A DNA stretch of 64,000 nucleotides from Dehalogenimonas formicexedens (GTDB taxonomy: Bacteria; Chloroflexota; Dehalococcoidia; Dehalococcoidales; Dehalococcoidaceae), in NCBI RefSeq assembly GCF_001953175.1, contig NZ_CP018258.1, positions 834,210 through 898,209 of the forward strand, read 5' to 3'. The notes under the pieces were generated by a model. That model searched no databases, had not been told where the DNA came from, and was given only the letters and a program-made list of their open reading frames with translations. This document shows, piece by piece, positions 1-64,000 of this stretch; within the stretch, counting starts at the first letter, position 1, and the number at the start of each line of letters is the position of its first letter. The position numbers and the translations under genes were made by a program.

Positions 1-661
1 GGAGAGCCGAGATCCGGGCCGGAAGATAATTCAGCACGTCATCAAGCCGTGCAGGAAATTTACTCAGGTATTCGTATTTACCGTGATAACCGATCATGCT
101 GTCGAAGGTGGAAACCACCCGGAACCCAAACGCCGCAGCGATCCCATATGGTCCGAACAAGCTGAAAACGACGAAAAAGAACAGGGGTGAAACCAGGCTA
201 TCGCACAGGCTTTCGGAGACCGATTCGACGGTGGCGGAAACGAGGTATGGCCGTGTCAGTTTCGAAGTGTTCCGGCTTACCAATGCCCTTAGTTCGAAAC
301 GAGCCTTGTCTAACGTTTCGTCGTTCTCGATCAAGTGTTTGATGTGCAACGCCGTCTTTCGAAGGTATACAAAACTGAACGTCATCTTAAGCAAAACGCC
401 GGCGACGATCACATAGAGCACATAGTTGATATCCTTAAGCCAGGAGACGATGAAAAGCGAGGCGGTTATCACAACCGCAGTCAGCCCGAGGGTGGCAACG
501 GCGCCGTAAACGAACTGATAGGTCTTCCCGCCGATGAATCCCAAACGTTCGAGGGAGGAAATAGCCTTGCCTATCCAGGCAACGGGGTGTACCACGTTCG
601 GAGGGTCACCCAAGGTGAACTCAACGGCCAGGGCGACCAGGAGTATCAGGACAATATCCAA
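1..661 (-). CDS. cbiB: Adenosylcobinamide-phosphate synthase CbiB, copy 1 (C-terminus cut by window edge)
   Basis: This is the N-terminal 220 residues of the CbiB encoded in full at 29029-29985 and is identical to it. CbiB is a polytopic membrane protein that attaches the aminopropanol phosphate arm to cobyrate or cobinamide precursors during corrinoid assembly. The first residues form a hydrophobic helix followed by the family segment DPPNVVHPVAWIG. The start is a TTG at 661 with AGGAG six bases upstream. The gene lies nine bases downstream of cbiZ in the same direction. The cut is only the window boundary: under the tandem-duplication reading the rest continues to the left. Confidence 0.88.
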   Translation of the reverse strand, partial: MDIVLILLVALAVEFTLGDPPNVVHPVAWIGKAISSLERLGFIGGKTYQFVYGAVATLGLTAVVITASLFIVSWLKDINYVLYVIVAGVLLKMTFSFVYLRKTALHIKHLIENDETLDKARFELRALVSRNTSKLTRPYLVSATVESVSESLCDSLVSPLFFFVVFSLFGPYGIAAAFGFRVVSTFDSMIGYHGKYEYLSKFPARLDDVLNYLPARISAL

Positions 662-669
662 CGGGACTC

Positions 670-1416
670 CTAACTGTTAAGGGCTTTACGCCTTTTGGTG
701 ATGGCTTCCTTAGTGGCCGCGGTAACCGCCCGCGCCATCAGCGCGCCTATTTTAGTATGTCCGCTGACGTAAGTACATTTTTCGCCTTTACCCGAAACGA
801 TGACAATCTGATCGGTGCCTGTTCCCGTGGCTTGCAGCGCCGGGTTGTAGGAGCTTTTTATTCCGAGATCTTCCAGGGCAACCACCTTGGCTTCTGTCAG
901 GGTTATAAAAGAGGCTGCCATCGCCGCCTGAGTCAGTTCGACCGATGTGAATACAACCGTGTTTATGGTACCAACGGGGTTATGGTGGCGGCCGGTATCT
1001 ACTCCGACCCGCAGGGCATTGCCTTCGACACCGGCGGTTACAAAGGCTATAGCCCAAAGATGGCAGTCGGTTTCTTCGCGATAAGCCAGTTCAGGCATCG
1101 GGACGCCAGTGGAAAGCATGGTGGCATTGTCCAATGAAAGTACCTTGCCGAAAGAATTCGCCTTCAAGATACGCCGGTAATAATCGCGCCAATCCACCGC
1201 CGGGTCATGAAGTTTCATCCATAGCGGTTGGGGAATGTGACAGTTGGCGACCACGCTGACGCGCCGGTATCCCTGGAGGCCGGAGAGTGTCCTCTGGGGC
1301 TCGGGCAGGTGCAACAACAACGCGTTCGAAGGTACGTTCCATATGCGGTGAAAAACCACTTCGGCGGTTATGCCGTGGAAACATCCGAGTATCTCCGAAT
1401 GAATATCCTGGGCCAT
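670..1416 (-). CDS. cbiZ: Adenosylcobinamide amidohydrolase CbiZ, copy 1
   Basis: The 248-residue product is identical to that at 29994-30740. CbiZ hydrolyses the amide bond of adenosylcobinamide or pseudocobalamin to give adenosylcobyric acid, so an imported corrinoid can be rebuilt with a preferred lower ligand. The CbiZ domain covers most of the chain, with the conserved STGVP segment near residue 105, the TAGVEGNALRVG glycine-rich stretch around 128, and a C-terminal region rich in Gly, Thr and His. The gene starts two bases after the btuD stop and lies just before cbiB, so uptake and remodelling appear to be one transcript under the riboswitches at 4475-4818. Confidence 0.9.
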   Translation of the reverse strand: MAQDIHSEILGCFHGITAEVVFHRIWNVPSNALLLHLPEPQRTLSGLQGYRRVSVVANCHIPQPLWMKLHDPAVDWRDYYRRILKANSFGKVLSLDNATMLSTGVPMPELAYREETDCHLWAIAFVTAGVEGNALRVGVDTGRHHNPVGTINTVVFTSVELTQAAMAASFITLTEAKVVALEDLGIKSSYNPALQATGTGTDQIVIVSGKGEKCTYVSGHTKIGALMARAVTAATKEAITKRRKALNS

Positions 1417-1417
1417 T

Positions 1418-2236
1418 TTACGCTCCGTGAACGATGCAAGGTTCGATATCTTTAATGTTGCTGACTTTGGGTAAAACCGCGGGCAGACCGCTTAATGGGT
1501 GAGTGTGGACATAGCTGCCGGGGCCGTAAACGTTGCAAATGTTTTCGGAGGTTATTACCTCTCGGGGGCTACCAAAAGCATACAGTTCACCATTTTTGAT
1601 CAAAACCAGTTTTTCGCAGTAATGTGCCGCCAGGTTCAGGTCGTGAATAGCCGCGATGATCGTAAGATGCCTGTTGGTGCACTCTTCTTTTAATAGATCG
1701 AGAACTTCTATCTGGCGCCCGATGTCCAAATTAGCCGTTGGCTCATCGAGCAATATCCCTTCTGTTTCCTGGGCCAGGGCTCTGGCGATGACCACGCTCT
1801 GAATTTCACCGCCGGACAATTCCGAAATATGCCTGTCGGCGAATTGTTGCACTCCGCAACGTTCCATTGCCCCCCAGGCAATGTCTATGTCATTTTTACT
1901 CTCATATTGGAACATGCCGAGATGTGGATTGCGACCCATGAGAACAATTTCGAAAGCCGTAAAAGCACTGGGCAACACGGGAGTCTGCGGCACCACGCTA
2001 ATCGTCTTGGCTAAATCCCTGTACGACAACTGAGAAATGTCGTTGCCGTTAGTGAGAATGCGCCCCGCTTTGGGGTTCAAGACGTGGCACAGCGCTTTTA
2101 TAATAGTCGATTTGCCGGACCCGTTTGGCCCGACCAGGCCGACCATTTCTCCGGGCATGGCTTTGAAGGTAATATTGCGGACAACCTCTTTATTGCCGTA
2201 AGCGAGGGTGATGTTCTCCATTTCTAGGGTTAACAT
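1418..2236 (-). CDS. btuD: Corrinoid ABC transporter ATP-binding protein BtuD, copy 1
   Basis: The 272-residue cytoplasmic ATPase of the corrinoid importer is identical to copy 2. It has Walker A GPNGSGKST near residue 36, the ABC signature LSGGE near 140, Walker B ILLDEPTANLD near 160 and a switch His in AAIHDLNLAAHYC. The family also includes Fe-siderophore ATPases (FecE/FhuC), but the B12 riboswitches upstream and cbiZ downstream point to corrinoid transport. It directly abuts btuC, whose stop lies at 2237. Confidence 0.92.
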   Translation of the reverse strand: MLTLEMENITLAYGNKEVVRNITFKAMPGEMVGLVGPNGSGKSTIIKALCHVLNPKAGRILTNGNDISQLSYRDLAKTISVVPQTPVLPSAFTAFEIVLMGRNPHLGMFQYESKNDIDIAWGAMERCGVQQFADRHISELSGGEIQSVVIARALAQETEGILLDEPTANLDIGRQIEVLDLLKEECTNRHLTIIAAIHDLNLAAHYCEKLVLIKNGELYAFGSPREVITSENICNVYGPGSYVHTHPLSGLPAVLPKVSNIKDIEPCIVHGA

Positions 2237-3322
2237 TTAGAACAGCACCTTCGTCCTTTTGCGCAACAGGTACATGAAGAACGGCGCACCGCAAAGCGCA
2301 GTAATAATGCCTATCGGTATTTCTGAAGCTCCGACGCTTCGGGAGACGATGTCCGCACCAATCAGAAAAATCGCTCCAACCAGGGCCGAAAAAGGAAGTA
2401 GGAAGCGATAGTCCGCACCCCAGATCAACCTGATGGCATGAGGGATGATAATGCCGACAAAACCGATGATTCCCACGAAAGATACAGCCGCGGCCGTGAT
2501 TATTGTGGCTGCTGCCAACAGCATAACTTTCATCTTCTCGATGTCGACTCCAAGTTGCTTGGCCTGGTCTTCACCAAGCTGGATGATGTTTAGCGACCTG
2601 GCAAACAGGAAAATGAATCCGCTGCCAAGCAAGATGATCGGTAGCGCAATTTCAACATCTGACCATTGGCTCGAAGAAAAACTGCCCATCATCCAGAAAA
2701 CTATTCCGTGGATCTTGTCGCCGCTTATTGTGATGATGAAGTTAACCAGGGCCATGAGCAGCGAACCTACCGCCACACCGCCCAAAATGAGGGTGGTGAC
2801 AGGGATTGACGTCCCTACTTTAGCGATGCTGTATACAACGAAAACGGTGAGAATAGCGCCGAGTGCGGCGAATACAGGAATGATGCTAAATGCTACATTG
2901 TGGAAAGTGATGGGTAAAATAAAACCGATTGCAGCACCCAGAGCGGCCCCCTGGGCAACGCCAATAAGGTAGGGATCTGCTAGCGGGTTGCGGAACAATC
3001 CCTGGTAAGTTGCCCCAGCTACAGAAAGCGCTATTCCGACAGCGCCGGCCAGGATTACTCTAGGGAGCCTGATCTGAGTAATGATGGTTTGTGCAGCATC
3101 TGACCACGTTTGATCTATGTGGATGAACGGCAGCTTGTCCAGGATTATGCTTATAGTGGAACTGAAGGGGATCTGAACGGTGCCGATGGTCGTGGCGAAG
3201 GCGGCCAGCAAGAACAAGCCGGTCAATAACAAAGCCATAGTGACCACGCGGGAATGCCACTTTACGGCCAGCGATGGAGCTGCGTTTACCGCTTTCATTT
3301 GAGTCAGTGAATTCAAGGCCAT
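2237..3322 (-). CDS. btuC: Corrinoid ABC transporter permease BtuC, copy 1
   Basis: The 361-residue inner-membrane permease of the BtuC/FecCD family is identical to copy 2. Multiple hydrophobic segments begin near residue 28, and the family segments RLPRVILAGAVGIALSVAG (near 105), ATYQGLFRNPLADPYLIG and GFVGIIIPHAIR (near 290) are present. Two copies form the channel energised by BtuD and fed by BtuF. The start has no clear ribosome binding site. A strong hairpin separates it from btuF, which may set the protein ratio. Confidence 0.92.
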   Translation of the reverse strand: MALNSLTQMKAVNAAPSLAVKWHSRVVTMALLLTGLFLLAAFATTIGTVQIPFSSTISIILDKLPFIHIDQTWSDAAQTIITQIRLPRVILAGAVGIALSVAGATYQGLFRNPLADPYLIGVAQGAALGAAIGFILPITFHNVAFSIIPVFAALGAILTVFVVYSIAKVGTSIPVTTLILGGVAVGSLLMALVNFIITISGDKIHGIVFWMMGSFSSSQWSDVEIALPIILLGSGFIFLFARSLNIIQLGEDQAKQLGVDIEKMKVMLLAAATIITAAAVSFVGIIGFVGIIIPHAIRLIWGADYRFLLPFSALVGAIFLIGADIVSRSVGASEIPIGIITALCGAPFFMYLLRKRTKVLF

Positions 3323-3331
3323 AGTTTTACA

Positions 3332-3357
3332 CGCGGGACGGCAACCGCCGTCCCGCG
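3332..3357 (-). other. btuF-btuC intercistronic hairpin, copy 1
   Basis: A perfect 10-bp G+C-rich stem (cgcgggacgg / ccgtcccgcg) with a six-base loop lies between the btuF stop (3366) and btuC start (3322). On the minus strand it is followed by tgtaaaac rather than a T run, so it does not look like an intrinsic terminator. Hairpins here in importer operons often protect the upstream binding-protein message from 3' decay; that role is inference. It is repeated exactly at 32656-32681. Confidence 0.6.
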
Positions 3358-3365
3358 CTATTCTT

Positions 3366-4379
3366 TTATTTTATTCCTAATTCTGGATGGATCACTTGTG
3401 CCATAGCTATCAGGCCATCAGCCAGGCGGGGTCCCATTCGCTGGATGATGTTTCCGTCTATATCAAATACCTGCTTGTTTTTCACGGCGGCGACGGTCTG
3501 CAGTTGTGGGTTATTTAGAATCTGGTCTTTGGCTGACCCTGCGGTTCCCATGCCACTGGTGATTATTATGTCCGGATTAGCCGCTACTAAAGCTTCGATT
3601 GACATGGTAGGGTATCCATTGGCCATGCCTCGGGAAATACTGAGTCCGCCCGCCAACTCGACAAGCTGGTACTGCGGGGTATCCGGTCCGACGGTCATTA
3701 GCGGGTCGGGGTACAGGACGTACAAAACCTTTGGCTTCTGGAAGGAGGTAAGCGGGACAGTTTTCGAAGTGACCGAGTCAAACTTCGCTTGCAAAGCTGC
3801 CACTTGTTCGGTCGCCTGCTTCAAATGATCAGTAATCTTTCCGACCAAGATCATGGCATCCATTACATCTTGGATGGTTTTGGGATTCAATGTGAATACG
3901 GCGGTTTTGGGTAGCAGTGATTGTAGTTGAGGAACGACTTTAGTGATGTGCAAATTTGCCGTGAGAATAAGGTCAGGTTGAGCTGCAACGATCGCTTCGG
4001 TATCGGCGGTGGAAAAGCCACCCATCTTCGGCTTGCTCGCGGCCGCCGGTGGATAATCGCAATAAGTGGTGTCACCGATTATGTTTGCGTCGAGTCCTAT
4101 CGAGAAAGCGATCTCGGTATTACCCGGCGCCAAAGACACTATTTTAGTAGCTGGTTTGGTAAAGGTGAATGACTGCCCGGTTTGGTCCTTAATCGTGAGA
4201 GGGAAAGTAACGGTGTAATCGGTGGTCGGCGGTGGCGTCGTGGTAACAGGTGATGTCGTATTTTCGGTCGTGCTTCCACAGCCTGGCAACAGGCCTATCA
4301 TCAGCACGGCGGTCAGGGCGATTGACAGAAAGCCTATTTTGGCCCGTGTGTAATTTATTATTTTATTGAAGCTGATCAT
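3366..4379 (-). CDS. btuF: Corrinoid-binding lipoprotein BtuF, copy 1
   Basis: The 337-residue substrate-binding protein of the corrinoid importer is identical to copy 2. The chosen ATG at 4379 gives a lipoprotein signal: basic N-terminus, hydrophobic run LSIALTAVLMIGLLPGC with a lipobox cysteine, then a Ser/Thr/Pro-rich linker. An in-frame upstream extension to 4553 exists, but it translates through the riboswitch and would bury the signal peptide, so it is rejected. The mature part is a type III periplasmic-binding fold with KIVSLAPGNTEIAFSIGL, paired lobes joined by a helix, and ANPDIIITSG in the second lobe. Confidence 0.9.
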   Translation of the reverse strand: MISFNKIINYTRAKIGFLSIALTAVLMIGLLPGCGSTTENTTSPVTTTPPPTTDYTVTFPLTIKDQTGQSFTFTKPATKIVSLAPGNTEIAFSIGLDANIIGDTTYCDYPPAAASKPKMGGFSTADTEAIVAAQPDLILTANLHITKVVPQLQSLLPKTAVFTLNPKTIQDVMDAMILVGKITDHLKQATEQVAALQAKFDSVTSKTVPLTSFQKPKVLYVLYPDPLMTVGPDTPQYQLVELAGGLSISRGMANGYPTMSIEALVAANPDIIITSGMGTAGSAKDQILNNPQLQTVAAVKNKQVFDIDGNIIQRMGPRLADGLIAMAQVIHPELGIK

Positions 4380-4474
4380 CCTGAACTTTCCTTTTTTGTT
4401 TCGTTGATACTGGTCATCGAAGAAATCTATGTCAGCTTGTATTACACATTTACCCGCCTCCTTTTCCGCGGAGA

Positions 4475-4592
4475 AACACTCGACCTGAGCCGGGGTTCTG
4501 ACTCTCCCAAGAAGATTGGGATTACAGCAGGCGGTACTGTGCCGGACTTTCACCGGACTTGCACCCGTTCACCTGATCAACAGGCTACTCTG
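4475..4592 (-). promoter_or_regulatory. Cobalamin riboswitch, btuF-proximal, copy 1
   Basis: Read on the minus strand, the core contains gtgcaagtccggtgaaag, then tccggcacagtaccgcc, tgctgtaatccc, and gagagtcagaaccccggc, a variant of the B12 box (gagccaggagacctgcc in the canonical class). This matches the conserved cobalamin aptamer core. About 95 bases separate it from the btuF start, with an AAGGAGG followed by a five-codon ORF in between. No T-tract hairpin follows it, so control of this copy may be translational. Ends are approximate. Confidence 0.8.
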
Positions 4593-4620
4593 GTATAGAA
4601 AGATTCTTCTTATATTCGGT

Positions 4621-4660
4621 TAAAAAGAAAACCTCCAAATCCATTGCGGTCAGGAGGTTA
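4621..4660 (-). terminator. Intrinsic terminator between the two cobalamin riboswitches, copy 1
   Basis: On the minus strand the arms aacctcc and ggaggtt enclose a 16-base loop and are followed at once by ttctttttaa. It sits directly 3' of the distal riboswitch and 5' of the proximal one, so it is placed to act as the expression platform of the distal aptamer. Confidence 0.72.
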
Positions 4661-4702
4661 ATGCTTACCAATTTGCGCTCCTTAAACCGCGGAGAGCTTA
4701 GT

Positions 4703-4818
4703 TGCCTTAAGGCCGGGGTTCTGACTCTCCCAAGAATATTGGGATTACAGCAGGCGGTACTGTGCCGGACTTTCACCGGACTTGCTCCCGTAGCTTGAAT
4801 AAACAAGCAGCCTTGAGT
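4703..4818 (-). promoter_or_regulatory. Cobalamin riboswitch, distal, copy 1
   Basis: This is a second aptamer with almost the same core as the proximal one (gagcaagtccggtgaaag, tccggcacagtaccgcc, tgctgtaatccc, gagagtcagaaccccggc). Outer bases caaggc and gccttaag can pair as a P1 stem. The following ctccgcggtttaaggag resembles the ctccgcggaaaaggagg after the proximal aptamer, so the pair probably arose by local duplication. It is followed by the terminator at 4621-4660. Ends are approximate. Confidence 0.8.
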
Positions 4819-4897
4819 TGGCTAATATTTAATTGATTATAATATACGCCGGGTGACGCAGCGTGTCAAATCACGACCTTCGATTCCCGCCCTCGAC

Positions 4898-5641
4898 CTA
4901 GAAAATGCGTAGCGCCTTGTCCCCTACTCTTTTCATATCTAGAGTGAGGATGGTCACTTTGTTCATATATTTCTTTGCCAGTTCGGCGGCGTATTCAACT
5001 TCGGCGTTGGTGGCTGCCCGCCACGGACACTCAGGGACGGGGAAATAGGCATCGATGCGGAAAGGGATGTTCGGATCGATCGAGCCAACGAACTTGGCAA
5101 CCTTTTCGATCTCTTCGGCTTCGATTAATTCCGGTATGAGAACTACCTCGGCGTGAAGGTTCTTGCCCATTTTGGCGATTTCGGCGAAATGAGCAAGAGC
5201 GGGTTTGTTGTTTCTTCCGGTGTACTTACGGTAGATATCGTCGGATACAGCCTTGATGCTGAATATAACCTGATCAATATCAGCCAGATCCGGCATGACA
5301 ATGCCATTGGTCAACAGTATATTATAAGCACCCCATTTCTCGTGCAGCTCTTTAGTCAATTTCGGCAATTCCGGATCCAAGGCCGCCTCGGTTCCCATAA
5401 ATACAGCATATTTGATTTGGAGAGGCTTGAGCAGTTCTATAACCTGGTCATAAGATAAAAATTTGTCTGGTGGGGTAGTTCTTTGCCGGGTCATGATCTC
5501 AGTGGTTGCGTCATCGTAAAGGCTGAAGTCATACAATTCCCAATTCGTATAGCAAGCCTGGCAATCGAGAGTGCACTTAGTCCAAATGTGGATATCCACC
5601 GATCCATACGATGGCTCATAGGCGATATGGTAGACCTTCAA
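4898..5641 (-). CDS. Radical SAM protein of unknown function, copy 1
   Basis: The 247-residue product is identical to copy 2. The radical SAM motif CTLDCQACY (CX3CX2C, near residues 24-31) binds a 4Fe-4S cluster and S-adenosylmethionine. It is followed by barrel segments KYAVFMGTEAALDPEL and NILLTNGIV, resembling pyruvate formate-lyase activating enzymes and related anaerobic activators. The TTG start at 5641 is supported by GGAGGG seven bases upstream. It lies upstream of the riboswitches on the same strand, so it is not itself behind them. The substrate is not recognisable from sequence. Confidence 0.85.
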   Translation of the reverse strand: MKVYHIAYEPSYGSVDIHIWTKCTLDCQACYTNWELYDFSLYDDATTEIMTRQRTTPPDKFLSYDQVIELLKPLQIKYAVFMGTEAALDPELPKLTKELHEKWGAYNILLTNGIVMPDLADIDQVIFSIKAVSDDIYRKYTGRNNKPALAHFAEIAKMGKNLHAEVVLIPELIEAEEIEKVAKFVGSIDPNIPFRIDAYFPVPECPWRAATNAEVEYAAELAKKYMNKVTILTLDMKRVGDKALRIF

Positions 5642-5801
5642 GTTGATCCCTCCGGTTTCTTTGAAAAGTGATTAACGGTCAAGTATACACTCGAACGAGC
5701 CATGGCGGCAAAGTAGAAACAACGCCAAACTCAAATCGCGCGCCTGTTTCCGGCGATACTGTTACACCTAAACAAGGAAAAAACAGTCTTAAACCAAAGG
5801 T

Positions 5802-5952
5802 TTACTCAACCGTCACGCTTTTTGCCAGGTTACGCGGGAAGTCAATCGGGCAGCCTCTGGCCTCCGCGGTGTAATAAGCCAGTAATTGCACCACCACGGC
5901 ATTCAAAATCGGTGATAAAAGCCTGTGTGTGGACGGTATTCTCAAAATATTG
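5802..5952 (-). pseudogene. glmS: glmS 3' fragment at the duplication junction
   Basis: These 151 bases encode only the last 49 residues of the glucosamine-6-phosphate synthase that is intact at 35126-36904, including the C-terminal segment [17 protein letters not shown] and stop. The fragment has no start and is fused at 5952/5953 to atpB in a different frame. It is explained as the edge of the duplicated unit; the complete gene survives next to copy 2. Confidence 0.9.
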
Positions 5953-6582
5953 ATTGAAGAACTTGCTCAGGTAATGAAATACACCCAGCGTCCGCAAGCC
6001 CCAGTATTCGACCATGACGAATGAAACAACCGCTAACACCAGGGGGAAATTGATATCGGTATTGGCGCCGCGAAACAAGATGACGGCGCCTTCGTGGGTG
6101 TCGATGAGGATGGATCCGTAACCGGGGATGAGGTTCATCCAGGCATTGGTAATGACGAAAAGGAAGATGGTTGCCATCAGCGGGAAGAACTTACGGCCGT
6201 TCTTCTCTCCGGCGATGTCCGTGCAGAAGGAGAAGAGGTGATCGATGATGGATTCGGCAACTGCCTGTAGTCTGCCAGGCACCAGTTTCATTCTTCGGGT
6301 GGCAAGGAAAAAGAAAACGGCTAAAACGACTATGCTTATCCAGGCGGTCAACATGGTGTTGGTAATTGCGATGCCGCCGATGTGGGCAATGGCTTCAGCG
6401 GGCAGTTCCGGTCTGGGTTGATCGACGATGATCCAACTGGGCAAACTGACATTTTTGATAATGGATCGGCCGATAGCGCCTGCCAGGAGGCTGACAATAG
6501 ACAGAGCCAGAACGATAATTAAAGAGGCAATAAAGACCGGTTTTGACAGCCCGATTATTTTCTTTTGAGGCGCTTTTGGCAC
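5842..6582 (-). pseudogene. atpB: Truncated ATP synthase F0 subunit a (atpB) fused out of frame to glmS
   Basis: Residues 1-210 (6582 down to 5953) are an F0 subunit a, the membrane proton-channel subunit: hydrophobic helices from residue 15, FFPLMATIFLFVITNAWMN near 137, and VSFVMVEYWGLRTLG then LSKFFN at the break. From 5952 the frame runs through glmS sequence for 36 unrelated residues to a stop at 5842. The part lost includes the conserved helix with the essential arginine (RLFGN-type region), so this copy cannot work. The other F0F1 genes expected downstream are also absent here. The tandem-duplication reading predicts an intact atpB operon about 23.4 kb left of the window. Confidence 0.88.
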
Positions 6583-6598
6583 TATCGATTATCCTTGT

Positions 6599-6811
6599 CT
6601 ATTCGTTGCTATTATCCGGCGGCTTCGGCATCATCCGGTAAGCGCCGTAAAACGCGACTACCAAACCCAGGAAAAGCCCGACTATCAACAGCAGAGGTCC
6701 GGTGTTAAGCTTGGAATCCAGCCATCGACCCAGGAGAATCCCTCCCAGGATCATCAGGCTGATATACCAGCCGATCCCGATGAACTGCAGGCCGGTTCGC
6801 CATCGGTTCAT
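6599..6811 (-). CDS. AtpZ/AtpI-like F0F1 assembly membrane protein
   Basis: A 70-residue protein with two hydrophobic helices (GIGWYISLMILGGILLG and GPLLLIVGLFLGLVVAFYGAY) separated by RWLDSKLNTG, the usual form of AtpZ/AtpI proteins that open ATP synthase operons and help c-ring assembly or cation supply. It lies 16 bases upstream of the atpB remnant in the same direction and behind a good promoter at 6835-6863. Because atpB is broken downstream, this copy leads a decapitated operon. Confidence 0.75.
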   Translation of the reverse strand: MNRWRTGLQFIGIGWYISLMILGGILLGRWLDSKLNTGPLLLIVGLFLGLVVAFYGAYRMMPKPPDNSNE

Positions 6812-6834
6812 CCCTGCCTCAAAAAACCCGACAA

Positions 6835-6863
6835 AGCATATCAGAAGCGCCCATTGGGGTCAA
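6835..6863 (-). promoter_or_regulatory. Promoter of the atp leader gene
   Basis: On the minus strand TTGACC (6863-6858) and TATGCT (6840-6835) are 17 bases apart, about 24 bases upstream of the atpZ-like start. It is divergent from the fhs promoter at 6918-6946. Confidence 0.55.
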
Positions 6864-6917
6864 GTCCTAATACTGATAAAACAATTGTCTAAAAACGGGA
6901 ACAAATGGCCAATCCAT

Positions 6918-6946
6918 TTGACTAGCCAACGACCCCAAACTATACT
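6918..6946 (+). promoter_or_regulatory. Promoter of the fhs-acs operon
   Basis: TTGACT at 6918-6923 and TATACT at 6941-6946 are separated by 17 bases. This is the best sigma-70-type match upstream of fhs and leaves a leader of about 50 bases before the ATG at 7006. Confidence 0.6.
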
Positions 6947-7005
6947 GGACTATTCTATGATTTTTCTCCCGGCGGCATCGTTGTTCGCATTGGAAGATTA
7001 CTAAG

Positions 7006-8766
7006 ATGTTAGATCCAACAAAACTTCAGGACTGGCAGATAGCGGAAGAATCCGAAAAGTCGATGAGACCGGTATCCCGGCTGGCGGCTGAATGGGGCAT
7101 TCTGGAAAATGAACTCTTGCCCTACGGACATTATTTGGGCAAAGTGGATTACGCCCAAGTACTGGAACGTCTCAAAAATGAGTCCGATGGCATGTACATC
7201 GACGTCACCGCAATCACCCCTACCCCGCTCGGCGAAGGCAAAAGCACCACAACGATCGGACTTGTTCAAGGGTTAGCCAAGAGAAAAGGCAACGTTTCGG
7301 GGGCAATCCGCCAACCGTCCGGCGGGCCGACTTTCAATATTAAGGGATCGGCGGCCGGAGGCGGGCTTTCTCAATGTATTCCTCTGACTCCTTTTTCGCT
7401 CGGTTTAACCGGTGACATCGATTGCGTCACTAACGCGCACAATCTCGCTATGGTAGCTTTGACTGCCCGATTACAGCACGAAGCCAACAACACCGACGAA
7501 TTTTTGGCAAAACGCAAGCTACCCAGGCTGAATATCGATCCCAATAATATTCCAATGCGATGGGCCATGGATTTCTGCGCTCAATCATTGCGGGATATCA
7601 TCATCGGGCTCGGCGGCAAAACCGATGGTTACATGATGCGCTCGGGCTTTGCCATATCGGTAAGTTCGGAGGTCATGGCTATTTTGGCGGTGTTCACCAG
7701 CCTTCGTGACCTGCGCGAGCGCATCGGACGCATCGTCGTCGCCTATGATCGGCAGGGCAATCCGGTCACTACCCACGACCTTGAAGTCGATGGAGCGATG
7801 ACTGCCTGGCTGGTCCGGGCTTCAAATCCGAATCTTCTCCAGACAATTGAAGGACAACCCGTGATGGTCCACGCCGGGCCGTTCGCCAACATCGCCGTCG
7901 GCCAGTCTTCTATCGTCGCCGACAGAGTCGCCCTGAAATTATCTGATTACCATGTAACTGAAAGTGGCTTTGGCGCCGACATAGGCTTTGAAAAATTCTG
8001 GAACATCAAGTGCCGGGTCAGTGGATTGAAACCTAATTGCGCCGTAATTGTTGCCACGGTGCGCGCCCTGAAGATGCACGGAGGCGGTCCGACTGTTAAA
8101 CCGGGTAAACCGCTGGACGCAGCGTACACCCAGCCTAACCCGGTTCTCGTTGAGCAGGGGGCGGCAAACCTCGTCGCCCACATTGAAACGGTGAAACAGT
8201 CAAGTATTATCCCGGTGGTTTGTATCAATCATTTCTCAACGGATTCCGAAGAAGAAATCTCCATCGTCAAAAGAGAAGCTGAACGCGCCGGAGCCAGGGT
8301 CGCCGTCTCGCGCCATTGGCTCCTGGGCGGTGAAGGCGCCCTCGAGCTGGCGGACGCGGTTATCGATGCCTGCCAAGAGAAAAATGACTTCAAGTTGTTA
8401 TACGAAAGCTCCTTGCCCCTGACCTCCCGCATCGAGAAGATCGCAAGGCAGGTGTACGGTGCCGATGGGGTATCCTACACGCCGGAAGCCAAAGCTAAAG
8501 CCGAAGCCATCGAAGCTGACGCTTCCAAATCGGATTTTGCTACCTGCATGGTTAAGACCCACCTGAGTTTGTCTCACGATCCCAACTTGAAAGGCCGGCC
8601 TTCCGGGTGGGTTCTTCCTATACGGGATATCCTTACATATAATGGCGCCAGATTTGTTGTCCCGGTGGCCGGAGATATTAAATTGATGCCGGGGACGTCT
8701 TCCGACCCTGCATTCCGCCGCATCGATGTCGATGTCGAAACAGGCAAAGTCAAAGGCCTGTTTTAG
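7006..8766 (+). CDS. fhs: Formate--tetrahydrofolate ligase
   Basis: A cytoplasmic enzyme of 586 residues (family usually about 555-560) that activates formate with ATP and THF to 10-formyl-THF, the first step of the Wood-Ljungdahl methyl branch. The ATP-binding P-loop [16 protein letters not shown] lies near residue 73, followed by [19 protein letters not shown] near 104 and [13 protein letters not shown] near 137. It ends with the [12 protein letters not shown] tail typical of the family. It is first in a plus-strand operon; the next gene begins 11 bases after its stop. The start codon has no strong ribosome binding site. Confidence 0.96.
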
Positions 8767-8777
8767 GTTTGAACACC

Positions 8778-10694
8778 ATGAATAAGCCGATCACCGTCCG
8801 TTTCGAGCCCCAGGGCATCTCAGCTCCCGCACACGAAGGTGACAACCTGCTGGAAATCGCCAGGAGCGTGGGTGTCGGCATCGCTGCCTCGTGCGGTGGC
8901 GATGGGGTTTGCGGCACTTGCAGGGTATCCATTAAAAAGGGTGACGTAGAAACATCTCCGGGTTCGATCCTTTGCAACGAAGATGTTGCTAACGGCGTGC
9001 GGCTGGCGTGCCAGACCCGGATTTTGACAGACCTGATCGTGTACGTATTACCCGAAGCCCAAGCGCCTGCTTCAAGCGGGCACCTTCGTTCGCTGGTCAC
9101 TCGAGAAGAAGTCATGGCGGCATCCGGTTGGCGGTTCGCCCCGCCGGTCTTCAAACTTTTTATAGCGCTACCCCCGCCGAATTTGCGGGATAATTCAAGC
9201 GATCTTACCCGCCTGGCCCGGGCTCTCGAATCTCACGGCATTGAGAATCCTTCGATTGCGCTTGCTTTTTTGAAAAAATTGCCCGGCGCAGTTAGAGAAT
9301 GCAATTGGAAAATCACTCTCACGGCGCTGAAAGAACAACATGGACTGCGGTTGATCGACGTGGAAGGAGGCGACACCAGAGACCGGAATTACGGGATCGC
9401 CTTCGACATCGGGACCACCGGCATCCGCGGGGAACTTCTGGACCTGAACGAAGGCAAGGTCCTGGCCCAGGGGGTTGAGTACAATGGTCAACGCGCCTAC
9501 GGCGACGATGTGATCAGCCGGATCAATTACTCCGGAAAAAGGGACGGCCTGACCCAACTGCAACGGGCGGTGGTCTCGACCATGAACAAGATCGCATCGG
9601 ACATGGCTTCCCGTGCCAGCGTCAATACGTCGCAGATAGCCCATGTCATGGTTGCTGCGAACACTACCATGGTCCAATTGATGACGGGAGTGGAGCCAAA
9701 ATATCTGAGACTCGAGCCTTACGTGCCAACTGCTTCTGTCTTTCCTGTTGTTTCCGCAGGAGAAATCGGTCTTGACCTGGGGTACGACGTGCCCGTCTCG
9801 ACGATTCCATCGGTCGCCAGCTACATTGGCGGCGATATCGTGTCCGGTCTCGTGGGAACCGGAATATTCCAGCGTTCCGACACGGTGCTGTATATCGATA
9901 TAGGCACAAACGGAGAAATCGTGGTCGGCAACCGGGAATGGATGGTGTCCGCTTCTTGCTCAGCTGGCCCGGCTTTCGAAGGCGGTGGCATCCGACATGG
10001 CATGCTGGCGACAGCAGGAGCGATCGAATCGTTCAGGATTGGCGCCGACGGGAGCCCGAACATCACCACAATCGGCGGAGACAAACCCCGCGGCATTTGC
10101 GGCGCCGGCTTGATTAGCGCGATATCGGCTCTGTATTTAAACGGAATCATCAACCAAAGAGGCAAATTTAATATCGAGGCTTCAAAACACGTTCGGGATG
10201 GAGAGGACGGCCCGGAATACCTGCTTGTTCAGGCGGGTGAGACGTCGATCGGTAAAGATATAGTCTTGACTGAAATCGATGTTGAAAACCTGATTCGCGC
10301 CAAGGGGGCGATGTACGCCGGCTATCAAACACTTCTGGCAAGCGTGGACCTCACCTTCGATGGTTTAGTAAACGTTATCGTGGCCGGTACCTTCGGCAGC
10401 CATCTCGATATCGAAGATGCAATTACCATCGGGTTATTGCCGGACATCGACCGCGGTAAATTCGTGTTTGTCGGGAACGGCTCTCTTCTCGGCGCACGCC
10501 TGTCCAGTTTTTCAACTGAACTTATTGAAGCCGGCAGGAAGGTCGCCGGGCTTATAACCAACATTGAGCTTTCGGAAAATGTTTCATTTATGGAAAATTA
10601 CACGGCTTCCATGTTTTTACCCCACACCGATGCAAGCCTCTTCCCTTCAGTCAGCCACGGCGTGATCAAATCGGGGGGTACACAGTCGACATGA
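8778..10694 (+). CDS. acsV: RACo-like ferredoxin/ASKHA activator of corrinoid proteins
   Basis: A 638-residue two-part protein. Residues about 5-90 are a 2Fe-2S ferredoxin domain with C39, C45, C48 and C78 (CX5CX2CXnC). After a linker, an actin-like ATPase domain (DUF4445 type) shows the phosphate motifs FDIGTTGIRGELLDL near 210 and YIDIGTNGEIVVGN near 375. This is the architecture of RACo, which uses ATP and one electron to reactivate cobalt(II) corrinoid iron-sulfur protein. The setting within an acsBCD operon agrees. A TTG at 8769 would add three residues; the ATG is preferred. It overlaps cooC by four bases (ATGA). Confidence 0.88.
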   Translation: MNKPITVRFEPQGISAPAHEGDNLLEIARSVGVGIAASCGGDGVCGTCRVSIKKGDVETSPGSILCNEDVANGVRLACQTRILTDLIVYVLPEAQAPASSGHLRSLVTREEVMAASGWRFAPPVFKLFIALPPPNLRDNSSDLTRLARALESHGIENPSIALAFLKKLPGAVRECNWKITLTALKEQHGLRLIDVEGGDTRDRNYGIAFDIGTTGIRGELLDLNEGKVLAQGVEYNGQRAYGDDVISRINYSGKRDGLTQLQRAVVSTMNKIASDMASRASVNTSQIAHVMVAANTTMVQLMTGVEPKYLRLEPYVPTASVFPVVSAGEIGLDLGYDVPVSTIPSVASYIGGDIVSGLVGTGIFQRSDTVLYIDIGTNGEIVVGNREWMVSASCSAGPAFEGGGIRHGMLATAGAIESFRIGADGSPNITTIGGDKPRGICGAGLISAISALYLNGIINQRGKFNIEASKHVRDGEDGPEYLLVQAGETSIGKDIVLTEIDVENLIRAKGAMYAGYQTLLASVDLTFDGLVNVIVAGTFGSHLDIEDAITIGLLPDIDRGKFVFVGNGSLLGARLSSFSTELIEAGRKVAGLITNIELSENVSFMENYTASMFLPHTDASLFPSVSHGVIKSGGTQST

Positions 10695-11470
10695 CCATTT
10701 CCATTGCCATGGCGGGCAAGGGGGGTACCGGCAAAACCTCCATTGCTTGCCTGATCGTCCGTTATCTCATAAAACAGCGTAGGGTCCCTGTCCTGGCAGT
10801 CGATGCCGACCCTGCAGCAAATCTTGACCTTGGCCTGGGTGTGAATGTTGAAAAAACCATTGGCTCCATTTTGGCTGGTTACAACGAGAATAAACTTGTT
10901 ATTCCACCGGGTATGTCCAAGGAAGCTCTACTGGACTTGAAACTGAACGAGTCGATATTTGAAAGCCAGGATTTTGACTTAATAACCATGGGCCGGGGAG
11001 AAGGAGCGGGCTGCTATTGTTTTCCGAACAATGTCCTGAAATCCTTCATCGACAAACTTTTGCCAAACTATAAGTTCATGGTTATGGATAACGAAGCCGG
11101 ACTTGAGCATCTAAGCCGCGGCACAACCGAGTCTATCGACCATCTGCTGCTCGTCTCAAACCATTCAGTAAAGGGCGTACGTACCGTCGGTACGATAATC
11201 CAATTGGTAAAAGAACTGAGACTTAACATCAAACATCGGTGGGTCATCTTGAACCAGGCTCCCGAGACAATCGATCCACTTGTTGAAGCGGAATTCGGCA
11301 GGCTGGGCATCTCGATAGGAGCCGCGATACCGGAAGACCGTCTAATAATGGAATACGACTGGCACCAGCGGTCGCTGCTGGATATGCCCGGAGACTCGGC
11401 GTCGGTCCAGGCAATCGATAAAATGATGAACCAGATTCTTTCAAAGAATCCGAGTGAGGTTAATTCATGA
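10691..11470 (+). CDS. cooC: CooC-family nickel-insertion ATPase
   Basis: A 259-residue MinD/SIMIBI-class ATPase. The deviant Walker A GKGGTGKT spans residues 9-16, VDADPAANLDL follows near 38, and the CXC pair C108-C110 matches the metal-binding cysteines of CooC dimers. CooC and AcsF mature the nickel sites of CO dehydrogenase and acetyl-CoA synthase. With no cooS in view, the likely client here is the A-cluster of AcsB, so an AcsF-type role is equally possible. It overlaps both neighbours by ATGA junctions, which suggests translational coupling. Confidence 0.87.
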   Translation: MTISIAMAGKGGTGKTSIACLIVRYLIKQRRVPVLAVDADPAANLDLGLGVNVEKTIGSILAGYNENKLVIPPGMSKEALLDLKLNESIFESQDFDLITMGRGEGAGCYCFPNNVLKSFIDKLLPNYKFMVMDNEAGLEHLSRGTTESIDHLLLVSNHSVKGVRTVGTIIQLVKELRLNIKHRWVILNQAPETIDPLVEAEFGRLGISIGAAIPEDRLIMEYDWHQRSLLDMPGDSASVQAIDKMMNQILSKNPSEVNS

Positions 11471-12354
11471 CGGCCAGGATTATAAGCGGTACCGAAATTT
11501 CTAAGCAGATTCGCGAAGAACTTAAAAATGAAATTGAGATGCTTCGCGCCCGCCACCATGTCATACCCGGTCTGGCCACCGTCATCGTGGGCAATGATCC
11601 GGCGTCCCAAACCTATGTCGGTTCCAAGGTCAGAGCCTGCCAGGAGTTGGGGATATTCTCGGCCAATTATCCATTGCCGGAAGAAACGTCCGAGAAGGAA
11701 TTGCTCTACCTCATCAAAACTTTGAATGACGATCCGAGGATCAACGGCATCCTGGTGCAGGTGCCGCTGCCGAAACATATCGATGAAAACAGGGTTCTGA
11801 CGGCGATCTCGCCCGACAAAGACGTGGACGGGTTCCATCCCATCAACATCGGGCGTTTGGTTATCGGCGAAAAATCCCTGCTGCCGTGTACCCCTGCCGG
11901 CATCCAGCAGATGCTGATCCGAAGCAATGTCGATACCGAAGGTGCGGAAGTGGTAGTCGTGGGGCGGTCAAACATCGTGGGCAAGCCAATAGCCAACATA
12001 CTGTTGCAGAAGGCCGCCGGAGCCAACGCCACGGTGACCGTCTGCCATTCTGCTACACATGATATGGCCAACCATACCCGAAGGGCTGACATCCTCATCG
12101 CGGCCATTGGTAAACCACGGTTTATCACCGCCGATATGGTGAAACCGGGCGCCACGGTCATAGATGTGGGAACCAATGAGATCGGCAAAACTCCAGCCGG
12201 CAAGAGAATCTTGTGTGGAGACGTCGATTTTGATAATGTTAAGGCCGTCGCAAGCGCCATCACGCCGGTTCCGGGGGGCGTCGGCCCGATGACAATCGTT
12301 ATGCTGATGGCAAACACAGTCAAAGCCGCCAAGATGGCTCACGGCTTGAAATAG
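11467..12354 (+). CDS. folD: Methylene-THF dehydrogenase / methenyl-THF cyclohydrolase
   Basis: A 295-residue bifunctional enzyme interconverting 10-formyl-, methenyl- and methylene-THF, next after Fhs in the pathway. The catalytic YVGSK motif is near residue 53, with QVPLPKHI near 98, the nucleotide-binding GRSNIVGKP near 165 and the PGGVGPMTIVMLMANT signature near 268. It overlaps cooC by four bases and is followed by acsD after 36 bases. It supplies the cyclohydrolase step, so no separate fchA is needed. Confidence 0.96.
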   Translation: MTARIISGTEISKQIREELKNEIEMLRARHHVIPGLATVIVGNDPASQTYVGSKVRACQELGIFSANYPLPEETSEKELLYLIKTLNDDPRINGILVQVPLPKHIDENRVLTAISPDKDVDGFHPINIGRLVIGEKSLLPCTPAGIQQMLIRSNVDTEGAEVVVVGRSNIVGKPIANILLQKAAGANATVTVCHSATHDMANHTRRADILIAAIGKPRFITADMVKPGATVIDVGTNEIGKTPAGKRILCGDVDFDNVKAVASAITPVPGGVGPMTIVMLMANTVKAAKMAHGLK

Positions 12355-12390
12355 CCGAGATTATTCCACCTCCAGACGAGAGGAACTTTT

Positions 12391-13329
12391 ATGGCTGTAG
12401 ATATTCCCAGGATCAATTATTCCGGTAGTATACGTTCAATCAGTCTCGGTGATAGACAGCAAGTCATGGTCGGCGGCGAACAGAGATATTCATTTTACGG
12501 TTTTGAAGGATCTTCACCGAATCCGCCCCGTATCGCCATGGAAGTTTATGATGAAGCTCCATTAGATTGGCCCGAGGCGGCACAGGCGCCCTTCGCCGGT
12601 GAGATGAACGATCCGGTCGCATGGGCAAGAAAGTGCGTCGAGGTGTACGGGGCAGAGATGATCTGCCTGCAACTCCAGAGCACCGACCCGAACGGAACCA
12701 ACCGGGATGCAGACGCAGCAGCCAGGGTGGTTTCCCAAGTAGCCCACTCAATCGATGTGCCTTTGATTGTCTGGGGTACGGCCAACCATGAAAAAGATAC
12801 CGAGGTGCTGCGGGCTGTGGCGGAAGCGGTACAGGACCGGCGCCTTGTCCTTGGTCCTGTGGAAAAAGGTGATTACAAAAAGATAGCGGCAGCGGCAATG
12901 GCATACAAGCATACCGTCATTGCGTCCAGCCCTATCGATATCAACCTTGCCAAGCAGTTAAATATCCTGATGGCTAACCTGGGAGTCAATCCCAACGAGA
13001 TGATAATGGATCCAACGGTGAGTTCTATCGGCTACGGCATCGAATACGCATATTCTGTGATGGAACGTATCCGGATGGCGGCGCTCACGCAACAGGATGA
13101 AAAGCTCCAATTCCCGCTCATCTGTAATATCGCCCGGGAAACCTGGAAATCCAAAGAAGCCAAAATCGCAGAATCCGAAGACCCCAGGCTGGGAGATGCC
13201 GAAAAACGCGGCATTACCCTGGAAGCCATGAGCGCCACGTTACTGCTTTTGGCTGGCGCCGATATACTGGTGATGCGGCATCCTGAGGCTATTAGACTGG
13301 TTAAGGATATGATCGACGATCTTAGCTGA
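12391..13329 (+). CDS. acsD: Corrinoid iron-sulfur protein small (delta) subunit
   Basis: A 312-residue TIM-barrel protein of the CdhD/AcsD family that pairs with AcsC to form the corrinoid iron-sulfur protein carrying the methyl group between methyl-THF and acetyl-CoA synthase. Family features include YSFYGFEGSSPNPPRIAMEV near 30 and MIMDPTVSSIGYGIEYAYSVMERIR near 205. AGAGGAAC lies just upstream of the ATG. It sits directly before acsB. Confidence 0.93.
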   Translation: MAVDIPRINYSGSIRSISLGDRQQVMVGGEQRYSFYGFEGSSPNPPRIAMEVYDEAPLDWPEAAQAPFAGEMNDPVAWARKCVEVYGAEMICLQLQSTDPNGTNRDADAAARVVSQVAHSIDVPLIVWGTANHEKDTEVLRAVAEAVQDRRLVLGPVEKGDYKKIAAAAMAYKHTVIASSPIDINLAKQLNILMANLGVNPNEMIMDPTVSSIGYGIEYAYSVMERIRMAALTQQDEKLQFPLICNIARETWKSKEAKIAESEDPRLGDAEKRGITLEAMSATLLLLAGADILVMRHPEAIRLVKDMIDDLS

Positions 13330-13361
13330 TCTCGATATTTAGCGATTCCGAGGTTAACATT

Positions 13362-15545
13362 ATGTCAACGATTATTGCCACTGCTGCCATAAACGGCGCT
13401 CACCAGTTGGTAGACCGGGCTGAATCTGCCTGGCGGAACGCTCTGGTAACCAAAGGTAGCGGCCAACCAGTCGGTTTCCCAAATACGGCTTACTTCCTTC
13501 CGGTAATTTACGGCGTAACCGGTCAAAAAGTAGAGACCCTCGGCGATGTGGCACACGCAATAGCCAAATGCCGCGAGATGCTGCCTCCGGTCATGAAACC
13601 TGAGGACGCTCTCTTATCACTGGATCCGGTGCTCAATGCCGGCATGGCGGCTCTGTTCGCCGAAGAGATCATTGAGGCGATCCGATACCTGGAACAGCCT
13701 GATTATTACACCAAGACCGAGGATCCGATTGACGACAATATCTGGCTTGGCGCCGCCGATGACGTCATCCTGAGAAAAAGGGGCGTCGAGTTCGTTGACG
13801 GGACCGCCCCTGGTTTTGCTGCTATTCTTGGCGCGGCGCCCTCCGATGAAATCGCCGTAAAAATTGCGACTGAACTGCAGCAGAAAAACCTCTATACCTT
13901 TATGAGCGCGGCCAGCGGCGACCAACTATTAGCGCGGCAGTTACTGCGTTCTGGCATCCAGGTCGGCTGGCCGACCCGGCTGGTGCCCTTCGGTCCGGAC
14001 ACCTCGTCGACCGTTTTCGGGATCGGCTTTGCCGTGCGAGTCGCCCTCTCTTTTGGCAACGTCATTCCGGGGCAGGCGAAGAGCTTGTTTGAATACTGCA
14101 AAAACAGGGTTTACGCCTTTGTGATGGCTCTTGGCGAAGTGAGCGAAGAATGGGCGGCTACCGCGGCGGGTGCTCTCAACTTCGGCTTTCCGGTTATTGC
14201 CGATTCTGCCATTCCCGAAATTCCAAATGCCATCGTATCGAATGTTTCTCAAGATAAAATCGTCAACCGGGCGATCGATGTCCGTGGGCTCAAGATCGTG
14301 ATCAACGAAGTCCCGGTCCCGGTGGCTTACGGCCCTGCTTACGAAGGTGAGCGTGTCAGGGGTGAAGACATCTACCTTGAATGCGGTGGCGGGCGCACGC
14401 CGATGGTAGAGTGGGTAACTTCAAGGCCGATCGACGAAGTCACTGACGGTGCGGTTGAAGTCAGTGGACCTGAATTAGATGAGGTTCCCGCCGGCAGCAA
14501 ACTGCCGTTGGCCATCGTTGTCGAAGTCGCCGGAAGGCAAATGCAGGACGATTACGAGCCCATTCTGGAAAGGCAGATCCATCACCTCATCAATTACGCC
14601 CAGGGTGTCATGCACATCGGCCAGAGGGATATTGCATGGTTAAGGGTGAGCAAAGGGGCGGTTGAAAAAGGGTTCAGGCTGAGTCATATCGGAAAATTGC
14701 TCCACGCCAAGTTGCACCAGGATTTCGGCCGCATCTTCGATAAAATGCAGGTAACCCTTTACACCCGCACCGAGGACGTGCTGGCGATCGTTGCCAAAGC
14801 CAAAGAGGCCTACGCCGCTCGTGATGCCCGCATCGAGGGAATGACCGATGAATCTGTGGAGACCTTTTATTCCTGCCTGTTGTGCCAGTCCTTCGCCCCG
14901 TCCCATGTATGCGTGATCAGTCCGGAACGGACCGGGCTCTGCGGGTCCTACAACTGGATGGATTGCAAGGCATCCTTTGACATCAACCCCATCGGTCCCA
15001 ACCAGCCAGTATCCAAAGGCCAGACTCTCGACCCGCGCCTGGGCCAGTGGAAAGGCGTTAACGAATATGTTTTCAAAGCGTCGCGGGGTAACGTGGACCA
15101 TTATAATTTTTACAGCATCATATCGGATCCTATGACCGCCTGCGGCTGTATGGAATGCATTTCCGCCATACTCCCCTTGTGCAACGGAGTTATGACGGTC
15201 AACCGAGAATACACCGATATGACGCCCTGCGGTATGAAATTCACCACGCTGGCCGGGACCATCGGCGGCGGCGTTACTACACCCGGTTTCGTGGGGCATT
15301 CCAAGTACAATATCACCCAACGGAAATTCCTGGCCGCCGAAGAGGGGATTAAGCGGCTGGTCTGGATGCCCCGTTCCCTTAAAGAAGAGATCGCCGATCT
15401 TTTTAACGAGCGGGCAAACGAGATTGGCATCCCGGATCTATTGAACCGGGTTGCCGACGAGACCGTTGGTACGACGGAAGAGGCCATTCTTTCCTTCCTG
15501 ACCGAGATGAATCACCCGGCGCTCTCGTTAGATCCGCTGTTATAA
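13362..15545 (+). CDS. acsB: Acetyl-CoA synthase catalytic subunit
   Basis: A full-length bacterial-type acetyl-CoA synthase of 727 residues. A-cluster ligands are visible: C505, C508, C517 and C527 for the 4Fe-4S cluster, and C594-G-C596 for the nickel pair, each one residue lower than the Moorella numbering as I recall it. The enzyme joins or splits methyl, CO and CoA. The N-terminal third, which in CODH/ACS complexes docks CO dehydrogenase and carries the CO tunnel, is retained although no cooS/acsA is present in the window. It lies between acsD and acsC. Confidence 0.96.
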   Translation: MSTIIATAAINGAHQLVDRAESAWRNALVTKGSGQPVGFPNTAYFLPVIYGVTGQKVETLGDVAHAIAKCREMLPPVMKPEDALLSLDPVLNAGMAALFAEEIIEAIRYLEQPDYYTKTEDPIDDNIWLGAADDVILRKRGVEFVDGTAPGFAAILGAAPSDEIAVKIATELQQKNLYTFMSAASGDQLLARQLLRSGIQVGWPTRLVPFGPDTSSTVFGIGFAVRVALSFGNVIPGQAKSLFEYCKNRVYAFVMALGEVSEEWAATAAGALNFGFPVIADSAIPEIPNAIVSNVSQDKIVNRAIDVRGLKIVINEVPVPVAYGPAYEGERVRGEDIYLECGGGRTPMVEWVTSRPIDEVTDGAVEVSGPELDEVPAGSKLPLAIVVEVAGRQMQDDYEPILERQIHHLINYAQGVMHIGQRDIAWLRVSKGAVEKGFRLSHIGKLLHAKLHQDFGRIFDKMQVTLYTRTEDVLAIVAKAKEAYAARDARIEGMTDESVETFYSCLLCQSFAPSHVCVISPERTGLCGSYNWMDCKASFDINPIGPNQPVSKGQTLDPRLGQWKGVNEYVFKASRGNVDHYNFYSIISDPMTACGCMECISAILPLCNGVMTVNREYTDMTPCGMKFTTLAGTIGGGVTTPGFVGHSKYNITQRKFLAAEEGIKRLVWMPRSLKEEIADLFNERANEIGIPDLLNRVADETVGTTEEAILSFLTEMNHPALSLDPLL

Positions 15546-15558
15546 CAAAGGAGACACC

Positions 15559-16905
15559 ATGGCCCTTTCAGGGATTGAAATTTTCAAATATCTACCGAGA
15601 ACAAATTGTGGTAAATGCGGCGTGCCCACCTGCCTGGCTTTCGCCATGAGTCTGGCTGCCGGTAAGGCCGAGTTGAGCGCCTGCCCTTTTGTAACCGCCG
15701 AGTCAAAGGCAAAACTTGAGGAAGCTTCTGCGCCGCCCATCCGCCCCATAACGATAAGCACTGGAAACAAGACGCTCAAAGTCGGTGGAGAGACGGTTTT
15801 ATTCCGGCATGAGAAAAGGTTTGAGAATCCCCCGGGACTGGCGATTACGATCAGCGATACCATGCCTGAAGCTGAAATCGATCGCCGTTTGAAAGCTTTG
15901 AAGTTCTACACTTATAACCGCGTTGGAGCGACCCTCCGTCCGGAACTGGTGGCTCTGAAATATGAGTCCGGCAACCCGGAAACTTACGCATCTTTGGCAA
16001 GCCGAGCCAAAGCCGAAACCGACGCAGGCATCATCCTGCTGTGCAAAGCCGTCGATGGTATAGTAGCTGCGGCTAATGCCTGCTCAGAAAGAAAACCAGT
16101 TCTTTGCGCTATCACAGAATCAAACCTTGACCTGCTGGCTCCAATTGCGGTCGATTACAAGCTGCCAGTTGTAGCGCGAAGCGAAAGCCTGGATGGGTTG
16201 GCCGAATTGACCGACCGGTTGGTCAAACTTGGCATCAAGGACATAATCCTGGATTCCGGAGCCCGAAACATCAAAAGCGCCCTGGCGGATCAAGTTGCCC
16301 TACGCAGGTTGGCTTTGCTAAAGAAGTTCCGGTTATTGGGTTATCCGACGATCGCCTTTCCTGGCGAAATGACGGATAACCCCCTGAAAGAAGCGCTGAT
16401 TGCTTCGATCATGGTAGCGAAATACGCGGGGATAATCGTCTTGTCGGATTTTCGGGGAGAGACCCTTTTCCCGCTCCTGGTAGCACGGATGAACCTTTTC
16501 AGCGACCCCCAGAGGCCCCAGGCTACCGCCGAGGGCATCTATGAGATAAACGGACCCGATGAGAACTCTCCTGTTGCCATCACCTGCAATTTCTCGCTGA
16601 CTTATTTCATCGTCTCCGGCGAGATCGAGAACACCCGGATGCCTGCCCACCTCTTGATCAAGGACACTGAAGGGCTTTCCGTGATGACTGCCTGGGCCGC
16701 CGGAAAGTTCGGCGCCGATAACATCGGCGGATTCGTCAAAAAGAGCGGTATTGCCGACCGGATCAAGCACCGCAAGATTATTATCCCTGGATACATTGCC
16801 CAGGAAAGCGGCGGCCTCGAAGAACAGCTACCTGGTTGGGAGATTATGGTAGGACCCCGGGAAGCGGCTCACCTCCTGTCATATCTAAAATCGAACTGGA
16901 AATAG
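15559..16905 (+). CDS. acsC: Corrinoid iron-sulfur protein large (gamma) subunit
   Basis: The 448-residue gamma subunit of the corrinoid iron-sulfur protein. The N-terminal 4Fe-4S motif uses C17, C20, C25 and C42 (CX2CX4CX16C). A TIM barrel and a C-terminal B12-binding domain follow, with PGYIAQESGGLEEQLPGW near the end. It carries the methyl-corrinoid, forms a heterodimer with AcsD, and is the expected client of the RACo-like activator encoded upstream. AAAGGAGA precedes the ATG. Confidence 0.95.
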   Translation: MALSGIEIFKYLPRTNCGKCGVPTCLAFAMSLAAGKAELSACPFVTAESKAKLEEASAPPIRPITISTGNKTLKVGGETVLFRHEKRFENPPGLAITISDTMPEAEIDRRLKALKFYTYNRVGATLRPELVALKYESGNPETYASLASRAKAETDAGIILLCKAVDGIVAAANACSERKPVLCAITESNLDLLAPIAVDYKLPVVARSESLDGLAELTDRLVKLGIKDIILDSGARNIKSALADQVALRRLALLKKFRLLGYPTIAFPGEMTDNPLKEALIASIMVAKYAGIIVLSDFRGETLFPLLVARMNLFSDPQRPQATAEGIYEINGPDENSPVAITCNFSLTYFIVSGEIENTRMPAHLLIKDTEGLSVMTAWAAGKFGADNIGGFVKKSGIADRIKHRKIIIPGYIAQESGGLEEQLPGWEIMVGPREAAHLLSYLKSNWK

Positions 16906-16906
16906 A

Positions 16907-17545
16907 TTGAAGCCGAACGAACAGAAGCCGAAGCTACCTTCGCCTCCGGGATACGACCAGGCGTACGGCCAATCCTATGAATTGGCTTTTGATCGACTCA
17001 CCGAGGTTGATCCGACGATATTGGGAATGCGCAGCGGCGCCTCGCTTGGGCCGGGCCAGGGTATAAAGCTAGATTTTTTGAATTTTCCGGTCATCGTCGA
17101 CATCAGACAGCGCAGCGTGACCGCAGCAGGGTTTCCTCTACTTTCGATTTCAGATAAACTGGTTATCCTGCACTACCTTGTCACGGCCGGGGGCAAACCG
17201 GCTTCGGGCAAATTGATTTCGTTCAAAGACCTCCCCGAGGGTTCGGGTTATTTCCCAACGTTCTACAAAAGGGCGATCGCTCCGATTGTCAATATATTCA
17301 ACAAGTCCGTTGGTGATCTAATCGGCGCGGCAAAAAATATTGGTGGAACCCAAATCGCTATGGGCGATCTGGGTTTATCGATCCCTGTCTTTGCCAGGGT
17401 CACCTTGAACTGGGTATTCTGGCGCGGCGATGACCTTTTGCCACCCGAGGGTTCGATTTTGTTCGATGCCAGCATCACGGATTATCTCCCTGTCGAAGAT
17501 GTTGCCGTTTTATGCCATTCGGTTGCCAACCGGTTAGCCGCCTGA
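16907..17545 (+). CDS. DUF3786 protein at the end of the acs operon
   Basis: A 212-residue protein with a TTG start one base after the acsC stop, so almost certainly co-translated with it. The sequence fits DUF3786: DKLVILHYLVTAGG in the middle, the aromatic-rich SGYFPTFYKRAI, and WVFWRGDDLLPPEGSILFDASI near the C-terminus. I see no catalytic motif or cysteine cluster. DUF3786 genes tend to lie beside corrinoid or acetyl-CoA synthase genes in anaerobes (recollection, unchecked), so an accessory role in corrinoid-protein handling is a reasonable guess only. Confidence 0.75.
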   Translation: MKPNEQKPKLPSPPGYDQAYGQSYELAFDRLTEVDPTILGMRSGASLGPGQGIKLDFLNFPVIVDIRQRSVTAAGFPLLSISDKLVILHYLVTAGGKPASGKLISFKDLPEGSGYFPTFYKRAIAPIVNIFNKSVGDLIGAAKNIGGTQIAMGDLGLSIPVFARVTLNWVFWRGDDLLPPEGSILFDASITDYLPVEDVAVLCHSVANRLAA

Positions 17546-17559
17546 AAAATGCCAAATCA

Positions 17560-17588
17560 TAGACAGCCTGACCCTGCTGGAATATAAT
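17560..17588 (+). promoter_or_regulatory. Promoter of the two-component pair
   Basis: TAGACA at 17560-17565 and TATAAT at 17583-17588 are spaced by 17 bases. Transcription would begin about 10-15 bases before the ATG at 17607, leaving little or no room for a Shine-Dalgarno site, and none is visible. Confidence 0.6.
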
Positions 17589-17606
17589 AATTTAGATATA
17601 AACTTT

Positions 17607-18281
17607 ATGGAAAGTACCGAAAAGATCAAGGTCCTCCTTGCCGACGATCACGTTATCGTTCGTGAGGGCACAAAAGAACTGGTTCAGCGACAACCGGATA
17701 TGCAGGTCGTGGCTGAAGCCAGCGATGGTGTCGAAGCGGTGGAATTGGCGCGCGTCTATAGACCTGACGTCATTGTAATGGATATCGCAATGCCGAACAT
17801 GAACGGTATCGAAGCGACCAAGCAAATCAAGAAGATCCAGCCTTCTACCGCTGTCTTGATACTGACTGCCTATGATAGCGACCAATACATCATGGCTTTG
17901 CTAGAGGCCGGAGCCGCGGGGTACCTGCTAAAAAACGTTCGCGGCAATCAACTCATAGACGCCATTAGAGCGGTATATTCCGGAGAGTCGATTCTCCAAC
18001 CCTCCACTACTCGCCGTGTTATCGATCATCTCAAGGTAAAGGCAGTTAAAACTGATGATGACACCTCTTCCAACACTCTTACCGAAAGGGAGATGGAAGT
18101 GCTAAAACTGGCAGCTAGAGGCGTAAGTAACAGGGATATCGCCGAGCAGCTTTTTGTAAGCACCAGGACGGTACAAACCCATCTTTCAAACATATTCAAA
18201 AAATTAGATGTCGCTTCGCGTACCGAAGCGATTTTGTATGATCTGAAGCGGGGCTGGTTCTATATGGAGGAATTGCCATAG
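17607..18281 (+). CDS. NarL/FixJ-family response regulator
   Basis: A 224-residue regulator. The receiver domain (1-125) has acidic D13-D14, phospho-acceptor D59 in VIVMDIAMPNMNG, and the switch Lys in AGYLLKN. The C-terminal LuxR-type helix-turn-helix begins LTEREMEVLKLAARGVS near 155 and continues with VSTRTVQTHLSNIFKKL. It is the partner of the histidine kinase that overlaps its 3' end. Its target is unknown; the position between the acs operon and the Hdr genes makes either a candidate. Confidence 0.92.
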   Translation: MESTEKIKVLLADDHVIVREGTKELVQRQPDMQVVAEASDGVEAVELARVYRPDVIVMDIAMPNMNGIEATKQIKKIQPSTAVLILTAYDSDQYIMALLEAGAAGYLLKNVRGNQLIDAIRAVYSGESILQPSTTRRVIDHLKVKAVKTDDDTSSNTLTEREMEVLKLAARGVSNRDIAEQLFVSTRTVQTHLSNIFKKLDVASRTEAILYDLKRGWFYMEELP

Positions 18282-19444
18282 GCGCGGTTAGTGCCAGTAC
18301 TGCACCCTCCGGTCCCAAAACACCAAAAACGCGGCGGTGGCCTCGTTTCCTACTTAATTTCCATTTCTGGCTGCTGGTTCTCTTATTTGTGGGAGGATTT
18401 TTCCTGCAATATCCCCACCTGATTCCATTTATCAACACAGTCGACCCTAATTCGTTTTTATCGCTTACCCGGCACTCTTTCGGACGGCTGATTATGTTAC
18501 TGCCGGTCACCTACGCCGCGCTCGTTTTCGGGATGCGTTTCGGCTTACTCGCTTTATTGATCGCCATCGGTATCATAATGCCCAACTTGTTTCTTTCGCA
18601 GTCCGGACCGACCCAGGATGACATCATTGAAATTATCGGTATTGTTATCATCGGTTTGGTGGTTAATCTCTGGCTTGAGAGTTATGAAACTGACAAAAGA
18701 CACCGCCAGGTAGCGTATTTGAGATTAGAGAATGCTCAACGTGAACTGCAGCGCATGCAACAAAATCTCAGGTTCTATTTGAAACAGATTACTATCGCTC
18801 AGGAAGAGGAGCGACGGCGGATCGCCCAAGAACTTCACGATGAAACGGCGCAGGACCTGATCGCTTTATCACGCAAAGTTGATGGTTTCATGACCCTGCA
18901 TCCGGCTTTGCCTTCAACCGATGAAAGCTATCTTGAGGATATGCATCAGCATATTAACCGCACTTTAAGTGGCGTCCGTCGATTCAGTCAGGACCTTCGC
19001 CCTTCGGTACTGGACGACCTTGGTTTAATTCCGGCTTTAGATTGGTTAATCCCGGAATTGTCCAAGCACTACAAAATAAAAATCGAACTGAAGATCAATG
19101 GAGAGGCTAAGCGGTTTCCGCCTGAGGCGGAACTCGTTCTTTTTCGGATAGTTCAGGAGTCTCTCCGCAACGTCGGGAAGCATGCTATGGCGACAGAGGT
19201 TTTGGTTACCGTGGACTTCGAACCTGAGACAACCGTTTTTACCGTTAGGGATAACGGCCGGGGTTTCCATCCTCCGGACCGGATAGGTGATCTGGCAGTC
19301 AGCGGGAAATTGGGTCTGACCGGTATGCAGGAACGGGCCCAATTGATCGGAGCAAAACTGTCGATAAAATCAGTTTCAGGCGAGGGCACGACTGTAAAGG
19401 TCGAACTCCCCAACCCATCCGAGCACACTGAACACCCCTACTAA
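18272..19444 (+). CDS. Membrane sensor histidine kinase (HisKA_3), apparent non-canonical start
   Basis: A NarX/DegS-type kinase. The first usual start in frame is GTG 18389 (351 residues), but the 29 codons before it encode a basic patch (TPKTRRWPRF) and the first half of a transmembrane helix (FWLLVLLFVGGFFLQ) that this GTG would cut. The only initiation-like site upstream is GGAGG at 18266-18270 followed by in-frame ATT 18272 or ATA 18278, inside the response regulator's end. A start there gives about 390 residues. Several N-terminal helices precede the dimerisation motif RRRIAQELHDETAQ and an HATPase domain with RDNGRGF. The start is inferred. Confidence 0.8.
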   Translation: MAIGAVSASTAPSGPKTPKTRRWPRFLLNFHFWLLVLLFVGGFFLQYPHLIPFINTVDPNSFLSLTRHSFGRLIMLLPVTYAALVFGMRFGLLALLIAIGIIMPNLFLSQSGPTQDDIIEIIGIVIIGLVVNLWLESYETDKRHRQVAYLRLENAQRELQRMQQNLRFYLKQITIAQEEERRRIAQELHDETAQDLIALSRKVDGFMTLHPALPSTDESYLEDMHQHINRTLSGVRRFSQDLRPSVLDDLGLIPALDWLIPELSKHYKIKIELKINGEAKRFPPEAELVLFRIVQESLRNVGKHAMATEVLVTVDFEPETTVFTVRDNGRGFHPPDRIGDLAVSGKLGLTGMQERAQLIGAKLSIKSVSGEGTTVKVELPNPSEHTEHPY

Positions 19445-19445
19445 A

Positions 19446-19508
19446 TTGGTACGGATCTTGACCCTATGTTATAATCCCGCTCAATAATGTTGAATGATCG
19501 TTCAACAT
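19446..19508 (+). promoter_or_regulatory. Promoter and palindromic operator before the HdrD/HdrA genes
   Basis: TTGGTA (19446-19451) and TATAAT (19470-19475) are 18 bases apart. Immediately downstream, 19487-19508 is a 22-bp palindrome with arms atgttgaa and ttcaacat around tgatcg; only one symmetric pair mismatches. It would overlap the transcription start region, ideal for a repressor. The inner tgaatgatcgttca has the look of a TetR-family operator. No TetR gene is visible in the window. Confidence 0.6.
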
Positions 19509-19519
19509 CAGTGAGGTGA

Positions 19520-20668
19520 ATGTTGGGGACCAAATCACCCTTCCAAGAAGTCGCAGATCTCATCATCGAAAGCGGCGGCGATGCTTTAAAACAATGCTAT
19601 CAATGTGGCACTTGCACCGCCACTTGTCCCTGGAGAGACTATACCTCGTTTTTGCCGCGTCGTATGTTCCAGGAAGCCTGGCTCGGCCTGACCGATTTTG
19701 AATCGGAATCTTTGTGGCGATGTGTTACATGCAACAAATGCGTCGAGCGTTGTCCCCGAGGGGTGCCGATCATCGATCTGATGCGGGCACTGCGGCGATC
19801 GGTTATTGGAATGGGCATAGCCGAAGCCCCGTCTGCCCTGGCCGGCGCTTTACGCAACCTGTCTGCCGTGGGTAACCCCATGGGCGAACCCACCGGAAAC
19901 CGAAACGCCTGGGCTGCTGATTTAGATATCAAACGGTTCGATCAAAACACACACTACCTTTACTTCCCTTGTTGCGTCACGTCCTACGACCCGAACTTGA
20001 AAAGTGTAGCCAGAGCTACAACACGGATTCTTACGCATGCTGGAATCGATTTTGGCATACTTGAAGGTGCAGTCTGCTGCGGTGAAAGCGCGCGTAAAGC
20101 CGGCGATGAAGCCTTGTTTCAACAGCTGGTCGGCACAAACAGCAGTCTTTTTGAAACCAACGGGGTTAAAAAGATTATTGTAAATTCACCACATTGTTTC
20201 GATACCTTCGCACGTGAATACCCTGAAATCGGAGCACGCTTCGAAATAATTCACACCTCGCAATTGTTTTCGGAACTAACCCGTCAAGGGCGCCTCAAAC
20301 CCGGAAAAAACACTCAGCGCAAGGTCACGTATCATGACCCCTGTTACCTGGGCCGCCACAACGGGGTTTACGACGATCCTAGACAACTGATCAAAGAAAT
20401 AACCGGGGTTGATTTCATCGAAATTGAACCCAATAAGGCCGAAAGCCTTTGCTGCGGCGGCGGGGGTGGCCGTATCTGGATGGACACCCCCCGAGACGAA
20501 CGCTTCTGTGAGGACAGGTTGAAACAAGCGTTGATAACCGGCGCCAATACACTGGTAACCGCGTGCCCTTACTGTTTATCGAATTTTAAAGACAGTTCTC
20601 TGAATCAGTCTGCCTCGGAAACCATCGACATCATGGATATCAGCGAACTACTCGCCGAGGCCCTGTAA
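19520..20668 (+). CDS. HdrD-like iron-sulfur protein (HdrC and HdrB domains fused)
   Basis: A 382-residue cytoplasmic Fe-S protein. The N-terminal HdrC part holds two 4Fe-4S motifs, CYQCGTCTATCP and CVTCNKCVERCP (residues about 18-85). The C-terminal HdrB part has two CCG domains: FPCCVTSYD with VCCGES, and DPCYLGRHNG with SLCCGGGGG, which bind the noncubane 4Fe-4S clusters doing disulfide-type chemistry. It lies 19 bases before the HdrA-type gene, so the two probably form one complex. Methanogen CoM-CoB heterodisulfide is not expected; the physiological acceptor is unknown. GAGGTG just before the ATG supports the start. Confidence 0.87.
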   Translation: MLGTKSPFQEVADLIIESGGDALKQCYQCGTCTATCPWRDYTSFLPRRMFQEAWLGLTDFESESLWRCVTCNKCVERCPRGVPIIDLMRALRRSVIGMGIAEAPSALAGALRNLSAVGNPMGEPTGNRNAWAADLDIKRFDQNTHYLYFPCCVTSYDPNLKSVARATTRILTHAGIDFGILEGAVCCGESARKAGDEALFQQLVGTNSSLFETNGVKKIIVNSPHCFDTFAREYPEIGARFEIIHTSQLFSELTRQGRLKPGKNTQRKVTYHDPCYLGRHNGVYDDPRQLIKEITGVDFIEIEPNKAESLCCGGGGGRIWMDTPRDERFCEDRLKQALITGANTLVTACPYCLSNFKDSSLNQSASETIDIMDISELLAEAL

Positions 20669-20687
20669 ATTTTGCTGGAGGCTTCTT

Positions 20688-23600
20688 GTGTCTGAGGAAA
20701 TCAGGATCGGGGTTTATGTCTGCCATTGCGGTATCAATATCGCTAGCGTTGTCGATGTGGCCTCAGTCGCCGAATACGCCGGTACACTTCCAGGTGTGGT
20801 AATCGCCCGGGCGAACAAATACACCTGCTCCGATCCCGGGCAAGAACTTATCAAGGCAGATATTTCGAAATTCGAACTGAATCGTGTGGTGGTCGCCGCT
20901 TGTTCGCCCACAATGCACGAGAAAACCTACCGCCGGGTGCTGCAAACCACCGGCCTTAACCCGTATCTGCTTGAGATGGCTAACATCAGGGAACACTGCG
21001 CCTGGGTTAACCGTGAAAACCCGGTGGCGGCAACCAAAAAGGCTAAGGACGCGGTCAGAGCCGCAGTAATGAGGGTAGCTCTCCAAAAGCCCCTCGAACC
21101 CCACACTATCGAAGTTAATAAAGATACTCTAGTAGTCGGCGGCGGTATCGCAGGGATCACCACCTCCCTCGAAATCGCAGATGCCGGGCACAAGGTCTTC
21201 CTCGTCGAAAAAAAACCCAGCATCGGTGGGCACATGGCCCAATTGGACAAAACCTTTCCGACCCTCGACTGTGCCGCCTGTATTTCCACGCCCAAGATGA
21301 GCCAGGCCGGCCAGCACCCCAATATCGAACTGTTATCGTACAGCGAGGTTGCCTCAGTTTCCGGGCACGCCGGAAACTTCATAATTACAGTCAACCGGAA
21401 ACCGCGTTATATACGTGAAAAGGACTGCAAGGGTTGCGGTGATTGTGCTGTCGCCTGCCCTGTCGAGATTTCCTCCGAGTTCGATCAGGGACTCTCAGTT
21501 CGTAAAGCCGCCTACCGGCCGTTCCCACAATCCGTTCCCAACACCTATACCATAGACCGGCGTGGTACCCCGCCCTGCCGCGCCGCTTGCCCGGCTGGCG
21601 TGAACGTCCAGGGCTATACGGCTTTGATCTCCAAAGGCAAATTTGGTGAAGCTCTTGAAGTCGTGCGCCGAACCATGCCATTCGCCTCCGTATGCGGACG
21701 CGTGTGCACCCATCCATGCGAAAACGCCTGCAGTCGAAAAGATGTCGATGAAAGCGTTTCAATTCGGGCTCTTAAACGTTTTATCGCTGATTATGAATTG
21801 ACTCGCGGACGTGACCCCGTGGTTCGGAACATCAAGCGGTCGGAAAAAATCGCCGTCGTCGGCTCGGGTCCCGCTGGTCTGGCATGTGCGTATGACCTCC
21901 TTAAACTTGGCTATCCGGTGACCATCTATGAGGCCGATGAAAAACCAGGTGGTATGCTCCGTTACGGCATTCCGGCTTATCGCCTGCCAGAAGCCTCCCT
22001 GGATAATGACATCAAGTATATCGAGGAACTCGGCGCCGAAATAAAAACCGGGATCAAGGTCGATTCTCTTGCCGGTCTCGACGACCATGGCTTCGCTGCC
22101 GTGTTCGTCGCCTGCGGCGCCTGGAAGAGCCAGGAACTTGGTATACCAGGTGAGTCAGCCAACGGCGTCCTTAACGCCCTCGAGTTTCTAAAGCGGGTAA
22201 GAAAAGGCCAGGCGCCCAAACTCGGCGACAGGGTTGCTGTAATCGGCGGCGGTAATGCCGCGATCGACTCCGCCCGCACCGCGGTTCGTCTCGGAGCCAC
22301 CGAGGTGACTGTCATCTACCGCCGTTCAAGGGTTGAGATGCCGGCAATTCCCGAGGAAGTAGCCGCTGCCGAAGCTGAAGGCGTGCGGTTCATGATGCTT
22401 GCTGCCCCGGTTGAAATCCTTTCCTCTGAAGGCACTCTGAGCGCTTTGCGCTGTGTCCGCATGGAACTCGGAGAGCCTGATGCAAGCAACCGTCGCCGCC
22501 CGGTACCCGTGTCCGGAAGCGAATTTGAAGTACCGGTCAACAGTGTCATTATCGCTGCCGGCCAATCGGTTGACCGCGCTGAATTCGGGGAGCTCGAACG
22601 CAATACCAATGGAACCGTAACAGCCGATCCGGTGACTCTGGAAACAAATCTAAAAGGCGTCTTCGCCGGCGGTGACGCCATCACCGGAGCGGCAACGGTT
22701 ATCGAAGCCATCGGCGCAGGCAAGCAGGCGGCCGTTTCTATCGACCGCTTTCTCAACGGGGTAGATCTCGCCGCTAACCGTAAACCTCAATCAGATATCG
22801 TGCACCCTTCTCTTGACGGGATTATCCGGACAAACCGGGCAAAAACATCTCACGCTCCGTTCGATAATTCATTTACCGAATCCGAACTTACCCTGACTGA
22901 AGCGCAGGCTGTGGCAGAATCCGCCCGTTGTCTCAACTGCGCCGGTTGTTCCGACTGCGAGCAGTGTGTCGATGCGTGTGAAGCCAGGTGCATCGATTTC
23001 GACCAGAAGACCGAAGCTATCGATTTGGAAATCGGCAACATTGTTGTCGCCACCGGTTTCGATACTTTCGATCCCGCTGCGATTTCCCGCTATGGTTACG
23101 GAAAATTTTCGAATGTCATAACCAGCCTTGAATTTGAACGCCTGGCTAATGCTTCCGGTCCCACCAGCGGTGATATCAGGTTAAAGGATGGACGCAAGCC
23201 AGAATCGGTTGCCATCGTTCACTGTGTGGGCAGTCGGGACAAAAATCATCATGAATACTGCTCCCAGATCTGCTGCATGTATTCACTTAAACAGGCTCAC
23301 CTGATCCGGGAGCGCACCGGTGCCGGGGTCTACCAGATGTACATCGATCTTCGGTGCGCGGGCAAAGGTTATGAAGAATTCTCGAACCGGATTGCTGAAG
23401 ATGGTGTCAATTTTGTCCGCGGTAAAGTCGCTGAGATCACCGACAAAACGATCGGTGATGAACAGAGCGGCAAACTCATCGTTATTGTTGAAGATACGCT
23501 ACTGGGCACCGTCCTGAGGGTACCGGTTGACATGGTGGTTCTCGCGGTGGCTGTCGAACCCCAACCGGACGCCGAAGCCGTCGGGCGTCTTTTTGGCCTG

Positions 23601-24041
23601 TCCCGTAGTGCTGACGGCTTTTTCCTCGAGAGGCACCCCAAACTGGACCCGATCGCGACAATGAACGAGGGCGTCTTTATCGCCGGTTGCGCCCAGGGAC
23701 CGAAAGATATTCCCCAAACGGTTGCCCAAGCCCAGGCCGCGGCTGCCCGGGTCCTGGCTACCATCGCCAAAGGCAAGATCGAACTTGAGCCCCGGGTGTC
23801 CGAAGTCATAGAGGAAAATTGCGATGGTTGCGCTTATTGTATCGACCCCTGCCCGTATAAGGCAATCACATTGATCGAGTATGAAAATTCCGGCGTTATC
23901 AAAAAAATAGTTGAGACTGACCCGATCAAGTGCCGTGGGTGCGGCGTCTGCATGGCTACCTGCCCAAAGGCTGGCATTGTGGTCAAAGGGTTTACGCCCG
24001 ATCAGTTACGTGCCATGGTAGACGCTTTTGTGAGCCCTTAA
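20688..24041 (+). CDS. HdrA with inserted NfnB/GltD-like NAD(P)H module
   Basis: A 1117-residue flavoprotein. The N-terminal HdrA region is followed by FAD site VVGGGIAG near 148, the cluster cysteines of TLDCAAC near 197, and a ferredoxin motif CKGCGDCAVACP near 246. From about 290 to 700 there is an insert resembling the glutamate-synthase small subunit / NfnB: PPCRAACPAG, a second FAD site VVGSGPAGLACAYDL near 390 and a nucleotide-binding VIGGGNAAIDSARTA near 517. HdrA sequence then resumes and ends with two 4Fe-4S motifs (CDGCAYCIDPCP, CRGCGVCMATCP). This suggests NAD(P)H-dependent flavin-based bifurcation. The GTG start has CTGGAGG upstream. Confidence 0.88.
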   Translation: MSEEIRIGVYVCHCGINIASVVDVASVAEYAGTLPGVVIARANKYTCSDPGQELIKADISKFELNRVVVAACSPTMHEKTYRRVLQTTGLNPYLLEMANIREHCAWVNRENPVAATKKAKDAVRAAVMRVALQKPLEPHTIEVNKDTLVVGGGIAGITTSLEIADAGHKVFLVEKKPSIGGHMAQLDKTFPTLDCAACISTPKMSQAGQHPNIELLSYSEVASVSGHAGNFIITVNRKPRYIREKDCKGCGDCAVACPVEISSEFDQGLSVRKAAYRPFPQSVPNTYTIDRRGTPPCRAACPAGVNVQGYTALISKGKFGEALEVVRRTMPFASVCGRVCTHPCENACSRKDVDESVSIRALKRFIADYELTRGRDPVVRNIKRSEKIAVVGSGPAGLACAYDLLKLGYPVTIYEADEKPGGMLRYGIPAYRLPEASLDNDIKYIEELGAEIKTGIKVDSLAGLDDHGFAAVFVACGAWKSQELGIPGESANGVLNALEFLKRVRKGQAPKLGDRVAVIGGGNAAIDSARTAVRLGATEVTVIYRRSRVEMPAIPEEVAAAEAEGVRFMMLAAPVEILSSEGTLSALRCVRMELGEPDASNRRRPVPVSGSEFEVPVNSVIIAAGQSVDRAEFGELERNTNGTVTADPVTLETNLKGVFAGGDAITGAATVIEAIGAGKQAAVSIDRFLNGVDLAANRKPQSDIVHPSLDGIIRTNRAKTSHAPFDNSFTESELTLTEAQAVAESARCLNCAGCSDCEQCVDACEARCIDFDQKTEAIDLEIGNIVVATGFDTFDPAAISRYGYGKFSNVITSLEFERLANASGPTSGDIRLKDGRKPESVAIVHCVGSRDKNHHEYCSQICCMYSLKQAHLIRERTGAGVYQMYIDLRCAGKGYEEFSNRIAEDGVNFVRGKVAEITDKTIGDEQSGKLIVIVEDTLLGTVLRVPVDMVVLAVAVEPQPDAEAVGRLFGLSRSADGFFLERHPKLDPIATMNEGVFIAGCAQGPKDIPQTVAQAQAAAARVLATIAKGKIELEPRVSEVIEENCDGCAYCIDPCPYKAITLIEYENSGVIKKIVETDPIKCRGCGVCMATCPKAGIVVKGFTPDQLRAMVDAFVSP

Positions 24042-24118
24042 ATATTACCGTTTTCGATTTCGTAACCAGCTACGATCCGATAATTATCCGGCGCGGCAGG
24101 ACCGCGTTGTTCCAACTA

Positions 24119-24148
24119 TTGACCTAGTTAAGCCCGAAACGTTACTAT
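24119..24148 (+). promoter_or_regulatory. Promoter of trxA
   Basis: TTGACC (24119-24124) and TACTAT (24143-24148) are 18 bases apart, 30 bases upstream of the thioredoxin ATG. Confidence 0.5.
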
Positions 24149-24177
24149 TGTAGATAGTCTATAAAGAGAGGTGAACA

Positions 24178-24495
24178 ATGCCGCTGGAAGTTACCGATGA
24201 TACATTTGATGCCGAGGTGATGAAATCCAAGCTGCCGGTCCTGGTGGATTTTTGGGCTCCGTGGTGCGGTCCGTGCAGGATGGTAGCCCCGATTGTTGAT
24301 AAACTTGAAGAAAAGCACAAGGAAAAGTTCAAATTCTGCAAAATTAACGTTGACAATAACCAAAAAACCGCCGGTGAGTACAGGGTGATGTCCATCCCTA
24401 CCCTTATGTTCTTTAAAGATGGTAAGGTTGCCGATACCGTTGTTGGCGCCGTTCCGGAGAGCGCCCTTCAGTCCAAGATCGATAAATTGATCTAG
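24178..24495 (+). CDS. trxA: Thioredoxin
   Basis: A 105-residue classical thioredoxin with active site W29-C30-G31-P32-C33 and the cis-proline segment MSIPTLMFFKDGK near 72. It reduces cytoplasmic protein disulfides. GAGAGGTG precedes the ATG and a strong terminator follows. It has its own promoter, 137 bases after the HdrA-type gene; whether it exchanges electrons with the HdrD-like protein is open. Confidence 0.95.
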   Translation: MPLEVTDDTFDAEVMKSKLPVLVDFWAPWCGPCRMVAPIVDKLEEKHKEKFKFCKINVDNNQKTAGEYRVMSIPTLMFFKDGKVADTVVGAVPESALQSKIDKLI

Positions 24496-24515
24496 GGTGA
24501 CACCAGATTATGTAA

Positions 24516-24548
24516 AGAGGCGGCTCGATTCGAGCCGCCTCTCTTTTT
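24516..24548 (+). terminator. Intrinsic terminator after trxA
   Basis: A 13-bp perfect stem (agaggcggctcga / tcgagccgcctct) is followed by ctttttg on the plus strand. It lies between convergent trxA and cobU. The opposite strand has a weaker tttacat after the same stem, so it may act poorly for cobU. Confidence 0.88.
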
Positions 24549-24573
24549 GATTTCTCGTTTGTAACGGGAATCG

Positions 24574-25137
24574 CTAGTTCTGGGGTTTTACCTTCAGCGG
24601 TATTCCCGCGACCATCAGATAGACCTCATCCACCGCTTTTGCCAGCATTTGGTTCGCCCTGCCCAGAACATCTCGATAAATTCGCGTCGACGCCCCGAGC
24701 GGGATGATGCCCTCACCTACCTCATTCGTCACCATGATATATGTGGCCAGACTTTGAACCATGCATGCGATGATCGAGTTGATCTCGGTTTTGATGTCAG
24801 CCTCCACGGCTTTTTCGTCAACGTCCTCGCCTGAGACTGCCATATGCTGGCACAGGACGTTGTTTACCAGCAGGGTAACGCAGTCCAGCACCACAACGTC
24901 GAGTATCCGGTTATCTTTGGAGATGCAATCGCCAACCTTGCATGGTGCTTCAAGCGTATGCCAGTGCGCCGGACGCGATTTCTTGTGCACCTCAATCCGC
25001 CGTCGCATTTCTTCATCGCGGGCTTCGGCAGTAGCCACAAATAAGACCTCGCCGCCGATCTCACGGGCTAATTCTTCAGCGTAACTGCTCTTGCCGCTCC
25101 GCGCTCCCCCAATGAGGAGAATGGTTCTCTTTTTCAT
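24574..25137 (-). CDS. cobU: Adenosylcobinamide kinase / adenosylcobinamide-phosphate guanylyltransferase
   Basis: A 187-residue bifunctional enzyme that phosphorylates adenosylcobinamide and transfers GMP to give AdoCbi-GDP, the activated substrate for CobS. The P-loop GGARSGKSSYAEELA lies near residue 9, with VATAEARDEEMRRRI and the HKKSRPAHWHTLEAP motif near 52 that carries the guanylylated histidine region. It is last in the cobT-cobS-cobC-cobU run; its ATG is one base after the cobC stop. Confidence 0.94.
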   Translation of the reverse strand: MKKRTILLIGGARSGKSSYAEELAREIGGEVLFVATAEARDEEMRRRIEVHKKSRPAHWHTLEAPCKVGDCISKDNRILDVVVLDCVTLLVNNVLCQHMAVSGEDVDEKAVEADIKTEINSIIACMVQSLATYIMVTNEVGEGIIPLGASTRIYRDVLGRANQMLAKAVDEVYLMVAGIPLKVKPQN

Positions 25138-25138
25138 A

Positions 25139-25768
25139 TTAATCCCTTGTCAGATGTGACGTGTCGCTTAATTTTCCCAGCATTGCCCCGGTGGGGTAAA
25201 TATCTATTATGCTTACCGAAGCCATATCAAATTTGAATTGCCAATAATGATCGATAGGCAGGCCGAGGAGTTTACACAGGAGCACCTTGTAGGGTCCGCC
25301 ATGGCCTACGACCATGACCGTATCATCGTCTTTATGGCTCTTCAATTTCTCTGTGAACGCGCTGACCCTTTCGACAAAATCCAAGAACCGTTCTCCAAGC
25401 GGGAAGCAAATACTGGTGCTGCCACAGCGCCATAATTCGGTTACCTCGGGAAAGAGCCCGCAGGCTTCTTCGAAGGTTATGCCCTCGATCTGGCCGAAAT
25501 TCACTTCATTAAGTTCGGGAGCGCTATATATCTTGATATTATGAGGAGCAGCGATGTGTTTAGCTGTCTCGATCCCTCGGCGGAGTGTGCTGGCATATAT
25601 GGCGTCTATTTTCTGATGCCTGAATCGCTCGGCAAGGCGGTGGGCCTGCCGGTACCCTTCTTCCGAAAGGTCGATGTCGGTAGAACCGTGGCATTTTTCC
25701 GGATTATCGGTAGCCGTTTTGCCGTGTCGTACCAGGATAAGTCGCAATCGTTTGTCCTCTAAAGCCAA
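25139..25768 (-). CDS. cobC: Alpha-ribazole-5'-phosphate phosphatase (histidine phosphatase family)
   Basis: A 209-residue phosphoglycerate-mutase-fold phosphatase with the catalytic LVRHGKT near residue 12 and a second His in VVGHGGPYK near 153. In this setting it removes phosphate from alpha-ribazole phosphate or adenosylcobalamin phosphate at the end of nucleotide-loop assembly. The TTG start lies inside the end of cobS (10-base overlap), indicating coupling. Related phosphatases act on other substrates, so the name rests partly on context. Confidence 0.87.
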   Translation of the reverse strand: MALEDKRLRLILVRHGKTATDNPEKCHGSTDIDLSEEGYRQAHRLAERFRHQKIDAIYASTLRRGIETAKHIAAPHNIKIYSAPELNEVNFGQIEGITFEEACGLFPEVTELWRCGSTSICFPLGERFLDFVERVSAFTEKLKSHKDDDTVMVVGHGGPYKVLLCKLLGLPIDHYWQFKFDMASVSIIDIYPTGAMLGKLSDTSHLTRD

Positions 25769-26523
25769 TTATTGAAGGTGAAGAGAACCACCAGCAATAA
25801 GGTGGTAAATTCGCTGATTTCGTTGAGCGCTCCGTAAGTGTCCCCGGTAAGGCCCCCGAACTTGCCTTTGAAGAACGCTGACAGCATAACGGTTAACCCC
25901 CAGGTTCCCGCCATGACAATTATTCCCAGCCAACTGCCGGTAACGCCGACGATAATTGCGGCGACAATACTGGCAACCGGCATGACCCAGCCGCTTGAGC
26001 CGCTTTTCAATTCTTTGCCCATCCCCGTATCCCGGGCGTAAGGATAATTGAAGACAGCGTAAGCCATGGCCCACCGGGAAAGCACCGTCATCAGGACGAG
26101 CGCCAGGTACACATGGTCCTGGGGCACGCTGGCCAGTGCGGCGAATTCCAACAGCAACAGGACCACGCCGGCTACCACCCCCATCGCGCCGACGTCCGGG
26201 GTCTTCATGATCTGCAGCCGGCGCTCGGGAGACCGGTGCCCCCCGGCCAATCCGTCGAAGGTATCGATCAAGCCGTCCAGGTGCAATCCACCAGTCAGGT
26301 AAGCCAGGACTCCTATGGCCATCGCATCGGCAAGCAGCGGAGGCAATAATCTGGAGAATATCCAGTACAGCCCGCACAGCACTCCCCCGAGGATCAGTCC
26401 TACCAACGGGTAAAAGACCAGTGACCTGGCGAACTGCTGCTGGGTCAACGGCCTGTCCCACTCCTCCCGTTTGAAAGGAATCGGTATGCTGGTCAAAAAA
26501 CGTAGAGCTGCCAGGAAAGACAT
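25759..26523 (-). CDS. cobS: Adenosylcobinamide-GDP ribazoletransferase (cobalamin synthase)
   Basis: A 254-residue polytopic membrane enzyme that joins AdoCbi-GDP to alpha-ribazole (phosphate), the last joining step of cobalamin. The family segment GGLHLDGLIDTFDGLAGGHRSPERRLQIMKT (split by charge into membrane and Mg-binding parts) lies near 78-105, followed by about six hydrophobic helices and KFGGLTGDTYGALNEI near 222. It overlaps cobC and lies 59 bases after cobT. Confidence 0.93.
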   Translation of the reverse strand: MSFLAALRFLTSIPIPFKREEWDRPLTQQQFARSLVFYPLVGLILGGVLCGLYWIFSRLLPPLLADAMAIGVLAYLTGGLHLDGLIDTFDGLAGGHRSPERRLQIMKTPDVGAMGVVAGVVLLLLEFAALASVPQDHVYLALVLMTVLSRWAMAYAVFNYPYARDTGMGKELKSGSSGWVMPVASIVAAIIVGVTGSWLGIIVMAGTWGLTVMLSAFFKGKFGGLTGDTYGALNEISEFTTLLLVVLFTFNNWL

Positions 26524-26582
26524 CGTTCTATCGCCTTCCGGGTAACCTCTAAACGATCGCGGGTGGAGATTTCGACCTTTGC

Positions 26583-27644
26583 CTATTCTTCCTTCTCGGA
26601 GACTCCCGCTTCGCCGAAGGTTGCCATTTCGGCCAGTATTTTAGCAGAGGTCTCCGCGATAAAGATACCTATCGCCGCGCCCGTGCCTTCACCCAAGCGC
26701 AGGTCCAGTGTAACTATCGGCTTGAGCTCCAGTTTGTCAGCCATGATCTTGTGGCCGGGTTCCACTGAGAGGTGTCCCAGGAACATGTACTCACGTGACT
26801 GGGGGGCTATCGCTTCGGCGATCAGAGCGCCGGCGCCGGAAATGAAGCCGTCGACAACCACCGGTACCCCGCGGGCAGCGGCGCCCAGAATGACGCCGGC
26901 GATACCGCCTATTTCAAATCCGCCCAACTTGGCCAGAACGTCAAGTCCATTCTTCGGGTCAGGCCTGTTAACCGAGATGGCTTCTTCGATAACTTCGATT
27001 TTGTGTTGCAGTTGATCGTCCGTAAGACCGGTGCCGCGGCCGGTAACCTTAACTACCGATTGGCCGGTCATCACGGCACAGATGGCGGCGGAAGGCGTGG
27101 TATTCCCGATGCCCATGTCTCCGGTGCCCACGATATCGAGGCCTTTATCGATCTCGGCGTTAACCACCTGGATGCCGGCTTCGATGGCCTGGACCGCTTG
27201 CGCTTCGGTCATCGCAGGCCCTTTGGCGATGTTCCTGGTGCCCCTGGCGACAAGCTTGTTGACCACCGGGATGTCGGCCGGCAGGTCACCCGCCACACCC
27301 ATGTTAACTACAACGACGCGGGCTCCTACCTGGCGCGAGATCACATTAATCGCCGCGCCACCATGTACGAAGTTCAATACCATTTGCGGGGTAACTTCTT
27401 GGGGATAATTGCCGACTTTTTCTGCGACAACTCCATGGTCTCCGGCCATGGTGATGATTGCCTTGTTTTTTATTACCGGAATTGGCTTGCCTTGGATGCC
27501 GGCGAGCCTGATCGATATTTCTTCCAATCTACCGAGAGCGCCTTGGGGCTTGGTTAGCATGTCCTGCCGCGCCGCAGCCCTGGCCATAGCGTCCTTGTCC
27601 AGCGGTTTGATCGCCGCGATTGTCTTGTTCAATAAATCTCCCAT
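26583..27644 (-). CDS. cobT: Nicotinate-nucleotide--dimethylbenzimidazole phosphoribosyltransferase
   Basis: A 353-residue cytoplasmic enzyme that makes alpha-ribazole phosphate from a benzimidazole base and nicotinate mononucleotide, so it chooses the lower ligand. Visible signatures are TKPQGALGRLEEI near 32, TMAGDHGVVAEKVGNYPQEVT near 66, GDMGIGNTTPSAAI near 175 and a conserved C-terminal Glu in LRLGEGTGAAI near 318. AAGGAG precedes the ATG. It is the first gene behind the classical cobalamin riboswitch. Confidence 0.95.
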   Translation of the reverse strand: MGDLLNKTIAAIKPLDKDAMARAAARQDMLTKPQGALGRLEEISIRLAGIQGKPIPVIKNKAIITMAGDHGVVAEKVGNYPQEVTPQMVLNFVHGGAAINVISRQVGARVVVVNMGVAGDLPADIPVVNKLVARGTRNIAKGPAMTEAQAVQAIEAGIQVVNAEIDKGLDIVGTGDMGIGNTTPSAAICAVMTGQSVVKVTGRGTGLTDDQLQHKIEVIEEAISVNRPDPKNGLDVLAKLGGFEIGGIAGVILGAAARGVPVVVDGFISGAGALIAEAIAPQSREYMFLGHLSVEPGHKIMADKLELKPIVTLDLRLGEGTGAAIGIFIAETSAKILAEMATFGEAGVSEKEE

Positions 27645-27681
27645 GGTCGTCTCCTTACCTTTTGTTATTTAGTATATTCTG

Positions 27682-27724
27682 AAAATAAAAAAATCCCTGT
27701 ACGCCTTTTCAGGTCCAGGGATTT
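27682..27724 (-). terminator. Riboswitch terminator ahead of cobT
   Basis: On the minus strand, aaatccctg and cagggattt form a stem and are followed by ttttattttc. It lies between the aptamer at 27749-27923 and the cobT start, the position of a transcriptional expression platform: with cobalamin bound, cobTSCU transcription should stop here. Confidence 0.85.
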
Positions 27725-27748
27725 ACCATCTCCCGAACCCTTCCTCGA

Positions 27749-27923
27749 GGGTTACGCTGTACGGCAGGTCTTCTGGCTCCTGGCTCAACCTATTCCCGGC
27801 GCCTTCCCATTCTCTTTTAAAGAACAGTGGCGTGATGCCGGTTTCGTCACCAGTCACAGCGGCGGGACCGCATCCGACTTGCGCGGAACTTCCCAATTAA
27901 GCTCTTGCGAGCGCCGTAAACCC
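27749..27923 (-). promoter_or_regulatory. Cobalamin riboswitch (classical AdoCbl type) controlling cobTSCU
   Basis: On the minus strand a P1 stem is formed by gggtttacg (27923-27915) and cgtaaccc (27756-27749). Between them lie gcgcaagtcggatgcggtc, ccgccgctgtgactggtgacg, the cgccactg element, tgggaaggcg, and the B12 box gagccaggagccagaagacc. All conserved blocks of the cobalamin aptamer are present in order. It differs in length and B12-box form from the two shorter aptamers upstream of btuF. Confidence 0.92.
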
Positions 27924-27944
27924 GATATTCAATTGTTGCTAATA

Positions 27945-29048
27945 TTAACGTCGGCAAAATGTAGTGTCAAGCCGCCATTTTAGGCCTTTGACTGCTCTCA
28001 CCAACTCCCTGCATTCCGGCATTGTCCTTGGAGCTATCCTGACGTACTCGGGGAGGCCGAACGAAGTGCAATCCCTGACGACGATTCGATCACGCAAAAG
28101 AGCTGAACGGAACTCTCCGGCCTTGCCGACCTTCATCAGGAAGAAGTTGGTGCTGGTGGGCACGATTTTGAACCCCAGTGGGATAAACTCATTCATCAGG
28201 TAATCTCGATTTTTCTTTACAAGCCGTTCGCTTCGACGCAGGTAGGCTCCATCCCTTGTCGCCTGCAATCCGGCTTTTTGCGCGACGGCATTGACGTTCC
28301 ACGGCGGTTTCACCTTGTTCAGGTTTTCGATAATGTCCGCGGACGCCAGGCAATAACCCAGGCGCAATCCGGCCAATGCAAAATCCTTGGTCATACTCCG
28401 AAGAATTATCAGATTACCGTATGAAAGAAGGTCGACTGAATTCCACGGATTGTCGGTAAACGCAAGATAGGCTTCATCGAGCACCACCAGCCCATGGTCT
28501 GCCGCAACCAGGAGTTCTTCGATCGCCTTCCTGGAAACGTGCCGGCCGGTGGGGTTGTTGGGGTTGCAGATAAAGATTGCTTTTGGTTTCAGGTGTTTGA
28601 CAGCCTGGACCGCGCGCTCGATATTGAGACAAAAACCGGCAGCTTCCTGAGCCCAAAACTCCACCACCTCCGCTCCGGCGACCAAACAGGCAGTCTCGTA
28701 TTCGCCAAAGGTCGGTTTAACGATGATTACTTCATCGCCGCGGCTGAAATAGGCTTGAGCAATAAGCCTTATTATCTCCATGCTCCCAGCCCCTACGACG
28801 ATGTTATCAAGGCCAACCTGGTTTTGAGCTGCAAGCGCCCGGCGCAATTCCGTCGAATCGGAATCGGGATAATGGTCGATAATTACATCATCTAGTTTAA
28901 AATCAAGGTTGAAGGGATAAGGGTTGGAGTTTGAACTGAAATCGATGGCATCCTTTGGGTCAATTCCCAGCCGAGCGAATTCGGTGTAATTCGGCCCGCC
29001 ATGATAACAGCTTGAGAGTGCCGCAATTTCAGGCCTTGGCGAGGGCAT
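27945..29048 (-). CDS. cobD: CobD-like threonine-phosphate decarboxylase (class I/II PLP aminotransferase fold)
   Basis: A 367-residue PLP enzyme related to histidinol-phosphate aminotransferase. It has DFSSNSNPYPFN near the N-terminus, the substrate loop NPNNPTG near 165, LDEAYLAF near 195, the PLP lysine in SMTKDFALAGLRLGY near 225, and an Arg-rich C-terminus. Between cbiB and cobT the expected reaction is decarboxylation of threonine phosphate to aminopropanol phosphate, the substrate of CbiB. A HisC role cannot be excluded from sequence. The ATG at 29048 has GGGAGG eight bases upstream and overlaps cbiB by 20 bases; an ATG at 29069 is less likely. Confidence 0.85.
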   Translation of the reverse strand: MPSPRPEIAALSSCYHGGPNYTEFARLGIDPKDAIDFSSNSNPYPFNLDFKLDDVIIDHYPDSDSTELRRALAAQNQVGLDNIVVGAGSMEIIRLIAQAYFSRGDEVIIVKPTFGEYETACLVAGAEVVEFWAQEAAGFCLNIERAVQAVKHLKPKAIFICNPNNPTGRHVSRKAIEELLVAADHGLVVLDEAYLAFTDNPWNSVDLLSYGNLIILRSMTKDFALAGLRLGYCLASADIIENLNKVKPPWNVNAVAQKAGLQATRDGAYLRRSERLVKKNRDYLMNEFIPLGFKIVPTSTNFFLMKVGKAGEFRSALLRDRIVVRDCTSFGLPEYVRIAPRTMPECRELVRAVKGLKWRLDTTFCRR

Positions 29049-29985
29049 AGAGCAGTCCTCCCGCGGCAAAACAGATGATGAACCACACCCAGGTGGCGCT
29101 GTTGATAAGTCTCAATGAATCGTCGACTACCTCAGGCGTCATCGGACGATCAGCTCTCCCCAGGCGGTAATGATCAATTTTCTCAAATTGAACACGTAAC
29201 GCCGCTGCTGCGGCAGCCATCGGCCATCCGGCATTGGGGCTTTCGGTCTTAAGGTGATCTACCCGGGCGATGCTCCAGGTGCGCCGGGCACCCATCCTGG
29301 TAATCCCGGCGGCGACAACGACCAGGAGAGCCGAGATCCGGGCCGGAAGATAATTCAGCACGTCATCAAGCCGTGCAGGAAATTTACTCAGGTATTCGTA
29401 TTTACCGTGATAACCGATCATGCTGTCGAAGGTGGAAACCACCCGGAACCCAAACGCCGCAGCGATCCCATATGGTCCGAACAAGCTGAAAACGACGAAA
29501 AAGAACAGGGGTGAAACCAGGCTATCGCACAGGCTTTCGGAGACCGATTCGACGGTGGCGGAAACGAGGTATGGCCGTGTCAGTTTCGAAGTGTTCCGGC
29601 TTACCAATGCCCTTAGTTCGAAACGAGCCTTGTCTAACGTTTCGTCGTTCTCGATCAAGTGTTTGATGTGCAACGCCGTCTTTCGAAGGTATACAAAACT
29701 GAACGTCATCTTAAGCAAAACGCCGGCGACGATCACATAGAGCACATAGTTGATATCCTTAAGCCAGGAGACGATGAAAAGCGAGGCGGTTATCACAACC
29801 GCAGTCAGCCCGAGGGTGGCAACGGCGCCGTAAACGAACTGATAGGTCTTCCCGCCGATGAATCCCAAACGTTCGAGGGAGGAAATAGCCTTGCCTATCC
29901 AGGCAACGGGGTGTACCACGTTCGGAGGGTCACCCAAGGTGAACTCAACGGCCAGGGCGACCAGGAGTATCAGGACAATATCCAA
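29029..29985 (-). CDS. cbiB: Adenosylcobinamide-phosphate synthase CbiB
   Basis: The complete 318-residue membrane enzyme. It starts at TTG 29985 with AGGAG upstream, has N-terminal helix and DPPNVVHPVAWIG near 18, several further helices, FRVVSTFDSMIGYHGKYEYL near 180, and a final C-terminal helix (WVWFIICFAAGGLLYALA). It condenses the aminopropanol phosphate made by CobD with adenosylcobyrate, the product that CbiZ releases. Its 5' 661 bases belong to the repeated block and its 3' part continues into unique (right-unit) sequence, so it is intact. Confidence 0.93.
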   Translation of the reverse strand: MDIVLILLVALAVEFTLGDPPNVVHPVAWIGKAISSLERLGFIGGKTYQFVYGAVATLGLTAVVITASLFIVSWLKDINYVLYVIVAGVLLKMTFSFVYLRKTALHIKHLIENDETLDKARFELRALVSRNTSKLTRPYLVSATVESVSESLCDSLVSPLFFFVVFSLFGPYGIAAAFGFRVVSTFDSMIGYHGKYEYLSKFPARLDDVLNYLPARISALLVVVAAGITRMGARRTWSIARVDHLKTESPNAGWPMAAAAAALRVQFEKIDHYRLGRADRPMTPEVVDDSLRLINSATWVWFIICFAAGGLLYALAKA

Positions 29986-29993
29986 CGGGACTC

Positions 29994-30740
29994 CTAACTG
30001 TTAAGGGCTTTACGCCTTTTGGTGATGGCTTCCTTAGTGGCCGCGGTAACCGCCCGCGCCATCAGCGCGCCTATTTTAGTATGTCCGCTGACGTAAGTAC
30101 ATTTTTCGCCTTTACCCGAAACGATGACAATCTGATCGGTGCCTGTTCCCGTGGCTTGCAGCGCCGGGTTGTAGGAGCTTTTTATTCCGAGATCTTCCAG
30201 GGCAACCACCTTGGCTTCTGTCAGGGTTATAAAAGAGGCTGCCATCGCCGCCTGAGTCAGTTCGACCGATGTGAATACAACCGTGTTTATGGTACCAACG
30301 GGGTTATGGTGGCGGCCGGTATCTACTCCGACCCGCAGGGCATTGCCTTCGACACCGGCGGTTACAAAGGCTATAGCCCAAAGATGGCAGTCGGTTTCTT
30401 CGCGATAAGCCAGTTCAGGCATCGGGACGCCAGTGGAAAGCATGGTGGCATTGTCCAATGAAAGTACCTTGCCGAAAGAATTCGCCTTCAAGATACGCCG
30501 GTAATAATCGCGCCAATCCACCGCCGGGTCATGAAGTTTCATCCATAGCGGTTGGGGAATGTGACAGTTGGCGACCACGCTGACGCGCCGGTATCCCTGG
30601 AGGCCGGAGAGTGTCCTCTGGGGCTCGGGCAGGTGCAACAACAACGCGTTCGAAGGTACGTTCCATATGCGGTGAAAAACCACTTCGGCGGTTATGCCGT
30701 GGAAACATCCGAGTATCTCCGAATGAATATCCTGGGCCAT
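29994..30740 (-). CDS. cbiZ: Adenosylcobinamide amidohydrolase CbiZ, copy 2
   Basis: Identical in protein to 670-1416; 248 residues with STGVP near 105 and the Gly/Thr-rich CbiZ core. It lies two bases after btuD and eight bases before cbiB, in one apparent operon. Together with CbiB, CobD, CobU, CobT, CobS and CobC it completes a remodelling route: open the nucleotide loop of an imported corrinoid, then rebuild it with the ligand chosen by CobT. Confidence 0.92.
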   Translation of the reverse strand: MAQDIHSEILGCFHGITAEVVFHRIWNVPSNALLLHLPEPQRTLSGLQGYRRVSVVANCHIPQPLWMKLHDPAVDWRDYYRRILKANSFGKVLSLDNATMLSTGVPMPELAYREETDCHLWAIAFVTAGVEGNALRVGVDTGRHHNPVGTINTVVFTSVELTQAAMAASFITLTEAKVVALEDLGIKSSYNPALQATGTGTDQIVIVSGKGEKCTYVSGHTKIGALMARAVTAATKEAITKRRKALNS

Positions 30741-30741
30741 T

Positions 30742-31560
30742 TTACGCTCCGTGAACGATGCAAGGTTCGATATCTTTAATGTTGCTGACTTTGGGTAAAA
30801 CCGCGGGCAGACCGCTTAATGGGTGAGTGTGGACATAGCTGCCGGGGCCGTAAACGTTGCAAATGTTTTCGGAGGTTATTACCTCTCGGGGGCTACCAAA
30901 AGCATACAGTTCACCATTTTTGATCAAAACCAGTTTTTCGCAGTAATGTGCCGCCAGGTTCAGGTCGTGAATAGCCGCGATGATCGTAAGATGCCTGTTG
31001 GTGCACTCTTCTTTTAATAGATCGAGAACTTCTATCTGGCGCCCGATGTCCAAATTAGCCGTTGGCTCATCGAGCAATATCCCTTCTGTTTCCTGGGCCA
31101 GGGCTCTGGCGATGACCACGCTCTGAATTTCACCGCCGGACAATTCCGAAATATGCCTGTCGGCGAATTGTTGCACTCCGCAACGTTCCATTGCCCCCCA
31201 GGCAATGTCTATGTCATTTTTACTCTCATATTGGAACATGCCGAGATGTGGATTGCGACCCATGAGAACAATTTCGAAAGCCGTAAAAGCACTGGGCAAC
31301 ACGGGAGTCTGCGGCACCACGCTAATCGTCTTGGCTAAATCCCTGTACGACAACTGAGAAATGTCGTTGCCGTTAGTGAGAATGCGCCCCGCTTTGGGGT
31401 TCAAGACGTGGCACAGCGCTTTTATAATAGTCGATTTGCCGGACCCGTTTGGCCCGACCAGGCCGACCATTTCTCCGGGCATGGCTTTGAAGGTAATATT
31501 GCGGACAACCTCTTTATTGCCGTAAGCGAGGGTGATGTTCTCCATTTCTAGGGTTAACAT
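30742..31560 (-). CDS. btuD: Corrinoid ABC transporter ATP-binding protein BtuD, copy 2
   Basis: Identical to the 272-residue protein of copy 1, with Walker A GPNGSGKST, signature LSGGE and Walker B ILLDEPTANLD. It energises the BtuC permease. The C-terminal tail (HPLSGLPAVLPKVSNIKDIEPC) is longer than the minimal ATPase. The gene abuts btuC upstream, and cbiZ begins one base after its stop. Confidence 0.92.
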   Translation of the reverse strand: MLTLEMENITLAYGNKEVVRNITFKAMPGEMVGLVGPNGSGKSTIIKALCHVLNPKAGRILTNGNDISQLSYRDLAKTISVVPQTPVLPSAFTAFEIVLMGRNPHLGMFQYESKNDIDIAWGAMERCGVQQFADRHISELSGGEIQSVVIARALAQETEGILLDEPTANLDIGRQIEVLDLLKEECTNRHLTIIAAIHDLNLAAHYCEKLVLIKNGELYAFGSPREVITSENICNVYGPGSYVHTHPLSGLPAVLPKVSNIKDIEPCIVHGA

Positions 31561-32646
31561 TTAGAACAGCACCTTCGTCCTTTTGCGCAACAGGTACATG
31601 AAGAACGGCGCACCGCAAAGCGCAGTAATAATGCCTATCGGTATTTCTGAAGCTCCGACGCTTCGGGAGACGATGTCCGCACCAATCAGAAAAATCGCTC
31701 CAACCAGGGCCGAAAAAGGAAGTAGGAAGCGATAGTCCGCACCCCAGATCAACCTGATGGCATGAGGGATGATAATGCCGACAAAACCGATGATTCCCAC
31801 GAAAGATACAGCCGCGGCCGTGATTATTGTGGCTGCTGCCAACAGCATAACTTTCATCTTCTCGATGTCGACTCCAAGTTGCTTGGCCTGGTCTTCACCA
31901 AGCTGGATGATGTTTAGCGACCTGGCAAACAGGAAAATGAATCCGCTGCCAAGCAAGATGATCGGTAGCGCAATTTCAACATCTGACCATTGGCTCGAAG
32001 AAAAACTGCCCATCATCCAGAAAACTATTCCGTGGATCTTGTCGCCGCTTATTGTGATGATGAAGTTAACCAGGGCCATGAGCAGCGAACCTACCGCCAC
32101 ACCGCCCAAAATGAGGGTGGTGACAGGGATTGACGTCCCTACTTTAGCGATGCTGTATACAACGAAAACGGTGAGAATAGCGCCGAGTGCGGCGAATACA
32201 GGAATGATGCTAAATGCTACATTGTGGAAAGTGATGGGTAAAATAAAACCGATTGCAGCACCCAGAGCGGCCCCCTGGGCAACGCCAATAAGGTAGGGAT
32301 CTGCTAGCGGGTTGCGGAACAATCCCTGGTAAGTTGCCCCAGCTACAGAAAGCGCTATTCCGACAGCGCCGGCCAGGATTACTCTAGGGAGCCTGATCTG
32401 AGTAATGATGGTTTGTGCAGCATCTGACCACGTTTGATCTATGTGGATGAACGGCAGCTTGTCCAGGATTATGCTTATAGTGGAACTGAAGGGGATCTGA
32501 ACGGTGCCGATGGTCGTGGCGAAGGCGGCCAGCAAGAACAAGCCGGTCAATAACAAAGCCATAGTGACCACGCGGGAATGCCACTTTACGGCCAGCGATG
32601 GAGCTGCGTTTACCGCTTTCATTTGAGTCAGTGAATTCAAGGCCAT
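31561..32646 (-). CDS. btuC: Corrinoid ABC transporter permease BtuC, copy 2
   Basis: Identical to the 361-residue FecCD/BtuC-type permease of copy 1. A long cytoplasmic N-terminal stretch precedes the first helix (MALLLTGLFLLAAFATTIG). A run of hydrophobic segments and GFVGIIIPHAIRLIWG near 290 form the coupling region that contacts BtuD. Preceded by the stable hairpin at 32656-32681. Confidence 0.92.
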   Translation of the reverse strand: MALNSLTQMKAVNAAPSLAVKWHSRVVTMALLLTGLFLLAAFATTIGTVQIPFSSTISIILDKLPFIHIDQTWSDAAQTIITQIRLPRVILAGAVGIALSVAGATYQGLFRNPLADPYLIGVAQGAALGAAIGFILPITFHNVAFSIIPVFAALGAILTVFVVYSIAKVGTSIPVTTLILGGVAVGSLLMALVNFIITISGDKIHGIVFWMMGSFSSSQWSDVEIALPIILLGSGFIFLFARSLNIIQLGEDQAKQLGVDIEKMKVMLLAAATIITAAAVSFVGIIGFVGIIIPHAIRLIWGADYRFLLPFSALVGAIFLIGADIVSRSVGASEIPIGIITALCGAPFFMYLLRKRTKVLF

Positions 32647-32655
32647 AGTTTTACA

Positions 32656-32681
32656 CGCGGGACGGCAACCGCCGTCCCGCG
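32656..32681 (-). other. btuF-btuC intercistronic hairpin, copy 2
   Basis: Exact repeat of the 10-bp stem at 3332-3357 (cgcgggacgg / ccgtcccgcg). No T tract follows on the transcribed strand, so mRNA stabilisation or processing between btuF and btuC is more likely than termination. Confidence 0.6.
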
Positions 32682-32689
32682 CTATTCTT

Positions 32690-33703
32690 TTATTTTATTC
32701 CTAATTCTGGATGGATCACTTGTGCCATAGCTATCAGGCCATCAGCCAGGCGGGGTCCCATTCGCTGGATGATGTTTCCGTCTATATCAAATACCTGCTT
32801 GTTTTTCACGGCGGCGACGGTCTGCAGTTGTGGGTTATTTAGAATCTGGTCTTTGGCTGACCCTGCGGTTCCCATGCCACTGGTGATTATTATGTCCGGA
32901 TTAGCCGCTACTAAAGCTTCGATTGACATGGTAGGGTATCCATTGGCCATGCCTCGGGAAATACTGAGTCCGCCCGCCAACTCGACAAGCTGGTACTGCG
33001 GGGTATCCGGTCCGACGGTCATTAGCGGGTCGGGGTACAGGACGTACAAAACCTTTGGCTTCTGGAAGGAGGTAAGCGGGACAGTTTTCGAAGTGACCGA
33101 GTCAAACTTCGCTTGCAAAGCTGCCACTTGTTCGGTCGCCTGCTTCAAATGATCAGTAATCTTTCCGACCAAGATCATGGCATCCATTACATCTTGGATG
33201 GTTTTGGGATTCAATGTGAATACGGCGGTTTTGGGTAGCAGTGATTGTAGTTGAGGAACGACTTTAGTGATGTGCAAATTTGCCGTGAGAATAAGGTCAG
33301 GTTGAGCTGCAACGATCGCTTCGGTATCGGCGGTGGAAAAGCCACCCATCTTCGGCTTGCTCGCGGCCGCCGGTGGATAATCGCAATAAGTGGTGTCACC
33401 GATTATGTTTGCGTCGAGTCCTATCGAGAAAGCGATCTCGGTATTACCCGGCGCCAAAGACACTATTTTAGTAGCTGGTTTGGTAAAGGTGAATGACTGC
33501 CCGGTTTGGTCCTTAATCGTGAGAGGGAAAGTAACGGTGTAATCGGTGGTCGGCGGTGGCGTCGTGGTAACAGGTGATGTCGTATTTTCGGTCGTGCTTC
33601 CACAGCCTGGCAACAGGCCTATCATCAGCACGGCGGTCAGGGCGATTGACAGAAAGCCTATTTTGGCCCGTGTGTAATTTATTATTTTATTGAAGCTGAT
33701 CAT
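32690..33703 (-). CDS. btuF: Corrinoid-binding lipoprotein BtuF, copy 2
   Basis: Identical to the 337-residue protein of copy 1. The lipobox LLPGC ends the signal sequence, a Thr/Pro-rich tether follows (TTPPPTT), and the two-lobed binding domain begins near residue 55. The start at ATG 33703 is preferred over an upstream frame extension through riboswitch sequence. It is the first gene behind the tandem riboswitches and would capture corrinoid outside the single membrane of this lineage. Confidence 0.9.
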   Translation of the reverse strand: MISFNKIINYTRAKIGFLSIALTAVLMIGLLPGCGSTTENTTSPVTTTPPPTTDYTVTFPLTIKDQTGQSFTFTKPATKIVSLAPGNTEIAFSIGLDANIIGDTTYCDYPPAAASKPKMGGFSTADTEAIVAAQPDLILTANLHITKVVPQLQSLLPKTAVFTLNPKTIQDVMDAMILVGKITDHLKQATEQVAALQAKFDSVTSKTVPLTSFQKPKVLYVLYPDPLMTVGPDTPQYQLVELAGGLSISRGMANGYPTMSIEALVAANPDIIITSGMGTAGSAKDQILNNPQLQTVAAVKNKQVFDIDGNIIQRMGPRLADGLIAMAQVIHPELGIK

Positions 33704-33798
33704 CCTGAACTTTCCTTTTTTGTTTCGTTGATACTGGTCATCGAAGAAATCTATGTCAGCTTGTATTACACATTTACCCGCCTCCTTTTCCGCGGAGA

Positions 33799-33916
33799 AA
33801 CACTCGACCTGAGCCGGGGTTCTGACTCTCCCAAGAAGATTGGGATTACAGCAGGCGGTACTGTGCCGGACTTTCACCGGACTTGCACCCGTTCACCTGA
33901 TCAACAGGCTACTCTG
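33799..33916 (-). promoter_or_regulatory. Cobalamin riboswitch, btuF-proximal, copy 2
   Basis: Base-identical to 4475-4592. The core runs gtgcaagtccggtgaaag, tccggcacagtaccgcc, tgctgtaatccc, then the B12-box variant gagagtcagaaccccggc. It has no T-tract hairpin of its own before btuF. Confidence 0.8.
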
Positions 33917-33944
33917 GTATAGAAAGATTCTTCTTATATTCGGT

Positions 33945-33984
33945 TAAAAAGAAAACCTCCAAATCCATTGCGGTCAGGAGGTTA
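33945..33984 (-). terminator. Intrinsic terminator between the two riboswitches, copy 2
   Basis: Identical to 4621-4660: arms aacctcc / ggaggtt followed by ttctttttaa on the minus strand, placed after the distal aptamer. Confidence 0.72.
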
Positions 33985-34026
33985 ATGCTTACCAATTTGC
34001 GCTCCTTAAACCGCGGAGAGCTTAGT

Positions 34027-34142
34027 TGCCTTAAGGCCGGGGTTCTGACTCTCCCAAGAATATTGGGATTACAGCAGGCGGTACTGTGCCGGACTTTCAC
34101 CGGACTTGCTCCCGTAGCTTGAATAAACAAGCAGCCTTGAGT
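34027..34142 (-). promoter_or_regulatory. Cobalamin riboswitch, distal, copy 2
   Basis: Base-identical to 4703-4818, with the same aptamer core and a caaggc/gccttaag outer stem. The A+T-rich stretch just upstream (about 34143-34170, with ttataatata) probably holds the transcription start, though I could not fix a promoter pair. Confidence 0.8.
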
Positions 34143-34221
34143 TGGCTAATATTTAATTGATTATAATATACGCCGGGTGACGCAGCGTGTCAAATCACGA
34201 CCTTCGATTCCCGCCCTCGAC

Positions 34222-34965
34222 CTAGAAAATGCGTAGCGCCTTGTCCCCTACTCTTTTCATATCTAGAGTGAGGATGGTCACTTTGTTCATATATTTCTTT
34301 GCCAGTTCGGCGGCGTATTCAACTTCGGCGTTGGTGGCTGCCCGCCACGGACACTCAGGGACGGGGAAATAGGCATCGATGCGGAAAGGGATGTTCGGAT
34401 CGATCGAGCCAACGAACTTGGCAACCTTTTCGATCTCTTCGGCTTCGATTAATTCCGGTATGAGAACTACCTCGGCGTGAAGGTTCTTGCCCATTTTGGC
34501 GATTTCGGCGAAATGAGCAAGAGCGGGTTTGTTGTTTCTTCCGGTGTACTTACGGTAGATATCGTCGGATACAGCCTTGATGCTGAATATAACCTGATCA
34601 ATATCAGCCAGATCCGGCATGACAATGCCATTGGTCAACAGTATATTATAAGCACCCCATTTCTCGTGCAGCTCTTTAGTCAATTTCGGCAATTCCGGAT
34701 CCAAGGCCGCCTCGGTTCCCATAAATACAGCATATTTGATTTGGAGAGGCTTGAGCAGTTCTATAACCTGGTCATAAGATAAAAATTTGTCTGGTGGGGT
34801 AGTTCTTTGCCGGGTCATGATCTCAGTGGTTGCGTCATCGTAAAGGCTGAAGTCATACAATTCCCAATTCGTATAGCAAGCCTGGCAATCGAGAGTGCAC
34901 TTAGTCCAAATGTGGATATCCACCGATCCATACGATGGCTCATAGGCGATATGGTAGACCTTCAA
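34222..34965 (-). CDS. Radical SAM protein of unknown function, copy 2
   Basis: Identical to 4898-5641: 247 residues, CX3CX2C motif (CTLDCQACY) near 24-31. The chain is short, with no extra C-terminal cluster domain visible beyond PVPECPWRAA near 205, which holds one further cysteine. TTG start with GGAGGG. It lies between glmS and the corrinoid uptake operon in both copies, and no partner glycyl-radical enzyme is in the window. Confidence 0.85.
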   Translation of the reverse strand: MKVYHIAYEPSYGSVDIHIWTKCTLDCQACYTNWELYDFSLYDDATTEIMTRQRTTPPDKFLSYDQVIELLKPLQIKYAVFMGTEAALDPELPKLTKELHEKWGAYNILLTNGIVMPDLADIDQVIFSIKAVSDDIYRKYTGRNNKPALAHFAEIAKMGKNLHAEVVLIPELIEAEEIEKVAKFVGSIDPNIPFRIDAYFPVPECPWRAATNAEVEYAAELAKKYMNKVTILTLDMKRVGDKALRIF

Positions 34966-35125
34966 GTTGATCCCTCCGGTTTCTTTGAAAAGTGATTAAC
35001 GGTCAAGTATACACTCGAACGAGCCATGGCGGCAAAGTAGAAACAACGCCAAACTCAAATCGCGCGCCTGTTTCCGGCGATACTGTTACACCTAAACAAG
35101 GAAAAAACAGTCTTAAACCAAAGGT

Positions 35126-36904
35126 TTACTCAACCGTCACGCTTTTTGCCAGGTTACGCGGGAAGTCAATCGGGCAGCCTCTGGCCTCCGCGGTGTAATA
35201 AGCCAGTAATTGCACCACCACGGCATTCAAAATCGGTGATAAAAGCCTGTGTGTGGACGGTATTCTCAAAATATTGTCTGTTGAATCGTTAAACGTCGAA
35301 TCGTTTTCTCTGGTGATACAGACAACCTTTGATTTTCTGGCTTGTATCTCTCGAACAGAGGCGGTGATTGACGCTTGGTTCTCATCCCCGGCGATAATGG
35401 CGATAACAGTAGAAGATGGCGATAATAGAGCAAACGGTCCGTGTTTCAGCTCCCCGGCACAAAAACCTTCCGCATTGATATACGCGATTTCCTTTGCCTT
35501 TAAGGCACCTTCCAACGCGATAGGGACGTTGACACCTTTTGCTATAAAAAATACTTGATCGGCAGCCGCCACGAGAGACGTCGCTTGTTTGATGAGGTGG
35601 CGATTATCGAGTATTTGTTGAATCTTATGAGGGATGCGTTCAAGTTCCAAATTTATTTGATCACGCATCGTACGGTCAACACTCTGGTGCGCCAATGCCA
35701 GTTTGATCAAGGCTATAATCTGCGCTACAAACGTTTTTGTGGCGGCAACGGCCACCTCGGGACCGGCGGGGATATATATCGTGTCATCCGCTATTCGGCT
35801 TATGGAACTTTGAAAAACATTGGTCAAAGCGATGGTTTCGATTCCCGCTTCCTTCATTCTCTTCAGGCTGGTCAATACATCAGCTGTTTCGCCGGATTGA
35901 GAAAGACCAATGGCTTTCGCCGTTTTGATAATTGTCGGACGATGCCTTATTTCCGAGGCGATTTCCAATCTCACCGGAATACCGGTCAGTTCTTCAATGA
36001 TGAATTTCCCTACTTCTGCTGCGTGATAAGAAGTCCCACATGCCGTGAGAGTAAGGCTATCAGTGGTTGAGTCAAAGATGAGTTGGTTACGAAATCTTGG
36101 TGGATCGGAATAAGCCCGCAAGCAGGCGCGAACTACTTCCGGCTGTTCATTGATCTCCTTCAGCATGTAGTGCTCGAACCCACCTTTTTCAATCATCAAA
36201 GCGTTCAAATGAACACTGGAAGGGATTCTCTGAACCGTTTTCCCTTCGTTGGTAATCTTAATTTGGCGTTTATCACAGATTGCGATGTCGCCGTCTTCAA
36301 GATAAACGATGCTTTCAGCTTGAGCCCCTATTCCCAGGACGTCTGAAGCGAAAATGAATCCGTCGGAACAAACACCTACGACCAACGGGCTACCGTTTCT
36401 GGCTGCCACGACCCTGTCTTCATGTTCAGTAACCGCCAGAACGGCATAGGTCCCTTCGATCAAGCCAAGAGCCTGACGGAGGGCGGATTCAATGTCTCCT
36501 CTATAGAATTTCTCTACGAGATGAGGCAAAACCTCAGAATCTGTTTCCGACCTGAAGGTATGACCTTCGTCCTTCAATAATTTGCGCAATTCTCGATAAT
36601 TGGAAATTATACCGTTGTGCACAACCGCGATTTTGTGGTGACAATCAGTATGAGGATGCGCATTTGCCGCAGATACTTCACCATGAGTTGCCCATCGGGT
36701 ATGTCCGATTCCTATCGTCCCACCCAGTTCGGGTGATTGCAGCCTCAAATGCCCAACCCGGGACGTCCCTTTAAAAATGGTAAGCGGACTGCCTCGAACG
36801 GCAATCCCGCAACTATCATAGCCCCTGTATTCGAGTCTAGATAAGGAATCCAGCAATATCTCTTTAGCAGGTTTGATGCCTATATACCCAGCAATTCCGC
36901 ACAT
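35126..36904 (-). CDS. glmS: Glutamine--fructose-6-phosphate aminotransferase (isomerising)
   Basis: A 592-residue enzyme making glucosamine-6-phosphate for envelope sugars. The start is set at ATG 36904 because the family's catalytic nucleophile is Cys at position 2, and this start gives MCGIAGYIG; the longer ORF to 36931 would mask it. The N-terminal glutaminase domain has GHTRWATHGE near 75. Two SIS domains follow, with TACGTSYHAAEVGK near 295 and IGLSQSGETADVLTSL near 340, and the C-terminus AKSVTVE is family-typical. Its last 151 bases lie within the repeated block. Confidence 0.95.
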   Translation of the reverse strand: MCGIAGYIGIKPAKEILLDSLSRLEYRGYDSCGIAVRGSPLTIFKGTSRVGHLRLQSPELGGTIGIGHTRWATHGEVSAANAHPHTDCHHKIAVVHNGIISNYRELRKLLKDEGHTFRSETDSEVLPHLVEKFYRGDIESALRQALGLIEGTYAVLAVTEHEDRVVAARNGSPLVVGVCSDGFIFASDVLGIGAQAESIVYLEDGDIAICDKRQIKITNEGKTVQRIPSSVHLNALMIEKGGFEHYMLKEINEQPEVVRACLRAYSDPPRFRNQLIFDSTTDSLTLTACGTSYHAAEVGKFIIEELTGIPVRLEIASEIRHRPTIIKTAKAIGLSQSGETADVLTSLKRMKEAGIETIALTNVFQSSISRIADDTIYIPAGPEVAVAATKTFVAQIIALIKLALAHQSVDRTMRDQINLELERIPHKIQQILDNRHLIKQATSLVAAADQVFFIAKGVNVPIALEGALKAKEIAYINAEGFCAGELKHGPFALLSPSSTVIAIIAGDENQASITASVREIQARKSKVVCITRENDSTFNDSTDNILRIPSTHRLLSPILNAVVVQLLAYYTAEARGCPIDFPRNLAKSVTVE

Positions 36905-37156
36905 AAATGTCATTATTGGCAGTCCTATCATATTAAGTCAAGATAGGCAGCCACTACAGAGATTCCAGGGTTCTATTCTTACCACCTTCTATTCGGAAAT
37001 TAGGGTTAGATGAATTCGACGGATCATGTTTCACCATTAGAGATGTCAAGGTTCTTACCGTATCTGGCGGTGCATCGATTATAAGTGACTCCGATGTGGA
37101 TGATTATGTATAATATTAGGGTCGATATATTTGAATAACACCTGTGAGATGTAGGT

Positions 37157-37468
37157 ATGACCGACGATATTTTAAGAGAAGCCAGTAATATAGCACTGTG
37201 CCGGGAATGTGCCTGGTATAAATCTTGCACCATTCCGATGCGATTCACCGCCGAAGATATCAAGAGGCAGATGGAAGCTCAGCAGGGCGTGACCTTTACC
37301 GCCCAGGATGACGCCAACATGCAAAACATGATAGGAAGCATGGCTCAGGCGGTGCAGAATTCGATGGTGGAAGCTTGCCCGGTGTTCATTCAGCGGCTGC
37401 GCGAAAGCCCGAAGCTGGCGGAGCGCATCAAGCGCATCATGCAGAATTGGTCAGACGAAAACGCCTAA
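37157..37468 (+). CDS. Small four-cysteine protein beside the hydrogenase operon
   Basis: A 103-residue protein I do not recognise. C15, C18 and C24 (CX2CX5C) plus C74 could bind a metal or Fe-S cluster. The rest is helical and Met/Gln-rich (MQNMIGSMAQAVQNSM). AGGT lies just before the ATG. It is convergent with the hydrogenase protease gene and overlaps its end by four bases. It could be an assembly factor or redox protein; there is no direct evidence for either. Confidence 0.65.
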   Translation: MTDDILREASNIALCRECAWYKSCTIPMRFTAEDIKRQMEAQQGVTFTAQDDANMQNMIGSMAQAVQNSMVEACPVFIQRLRESPKLAERIKRIMQNWSDENA

Positions 37469-37962
37469 ATTCGTTTGAAAAAGCTAGCCTCAATATAGTC
37501 AGCGGTTTCTTTCACCGCTTTCCGGATAGGTTCTGACAACCCGGCTGTGACAATCTCAGGTATAATTTCGGGTTGTGCTGCCAGAATGGTTACCCTGACC
37601 CCAGAGTTGTCTCGCAATTCCTGCAACAGGTTCAGGCTGGGCGCGAGATGCAAAGAAAAGTCGTGGCTCTTTAGACTCGGGACTTCATCGACTCTTACTT
37701 TGAACACTTCCCCAGGTTCACGCCCGCAATCAAGGGCATCAACGATGACAATTTCCTTTGGTCTTTTAGGGGATATTATGAGGTCGAACAAGATCTCGCG
37801 AACCCCGGTGCCGACATCGAGCACCGCCGAGAAAGACGGAACCCGGCCGCGGCAGGAGAGTTCCTCCGCCACAGCCGGGCCGAATCCATCATCGCCGAAG
37901 AGTGGATTACCCACACCGAGTATCAGTAGATCCTTGTTGTAGTAATCCGGAACGTATTCCAT
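37465..37962 (-). CDS. NiFe hydrogenase maturation protease
   Basis: A 165-residue endopeptidase of the HycI/HyaD/FrcD type. The signature LGVGNPLFGDDGFGPAVAEEL near residue 15 and VDALDCGREPGEVF near 75 carry the Ni-sensing Asp residues. It cleaves the C-terminal tail of the large subunit after nickel insertion. It directly follows the mvhA-type gene, whose C-terminus carries a suitable tail after DPCLSCASH. Confidence 0.92.
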   Translation of the reverse strand: MEYVPDYYNKDLLILGVGNPLFGDDGFGPAVAEELSCRGRVPSFSAVLDVGTGVREILFDLIISPKRPKEIVIVDALDCGREPGEVFKVRVDEVPSLKSHDFSLHLAPSLNLLQELRDNSGVRVTILAAQPEIIPEIVTAGLSEPIRKAVKETADYIEASFFKRI

Positions 37963-39404
37963 TACTGGTTGGTCAGTGTTTCAATGAGTTGCCCGTCAGC
38001 TCCCACGATATCGACTTTGCAGGCTAGTTGTCCGTTAAGATCATGGCTGGCGCACGACAGGCATGGGTCATAGGCGCGGATAGTCATTTCCACGGTATTC
38101 AGGATGCCCTGGTCGTACTTGCCGTCCTTGATCAGGAGCTTGGCGGCTTGCTTGACCGACATATTGATGGGAGCATTGTTCTGGCAGGTGGCTACAATTA
38201 AGTTGGCAGCCGTCACCAGTCCCTTCTCGTCAGTGGTATAGTCGTGAATCAGGGTGCCGCGCGGAGCTTCCGTGCAGCCGACACCACGAGCCGCCCTAGG
38301 TGTTGCAGCAACCCGGGTATTGGGAGATGTTATCTCGGGATCGTTTAAAAGCTCCAGAGTTTTTTCAGCGTTATAAAGGATCTCTATGAGGCGGGCCCAA
38401 TGGAACAGCAAGGTCGCCTGGGCAGGCCGGCCGAAGTTGGCCCGGAATTCTTCCAACTCCGCTTGCGCAAGAGGGGTAGAGATTTTGTCAGCTACATTCA
38501 TGCGGGCAAGCGTGTTGACCCGATAAATACCCTTCGGATTATCCGGATCCATGGAGAAGCCGCCCCATTTCTTGTTGTAGGGGAATTTGACGAACGACCA
38601 CGGCTCGACATGTTCCGTGATGTAATCAAGATAGTCCTTGGCTTCAAAATCCTCATACTTGCCATCCGGATCCATCATCCGCAACTTGCCGTCGTAAAGG
38701 TCCATCGCGCCGTCACTTCTAACGGTACCAAGGAAGCCCGTCTTGATAACACCAACGGTTTTGACTGCATCGATGTAAGCAGGAAAGATATTCTTCTTGG
38801 CATAGTCGATTGAGAATTTGGCTAACTCTAGCGCTTCCTTGCCCATGGGAATCAATTTCTGGCGCTCTGCCTCTGTCATGGGCTTGGAGAATCCGCCCGG
38901 TACGGCCGCCGCCGGATGAATCGATTTGCCGGCGATAATTTCCAGCATGTGGGCACACATGTGGCGAACCTTGACCACATTTCGAGCCACATCAGGCAAC
39001 TTCTGTGCGATACCAAACACATTCCGAACCTCGTAGGCAGCGTCGGGACCCATGACGAAGTCGCCTCCGCCAAGGAAGTAGAAGTGCAAAATATGCTCTT
39101 CCATGTAGGCAATGCTATTGCAAAGTTCGCGCAGTTTCCTGCCGGCTGGCGGCGGAGTGACGCCGAAAACAGCGTCGCAAGCCTTGGCTGAAGCCAGGTG
39201 GTGCGACCACGGACAAACGCCGCAGATGCGGGTGGTTATCCGTGGCATTTCCTCGACAGGACGCCCTATGCAGAATCTCTCAAAGCCGCGAAGTTCGAGC
39301 ACGTTGACCTGCGTGTCGGCAACGTTGCCGCTGTCATCAAGCTGTATGGTGATCTTTGCCCCGCCTTCAATACGAGAGACCGGCTGAATAACAATTTCTT
39401 TCAT
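37962..39404 (-). CDS. mvhA: F420-non-reducing-type NiFe hydrogenase large subunit (MvhA/VhuA)
   Basis: A 480-residue group 3c-like large subunit. Ni-Fe ligands lie in RICGVCPWSHHLAS near 58-71 and in DPCLSCASH near the C-terminus, followed by a 26-residue tail to be removed by the adjacent protease. No signal peptide is carried by its small subunit, so it is cytoplasmic. It oxidises H2 and passes electrons through MvhG and MvhD to HdrA. It could equally be named VhuA. Confidence 0.93.
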   Translation of the reverse strand: MKEIVIQPVSRIEGGAKITIQLDDSGNVADTQVNVLELRGFERFCIGRPVEEMPRITTRICGVCPWSHHLASAKACDAVFGVTPPPAGRKLRELCNSIAYMEEHILHFYFLGGGDFVMGPDAAYEVRNVFGIAQKLPDVARNVVKVRHMCAHMLEIIAGKSIHPAAAVPGGFSKPMTEAERQKLIPMGKEALELAKFSIDYAKKNIFPAYIDAVKTVGVIKTGFLGTVRSDGAMDLYDGKLRMMDPDGKYEDFEAKDYLDYITEHVEPWSFVKFPYNKKWGGFSMDPDNPKGIYRVNTLARMNVADKISTPLAQAELEEFRANFGRPAQATLLFHWARLIEILYNAEKTLELLNDPEITSPNTRVAATPRAARGVGCTEAPRGTLIHDYTTDEKGLVTAANLIVATCQNNAPINMSVKQAAKLLIKDGKYDQGILNTVEMTIRAYDPCLSCASHDLNGQLACKVDIVGADGQLIETLTNQ

Positions 39405-39425
39405 TTCTCTTCTCCTTACCCTGAT

Positions 39426-40343
39426 TTAGCGGGTCGGCATCGGGCGCAGACGCCCGGCGCCGATGAAGCGGTTGAATGTTGCCATCCGGTCTTCGATCTG
39501 TTTGGGATCCAGGCCAACGGAGGACAACGCGCCCATCATATCGACCATGGGATTCGCCCCGGCGCGAATAGGACCGAAGCAACCCCGACAAGGCATGTAA
39601 GCCTTAATGCATCGAGGTGTCTTTTCCGAACCACCGCAACCAGTGCGGGTGGCAGGCCCAAGGCAGAGGATACCCTGCTCATTCATGCAGCGCATATTAT
39701 CGTAGCGCCCCGGGGTAAATTCAGGAGCCTGCAGCGGTCGCCGAATGGCCACCTTGGCCTTTTTCTCGCGTACCGTAGGGCAATCATCGCAAACACTTCG
39801 CTCGGGCAGGCTGAAACTCTTGCCCTGAAGCAGCGCTGTCAAGGCGCCGGCGATCCATTCTGGCGTAGGCGGACAGCCCGGGATCGAGACGTCCACCTTG
39901 ATCACCTCATTCACCGAATAAACGCGGTCGGTTAGCGCCGGCAGACCCTGACTCGGGTTGTCGCCAGCTTCGGTGCTCGCGGTTTTACGGTAAGCAATGT
40001 CAAAAATATCGCCATTGTTGTACATGTTGCCCAAAGCCGGAATGCCGCCGAAGTTGGCGCAAGATCCCAGAGAGATGATGATTTTGCATTTCCGGCGCAT
40101 TTCCTCAGCCAGTTCTTTGTTTTCCTGGTTGCGGATACTGCCGGTGACAATGCCGACATCGGCCTCCGGTATTTCCATGTGCTTTTTTTCGCCGGTTTGA
40201 CCGAAAAGCTTGTGATCCATCAGTACCGGCATGTGGACGAACTCCAGGCTGGGCAGCAGATCCAGAAGTGGCTCGCCGATGTCCAGAATAGAGACCTCGC
40301 ACCCCCCGCACACCGCGAACCATTCTTCAGCTACACGTACCAT
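39426..40343 (-). CDS. mvhG: NiFe hydrogenase small subunit (MvhG/VhuG)
   Basis: A 305-residue electron-transfer subunit without a Tat signal. The proximal-cluster motif CGGCEVSILD is near residue 12, further ligands lie in SLGSCANFGG near 92 and GCPPTPEWI near 150, and Cys-rich motifs CDDCP, CLGPATRTGCGG and MPCRGCFGP near 185-255 hold additional Fe-S clusters. AAGGAGG precedes the ATG. It is encoded between the 61-residue protein and mvhA. Confidence 0.92.
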   Translation of the reverse strand: MVRVAEEWFAVCGGCEVSILDIGEPLLDLLPSLEFVHMPVLMDHKLFGQTGEKKHMEIPEADVGIVTGSIRNQENKELAEEMRRKCKIIISLGSCANFGGIPALGNMYNNGDIFDIAYRKTASTEAGDNPSQGLPALTDRVYSVNEVIKVDVSIPGCPPTPEWIAGALTALLQGKSFSLPERSVCDDCPTVREKKAKVAIRRPLQAPEFTPGRYDNMRCMNEQGILCLGPATRTGCGGSEKTPRCIKAYMPCRGCFGPIRAGANPMVDMMGALSSVGLDPKQIEDRMATFNRFIGAGRLRPMPTR

Positions 40344-40407
40344 GTCAGATCCTCCTTGTAATTTGCTTGACTTCCGGTTGACCCCGCGACACGATCCCGA
40401 AATAGAT

Positions 40408-40593
40408 TTATCCCAGAGAGTTTAACACCACCCTGCGTGTATACAGATAATGCATGTCACCCTCGTTCAGCGATCTAACCTCAAAACCGAGTGACCTGTA
40501 ATGTTCTTCCTGTTCCCGGCTTTCGGTTGCGCTGTGATATTCCTTGCCGTCCCACATGAATTTCCTGCCATCGAAGAGGCGAGAGAGTTCCAT
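40408..40593 (-). CDS. 61-residue protein inside the Mvh-Hdr operon
   Basis: Not recognised. The short charged protein has a start similar to a domain that reads metadata-like motifs (KFMWDGKEYHSATESREQEEHYRSLG), with no cysteines and no membrane segment. A strong AAGGAGG lies four bases from the ATG, and it is tightly spaced (8 bases after mvhD, 64 before mvhG), so it is very likely translated. A role in complex assembly or regulation is only guessed from position. Confidence 0.7.
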   Translation of the reverse strand: MELSRLFDGRKFMWDGKEYHSATESREQEEHYRSLGFEVRSLNEGDMHYLYTRRVVLNSLG

Positions 40594-40601
40594 CGTCCTC
40601 C

Positions 40602-41054
40602 TTACATTTTGTACGGGCTTGGTCCCAGTCTTTTAAGGTCCGCTACCATATCGGTTACAACCTGCGCAAACCTCGCCCCTTCAGAAGCCGATACCCACTC
40701 CAACCTGTAACGTTCATCTTCCAGGCCGAAATCCTGGAGCATCAGCTTGATCGCTTCCGCGCGAGATTCTGCGCGCAGGTTGCCTTCCCGATAGTGGCAG
40801 TCGCCAGGGTGGCAGCCGCACATCAAAACGCCATCGGCGCCTTTAGTCAAAGCGTCTATAACCAGATTGGGATGGACCATGCCGGAGCACATGACCCGGA
40901 TTATTCGAACGTTCGGTGGATACTGGATGCGTGATACCCCGGCCAGGTCGGCGGCAGCATAGGAGCACCAGTTGCAGGCGAAACAAATAATGATGGGCTG
41001 ATACCCCTGATCCTGGGAGGCATCAACGTTATCGGTTACCGTCATGGAACTCAT
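40602..41054 (-). CDS. mvhD: Hydrogenase/heterodisulfide reductase linker subunit MvhD
   Basis: A 150-residue Fe-S protein that bridges hydrogenase and HdrA in Mvh-Hdr complexes. Cysteines lie in CFACNWCSYAAADLAG near 23-28, MCSGMV near 54 and MCGCHPGDCHY near 78, the usual 2Fe-2S ligand pattern of MvhD. GTAAAGGAAG precedes the ATG, and the gene lies 13 bases after hdrA. It supports electron delivery from H2 to the HdrA flavin. Confidence 0.93.
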   Translation of the reverse strand: MSSMTVTDNVDASQDQGYQPIIICFACNWCSYAAADLAGVSRIQYPPNVRIIRVMCSGMVHPNLVIDALTKGADGVLMCGCHPGDCHYREGNLRAESRAEAIKLMLQDFGLEDERYRLEWVSASEGARFAQVVTDMVADLKRLGPSPYKM

Positions 41055-41067
41055 CTTATGTCTTCCT

Positions 41068-44000
41068 TTACGCAGGGGTTAAAACCGCAGACACCATGTC
41101 TGATAGTTCTTCAAGGTTGAAATTCTTGACCATGATACCTTTCTTGGGACAGGTAGCCATGCACACCCCGCAACCCTGGCATTTAGCGGGATCGGATTCA
41201 GCTGTCTTTTTTACGGAGCCGTTCGACATGTATTCGATAAGAGTTATCGCTTTGAAAGGACACGGTTCGACGCAGTATGCGCAGCCGTCACAGTTATCAT
41301 CTAGAACCTCTGAGACACAGGCTTCAAGCTGGCGTTCGTCCTTCGAAAGAATAGCCGCGGCCTTTGCCGCCGCTGCCCCAGCTTGAGCGATAGACTCATC
41401 GGCTAGTTTGGGACCATGCGCCAATCCAGCGAGAAACACCCCTTCAACCGGCGAGTCCACCGGACGTAACTTAATGTGAGCCTCCATAAGGAATCCATCT
41501 TCGGATTGCGGCAATTTCAACAATTTGGCGACATCCTGATCTTCCGAAGGGACCACACCGACAGAAAGAACCAACATGTCGGCCGTGACATTAAGCCGCG
41601 CCTTTAATATCGGATCAAACGTCGAAACCTTTAATACACCGGCTTCCATCTTAACAACCGGTTTTTCAAACTGCTCATATCTGAGAAAGCGAATGCCCAA
41701 TTTGCGCGCCCTGGTGTATTCCGCCTCATGCAGGCTATAGGAGCGAATATCCCGATAGAGGATGAATACTTCTGTTTCGGGTTGGCGGGCTTTAATTTTG
41801 ATGGCGTTTTTGATTGCCTGAATACAGCACAAACGGCTGCAATACTGTCGTTTCTCATCCCTGGAGCCAACACATTGGACCATAACCACGGTTTTGGCTT
41901 CGATTTTTTCGGTTGAAAGCCGTTCTTCCAGTTCGAGCTGGGTTAACACCCTCGGGTCTTTGCCGTAAAGGTATTCGGTTGGCTGATACTCCGAGGCTCC
42001 TGTCGCGACGATAACCGCTCCGGCTTTTACTTGCCGCTGTTGACCATCCAGTTCGAAACCGATCAGGAAATTACCAGCGGCGCCTTCGAATGCATTGAAA
42101 CTGGCTTCAAGAAAATATTCGACGTTGGGATGGATCTTGATCCGTTCGATCATTTCATGAAGCTTAGCCTGGGGTTCCTCACCCGGCTCCCCGAATTTTA
42201 CCCGCTTAAAATTCCCCCCAAGTTCTCTTGATTTCTCGAATAGATACGTTTTATAGCCTGAATCAGCCAGCGTTAAAGCCGCGGTCATCCCGGCTAACCC
42301 GCCGCCGATAACAACTCCTTCGTGACTGACCGGGACTTGACCAGGACGTAAAGGCTTAAGATGATTAACCTTCACCGCAGCCAACCGGACGATATCTTTA
42401 GCCTTGTAAGTGGCCTCGGCTGGCTGGTGCATGTGTACCCAGGAGCACTGGTTCCTGATATTAGCCATTTCCAGGAGATATGGGTTAAGACCGGCTTCCC
42501 GCAAGGTATCCTGAAATAAACCCTCGTGGGTTCGAGGGGTACAGGCGGCCACGATCACCCGATTGAGCCCATGTTCAATAATGGATTGTTTGATCTTCTC
42601 GCCGGCGTCGGTCGAACAGGCAAAAAGTGTGTCATCGACAAAAGTGACATTCGGCAATGTCCGGGCGTAATCGACCAGGTCAGGGATATTTACTACTGAA
42701 GAGATGTTCTTACCGCAATGGCAGACAAAAACACCCAGGCGCGGCTCGGAACCATCGACCACCCGTTCCTCGGGATATATTCTCTGTTGAATAAGTTCGT
42801 TTTTCTTCTCAGCAAGGAGAGCCATCACCCTGGAAGCCGCAGCCCCCGCCTGAATTACGGTCTCAGGAATGTCCTTTGGTCCGGTGAACGCACCAACGGC
42901 GAAAACTCCTTCCTGACTGGTAGCAACCGGATCCAAACCGTCAGTGAGACAGAACCCATTACTATCGAGCTTGATACCGAATCTGTCAGCTAACGTTTGG
43001 CTGCCTTTGGACGGCCGAAGGCCGCATGACAGCATGACAAGATCGAACTTTTCCTCTTCTATCTTACCCTGCTCGTCCTGATGCCTGACGATTATTTCTT
43101 TACTGGCGGGAATCTGTTTCAATGAGGATGGCTGGCAGCGGATATAACGCACTCCGGCCTTTTTTGCTCTTTCGTAATAACTTTCAAAGCCTTTACCGTA
43201 GGCTCTCAGGTCGATGTAGAAAATAGCGACGTCAATCTCCGGATGGTGTTCCTTAAGAATCAACGCTTCCTTGGTTGCGTACATACAACATACCGCGGAA
43301 CAGAAATCAGCCGATGTCTCCCGAGAGCCGACACATTGGATAAACGCCACTTTTTGAGGCAGTTCTCCATTGGACGGGCGAACCACCTTTCCGGCAAAAG
43401 GCCCTGAAGCTGCGAGCATTCTTTCGAATTGGAGGCTCGTCAGGACGTCCGGATACCGGCCAAAACCGAGTTGGGGTTTTTCTGCCGCATCGAAAAGGTC
43501 ATAGCCAGGCGCCAGCACCACGGCGCCGACATTGATTTCGACAGTTTCATCCTGCTGGTCGAGAAGGATAGCCCCCGCCTCACAAAATTTCTCGCAAGCC
43601 TTGCACCCTTTGCCTTTCTTGAAATAGATGCAATTGTCCTTATCAATCACCGGTACGTTGGGTACCGCCTGGGCAAAGGGAGTATATATGGCTTTACGCT
43701 TGGCAAGCCCATGCTCAAATTCACTGGTAGTTTTGGCCGGACACTTCTCCACACAAACATTGCATCCAGTGCATTTTGAAAGATCGACGAAGCGAGCTTT
43801 TTTTAGTACGTTGACCCTGAAATTACCCGCTTCACCTTCGCAGCTGATGACTCGGGAGTTCGTTAGCAGTTCTATGTTCAGATGACGGTCTATGGAGACA
43901 AGCCGCGGTGAAACCGTGCACATGGCGCAGTCATTGGTAGGAAAGGTTTTATCCAGCTGCACCATCTTGCCGCCGATGGCGGGAGCTTCATCCAGCAGAT

Positions 44001-44097
44001 ATACCTTAATGCCGGCTTCTGCCAGATCAAGAGCTGCCTGCATGCCGCCGACTCCGCCCCCAACGACTAAAGCTGCGCCAATTTTTGTCTTGCTCAA
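41068..44097 (-). CDS. hdrA: Double-length HdrA (two HdrA flavin modules)
   Basis: A 1009-residue flavoprotein made of two HdrA-like halves. The first FAD site VVGGGVGGMQAALDLAE is near 12, with cluster cysteines in TNDCAMC near 55 and a CTGCNVCVEKCP motif near 108. A second HdrA start (GVFVCHCGKNISSVV) appears near 455, and a second FAD site VIGGGLAGMTAALTLAD near 600 lacks the equivalent cysteine pair. Two terminal 4Fe-4S motifs (CDGCAYCVEPCP, CQGCGVCMATCP) follow. It is the likely bifurcating flavin subunit. TTG start three bases after hdrB. Confidence 0.92.
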   Translation of the reverse strand: MSKTKIGAALVVGGGVGGMQAALDLAEAGIKVYLLDEAPAIGGKMVQLDKTFPTNDCAMCTVSPRLVSIDRHLNIELLTNSRVISCEGEAGNFRVNVLKKARFVDLSKCTGCNVCVEKCPAKTTSEFEHGLAKRKAIYTPFAQAVPNVPVIDKDNCIYFKKGKGCKACEKFCEAGAILLDQQDETVEINVGAVVLAPGYDLFDAAEKPQLGFGRYPDVLTSLQFERMLAASGPFAGKVVRPSNGELPQKVAFIQCVGSRETSADFCSAVCCMYATKEALILKEHHPEIDVAIFYIDLRAYGKGFESYYERAKKAGVRYIRCQPSSLKQIPASKEIIVRHQDEQGKIEEEKFDLVMLSCGLRPSKGSQTLADRFGIKLDSNGFCLTDGLDPVATSQEGVFAVGAFTGPKDIPETVIQAGAAASRVMALLAEKKNELIQQRIYPEERVVDGSEPRLGVFVCHCGKNISSVVNIPDLVDYARTLPNVTFVDDTLFACSTDAGEKIKQSIIEHGLNRVIVAACTPRTHEGLFQDTLREAGLNPYLLEMANIRNQCSWVHMHQPAEATYKAKDIVRLAAVKVNHLKPLRPGQVPVSHEGVVIGGGLAGMTAALTLADSGYKTYLFEKSRELGGNFKRVKFGEPGEEPQAKLHEMIERIKIHPNVEYFLEASFNAFEGAAGNFLIGFELDGQQRQVKAGAVIVATGASEYQPTEYLYGKDPRVLTQLELEERLSTEKIEAKTVVMVQCVGSRDEKRQYCSRLCCIQAIKNAIKIKARQPETEVFILYRDIRSYSLHEAEYTRARKLGIRFLRYEQFEKPVVKMEAGVLKVSTFDPILKARLNVTADMLVLSVGVVPSEDQDVAKLLKLPQSEDGFLMEAHIKLRPVDSPVEGVFLAGLAHGPKLADESIAQAGAAAAKAAAILSKDERQLEACVSEVLDDNCDGCAYCVEPCPFKAITLIEYMSNGSVKKTAESDPAKCQGCGVCMATCPKKGIMVKNFNLEELSDMVSAVLTPA

Positions 44098-44099
44098 CT

Positions 44100-44963
44100 C
44101 TAAACCTTCACCAGCAGTTTTTCACCCTCGACGAAATGTTTGTTCAGCATTAATTCACTCTCGGGGACGCCGAGCGCCAACGACAAAAGCTCACTAAAAT
44201 AAAAGATCGGAACATGGTAGTTTCCACCAAGTCTATTGAGGTCATCCTGCCGCACGTCCAGGTTGAGTTGACAGAAGCTGCAAGGAACCGAGATCGCCGT
44301 GGCTCCACAAGCGCAGGCGTCATCGATAATTTTAGTCGTGAGCTTTAATACGACATCGGGTCGTGTAAGAGATAACGAACCGCCGCAACAGTCAACCTTG
44401 TGAGACCAATCAGTCGTTTTAATGCCTACGGCGTTCAGTATCCTATCCATAGACATCGGATATTCAGGATCATCTCTGAAGCCTGTTTCTTTATGTGGCC
44501 GGACAAGTAAACACCCGTAATATGAGGCCACGGTGAGATGCGAAAGGTCCCTTCGCACCTTTGACTTTAGCTTGGACAGATTTTCATCGGTAGATAATAT
44601 CTCGAGGGGGTGAAGCACAGAAACCGGCTTTTCGAATTTGTGATCAATGATCTTTTCGATCTCACGTTTCAGGCGGCTATCACCTTCGTCTTCGTACTGA
44701 GCAACCTTGAACCTGTTATAGCAGGCGGTACAGGGTACGATTATTTGGTCGGATCCCTGTTTTTGAACCTCGGCGAGGTTTTTTAATGGGAGAGTATCAG
44801 CCAACATTACTGAGGCGTTATGGGCTATGGTCGAACCACAGCATATCCAGTTTTTCAACTCCTCAGTTTCGATGCCGACGATTTCAAATAGCCGCAACAG
44901 GGACTGATAGTAGTCTTTGCCGCTAGCCCGGAGGGAACAGCTGTTAAATAAAGCGTATTTCAA
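44100..44963 (-). CDS. hdrB: Heterodisulfide-reductase-type subunit B
   Basis: A 287-residue protein with two CCG domains: WICCGSTIAHN then VPCTACYNRF, and YYGCLLVRP with VDCCGGSLSL then VPCSFCQLNLD. These bind the paired noncubane 4Fe-4S clusters of HdrB. The TTG start overlaps the hdrC stop (TTGA). In methanogens the substrate is CoM-S-S-CoB, which is not expected in this lineage, so the true disulfide or other acceptor is unknown. Confidence 0.92.
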   Translation of the reverse strand: MKYALFNSCSLRASGKDYYQSLLRLFEIVGIETEELKNWICCGSTIAHNASVMLADTLPLKNLAEVQKQGSDQIIVPCTACYNRFKVAQYEDEGDSRLKREIEKIIDHKFEKPVSVLHPLEILSTDENLSKLKSKVRRDLSHLTVASYYGCLLVRPHKETGFRDDPEYPMSMDRILNAVGIKTTDWSHKVDCCGGSLSLTRPDVVLKLTTKIIDDACACGATAISVPCSFCQLNLDVRQDDLNRLGGNYHVPIFYFSELLSLALGVPESELMLNKHFVEGEKLLVKV

Positions 44964-45550
44964 GATTGAGCCAGCTCCCGTTCTTTCTTAGCGACTTTTT
45001 TGAACAGTCGTTTCATTTCACGTGAATTCTGGAAATGGGGGAAAACTTCTAGTTTTCCTTTTTTGAGCATACGAATACCGAGCGCAGCGTCGCGACCAAG
45101 GTTTCCCGTTTTCAAGCTTAAAAGGCCAGCCACTCCGGTCTCGTACATCATTCCGAAGTTCTTGATAATAAATAAGCCTGACTTGTAAAAAGCCGCAATG
45201 TCAGGTTCTTTAGGTTGGATGCCTTCCCTGATTGCGATGTTAGCCAGTGCGTCCATGACCTTTAATAAACCGGTTTCCTGGGGGCAGCGCGCGGTACAGG
45301 TACCACAAGCAACGCACAACCAATAGGTATTTGTATTCAGCACCTCATCCTTGAGCCCGAGGCGAACAGCATGGATCACCTGGACCGGAGTCATATCCAT
45401 GAATTCAGTAAGAGGGCAACCGCTGGAGCATTTCCGGCACTGAAAACACATGTTGGCGTCGACCCCGTGAAGGGCCTTAATGCTTGAAGCAAATTCGCTT
45501 ATATGGCCCGGGATCAGGTTAAATTCGCGGGGATCCGCAGTTTGAGTCAT
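44960..45550 (-). CDS. hdrC: Heterodisulfide-reductase-type subunit C
   Basis: A 196-residue iron-sulfur protein with two 4Fe-4S motifs, CFQCRKCSSGCP (near 34) and CVACGTCTARCP (near 79), that carry electrons from HdrA to HdrB. The ATG at 45550 (MTQTADPREFNL) is preferred to the longer frame from 45622 because the longer leader reads through the promoter at 45593-45622. It heads the hdrCBA-mvhD-mvhG-mvhA operon. Confidence 0.9.
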   Translation of the reverse strand: MTQTADPREFNLIPGHISEFASSIKALHGVDANMCFQCRKCSSGCPLTEFMDMTPVQVIHAVRLGLKDEVLNTNTYWLCVACGTCTARCPQETGLLKVMDALANIAIREGIQPKEPDIAAFYKSGLFIIKNFGMMYETGVAGLLSLKTGNLGRDAALGIRMLKKGKLEVFPHFQNSREMKRLFKKVAKKERELAQS

Positions 45551-45592
45551 ACGTGTTAGCCTTAATATAGAGTCTAACCGCCAAGGCATAAT

Positions 45593-45622
45593 ATAGTATC
45601 TTAGGCCTAGTACCCGTGTCAA
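45593..45622 (-). promoter_or_regulatory. hdrC operon promoter, downstream
   Basis: On the minus strand TTGACA (45622-45617) and TACTAT (45598-45593) are 18 bases apart, about 43 bases before the hdrC ATG. Confidence 0.6.
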
Positions 45623-45676
45623 AAAACGATAAGGTCGACTTTGAAAATGCCAAACAGGTACTATATCTTTGGTACA

Positions 45677-45706
45677 ATACTATCGCACAGTGACCGATTT
45701 TGTCAA
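45677..45706 (-). promoter_or_regulatory. hdrC operon promoter, upstream
   Basis: TTGACA (45706-45701) and TAGTAT (45682-45677) are 18 bases apart on the minus strand. Two good promoters in tandem suggest strong or doubly controlled expression of the hydrogenase-Hdr operon. Confidence 0.55.
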
Positions 45707-45717
45707 TCGAATTGCGT

Positions 45718-47100
45718 TCAGGAGACAGGTGGTTTAAGTTGTTTGATCATATATCCGGAACGAAATTCATAACCATGTTCCCTGTAATAATTGCGTGCTC
45801 CCACGCCCGATAATATGCCGATATATTCCATCCCAAATTCGTTTAGAGCTATTTTTTCAGCCACCTGGAGTAATTGTCTGCCTATACCCCTGTGCTGGGC
45901 GGAGTTGCGTCCTTTTTCTCCAAACTGGAGTTCAGGGCCGTAAACATGTAGTTCTCTCACGATCGCAATTCGTTCTGAGATGTGTTGAAGATTATCCGGC
46001 TCCTGATCTTGAATCCTGAGCCTGAGCAATCCGAACAAGGTGTCCGTTTCATCCTCAATCGAAAGAAATAGCTCTTTGCCCCCTGACGCTTCGTATTCGC
46101 GCCGCCGAAGCACCAGTTCGGTGAAATTCCTGGTCTTCCGGTGACCAAACTCGCGGCACCTGATACATTGGCAGTTGAGCCCCTGCGCCTGAAGTATGCT
46201 CTTTACCCCGTCCCTCAAAGAGTTCTTGAGCCCCCCGGTAATGTACTCAGAGGGAATGTCTCTTAGAACCCGTGAAATCCTGACATACGGTGGAACGTTT
46301 ATTTTCATCTCCGCGATCAGCTTGATCATTGTTTCGTCATTATAAGGTTCATACCGGTGTTCGCGCTGCCATTTTTCCAGTTCCGTATTTTCAATGACCA
46401 TAGTGGGATAGATTTTAATCCCGTCCGGCTGAAAATTGGGGTCATTAAAAAGGCGTTTGGTCATCGCCAGATCGTTTTCCGGCGTCGATCCGGGCAATCC
46501 CGGCATCCAGTGATAGTGCACTTTCAGACCCGCTCTTCTCAATCGAGCAGTGGCTCCAATCACGGCCGACACGTCGTGCCCACGGTTGATCAAGCGATAA
46601 ACGTTATCATCAAGGGTTTGAACCCCAAGTTCAACCCGAGTAGTACCCCATTTGATCATGCGCTCGATTTCGGCGTCACCGCAATAATCAGGCCTGGTCT
46701 CGATGCATAAGCCCACTGCCCTGTTAGCCGATAACTCGTTGGTTTTCTGAGCATCTTCCAAAGAAACGCCGGTAGAGCCATTCAAAGCGTCGAAACATGA
46801 TTTTATAAAACTGTTTTGGTAATCAACCGGAGTGGCTAAAAACGTGCCGCCCATCACGATCAACTCAACTTTATCTGTCGGGTGTCCCATGTCGGATAGA
46901 ATACGCAGCCGGGCCTTTACCTGGGCGCCCGGATCATAGTCGTATCTCACGGCGCGCATGACTGCCGGAGAGTGAGGCGTGTAACTGCGAGGTGTGTCCG
47001 AAAAGTCAGGGCAATAAACGCAGCGCCCCGGACATGGCGCGGGTCGACTCATGACCGCCACCGGGGTGACGCCTGAAATTGTCCGGGTCAGCTTTTTCAT
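45718..47100 (-). CDS. elp3: Elp3-type tRNA U34 carboxymethyltransferase
   Basis: A 460-residue enzyme with an N-terminal radical SAM domain (C23, C27, C30 in CPGRCVYC) and a C-terminal acetyltransferase domain (RGIGRQLLQVAEKIA near 400, YYREHGYEF near 440). Elp3 uses acetyl-CoA and SAM radicals to put a carboxymethyl group on U34 of tRNA anticodons. Length and domain order match bacterial Elp3. GGAG lies six bases before the ATG. It is divergent, with 43 bases between, from a Trm9-like methyltransferase that could act on its product. Confidence 0.93.
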   Translation of the reverse strand: MKKLTRTISGVTPVAVMSRPAPCPGRCVYCPDFSDTPRSYTPHSPAVMRAVRYDYDPGAQVKARLRILSDMGHPTDKVELIVMGGTFLATPVDYQNSFIKSCFDALNGSTGVSLEDAQKTNELSANRAVGLCIETRPDYCGDAEIERMIKWGTTRVELGVQTLDDNVYRLINRGHDVSAVIGATARLRRAGLKVHYHWMPGLPGSTPENDLAMTKRLFNDPNFQPDGIKIYPTMVIENTELEKWQREHRYEPYNDETMIKLIAEMKINVPPYVRISRVLRDIPSEYITGGLKNSLRDGVKSILQAQGLNCQCIRCREFGHRKTRNFTELVLRRREYEASGGKELFLSIEDETDTLFGLLRLRIQDQEPDNLQHISERIAIVRELHVYGPELQFGEKGRNSAQHRGIGRQLLQVAEKIALNEFGMEYIGILSGVGARNYYREHGYEFRSGYMIKQLKPPVS

Positions 47101-47143
47101 TTATACTCCATTATACAATAGGCGCCATTTCGAAGAAATATTT

Positions 47144-47800
47144 ATGTCAATTTACCAGACATCTCCCACCTTTGATCGTATCGCCGCGGGATGGTACGGG
47201 TTCAGACACCGGACGATCTTCAAAACAGAACTGGATTCACTCGCCCGCAGGTGGGAAAAGGGTAAATTATTGAACCTCGGTTGCGGGCACGGCGCTGATT
47301 TTCTACCTTTCAAGGATAGTTTCGATCTGACGGGCATCGATATTTCCTCTGAAATGCTCAAGTTCGCCGAAAAATTCATGCGGAAACATGGATTCCAAGC
47401 CGATCTGAAGCAGGCTGACATGAGATTGATACCCTACCGGGACGCCTCCTTCGATTTCGAATTGGCTGTGGCCAGCCTGCATCACATCGACGACAAACCA
47501 GGCAGAGAGAAAGCCGCCAGGGAAATGTTCCGAGTTCTGAAGCCCGGAGGCGAAGCATTCATTACCGTTTGGAATGCCTTTCAGCCCCGTTTCATTTTCA
47601 GGAACCGCGATGTTCACATCCCGTGGCGTGCCAAAGACGAAGTGATCGAACGTTTCTACCATCTATTTTCCTACAGAGAACTTGAGAAACTATTTGAATC
47701 CGCCGGTTTCAGGATTATCAGTTCTCGGCCTGAATCAACCTACCACCTGCCGGTAAAATATTTTTCCCGAAACATATGTCTGCTTGTCCAAAAACCCTAA
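47144..47800 (+). CDS. Class I SAM methyltransferase resembling Trm9/ALKBH8 tRNA methyltransferases
   Basis: A 218-residue Rossmann methyltransferase. SAM motif I is LNLGCGHGADFLPF near 44, the acidic loop TGIDISSEML follows near 66, and motif IV SFDFELAVASLHHIDD near 110. The post-core region VHIPWRAKDEVIERFYHLFSY resembles the PW...RYYHLF element of Trm9-type enzymes that methylate carboxymethyl-U34 in tRNA. Adjacent elp3 makes that very substrate. A generic UbiE/small-molecule methyltransferase remains possible. ATG 47144 is preferred to a longer frame overlapping elp3. Confidence 0.8.
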   Translation: MSIYQTSPTFDRIAAGWYGFRHRTIFKTELDSLARRWEKGKLLNLGCGHGADFLPFKDSFDLTGIDISSEMLKFAEKFMRKHGFQADLKQADMRLIPYRDASFDFELAVASLHHIDDKPGREKAAREMFRVLKPGGEAFITVWNAFQPRFIFRNRDVHIPWRAKDEVIERFYHLFSYRELEKLFESAGFRIISSRPESTYHLPVKYFSRNICLLVQKP

Positions 47801-47885
47801 CCGTCATTTGTTTACGATAAATCAAACTGATAACATTATCGCGAACATAGCGACCATACAGGACGCTTTGTAAAGGAGCAGTGTT

Positions 47886-48104
47886 ATGCTGGTCAACATT
47901 ACGTGCCCAAAGTGCAATACGAGCGGCGGTTTTTCTATAACCGATGCTTATTACATTGGCCCTTACAAGTGCTGGAAATGCCGTGCAGTTTTAAAGATAA
48001 ATCTTGAGAACAACCGATTGGTAAGCTGCGAAGCGATGGATGACGCAGAACTGGCCCGCTTTGAACAAGAGCAGGAAGCCAAGAAGCGCTCCCGCGGCCG
48101 GTAA
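47886..48104 (+). CDS. Small zinc-ribbon protein
   Basis: A 72-residue protein with two Cys pairs, CPKCNT at 8-11 and CWKC near 29-32, forming a probable zinc ribbon, followed by a charged, helical C-terminal tail ending KKRSRGR. AAAGGAG precedes the ATG. Its role is unknown; such ribbons often bind nucleic acid or act as assembly adaptors. Confidence 0.7.
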   Translation: MLVNITCPKCNTSGGFSITDAYYIGPYKCWKCRAVLKINLENNRLVSCEAMDDAELARFEQEQEAKKRSRGR

Positions 48105-48112
48105 AATTCCAT

Positions 48113-48445
48113 ATGGAGTCGTTCCAAGGAGAAGTCCACCTGCCTGGAACCAACCACTCCAGTACGGTGGTGCTTGAGATTGACTGGCTCGGAAAACAGG
48201 TTAACGTAAGTATGTCCGAGCCTGAAGGCGGCTTTTCAGAGTGGCCCGGCCTTATGGTGCAAACCATCGGAGTGGAAGAGGCGGTTTTCAGAACCAGAGG
48301 CATTCCTCCGCGATTCACCCATTGGTGGCATGTCGCCCGCAGCGGCTCGGATGATATTTGGGGGCTGATAGTTGCCACCCCGGACATCCATGGCGACTGG
48401 CAAACCTGCCCGATTTTCTTAAAGAGAATAACCAAGGAGGCTTGA
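48113..48445 (+). CDS. Conserved-looking protein of unknown function (110 aa)
   Basis: Not recognised. The protein is beta-rich with many Trp residues (FSEWPGLMV, THWWHVARSG, IWGLIV, GDWQTCP), one Cys, and no signal peptide or membrane helix. It lies eight bases after the zinc-ribbon gene and its TGA directly abuts the ATG of the tautomerase gene, so the three are probably one transcript. No Shine-Dalgarno site is seen at its start. Confidence 0.6.
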   Translation: MESFQGEVHLPGTNHSSTVVLEIDWLGKQVNVSMSEPEGGFSEWPGLMVQTIGVEEAVFRTRGIPPRFTHWWHVARSGSDDIWGLIVATPDIHGDWQTCPIFLKRITKEA

Positions 48446-48643
48446 ATGCCTGTTATCACCGTAGAGATGCATGAAGGCCGATCCATTGCCCAGAAGAAGC
48501 AACTGGTTGAGGGCATCACCAACGAGTTCGTTAAAATAGGTACTCCCGCCGAAAAGGTCACGATCATATTCCGCGATGTCGCCAAAACCAACTGGGCTTC
48601 CGGGGGTAAATTAAGCTCGGAATCAGCCGCGCGGCCCCTTTAA
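48446..48643 (+). CDS. 4-oxalocrotonate tautomerase family protein
   Basis: A 65-residue tautomerase-fold protein with the catalytic N-terminal proline (MPVITVEM) and the family pattern GRSIAQKKQLVEGITNEF, then EKVTIIFRDVAKTNWASGG. Related enzymes act on enol/keto acids as hexamers; no aromatic-degradation genes are near, so the substrate is unknown. AAGGAGG lies inside the end of the preceding gene. Confidence 0.88.
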   Translation: MPVITVEMHEGRSIAQKKQLVEGITNEFVKIGTPAEKVTIIFRDVAKTNWASGGKLSSESAARPL

Positions 48644-49251
48644 AGGCCAAATTTCAGGCTGTTTCTCCACTCTTCAAATTTAGCGACACATTGGCTTGAA
48701 TCAGCGTCATCCAGGGTCATGATGAGCGCGTCTTCCCGATTATCGGTATAGTAAGCCCGGCGCACGCCTTTGCCGATAAACCCATATTGCAGATAGAGGC
48801 GTTGCGCCTCATAGTTAGAAACCCGAACTTCGAGAGTCACAATCTCAGCCTCGATTTTAACTGCCGCCCTGACCAGTTCGACAAGCAGCAGTTTACCGAA
48901 CCCGCGACGTCTGAACTCCTTTTTAACGGCCAGGCTTATGATGTGAGCCTCGCCGGCCATCATCCAAAACCCGGCGAAACCGACGATTTTCTGAGGAGGC
49001 TCCGGGCCGGCTTTGTGCGGTGTCAGCCATTCTACAACTTTGTGGGCAAGCCCGGTATTGGCTTCGATTTTAGTTGTTGGGGGTTCACTTGTTTTATCAG
49101 ATTCTTCGGCGACGACGATGTAATGGGCCAGATGGTTCTCCAACTCGCGCTGGTAGTTCATCGGCGGCCACATGGTGGGAAAGGCCTCACGATCTATGGC
49201 GGTTACCTGGGGAACGTCTTCCTGGGTCATTGGACGCACGATGTACTGCAT
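48640..49251 (-). CDS. rimI: RimI-like GNAT N-acetyltransferase
   Basis: A 203-residue acetyltransferase with the acetyl-CoA loop KKEFRRRGFGKLLLVELVRAA near 117 and RLYLQYGFIGKGVRRAYY near 155, the pattern of ribosomal-protein alanine acetyltransferase RimI. An insert of about 40 charged residues (near 50-90) between the first strands is longer than in standard RimI. It converges with the tautomerase gene (4-base overlap) and lies one base after queH, in the same direction. Confidence 0.82.
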   Translation of the reverse strand: MQYIVRPMTQEDVPQVTAIDREAFPTMWPPMNYQRELENHLAHYIVVAEESDKTSEPPTTKIEANTGLAHKVVEWLTPHKAGPEPPQKIVGFAGFWMMAGEAHIISLAVKKEFRRRGFGKLLLVELVRAAVKIEAEIVTLEVRVSNYEAQRLYLQYGFIGKGVRRAYYTDNREDALIMTLDDADSSQCVAKFEEWRNSLKFGL

Positions 49252-49252
49252 A

Positions 49253-49816
49253 TCAGACCTCTATCCCCTTTGGAGTCGTCGATTCATCCCGATATCTTTC
49301 CCATTCGCTATAAAGGCAACCGCAATACTGCTGCCGATACAGATCCAGCGGTTTGGTCAGGCGGCGGCTATCAGAATATCGTTTCCTCAGGTCAGCGTAC
49401 TCAAACACAACCCCCGAGATTAGCTCCACCGACCGGGCGATTTCGATAATCTGATCGTGCTTCTGTTGAGGGCTGATCAAAAGGCTGCTGGTGAAAGCGT
49501 CGAAACCGTGTTCAGCAGCGTAAGAAGCGACTTTACCAAGGCGCAGACGGTAGCATTCCCGGCAGCGGTTCTCATTTTTACCGGCGGCAGCCACAAAGTA
49601 CTTGTCCAGGTCATACCCCGGCTCTAGTTCGACCGAAATGCCCTCCCTGGCGACCAGGGATTTTAGCGCCTCCAGACGCCGCTGATGTTCAAGGAACGGA
49701 TGGATGTTGGGGTTATACCAGAAGGCGGTGACCCCAAAGCCCTGTTCCCGCCAGTAGTTAAGGGTATAGGCCGAACAGTGCACGCAGCAGCAATGGACCA
49801 GAAGTTTGGGTGTCAC
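49253..49816 (-). CDS. queH: Epoxyqueuosine reductase QueH
   Basis: A 187-residue Fe-S enzyme of the former DUF208 family that reduces epoxyqueuosine to queuosine in tRNA. Diagnostic cysteines are HCCCVHC near residues 8-14 and CRECYRLRLGK near 90, with a late QQYCGCLYSEWER near 165. The GTG start overlaps an upstream 83-codon frame (GTGA). With elp3 and the Trm9-like gene it makes this stretch rich in wobble-base modification genes. Confidence 0.92.
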   Translation of the reverse strand: MTPKLLVHCCCVHCSAYTLNYWREQGFGVTAFWYNPNIHPFLEHQRRLEALKSLVAREGISVELEPGYDLDKYFVAAAGKNENRCRECYRLRLGKVASYAAEHGFDAFTSSLLISPQQKHDQIIEIARSVELISGVVFEYADLRKRYSDSRRLTKPLDLYRQQYCGCLYSEWERYRDESTTPKGIEV

Positions 49817-50258
49817 GGAATTTTCTCACAAATTTCCGGTGTGAAAAACGAATGAAACGAATCACCCGGGCTAAGTAGATTCTTGCCAACAATCACGCAA
49901 TCCCGTGTTTCCGATGTTGTGCGCCATGTTCTTGACGTTCGCAGCGTCAGCCGGGCGCGCGCTCGCAAAAACAAAGGAAACAATTCCCCCGGTGCGGAGG
50001 AACGATGGAAAAACGGCGACGGGAGCTTCGGGTACTTAACCATATTGTAGGTATAATATAGCACACGTGTTCAGCGAGCTGTCAAGCGTTTCATGTCGTT
50101 TTTGGGAAGATGTTTTCAATTTCTCAAAGGCGGTTTTACGGCATTCAAAAAAACGAGAGAATTGCGCTATCCGTCTGGATTAACAAGAGATGGGTACATT
50201 GTTATATCTCTTCAGGTCCGGACGGGGCGGGCGATTGCATGTCGCCCGTATAAAAAAG
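49817..50258. other. Intergenic region between queH and ruvB, with a possible small ORF
   Basis: No recognised gene. On the minus strand TTGACA (50085-50080) and TATATT (50060-50055) may be a promoter with a long 19-base spacer. An 83-codon frame (50064 to 49813) follows and ends in a GTGA overlap with queH. It has a biased R/S/T/P composition and no known motif, so I do not call it a gene. A perfect 7-bp stem (cgggcga/tcgcccg) at 50228-50248 lies just after ruvB but lacks a T tract. Confidence 0.4.
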
Positions 50259-51302
50259 CTAAAGAAGGGGCGCCTGGGGCGATTCACCTTCCGCAGCAAG
50301 GCGACTTTTGGGATATTTCAGGCCGAGATGGTCGTAAGCCCGGCGGGTGGCGACCCGCCCCCGAGGCGTGCGCTCTAAAAAGCCGAGCTGCATGAGATAA
50401 GGTTCGTAAATATCCATGATGGTGTCGGTATCCTCGGAGATGGCGGCTGCCAGGGTCTCAAGACCGACCGGTCCTCCCGAGAATTTCTCGATAATGGCCT
50501 TCAAGAGTTGATGGTCGATATTGTCCAAACCGACAGCGTCCACCTCCAATCGGCCAAGCGCGACCCGGGCGATCTCGCAATCAATGACCCCGCGACCTCT
50601 CACCTGGGCGTAATCACGTACCCTCTTGAGCAGACGGTTGGCGACACGAGGCGTGCCCCGGGCGCGGCAGGCAATCTCTCTCAAGCCAGCCTGATCGGCC
50701 TGGACTCCCAGAATTTCGGCGGACCTTCTTAGGATGGCCTCGATGTCTTCATCGGTGTAAAAGTCGAGGCGGTAAATCGAACCGAAGCGATCACGTAGCG
50801 GCGAAGATAACATGGCGTATCGGGTAGTGGCCCCTATCAAAGTGAAGGGCGGCAGTTTCAGCCGTAGGCTCTTGGCTCCAGGGCCTTTACCGATAACGAT
50901 ATCGAGAGCGAAATCTTCCATAGCCGGATAAAGGATCTCTTCAACCGTCCTGCCGAGGCGGTGAATTTCATCGATGAAAAGGACATCATGCGGCTGAAGG
51001 CCGGTCAAAATAGCGGCGAGGTCACCTGGGCGTTCGATAGCCGGACCCGAAGTGATCCGGATATTGACCTCCATGCCGTGAGCGATGATATAGGCAAGCG
51101 TGGTCTTGCCTAAACCGGGCGGACCATACAGGAGAACATGGTCCAGTGCCTCTTTGCGGGCTCTGGCCGCCACCATTGTTACCGCCAGGTTATCTTTTAT
51201 TTTGGCCTGGCCGATGAAATCATCAAGCGACCTGGGACGAAGGCTCGTTTCAAGCTTGGTATCGTCAGGAACTGATTGGCTGGAAATTATGCGTTCGGCC
51301 AT
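50259..51302 (-). CDS. ruvB: Holliday junction branch migration ATPase RuvB
   Basis: A 347-residue AAA+ motor of recombinational repair. It has [11 protein letters not shown] near 22, Walker [13 protein letters not shown] near 60, Walker [16 protein letters not shown] near 108, the sensor [18 protein letters not shown] near 155 and a winged-helix C-terminal domain with [12 protein letters not shown]. RuvA and RuvC are not adjacent. A short proline/glutamate-rich C-terminal tail follows the conserved core. Confidence 0.96.
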
Positions 51303-51374
51303 AAATTGTGCAGATTATAACACAGTCAACGGAAAAATTGGTCCGAATAAATACAGGAAAACCTCACGAAAGGA

Positions 51375-52142
51375 CTAACTCTTCCTTGTTACCGCGATCA
51401 ATAAAATGATTAGGAGTACGGCGGCCCCGCCGATCACAAAGATCATCGTAGAACTGGAACTACCCCCGGAGCTTGAGGTTTCCGAGGTTGACGCCTGGGT
51501 CGACGGCGAAGTTGTAGGATTGGTGGTCGTTGTAGCGGGCGGGGTTGTTGTCGCCGATGGGGTGGTCGTGACTGTAGAACCGCCGCCTATCAAGGCGTAA
51601 GTCGTGAAACTTGAGATAGTAGTTGAGACGGTGTTGAACGAAGTATTGACGTCGGATGCCAGCCGTACCCACAACGACCCATTCCACTGGGCGATGTAAA
51701 GGCTCGATTCGGAGATATTCGAAGGCAATTCAGCATCGGAATAATTGAAGGCCAGCCCGACCGTGGGATTGAAAGTAGCCCCAGGAGTACCAATCTCGTA
51801 GGCAATGACCGATTGCTGTTGAGACGGAACAGAGGCCGGGTTCTGAACAAGGATGGCTGAGATAAACTCCTGGTTTTTCCCGGCGGCGTTGTGGATGATG
51901 GTCCCTAGTGGGATCTTCAAACTCATTTTTCCGTCAGGCGTCTGCAGGTCCCCGCTGGAGATCGACTGACCATTCTTATTCATCATGGGCAACGACCCGA
52001 CCAGGTTGAACCCGTACATCTGATAGCTACCGTCGCTGGTTTGGGCATTCACTTCCTTGGGAAGAAGTGAAAAAAGCGAAATGAAAATCAGAGCAACTCC
52101 CCCCAGCGAGCCCATCAACTTATTGGCAGGTCTTCCGGTCAT
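51375..52142 (-). CDS. Secreted, C-terminally membrane-anchored Ser/Thr-rich protein
   Basis: A 255-residue exported protein. An N-terminal signal (LGGVALIFISLFSLLPKEVNAQ) is followed by a beta-rich extracellular domain of about 160 residues (KMSLKIPLGTIIHNAAG, SSLYIAQWNGSLWVRLAS), a low-complexity Thr/Ser/Pro stretch (about 185-220) and a C-terminal helix (MIFVIGGAAVLLIILLIAV) ending in RKS. This layout fits a surface protein held in the single membrane and S-layer envelope of this lineage. Function unknown. GAGGGAGAG precedes the ATG. Confidence 0.75.
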   Translation of the reverse strand: MTGRPANKLMGSLGGVALIFISLFSLLPKEVNAQTSDGSYQMYGFNLVGSLPMMNKNGQSISSGDLQTPDGKMSLKIPLGTIIHNAAGKNQEFISAILVQNPASVPSQQQSVIAYEIGTPGATFNPTVGLAFNYSDAELPSNISESSLYIAQWNGSLWVRLASDVNTSFNTVSTTISSFTTYALIGGGSTVTTTPSATTTPPATTTTNPTTSPSTQASTSETSSSGGSSSSTMIFVIGGAAVLLIILLIAVTRKS

Positions 52143-52166
52143 AATAGCTCTCCCTCAGTTTCATTT

Positions 52167-52195
52167 ATCATACACCCCGGAAATCGCGGATACAA
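52167..52195 (-). promoter_or_regulatory. Possible promoter of the anchored surface protein
   Basis: On the minus strand TTGTAT (52195-52190) and TATGAT (52172-52167) are 17 bases apart, 24 bases before the ATG at 52142. The -35 match is weak. Confidence 0.35.
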
Positions 52196-52260
52196 TAATA
52201 TTATGTAATGTATTTCATTTGCCTGGAAAACCAGGGATTCTTTTTCACGCTCGGATATAA

Positions 52261-52293
52261 AAAGAGAGCCTTCGATCGAAGGCTCTCTTTTTT
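52261..52293 (-). terminator. Intrinsic terminator of rpoBC (bidirectional)
   Basis: A perfect palindrome with arms agagagccttcga / tcgaaggctctct is flanked by T runs on both strands (tttttt on plus, ttttt on minus). It ends rpoC transcription 18 bases after the stop and separates it from the same-strand surface-protein gene. Confidence 0.9.
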
Positions 52294-52311
52294 GGTCTGA
52301 GGGTAAATTAT

Positions 52312-56190
<3,879 letters not shown>

Positions 56191-56191
56191 A

Positions 56192-59100
56192 TTAGTTATC
56201 GGTATCCTCTTCTTCAGATTCTTCTTCGCCCGAGTCATCAACCTCAACCAGTTGCGAGGTTAACTCTCCGGCCAGGGTGGCCAGTTCCGATTCGTCTTCC
56301 TGGCTCCCTACTTCGGGCAAACGTTCGGCCGAAAGAACTTTTTCTTCCTCATTGATGACTTCTACGGCCAGACCGAGGCTCTGCAATTCTTTCACCAGGA
56401 CTTTAAACGATTCCGGCACGCCGGGCTGGGACACATCCTCACCCTTGACGATTGATTCGTAGGCCTTGGCGCGGCCGGTCACGTCGTCGGATTTGATGGT
56501 CAGCATCTCCTGGAGATTGTAGGCGGCGCCGTACGCTTCCAGGGTCCAGACTTCCATTTCACCGAAGCGTTGGCCGCCGAACTGGGCTTTACCGCCAAGG
56601 GGCTGCTGGCTGATCAATGAGTAAGGTCCGGTGGCGCGGGCGTGGACTTTGTCCTCAACGAGGTGGATCAGCTTCAGGATGTACATATTGCCGACAGTGA
56701 TCGGCTGATCGAAAAGATCGCCGGTCTTACCGTCGCGGAGGATCATCTTGCCAGCGACCGGCGACGGAATATTGCGTTCACGGGAGAGCTTGAAAACCCG
56801 GGCATCAAGGTCGGAGGCTGGCATGGTGCGCGCGTCGCCGACACCCAGTTCCTCCAGCCACAGCCTCAGGCAGGTCTCACGGCCGACGCCGGGATGATTG
56901 TCATCAAAAGCACGGGTGCCATCAAAACCTTTCTTGTTGAGCCAGGCAGCGGCGGCACCGGCTACGGCCTTGGCATCTTTCAATTCGTAATCCAGTTTTA
57001 TCAAACCGGCAACCTGGGCGATGTAAGCCCTGGCCAAATCGTCTTCGATGGCAACATCGGTGGCGCCGTCAAAGACCGGGGTGCGGACCCTGAAACCAAG
57101 CAGATGCCCGGCCCAACCGAGGTGGAGCTCAAGTATCTGACCAAGGTTCATGCGGGAGGGAACGCCGATGGGATTCAAAACGACATCTACCGGGGTGCCG
57201 TCGGGCAGGAAAGGCATATCCTCAGCCGGAGCGACGATGGAAATGACACCCTTGTTGCCGTGGCGTCCGGCCAGCTTGTCGCCGACCGAAATCTTGCGTT
57301 TCTGGGCGACCCAAACCTGGACCCACTTGTTGACCCTGGCCGGCAGGTCGTCACCGCCGTCGCGGGTAAAGACCTTTACCGCAATGACCTTGCCCCATTC
57401 GCCGTGAGGCATGCGGAGGGAGGTATCTTTGACCTCCCGGGCTTTTTCACCGAAGATCGCCCTGAGCAGTTTTTCTTCGGCAGAAAGTTCGGTTTCACCC
57501 TTGGGGGTGATCTTACCGACCAGGATATCGTCCGGTCCGACCTCGGCGCCGACCCGGATGATGCCTTCTTCGTCTAGTTCGCGCAGCGATTCTTCGCCGA
57601 CATTGGGGATATCGCGGGTGATCTCTTCAAGACCCAGCTTGGTGTCCCGGGCTTCCACCTCGTGCTTGGAGATGTGGATCGAAGTAAACCGATCGGCTTT
57701 TACCAGTCGGTCGGAAATGATAATGGCATCTTCGTAGTTGTAACCGTGCCAGCTCATGAAGGCGCAGATAACGTTCTGCCCGAGAGCCAACTCGCCGTTT
57801 TCGGTGGCCGAAGAGTCGGCCAGTACCTGACCGGCTTTGACAACGTCGCCGACGGAAACCACCGGGCGCTGGTTTATGCAGGTACCCTGGTTGGTGCGCA
57901 TGAATTTGATCAGCTTGTAGCTGTCTTCGGTTTTACCGTCAGTCTTGACGATGATCTTTTCAGAGGTGACTGATCTAACGGTACCCGGATTCCGGGCGAA
58001 AATGACGTGACCCGAATACCTTACGGCCTCCATCTCCATGCCGGTGGCCACCAGCGGGGCTTCCGGCCTCAGCAAAGGCACAGCCTGGCGTTGCATGTTG
58101 GCGCCCATAAGAGCGCGGTTGGCATCGTCATGTTCAAGGAACGGGATAAGTGACGCGGCGACAGAGAAAATCTGCCGCGGCGAAACGTCCATGTAATCGA
58201 TCTTGAGCGGCGGTTCGTATAGATACTGCTCGCCGAACCGGGACTCGATACGCTCGTCGATGAAGCGTCCGCGGGCGTCGAGTCTGGCGGTCGCCTGGGC
58301 TACGACGTACTTGTCCTCTTCATCGGCGGAGAGATAAGGGACTTCGTCCGAAACAAACGGTTCTATCATGACGAGATGTTCGGGCAGCTTGGCGATCCTG
58401 GTGAACGACTTGTCGTCGACAACATCTCCGGCAGCCAGGATGGTGGTGCCGCTTTCGTCTTTCACATCTTCCCGGAGCGCCAGACCGATCAACCGCGAAT
58501 CATGATTCAAGAGTTCCTTCAAAACTTTGCGATAAGGAGTTTCGATAAACCCATATCGATTGACACGGCTGTAAGACGCGAGCGAACCGATAAGACCGAT
58601 GTTCGGGCCTTCAGGAGTTTCGATGGGGCAGATCCGGCCATAATGGGAGTAGTGAACGTCGCGGACATCGAAACCGGCGCGTTCGCGCGAAAGACCGCCG
58701 GGGCCCATGGCCGACAAACGTCGCTTGTGGGTCAACTCTGCCAGAGGATTGGTCTGGTCCATAAACTGGGACAACTGGGAACCGCCGAAAAATTCGCGGA
58801 CGGCGGCCACGACGGGCCGGATGTTGACCAGCCCGCTGGGCGTCACCTGGTCAAGGGCGACAATGCTCATGCGTTCCTTGGCGACGCGCTCCAAACGAAG
58901 CAGACCGATGCGGAACTGGTTCTGAATCAGCTCCCCGACCGTCCTGATGCGGCGGTTGCCGAGATGGTCGATATCATCAGCGTGCTCAATGCCGTTATTA
59001 ATGCGGATGATCTGTTTAATGATGGCAACAATGTCTTCGCGGGTTAGCGCCCGGTTTTCTTCCGAGACTTTACCCTCGAGATTCAAGCGCCGGTTGACTT

Positions 59101-59959
59101 TATAGCGGCCGACCATGCCCAGGTCATAGTGGTCCGGGCTGAAGAACATGTCGTTCACCAGGCGGGAGGCGTTCTCCACGTTGGCCGGGTCTCCCGGGCG
59201 CAGGCGGCCGTAAATATCGATGAGGGCGCCGTTGGTATCGCGGATCAAGGGATCCTTGTCGATCGAGGATTGGGTGTACAGGTGCTCCATCGAAGTATCG
59301 ACATCGCTGAATAAATTGATCAATTCCTGATCGGAGCTGTAGCCGATGGCCCTCAGGAAACTGGTGACCGGAATTTTACGCCGGCCGTCGATTTTAACCG
59401 ACACGACATCCCTATTGGACGTCTCAAATTCCAACCACGCGCCGCGGCTGGGAATAAGTGAGGTATGGCACAGCGGGCGACCGGTAGCGGTGTCTTCCTG
59501 GACGGTGAAATAAACGCCCGGAGAGCGTAACAGCTGGCTGACGACCACCCGTTCCGTGCCGCTGGTAATAAAGGTGCCGTTACGGGTCATCAGCGGTAAG
59601 TCGCCGAAGAAAAGTTCAAATGGTTCTTTGATTTCGCCGGTGGCTTTAATAATCAGCCGGGCTTTGACGTACAGAGGCACCGAGTAATTCTGGTCTCTCT
59701 GCTGGCATTCTTCTTCTGACAGGCGCGGTTCCCGGAACTCGTAACCGATGAATTCGAGTTCCATACGATTGCCATTGAAGTCTCTTACGGGTGAAATTTC
59801 TTCGATGAGTTCCTTAAGGGCATCTTCCATGAACCAGCGGAACGATGCCAATTGAATGTCGATCAGGTTGGGAACGTCGACGACTTCGGGGATTTTGGAA
59901 TAGGATTTGCGGGCTGCGGCTGCCGACAGTTCGCCGGTAGCGGCTAATGTTGAGACCAT
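56192..59959 (-). CDS. rpoB: RNA polymerase beta subunit
   Basis: A 1255-residue subunit with the rifampicin-site region ([23 protein letters not shown] near 425), [14 protein letters not shown]-type motif ([21 protein letters not shown] near 470), the GHKL-like [14 protein letters not shown] near 875 and the C-terminal [25 protein letters not shown] near 1120. An acidic tail ([10 protein letters not shown]) extends beyond the usual end. AAGGAGT precedes the ATG. It is transcribed from its own promoter, with no rplJ/rplL gene directly upstream. Confidence 0.97.
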
Positions 59960-60080
59960 GTTTACTCCTTATACCAGTAGTAAAGTAAAGGAATTGGGCA
60001 GACTAGTTCCTGGGAAAAGTGGAACCTGAAAAGACCTTTATATAATGGAATTGCTTTAGAGGCATAATTAACAACCACTC

Positions 60081-60109
60081 AGTATATACCAATGTTACCG
60101 GCCTGTCAA
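60081..60109 (-). promoter_or_regulatory. rpoBC promoter
   Basis: TTGACA (60109-60104) and TATACT (60086-60081) are 17 bases apart on the minus strand, a near-consensus promoter. It leaves a leader of about 115 bases before rpoB that includes a small ggttcc/ggaac hairpin. Confidence 0.7.
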
Positions 60110-60168
60110 CATGGGTCAGGTTCAAGATCTGATCGACACCTTTCGAACGGGAACACGCCCCAAAACGA

Positions 60169-60198
60169 TTGACGGATACCGTTTCCCAGTGATACTAT
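60169..60198 (+). promoter_or_regulatory. ribF promoter
   Basis: TTGACG (60169-60174) and TACTAT (60193-60198) are 18 bases apart. The transcript would begin near 60205 and immediately contain gcaact...agttgc and then a terminator hairpin before ribF. Confidence 0.5.
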
Positions 60199-60222
60199 GG
60201 GGCAACTTAAACGCAGTTGCTC

Positions 60223-60245
60223 AAGGGGATGATGATCCCCTTTTT
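60223..60245 (+). terminator. Terminator-like hairpin directly upstream of ribF
   Basis: An 8-bp stem aaggggat / atcccctt with a gatg loop runs into ttttt and ends 14 bases before the ribF GTG. It is downstream of the likely ribF promoter, so it may attenuate ribF. No FMN riboswitch aptamer is seen. Confidence 0.65.
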
Positions 60246-60259
60246 AATTTATTAAAACT

Positions 60260-61195
60260 GTGACACAACTGGAAAAAGAACTCGCGGCATTTAGGCCGGA
60301 CCGACCGACGGCATTGACCATCGGCGTCTTTGACGGTGTTCACCTCGGCCACCAGGCTTTGATAACCGAAACGCTGCGGCAAGCCAAAAGAAACGATCTT
60401 CTTCCGGCAGTTGTCACATTTGCGGGACATCCGCGCCGGGTTCTTGGCAAACACGAAGAACTGCCCCACCTCACCAGCCTCGAACAACGGACTGGCCTTC
60501 TCAGGGAAACCGGCATCGATGCGATTATTGTTTTAACCTTTACTAAAGAATTGGCATCGGTTTCCGCGGAGGAATTTCTTTCGCTGCTGGTAAAGCGACT
60601 TAAGCTAACGCAATTGGTGATCGGCCCCGACTTCGCCCTGGGTAAGGGACGGGAAGGGAATATCGAATCGATCAAAACGATCGGGGCAAGACTCGGCTTT
60701 GGCGTCACCGTGGTACCGCCGCTGCTGAAAAACGGCCAGAAAGTTTCAAGCACGCTCATCCGTAAGGCAATGGCCGAGAGCGATATGGCAAAGGTTCACG
60801 ATTTTTTAGGAAGGTATTTCAGTCTTGAGGGTCCGGTGGTGAAGGGCGAAGGACGTGGCGCAACAATAGGCATCCCTACGGCCAACATCAAGGTCCCGCT
60901 GGACCAGGCACTCCCTGCGGATGGGGTTTATGCCACCATCGCCTGTTTAGAAGGAAAATCCATGCCGTCCATTACAAATATCGGGACCAGGCCGACGTTC
61001 GGCGGAGGGCATCGGACCATCGAGACTCATCTTTTGAATTTCAACGGCGACCTTTACGGCCGTTCTCTTGAAATTGCTATAATAGAGCAGATCCGACCTG
61101 AAAAGAAATTCTCCAGCGCCGCAGAATTGCTGTCTCAGATTGCCGGCGACATTGAAAACGCCAAAGAGCTATTGAAAAAGACGGGTTGCGTTTGA
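60260..61195 (+). CDS. ribF: Bifunctional riboflavin kinase / FAD synthetase
   Basis: A 311-residue enzyme turning riboflavin into FMN and FAD. The N-terminal adenylyltransferase has IGVFDGVHLGHQALI near 22 and the ISSTLIR-type VSSTLIRKAM near 165. The C-terminal kinase domain has GEGRGATIGIPTANI near 198, GVYATIACLE and IGTRPTFGG near 243. The GTG start has no clear ribosome binding site. The last base of its TGA is the first base of the tyrS ATG. FAD demand is high in this neighbourhood of HdrA-type flavoproteins. Confidence 0.94.
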   Translation: MTQLEKELAAFRPDRPTALTIGVFDGVHLGHQALITETLRQAKRNDLLPAVVTFAGHPRRVLGKHEELPHLTSLEQRTGLLRETGIDAIIVLTFTKELASVSAEEFLSLLVKRLKLTQLVIGPDFALGKGREGNIESIKTIGARLGFGVTVVPPLLKNGQKVSSTLIRKAMAESDMAKVHDFLGRYFSLEGPVVKGEGRGATIGIPTANIKVPLDQALPADGVYATIACLEGKSMPSITNIGTRPTFGGGHRTIETHLLNFNGDLYGRSLEIAIIEQIRPEKKFSSAAELLSQIAGDIENAKELLKKTGCV

Positions 61196-62418
61196 TGGCT
61201 GATTTAGATTTCATTCTTAAAAGAGCAGTTAGCGAAATTATCGACGAACAAGAACTGCGCAAGCTGCTAGATTCCGGCAAAACCTTGCGGCTCAAGGAAG
61301 GATTCGATCCCAGTTCGACCGATATCCACCTTGGACACATGGTCGGGCTACGGAAACTGAGACAATTGCAGGAACTGGGTCTCCAGGTTGTTCTCATCGT
61401 TGGCGACTGGACGGCGCAGATAGGCGATCCCACCGGAGCTTCGGTCACCCGACCGATGCTGACAGCCGAGCAGGTCAAAGTTAACGCCGAGACCTATATG
61501 CAGCAGTTTTTCAAAATCGTCGACAGGTCAAAAACCGAAGTCCGCTGGCAAAGCGAGTGGTTCGGCAAGTTTACTCTGGCCGATGTCATCAAATTGACCA
61601 GCCGGTTTACTATCGCTCAGATGCTGGCCCGAGAAGATTTCAAGAAACGTTTTGAGTCCAACCGGCCGATCACCATCACCGAATTTTTGTACCCGCTACT
61701 CCAGGCCTATGACTCCGTTATGGTTAAGGCGGATGTCGAGTTCGGTGGCAACGATCAGAAATTCAACCTTCTGGTTGGTCGCGAACTCCAATCAATGATC
61801 GGCCAGCCGGCCCAGCAAGTCTTCCTCACCCCGATCCTCACTGGCACCGACGGCACCAAGAAGATGTCCAAGAGCCTGGGCAACTATATCGGGGTGGCTG
61901 AATCCCCGGAAAACATATTTGGTAAGGTCATGTCCATTGGCGATGACCTCATTATCCAATATTTCGATCTGTTAACCGACGTTACCGATGAAGAACTGCG
62001 CCACTTCGAAAGAGATATCGAAAGCGGCCGCACCAACCCGATGCTACTTAAAAAGCGGTTGGCCAGGGAGATAATCAACCAACTGTACAACCAGTCTGAA
62101 GCCGCCGACGCCGAGATAGCGTTCGAGCGAGTCCATCAACGCCGGGAGATGCCGGAAGAAATCAGCGAATGCAAAGTTTCATTCGAAGCCATGAAATCCG
62201 GCGATTGCGAGGATATCGACCTGCCGTGCCTGATGGTGGCTACCGGGTTGGCAGCCAGCAAGGGAGAAGCCAAAAGGTTGATCCAGCAGGGCGGCGTATC
62301 ACTTGAGGGCGAAAAGGTCACCTCGGAAAAGGCTCGAATCACGAGCGGTTGCGTTTTAAAAGCCGGCAAGCGGAAATTTGCCCGTATCATCAATACCGAT
62401 ATTATCAGCGCTTCATAG
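61195..62418 (+). CDS. tyrS: Tyrosyl-tRNA synthetase
   Basis: A 407-residue class I synthetase. The HIGH-type motif is DIHLGHMV near 42, with VGDWTAQIGDPTGAS near 70 and KMSKS in TKKMSKSLGNY near 223. A C-terminal S4 RNA-binding domain (MVATGLAASKGEAKRLIQQGGVSL, split at the turn) follows. ATG 61195 overlaps the ribF stop as TGATG; a TTG nine bases earlier is less likely. Charges tRNA-Tyr. Confidence 0.95.
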   Translation: MADLDFILKRAVSEIIDEQELRKLLDSGKTLRLKEGFDPSSTDIHLGHMVGLRKLRQLQELGLQVVLIVGDWTAQIGDPTGASVTRPMLTAEQVKVNAETYMQQFFKIVDRSKTEVRWQSEWFGKFTLADVIKLTSRFTIAQMLAREDFKKRFESNRPITITEFLYPLLQAYDSVMVKADVEFGGNDQKFNLLVGRELQSMIGQPAQQVFLTPILTGTDGTKKMSKSLGNYIGVAESPENIFGKVMSIGDDLIIQYFDLLTDVTDEELRHFERDIESGRTNPMLLKKRLAREIINQLYNQSEAADAEIAFERVHQRREMPEEISECKVSFEAMKSGDCEDIDLPCLMVATGLAASKGEAKRLIQQGGVSLEGEKVTSEKARITSGCVLKAGKRKFARIINTDIISAS

Positions 62419-62446
62419 ACCCATTTTTTTGAAGGAGAGATTCCAG

Positions 62447-63535
62447 ATGCAGAACCTACGTATTCCCGGCCCCACGCCCTGCCCTCCCGAAGTCCTGGCA
62501 GCGATGGGACGCCAGATGATCAACCACCGCGGCAGCGAGTTCGCCGAGATCATCAAGGACGTCACCGTCAAAATGAAACATGTCTTTCAGACCAAGAACG
62601 AACTGATGCTTTTAACCGGCTCCGGTACCGCGGGTCTAGAGGCGGCGGTGGTCAACATGCTTTCACCCGGGGATACGGTGCTGGGGGTGGCTATCGGTGT
62701 TTTCGGCGAACGTTTCGCCAAGATTGCTCAAACTTTTGGTGCCAACGTCATACCGTTGAATTTTGAGCACGGCAAAGCCGCCGATCCAGCCCTGATGAAG
62801 GAAGCCCTGGACGCCAACCCGCAAATCAAGGCGGTTTTGGTCACTCATAACGAAACCTCCACCGGCGTCACCAATGATCTGGCTGCCATCAGCAAGATCG
62901 TAAAAGGCGCGGGAAAACTACTCCTGGTTGACTGCATCTCATCGCTCGGTTCTCTCAATGTCCCCGTTGACGAATTGGGCATCGACGTTGCCATTTCAGG
63001 TTCTCAAAAAGGCTGGATGGTTCCTCCGGGTATGGCCATGATATCGGTTTCTGAAACCGGCTGGCAGGCATACGCCCAGGCGAAAATGCCGCGATTCTAT
63101 TGGGATCTTGGCAAGGCCAAAGCCGGGCTTGAGAAAGGCCAAACGCCATGGACACCCAACGTGTCGGTGGTTTTTGCCTTTCAGGTTGCCCTGGAGATGA
63201 TGCTTAAGGAAGGCATAAATAATATCTTTACCAGGCACGCGAGGATCGGCAAATTTACGCGTGAGGGAGTCAAGTCCCTGGGCCTAACGTTGTTAGCCGA
63301 CGAAAAGTTTGCCTCGAACACAGTTACCTCGGTAGTCGCCGACCGCGGACTCGACGCCAAAAAATTGAACAAGATCATGAAAGAAGAATTTGATATTGTC
63401 TTGGCCGGCGGCCAAGGGCCTCTGGAAGGCAAGATCTTCCGCATCGGTCATCTGGGTATGGTTAATGAAAAAGATATCCAGGCGGTTTTTGATGGCCTTA
63501 AGGTGGCTTTGCCGAAGGCCGGTTTCGTAAAATAA
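62447..63535 (+). CDS. Class V aminotransferase (serine/alanine--glyoxylate type)
   Basis: A 362-residue PLP enzyme with RIPGPTPCPPEVL at the start, NHRGSEFAEI near 27, LTGSGTAGLEAAV near 54, and the PLP lysine in ISGSQKGWMVPPGMAM near 187. These match the AGXT/PucG group. Next to serA it may supply amino groups in serine metabolism (a phosphoserine or serine-glyoxylate role), but substrate choice is not readable. GAAGGAGAG precedes ATG 62447; the frame open upstream overlaps tyrS. Confidence 0.9.
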   Translation: MQNLRIPGPTPCPPEVLAAMGRQMINHRGSEFAEIIKDVTVKMKHVFQTKNELMLLTGSGTAGLEAAVVNMLSPGDTVLGVAIGVFGERFAKIAQTFGANVIPLNFEHGKAADPALMKEALDANPQIKAVLVTHNETSTGVTNDLAAISKIVKGAGKLLLVDCISSLGSLNVPVDELGIDVAISGSQKGWMVPPGMAMISVSETGWQAYAQAKMPRFYWDLGKAKAGLEKGQTPWTPNVSVVFAFQVALEMMLKEGINNIFTRHARIGKFTREGVKSLGLTLLADEKFASNTVTSVVADRGLDAKKLNKIMKEEFDIVLAGGQGPLEGKIFRIGHLGMVNEKDIQAVFDGLKVALPKAGFVK

Positions 63536-63552
63536 GGAGAATATTCAGGACG

Positions 63553-64000
63553 ATGAAAAAGGTATTAGTTGCGGACGCTCTTTCAGCAGCCGGGGTCGAA
63601 CGGCTCAAGGCTATCGCCGAAGTTGACGTTAAAACCGGTCTCAAACCGGAAGAACTGATCGCTATCGTCGGTAGTTATGACGCCCTGCTCGTCAGGTCGC
63701 AGACCCAGGTTACCGCCGATGTCATCAGCGCAGGCAAAAAGCTGCAGGTTATCGGCCGCGCCGGAGTCGGTGTCGATAATATCGACATAAAAGCCGCGAC
63801 TGAAGCCGGAATCATTGTCGTCAACGCCCCAACCGGGAATACTATATCCGCCGCGGAACACACCCTGGCCCTGATGCTATCCATGGCGCGGCATATTCCC
63901 CGTGCCAATTCCTGCCTCAAAGGCGGCGTTTGGGAGCGGGGCAAGTTCCTAGGGACCGAACTTCGCGGCAAGACGCTTGGCATTATCGGCCTGGGGAACA
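63553..64000 (+). CDS. serA: D-3-phosphoglycerate dehydrogenase, N-terminal part (cut by window edge)
   Basis: The first 149 residues of a phosphoglycerate dehydrogenase, the entry to serine synthesis. LLVRSQTQVTADVI near 47, GRAGVGVDNID near 70 and NAPTGNTISAAEHTLALML near 93 are family signatures, and the nucleotide-binding GIIGLGN begins at the window end. It follows the aminotransferase by 17 bases with AAGGAGA upstream, suggesting one operon for serine biosynthesis. Chain length and the presence of an ACT domain are beyond the window. Confidence 0.93.
   Translation, partial: MKKVLVADALSAAGVERLKAIAEVDVKTGLKPEELIAIVGSYDALLVRSQTQVTADVISAGKKLQVIGRAGVGVDNIDIKAATEAGIIVVNAPTGNTISAAEHTLALMLSMARHIPRANSCLKGGVWERGKFLGTELRGKTLGIIGLGN

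Follow-up and report, generated by a model that had tools for sequence, protein, structure and literature searches.

Elp3 is a tRNA-modifying enzyme that is rare among bacteria. In Dehalogenimonas formicexedens its gene stands head to head with a gene for a SAM-dependent methyltransferase (MT), and the question raised by this locus is whether the second enzyme acts on the product of the first, in the manner of Trm9, which completes this modification in yeast and archaea, to give the wobble ester mcm5U34. The window analysed here is a stretch of 64,000 nucleotides (positions 834210-898209 of the 2.09-Mb genome). An initial annotation had described elp3 as divergent from a Trm9-like methyltransferase gene across a shared region of 43 bp, and this arrangement was borne out by the coordinates of the two genes (Table 1).

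Table 1. Features of the elp3/methyltransferase locus, in window coordinates
Feature	Position	Strand	Description
elp3	45718-47100	minus	460 aa; radical SAM and GNAT (KAT) domains; predicted tRNA U34 5-carboxymethylation
Divergent intergenic region	47101-47143	.	43 bp, from sequence
Trm9-like class I SAM methyltransferase (MT)	47144-47800	plus	218 aa, ATG at 47144; predicted to convert cm5U34 to mcm5U34
SAM-binding motif LLNLGCGH	47267-47290	plus	MT residues 42-49; Pfam methyltransferase domain from residue 43
Lid hairpin	47609-47662	plus	MT residues 156-173, with W161, R170 and Y172; model strands 156-163 and 166-173
Zinc-ribbon protein gene	47886-48104	plus	72 aa, after MT; recurs beside the MT in some members of the group

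The identity of the first gene as elp3 is certain. Its product scores 568.4 bits against the NCBIfam model TIGR01211 (cut-off 350), contains the Pfam domains Radical_SAM, Radical_SAM_C and Acetyltransf_1, and carries the CxxxCxxC motif as CPGRCVYC in the translation. The nearest solved structure is that of Dehalococcoides mccartyi Elp3 (5l7j, E 4.7e-193), an enzyme already described together with its structure in the excerpted text of PMC6367351. In a Dehalococcoides-like genome (G007), Elp3 was found to be nearly identical to the crystallised protein (985 bits) and the MT lies 44 nt away. The formation of cm5U34 on tRNA by the present enzyme is predicted from relatives, for which cm5U is given as the product in the excerpts of PMC13315578.

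The longest listed open reading frame of the MT begins at 47051. This start was rejected in favour of 47144, since the longer frame would run into elp3 and the family alignment places the starts of relatives close to 47144. The start signals of both genes are probably located in the 43-bp gap; one weak sigma-70-like match was observed at 47079-47107 (plus strand). We noticed that 37 of 51 elp3/MT gaps of relatives (for example L038, L049 and L051) carry the motif AGTBTANCA on the MT strand and none carries it on the opposite strand, with 0.3 expected from shuffles; the 43-bp gap of the window lacks it. On the elp3 strand the motif becomes TGNTAVACT, which resembles an extended -10 element and probably represents the elp3 promoter. 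Elsewhere around the pair, open reading frames of other translation-related genes were read from their translations at 48640-49816 (minus strand), and we take these to encode a QueH-type protein and an acetyltransferase of RimI type. Downstream of elp3 (39426-45622, minus strand) lie iron-sulfur genes, likewise read from translations, that are presumably heterodisulfide-reductase- and hydrogenase-like.

The MT itself matches generic methyltransferase families only in Pfam (Methyltransf_11, 75.7 bits), and no NCBIfam model was above its cut-off among the best 25 of 27 matches. A family profile was built from 45 members drawn from 53 loci with MT, and against the whole PDB this profile ranked Yarrowia Trm9 (5cm2) first with an E-value of 1.9e-21. 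When the single MT sequence was used, 5cm2 came fourth but was the sole one of the best five to be aligned through the C-terminus. A profile of this C-terminal lid region alone (32 members) recovered 5cm2 at E 5.4e-5, the next best match being at 0.65. Among individual proteins scored against the family profile, a Trm9-like protein from the haloarchaeon Natronorubrum reached 96.7 bits and Yarrowia Trm9 79.7, followed by a Nonomuraea methyltransferase at 64.5, with its match confined to the core, the best paralogue of the genome itself at 51.3, and the E. coli enzymes UbiE (28.7), BioC (21.9) and CmoM (12.2). By profile score the MT does not group with UbiE-type enzymes, one of the groups that the initial annotation had named for comparison. 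With the lid profile the two Trm9s scored 25.5 and 23.3, and all 14 own paralogues and five E. coli enzymes were below 5 or unreported.

The relationship was also recovered in the reverse direction. With the Yarrowia Trm9 fragment as query against 119 genomes of the class (Dehalococcoidia, phylum Chloroflexota), the best 19 matches all belonged to the MT family (E 5e-17 to 1.6e-8), and below them were generic methyltransferases with coverage mostly of the core; in the D. formicexedens genome the MT was found at E 8e-13 and the next match at 4.9e-4. The Natronorubrum protein is encoded on a plasmid and shares 28% identity with the MT; 5cm2 leads its own PDB matches with an E-value eight orders of magnitude ahead of the next.

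The SAM motif and the PW...RFYHLF segment that the initial annotation had likened to Trm9 are both present, and the segment DVHIPW...ERFYHLF aligns with DVMVPW...YRYYHLY of Yarrowia Trm9. Five residues of the MT family were observed to be highly conserved, namely R21 (44/45), H114 (45/45), R170 (45/45), Y172 (43/45, the remaining two members having valine) and N210 (45/45). The succession TR, HH, RYY and DN is also seen in Yarrowia Trm9, and none of the 14 own paralogues has R21, H114, R170 and Y172 together. In yeast Trm9, the mutants R29A, H115A, R241A, Y243A and N271A are reported to lose tRNA affinity and activity, and a two-stranded lid is described for the enzyme, both in the excerpted text of PMC5372719. 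We infer that R21, H114, R170, Y172 and N210 of the MT correspond to these yeast residues, an indirect mapping by way of the Yarrowia and Natronorubrum alignments. N210 pairs with the archaeal asparagine in one alignment and not in that used for the conservation counts.

The class I SAM methyltransferase fold of Trm9 was found by Pfam, by modelling and by structure comparison. The AlphaFold model has a pLDDT of 92.2 with the lid included, and in this model a two-stranded lid with the PW...R-[YF]-Y motif lies over the active site. Superposition on 5cm2 gave an rmsd of 1.8 A over 171 residues, the lowest among the 50 matches listed, and a sequence identity of 26%, the joint highest among them. 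The Z score of 21.4 is level with those of many unrelated class I methyltransferases; 5cm2 ranks 19th by Z and fourth by Foldseek E.

The phylogeny lacks the support needed to establish a Trm9 clade. In a tree of 37 rows, Trm9 and the MT family were placed apart, weakly, and a joint clade was not rejected (AU 0.149). A PDB fragment (2p8j) was attached inside the MT family in this tree, which was rebuilt without PDB fragments on a new alignment. The resulting 23-row tree, from the more careful alignment and reduced from 20 to 13 family rows and from ten to eight own paralogues, placed Trm9 and the MT family on one side against the eight own paralogues with support of 68/73 only. Own paralogues L145, L148, L149 and L150 were outside both trees, L142 and L151 were also outside the second, and the Trm9 references were one archaeal and one partial yeast sequence.

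We then consider how the two genes are distributed. Among 294 genomes of the class, Elp3 was above cut-off in 53, and two broken copies (G488 and G430) bring the number to 55. Strong MT matches (best E 5e-41 or lower) were found in 54, a count from which three weak matches of family f85 were excluded. The MT is present in 54 of the 55 Elp3 genomes, and all 54 MT genomes are Elp3 genomes, the three weak matches apart. In the sole Elp3 genome without an MT (G449), the start of elp3 is cut by a contig end (L053). The genome-wide linkage that the initial annotation had put forward as a check was clear, as elp3 and the MT are divergent on one contig in 54/54 genomes and within 500 nt of each other in 52. 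A larger collection of 133 MT loci overlaps the 54 genomes and is not independent of them; here elp3 was present in the stretch in 125 and divergent in 124 of these, with L104 having both genes on one strand. Eight loci showed no elp3 nearby: in three the sequence breaks off at the start of the MT, L030 has elp3 2 kb away, and L075, L076, L119 and L134 cover 1.6-4 kb around the MT in genomes that do encode Elp3. The divergent order is therefore strongly, not absolutely, conserved, and it is not due to chance. In 14 control genomes, Elp3 at E <1e-30 was found in the four archaea only. No MT relative was seen among 54 pattern stretches of viral contigs, and phage records gave merely three weak partial matches. 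Three records (L069, L073 and L100) are labelled Deltaproteobacteria; the Elp3 of the L069 genome shares its contig number and coordinates with G467, a genome of the window's order, and the label looks wrong.

A divergent pair of Elp3 and a methyltransferase was also observed at the scale of the phylum. Elp3 occurs in 45 of 251 phylum genomes, 24 of them outside the class, and the close MT of the first family was not found in genomes outside the class. In 19 of these 24, a diverged Trm9-like methyltransferase that scores 24-62 bits with the family profile lies 5' of elp3 in divergent orientation, sometimes close and sometimes up to about 1.9 kb away (L162 and L164). The other five (L160, L179, L180, L182 and L183) have no such gene within about 4 kb of elp3. 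This second family (A5) has the motifs FSATR, HHIPS and LLDWR...GLRYVH, in which all 19 members share T, R, HH, R and Y, and the position of Y172 is occupied mostly by valine or alanine. The two families align through the R-Y motif with an hhalign probability of 99.8. Against the PDB, the A5 profile ranked 5cm2 second behind 3sm3; the match to 5cm2 spans profile positions 25-227 and that to 3sm3 positions 40-169.

We next turn to other genes for U34 modification. MnmG is strong in 58 of the 294 class genomes and Elp3 occurs in 55, with no overlap; the exclusion follows clades, and the hypergeometric P of 1.3e-6 therefore overstates it. Neither protein was observed in 181 genomes, many of them incomplete and some more than 95% complete. 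In the D. formicexedens genome no MnmE above cut-off and no MnmG were found, and the thiolase MnmA is encoded (340.6 bits). A stand-alone Trm112 was not found in this genome, where the search gave just a 22.6-bit match inside an 811-aa frame; of 61 genomes from the order, 31 have one, and it was not found in eight other Elp3/MT genomes of the order that are more than 90% complete. As this partner was not found, we call the MT Trm9-like and do not place it in the Trm9-Trm112 holoenzyme family.

The gene downstream of the MT encodes a zinc-ribbon protein. It lies no more than 300 nt downstream of the MT in 35 of the 133 loci, and a further 17 have it at another place in the stretch. By genome it was found in 26 of the 55 with Elp3 and in eight of the 239 class genomes without Elp3, and hence it is not a fixed part of the pair. 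An identification as Trm112 was rejected: no Trm112p match was obtained, Pfam gave weak mixed ribbons only, a PDB profile search returned nothing under E 0.07, and the best fold match was a weak one to LysW (E 0.79). A role as a Trm112-like partner is conceivable but unsupported.

With the exception of the trees, all the computed evidence speaks for a Trm9-like carboxyl methyltransferase that follows Elp3 in the pathway. We favour this reading because Trm9 is the best PDB match, the lid and the putative tRNA-binding residues are shared, the gene is linked to elp3, MnmE and MnmG are missing and MnmA is present. What the initial annotation had proposed for the MT is thus supported in part, by profile, lid, residues and linkage, and is held back by the missing Trm112 and by the tree statistics. 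In the predicted pathway, Elp3 would use acetyl-CoA and radical SAM chemistry to place a carboxymethyl group on U34, as is established in relatives. The MT would bind the anticodon loop with the cm5U34 carboxylate under the two-stranded lid, near the conserved Arg, His, Arg, Tyr and Asn residues, and would move a methyl group from SAM onto it to give the ester mcm5U34. MnmA would add the 2-thio group on the Lys, Glu and Gln tRNAs to yield mcm5s2U34. The pathway, seemingly independent of Trm112, would substitute for MnmE-MnmG, and we assign a probability of roughly 0.78 to this sequence-based reading as a whole.

Other roles for the MT appear much less probable. It is unlikely that the enzyme belongs to the Elp3 pathway but acts on a different group or at a different step, such as another wobble carboxylate, or depends for this on a further protein, for instance the zinc-ribbon one, with a product other than mcm5U. 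The missing Trm112 and the zinc-ribbon neighbour in part of the group would suit this alternative, and E. coli CmoM shows that bacteria do esterify another wobble carboxylate, that of cmo5U34 (PMC10516636, in the excerpted text). However, CmoM is far below both Trm9s in the family profile, and a CmoM homologue was rejected on whole-protein similarity and on the lack of a lid match; the MT is also paired with an enzyme that makes cm5U in relatives, again according to the excerpts of PMC13315578.

We give still less weight to a small-molecule methyltransferase, of quinones, lipids or similar compounds, whose gene would have no more than a promoter region in common with elp3. There are weak matches to UbiE-type NCBIfam models, but the 44.7 bits to TIGR01934 are far below the cut-off of 158.35, and a UbiE/MenG-type quinone enzyme was rejected on this score and for want of a lid match. 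The generic Pfam domain and a fold level with that of many small-molecule enzymes would agree with such a function, whereas the lid profile is specific to Trm9, the genes are divergent in every class genome with both, the MT without Elp3 amounts to three weak matches, and the divergent arrangement recurs with a diverged MT in other classes. Least probable of all is another RNA methyltransferase, for example a METTL6-like m3C enzyme, tied to Elp3 through shared control of tRNA modification. The Z scores of METTL6 structures are high (22.1 and 21.8), but their rmsd of 3.0-3.6 A and identity of 14-15% compare poorly with the values for Trm9, on which grounds a METTL6-like enzyme was rejected, and the 60 PDB sequence matches listed do not include METTL6.

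The Trm9-like reading can be extended beyond the class with somewhat less assurance. On balance we think it probable that Chloroflexota of at least two classes make mcm5(s2)U34 with a two-gene, Trm112-free cassette of Elp3 and a Trm9-like enzyme together with MnmA, replacing MnmE-MnmG, and that the head-to-head order is old enough for the MT to have diverged into two families. To our knowledge the mcm5U mark has been regarded as absent from bacteria, and the anaerobic bacteria with the Elp3/MT pair probably make it. The open-licence PMC literature searched gave no report of a bacterial Trm9-like gene or of mcm5U in these bacteria. In the excerpted text of one review, xcm5U34 derivatives are said to lack direct evidence in these bacteria (PMC7663514), and in that of a second, the Trm112-dependent methyltransferases are said to have no similar gene in bacteria (PMC5372719). 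The D. mccartyi Elp3 serves as a structural model for Elongator, and the MT is a candidate for the missing enzyme, with a predicted product. If this is true, mcm5U34 would be extended to the third domain of life and the locus would show that the central U34 pathway of bacteria has been exchanged in nature.

The closest known system is yeast Trm9 (the ALKBH8 methyltransferase domain in mammals), which uses Trm112. The fold, the two-stranded lid, the TR, HH, R-[YF]-Y and N positions and the link to Elp3 are common to both; the MT is shorter, with about 26% identity in the comparison with Trm9, has no stand-alone Trm112 in its genome and is partnered by a lone Elp3 instead of the six-subunit Elongator. 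A lone Elp3 with a Trm9 homologue, as here, is found in the archaea Haloferax and Sulfolobus solfataricus, and the Natronorubrum protein was the best-scoring relative compared with the MT family. The excerpted sources report mcm5U34 in Haloferax (PMC7663514), activation of Haloferax Trm9 by Trm112 (PMC8651126), and clustering of Elp3 and Trm9 homologues in S. solfataricus, with archaeal thiolation by Tuc1 in contrast to MnmA here (PMC2584109). Therefore, the two-gene pathway that the initial annotation had regarded as new is not entirely so, and as archaea have the same predicted pair it would be a new bacterial variant of a known pathway. E. coli CmoM, in which Arg26 pairs with the carboxylate (PMC10516636, excerpted text), likewise esterifies a wobble-uridine carboxylate, as predicted for the MT, but acts after CmoA/CmoB and not after Elp3. 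Finally, the bacterial cmnm5U34 pathway of MnmE-MnmG serves the same nucleotide and decoding role by different chemistry, and its MnmG was never observed together with Elp3 in the 294 class genomes.
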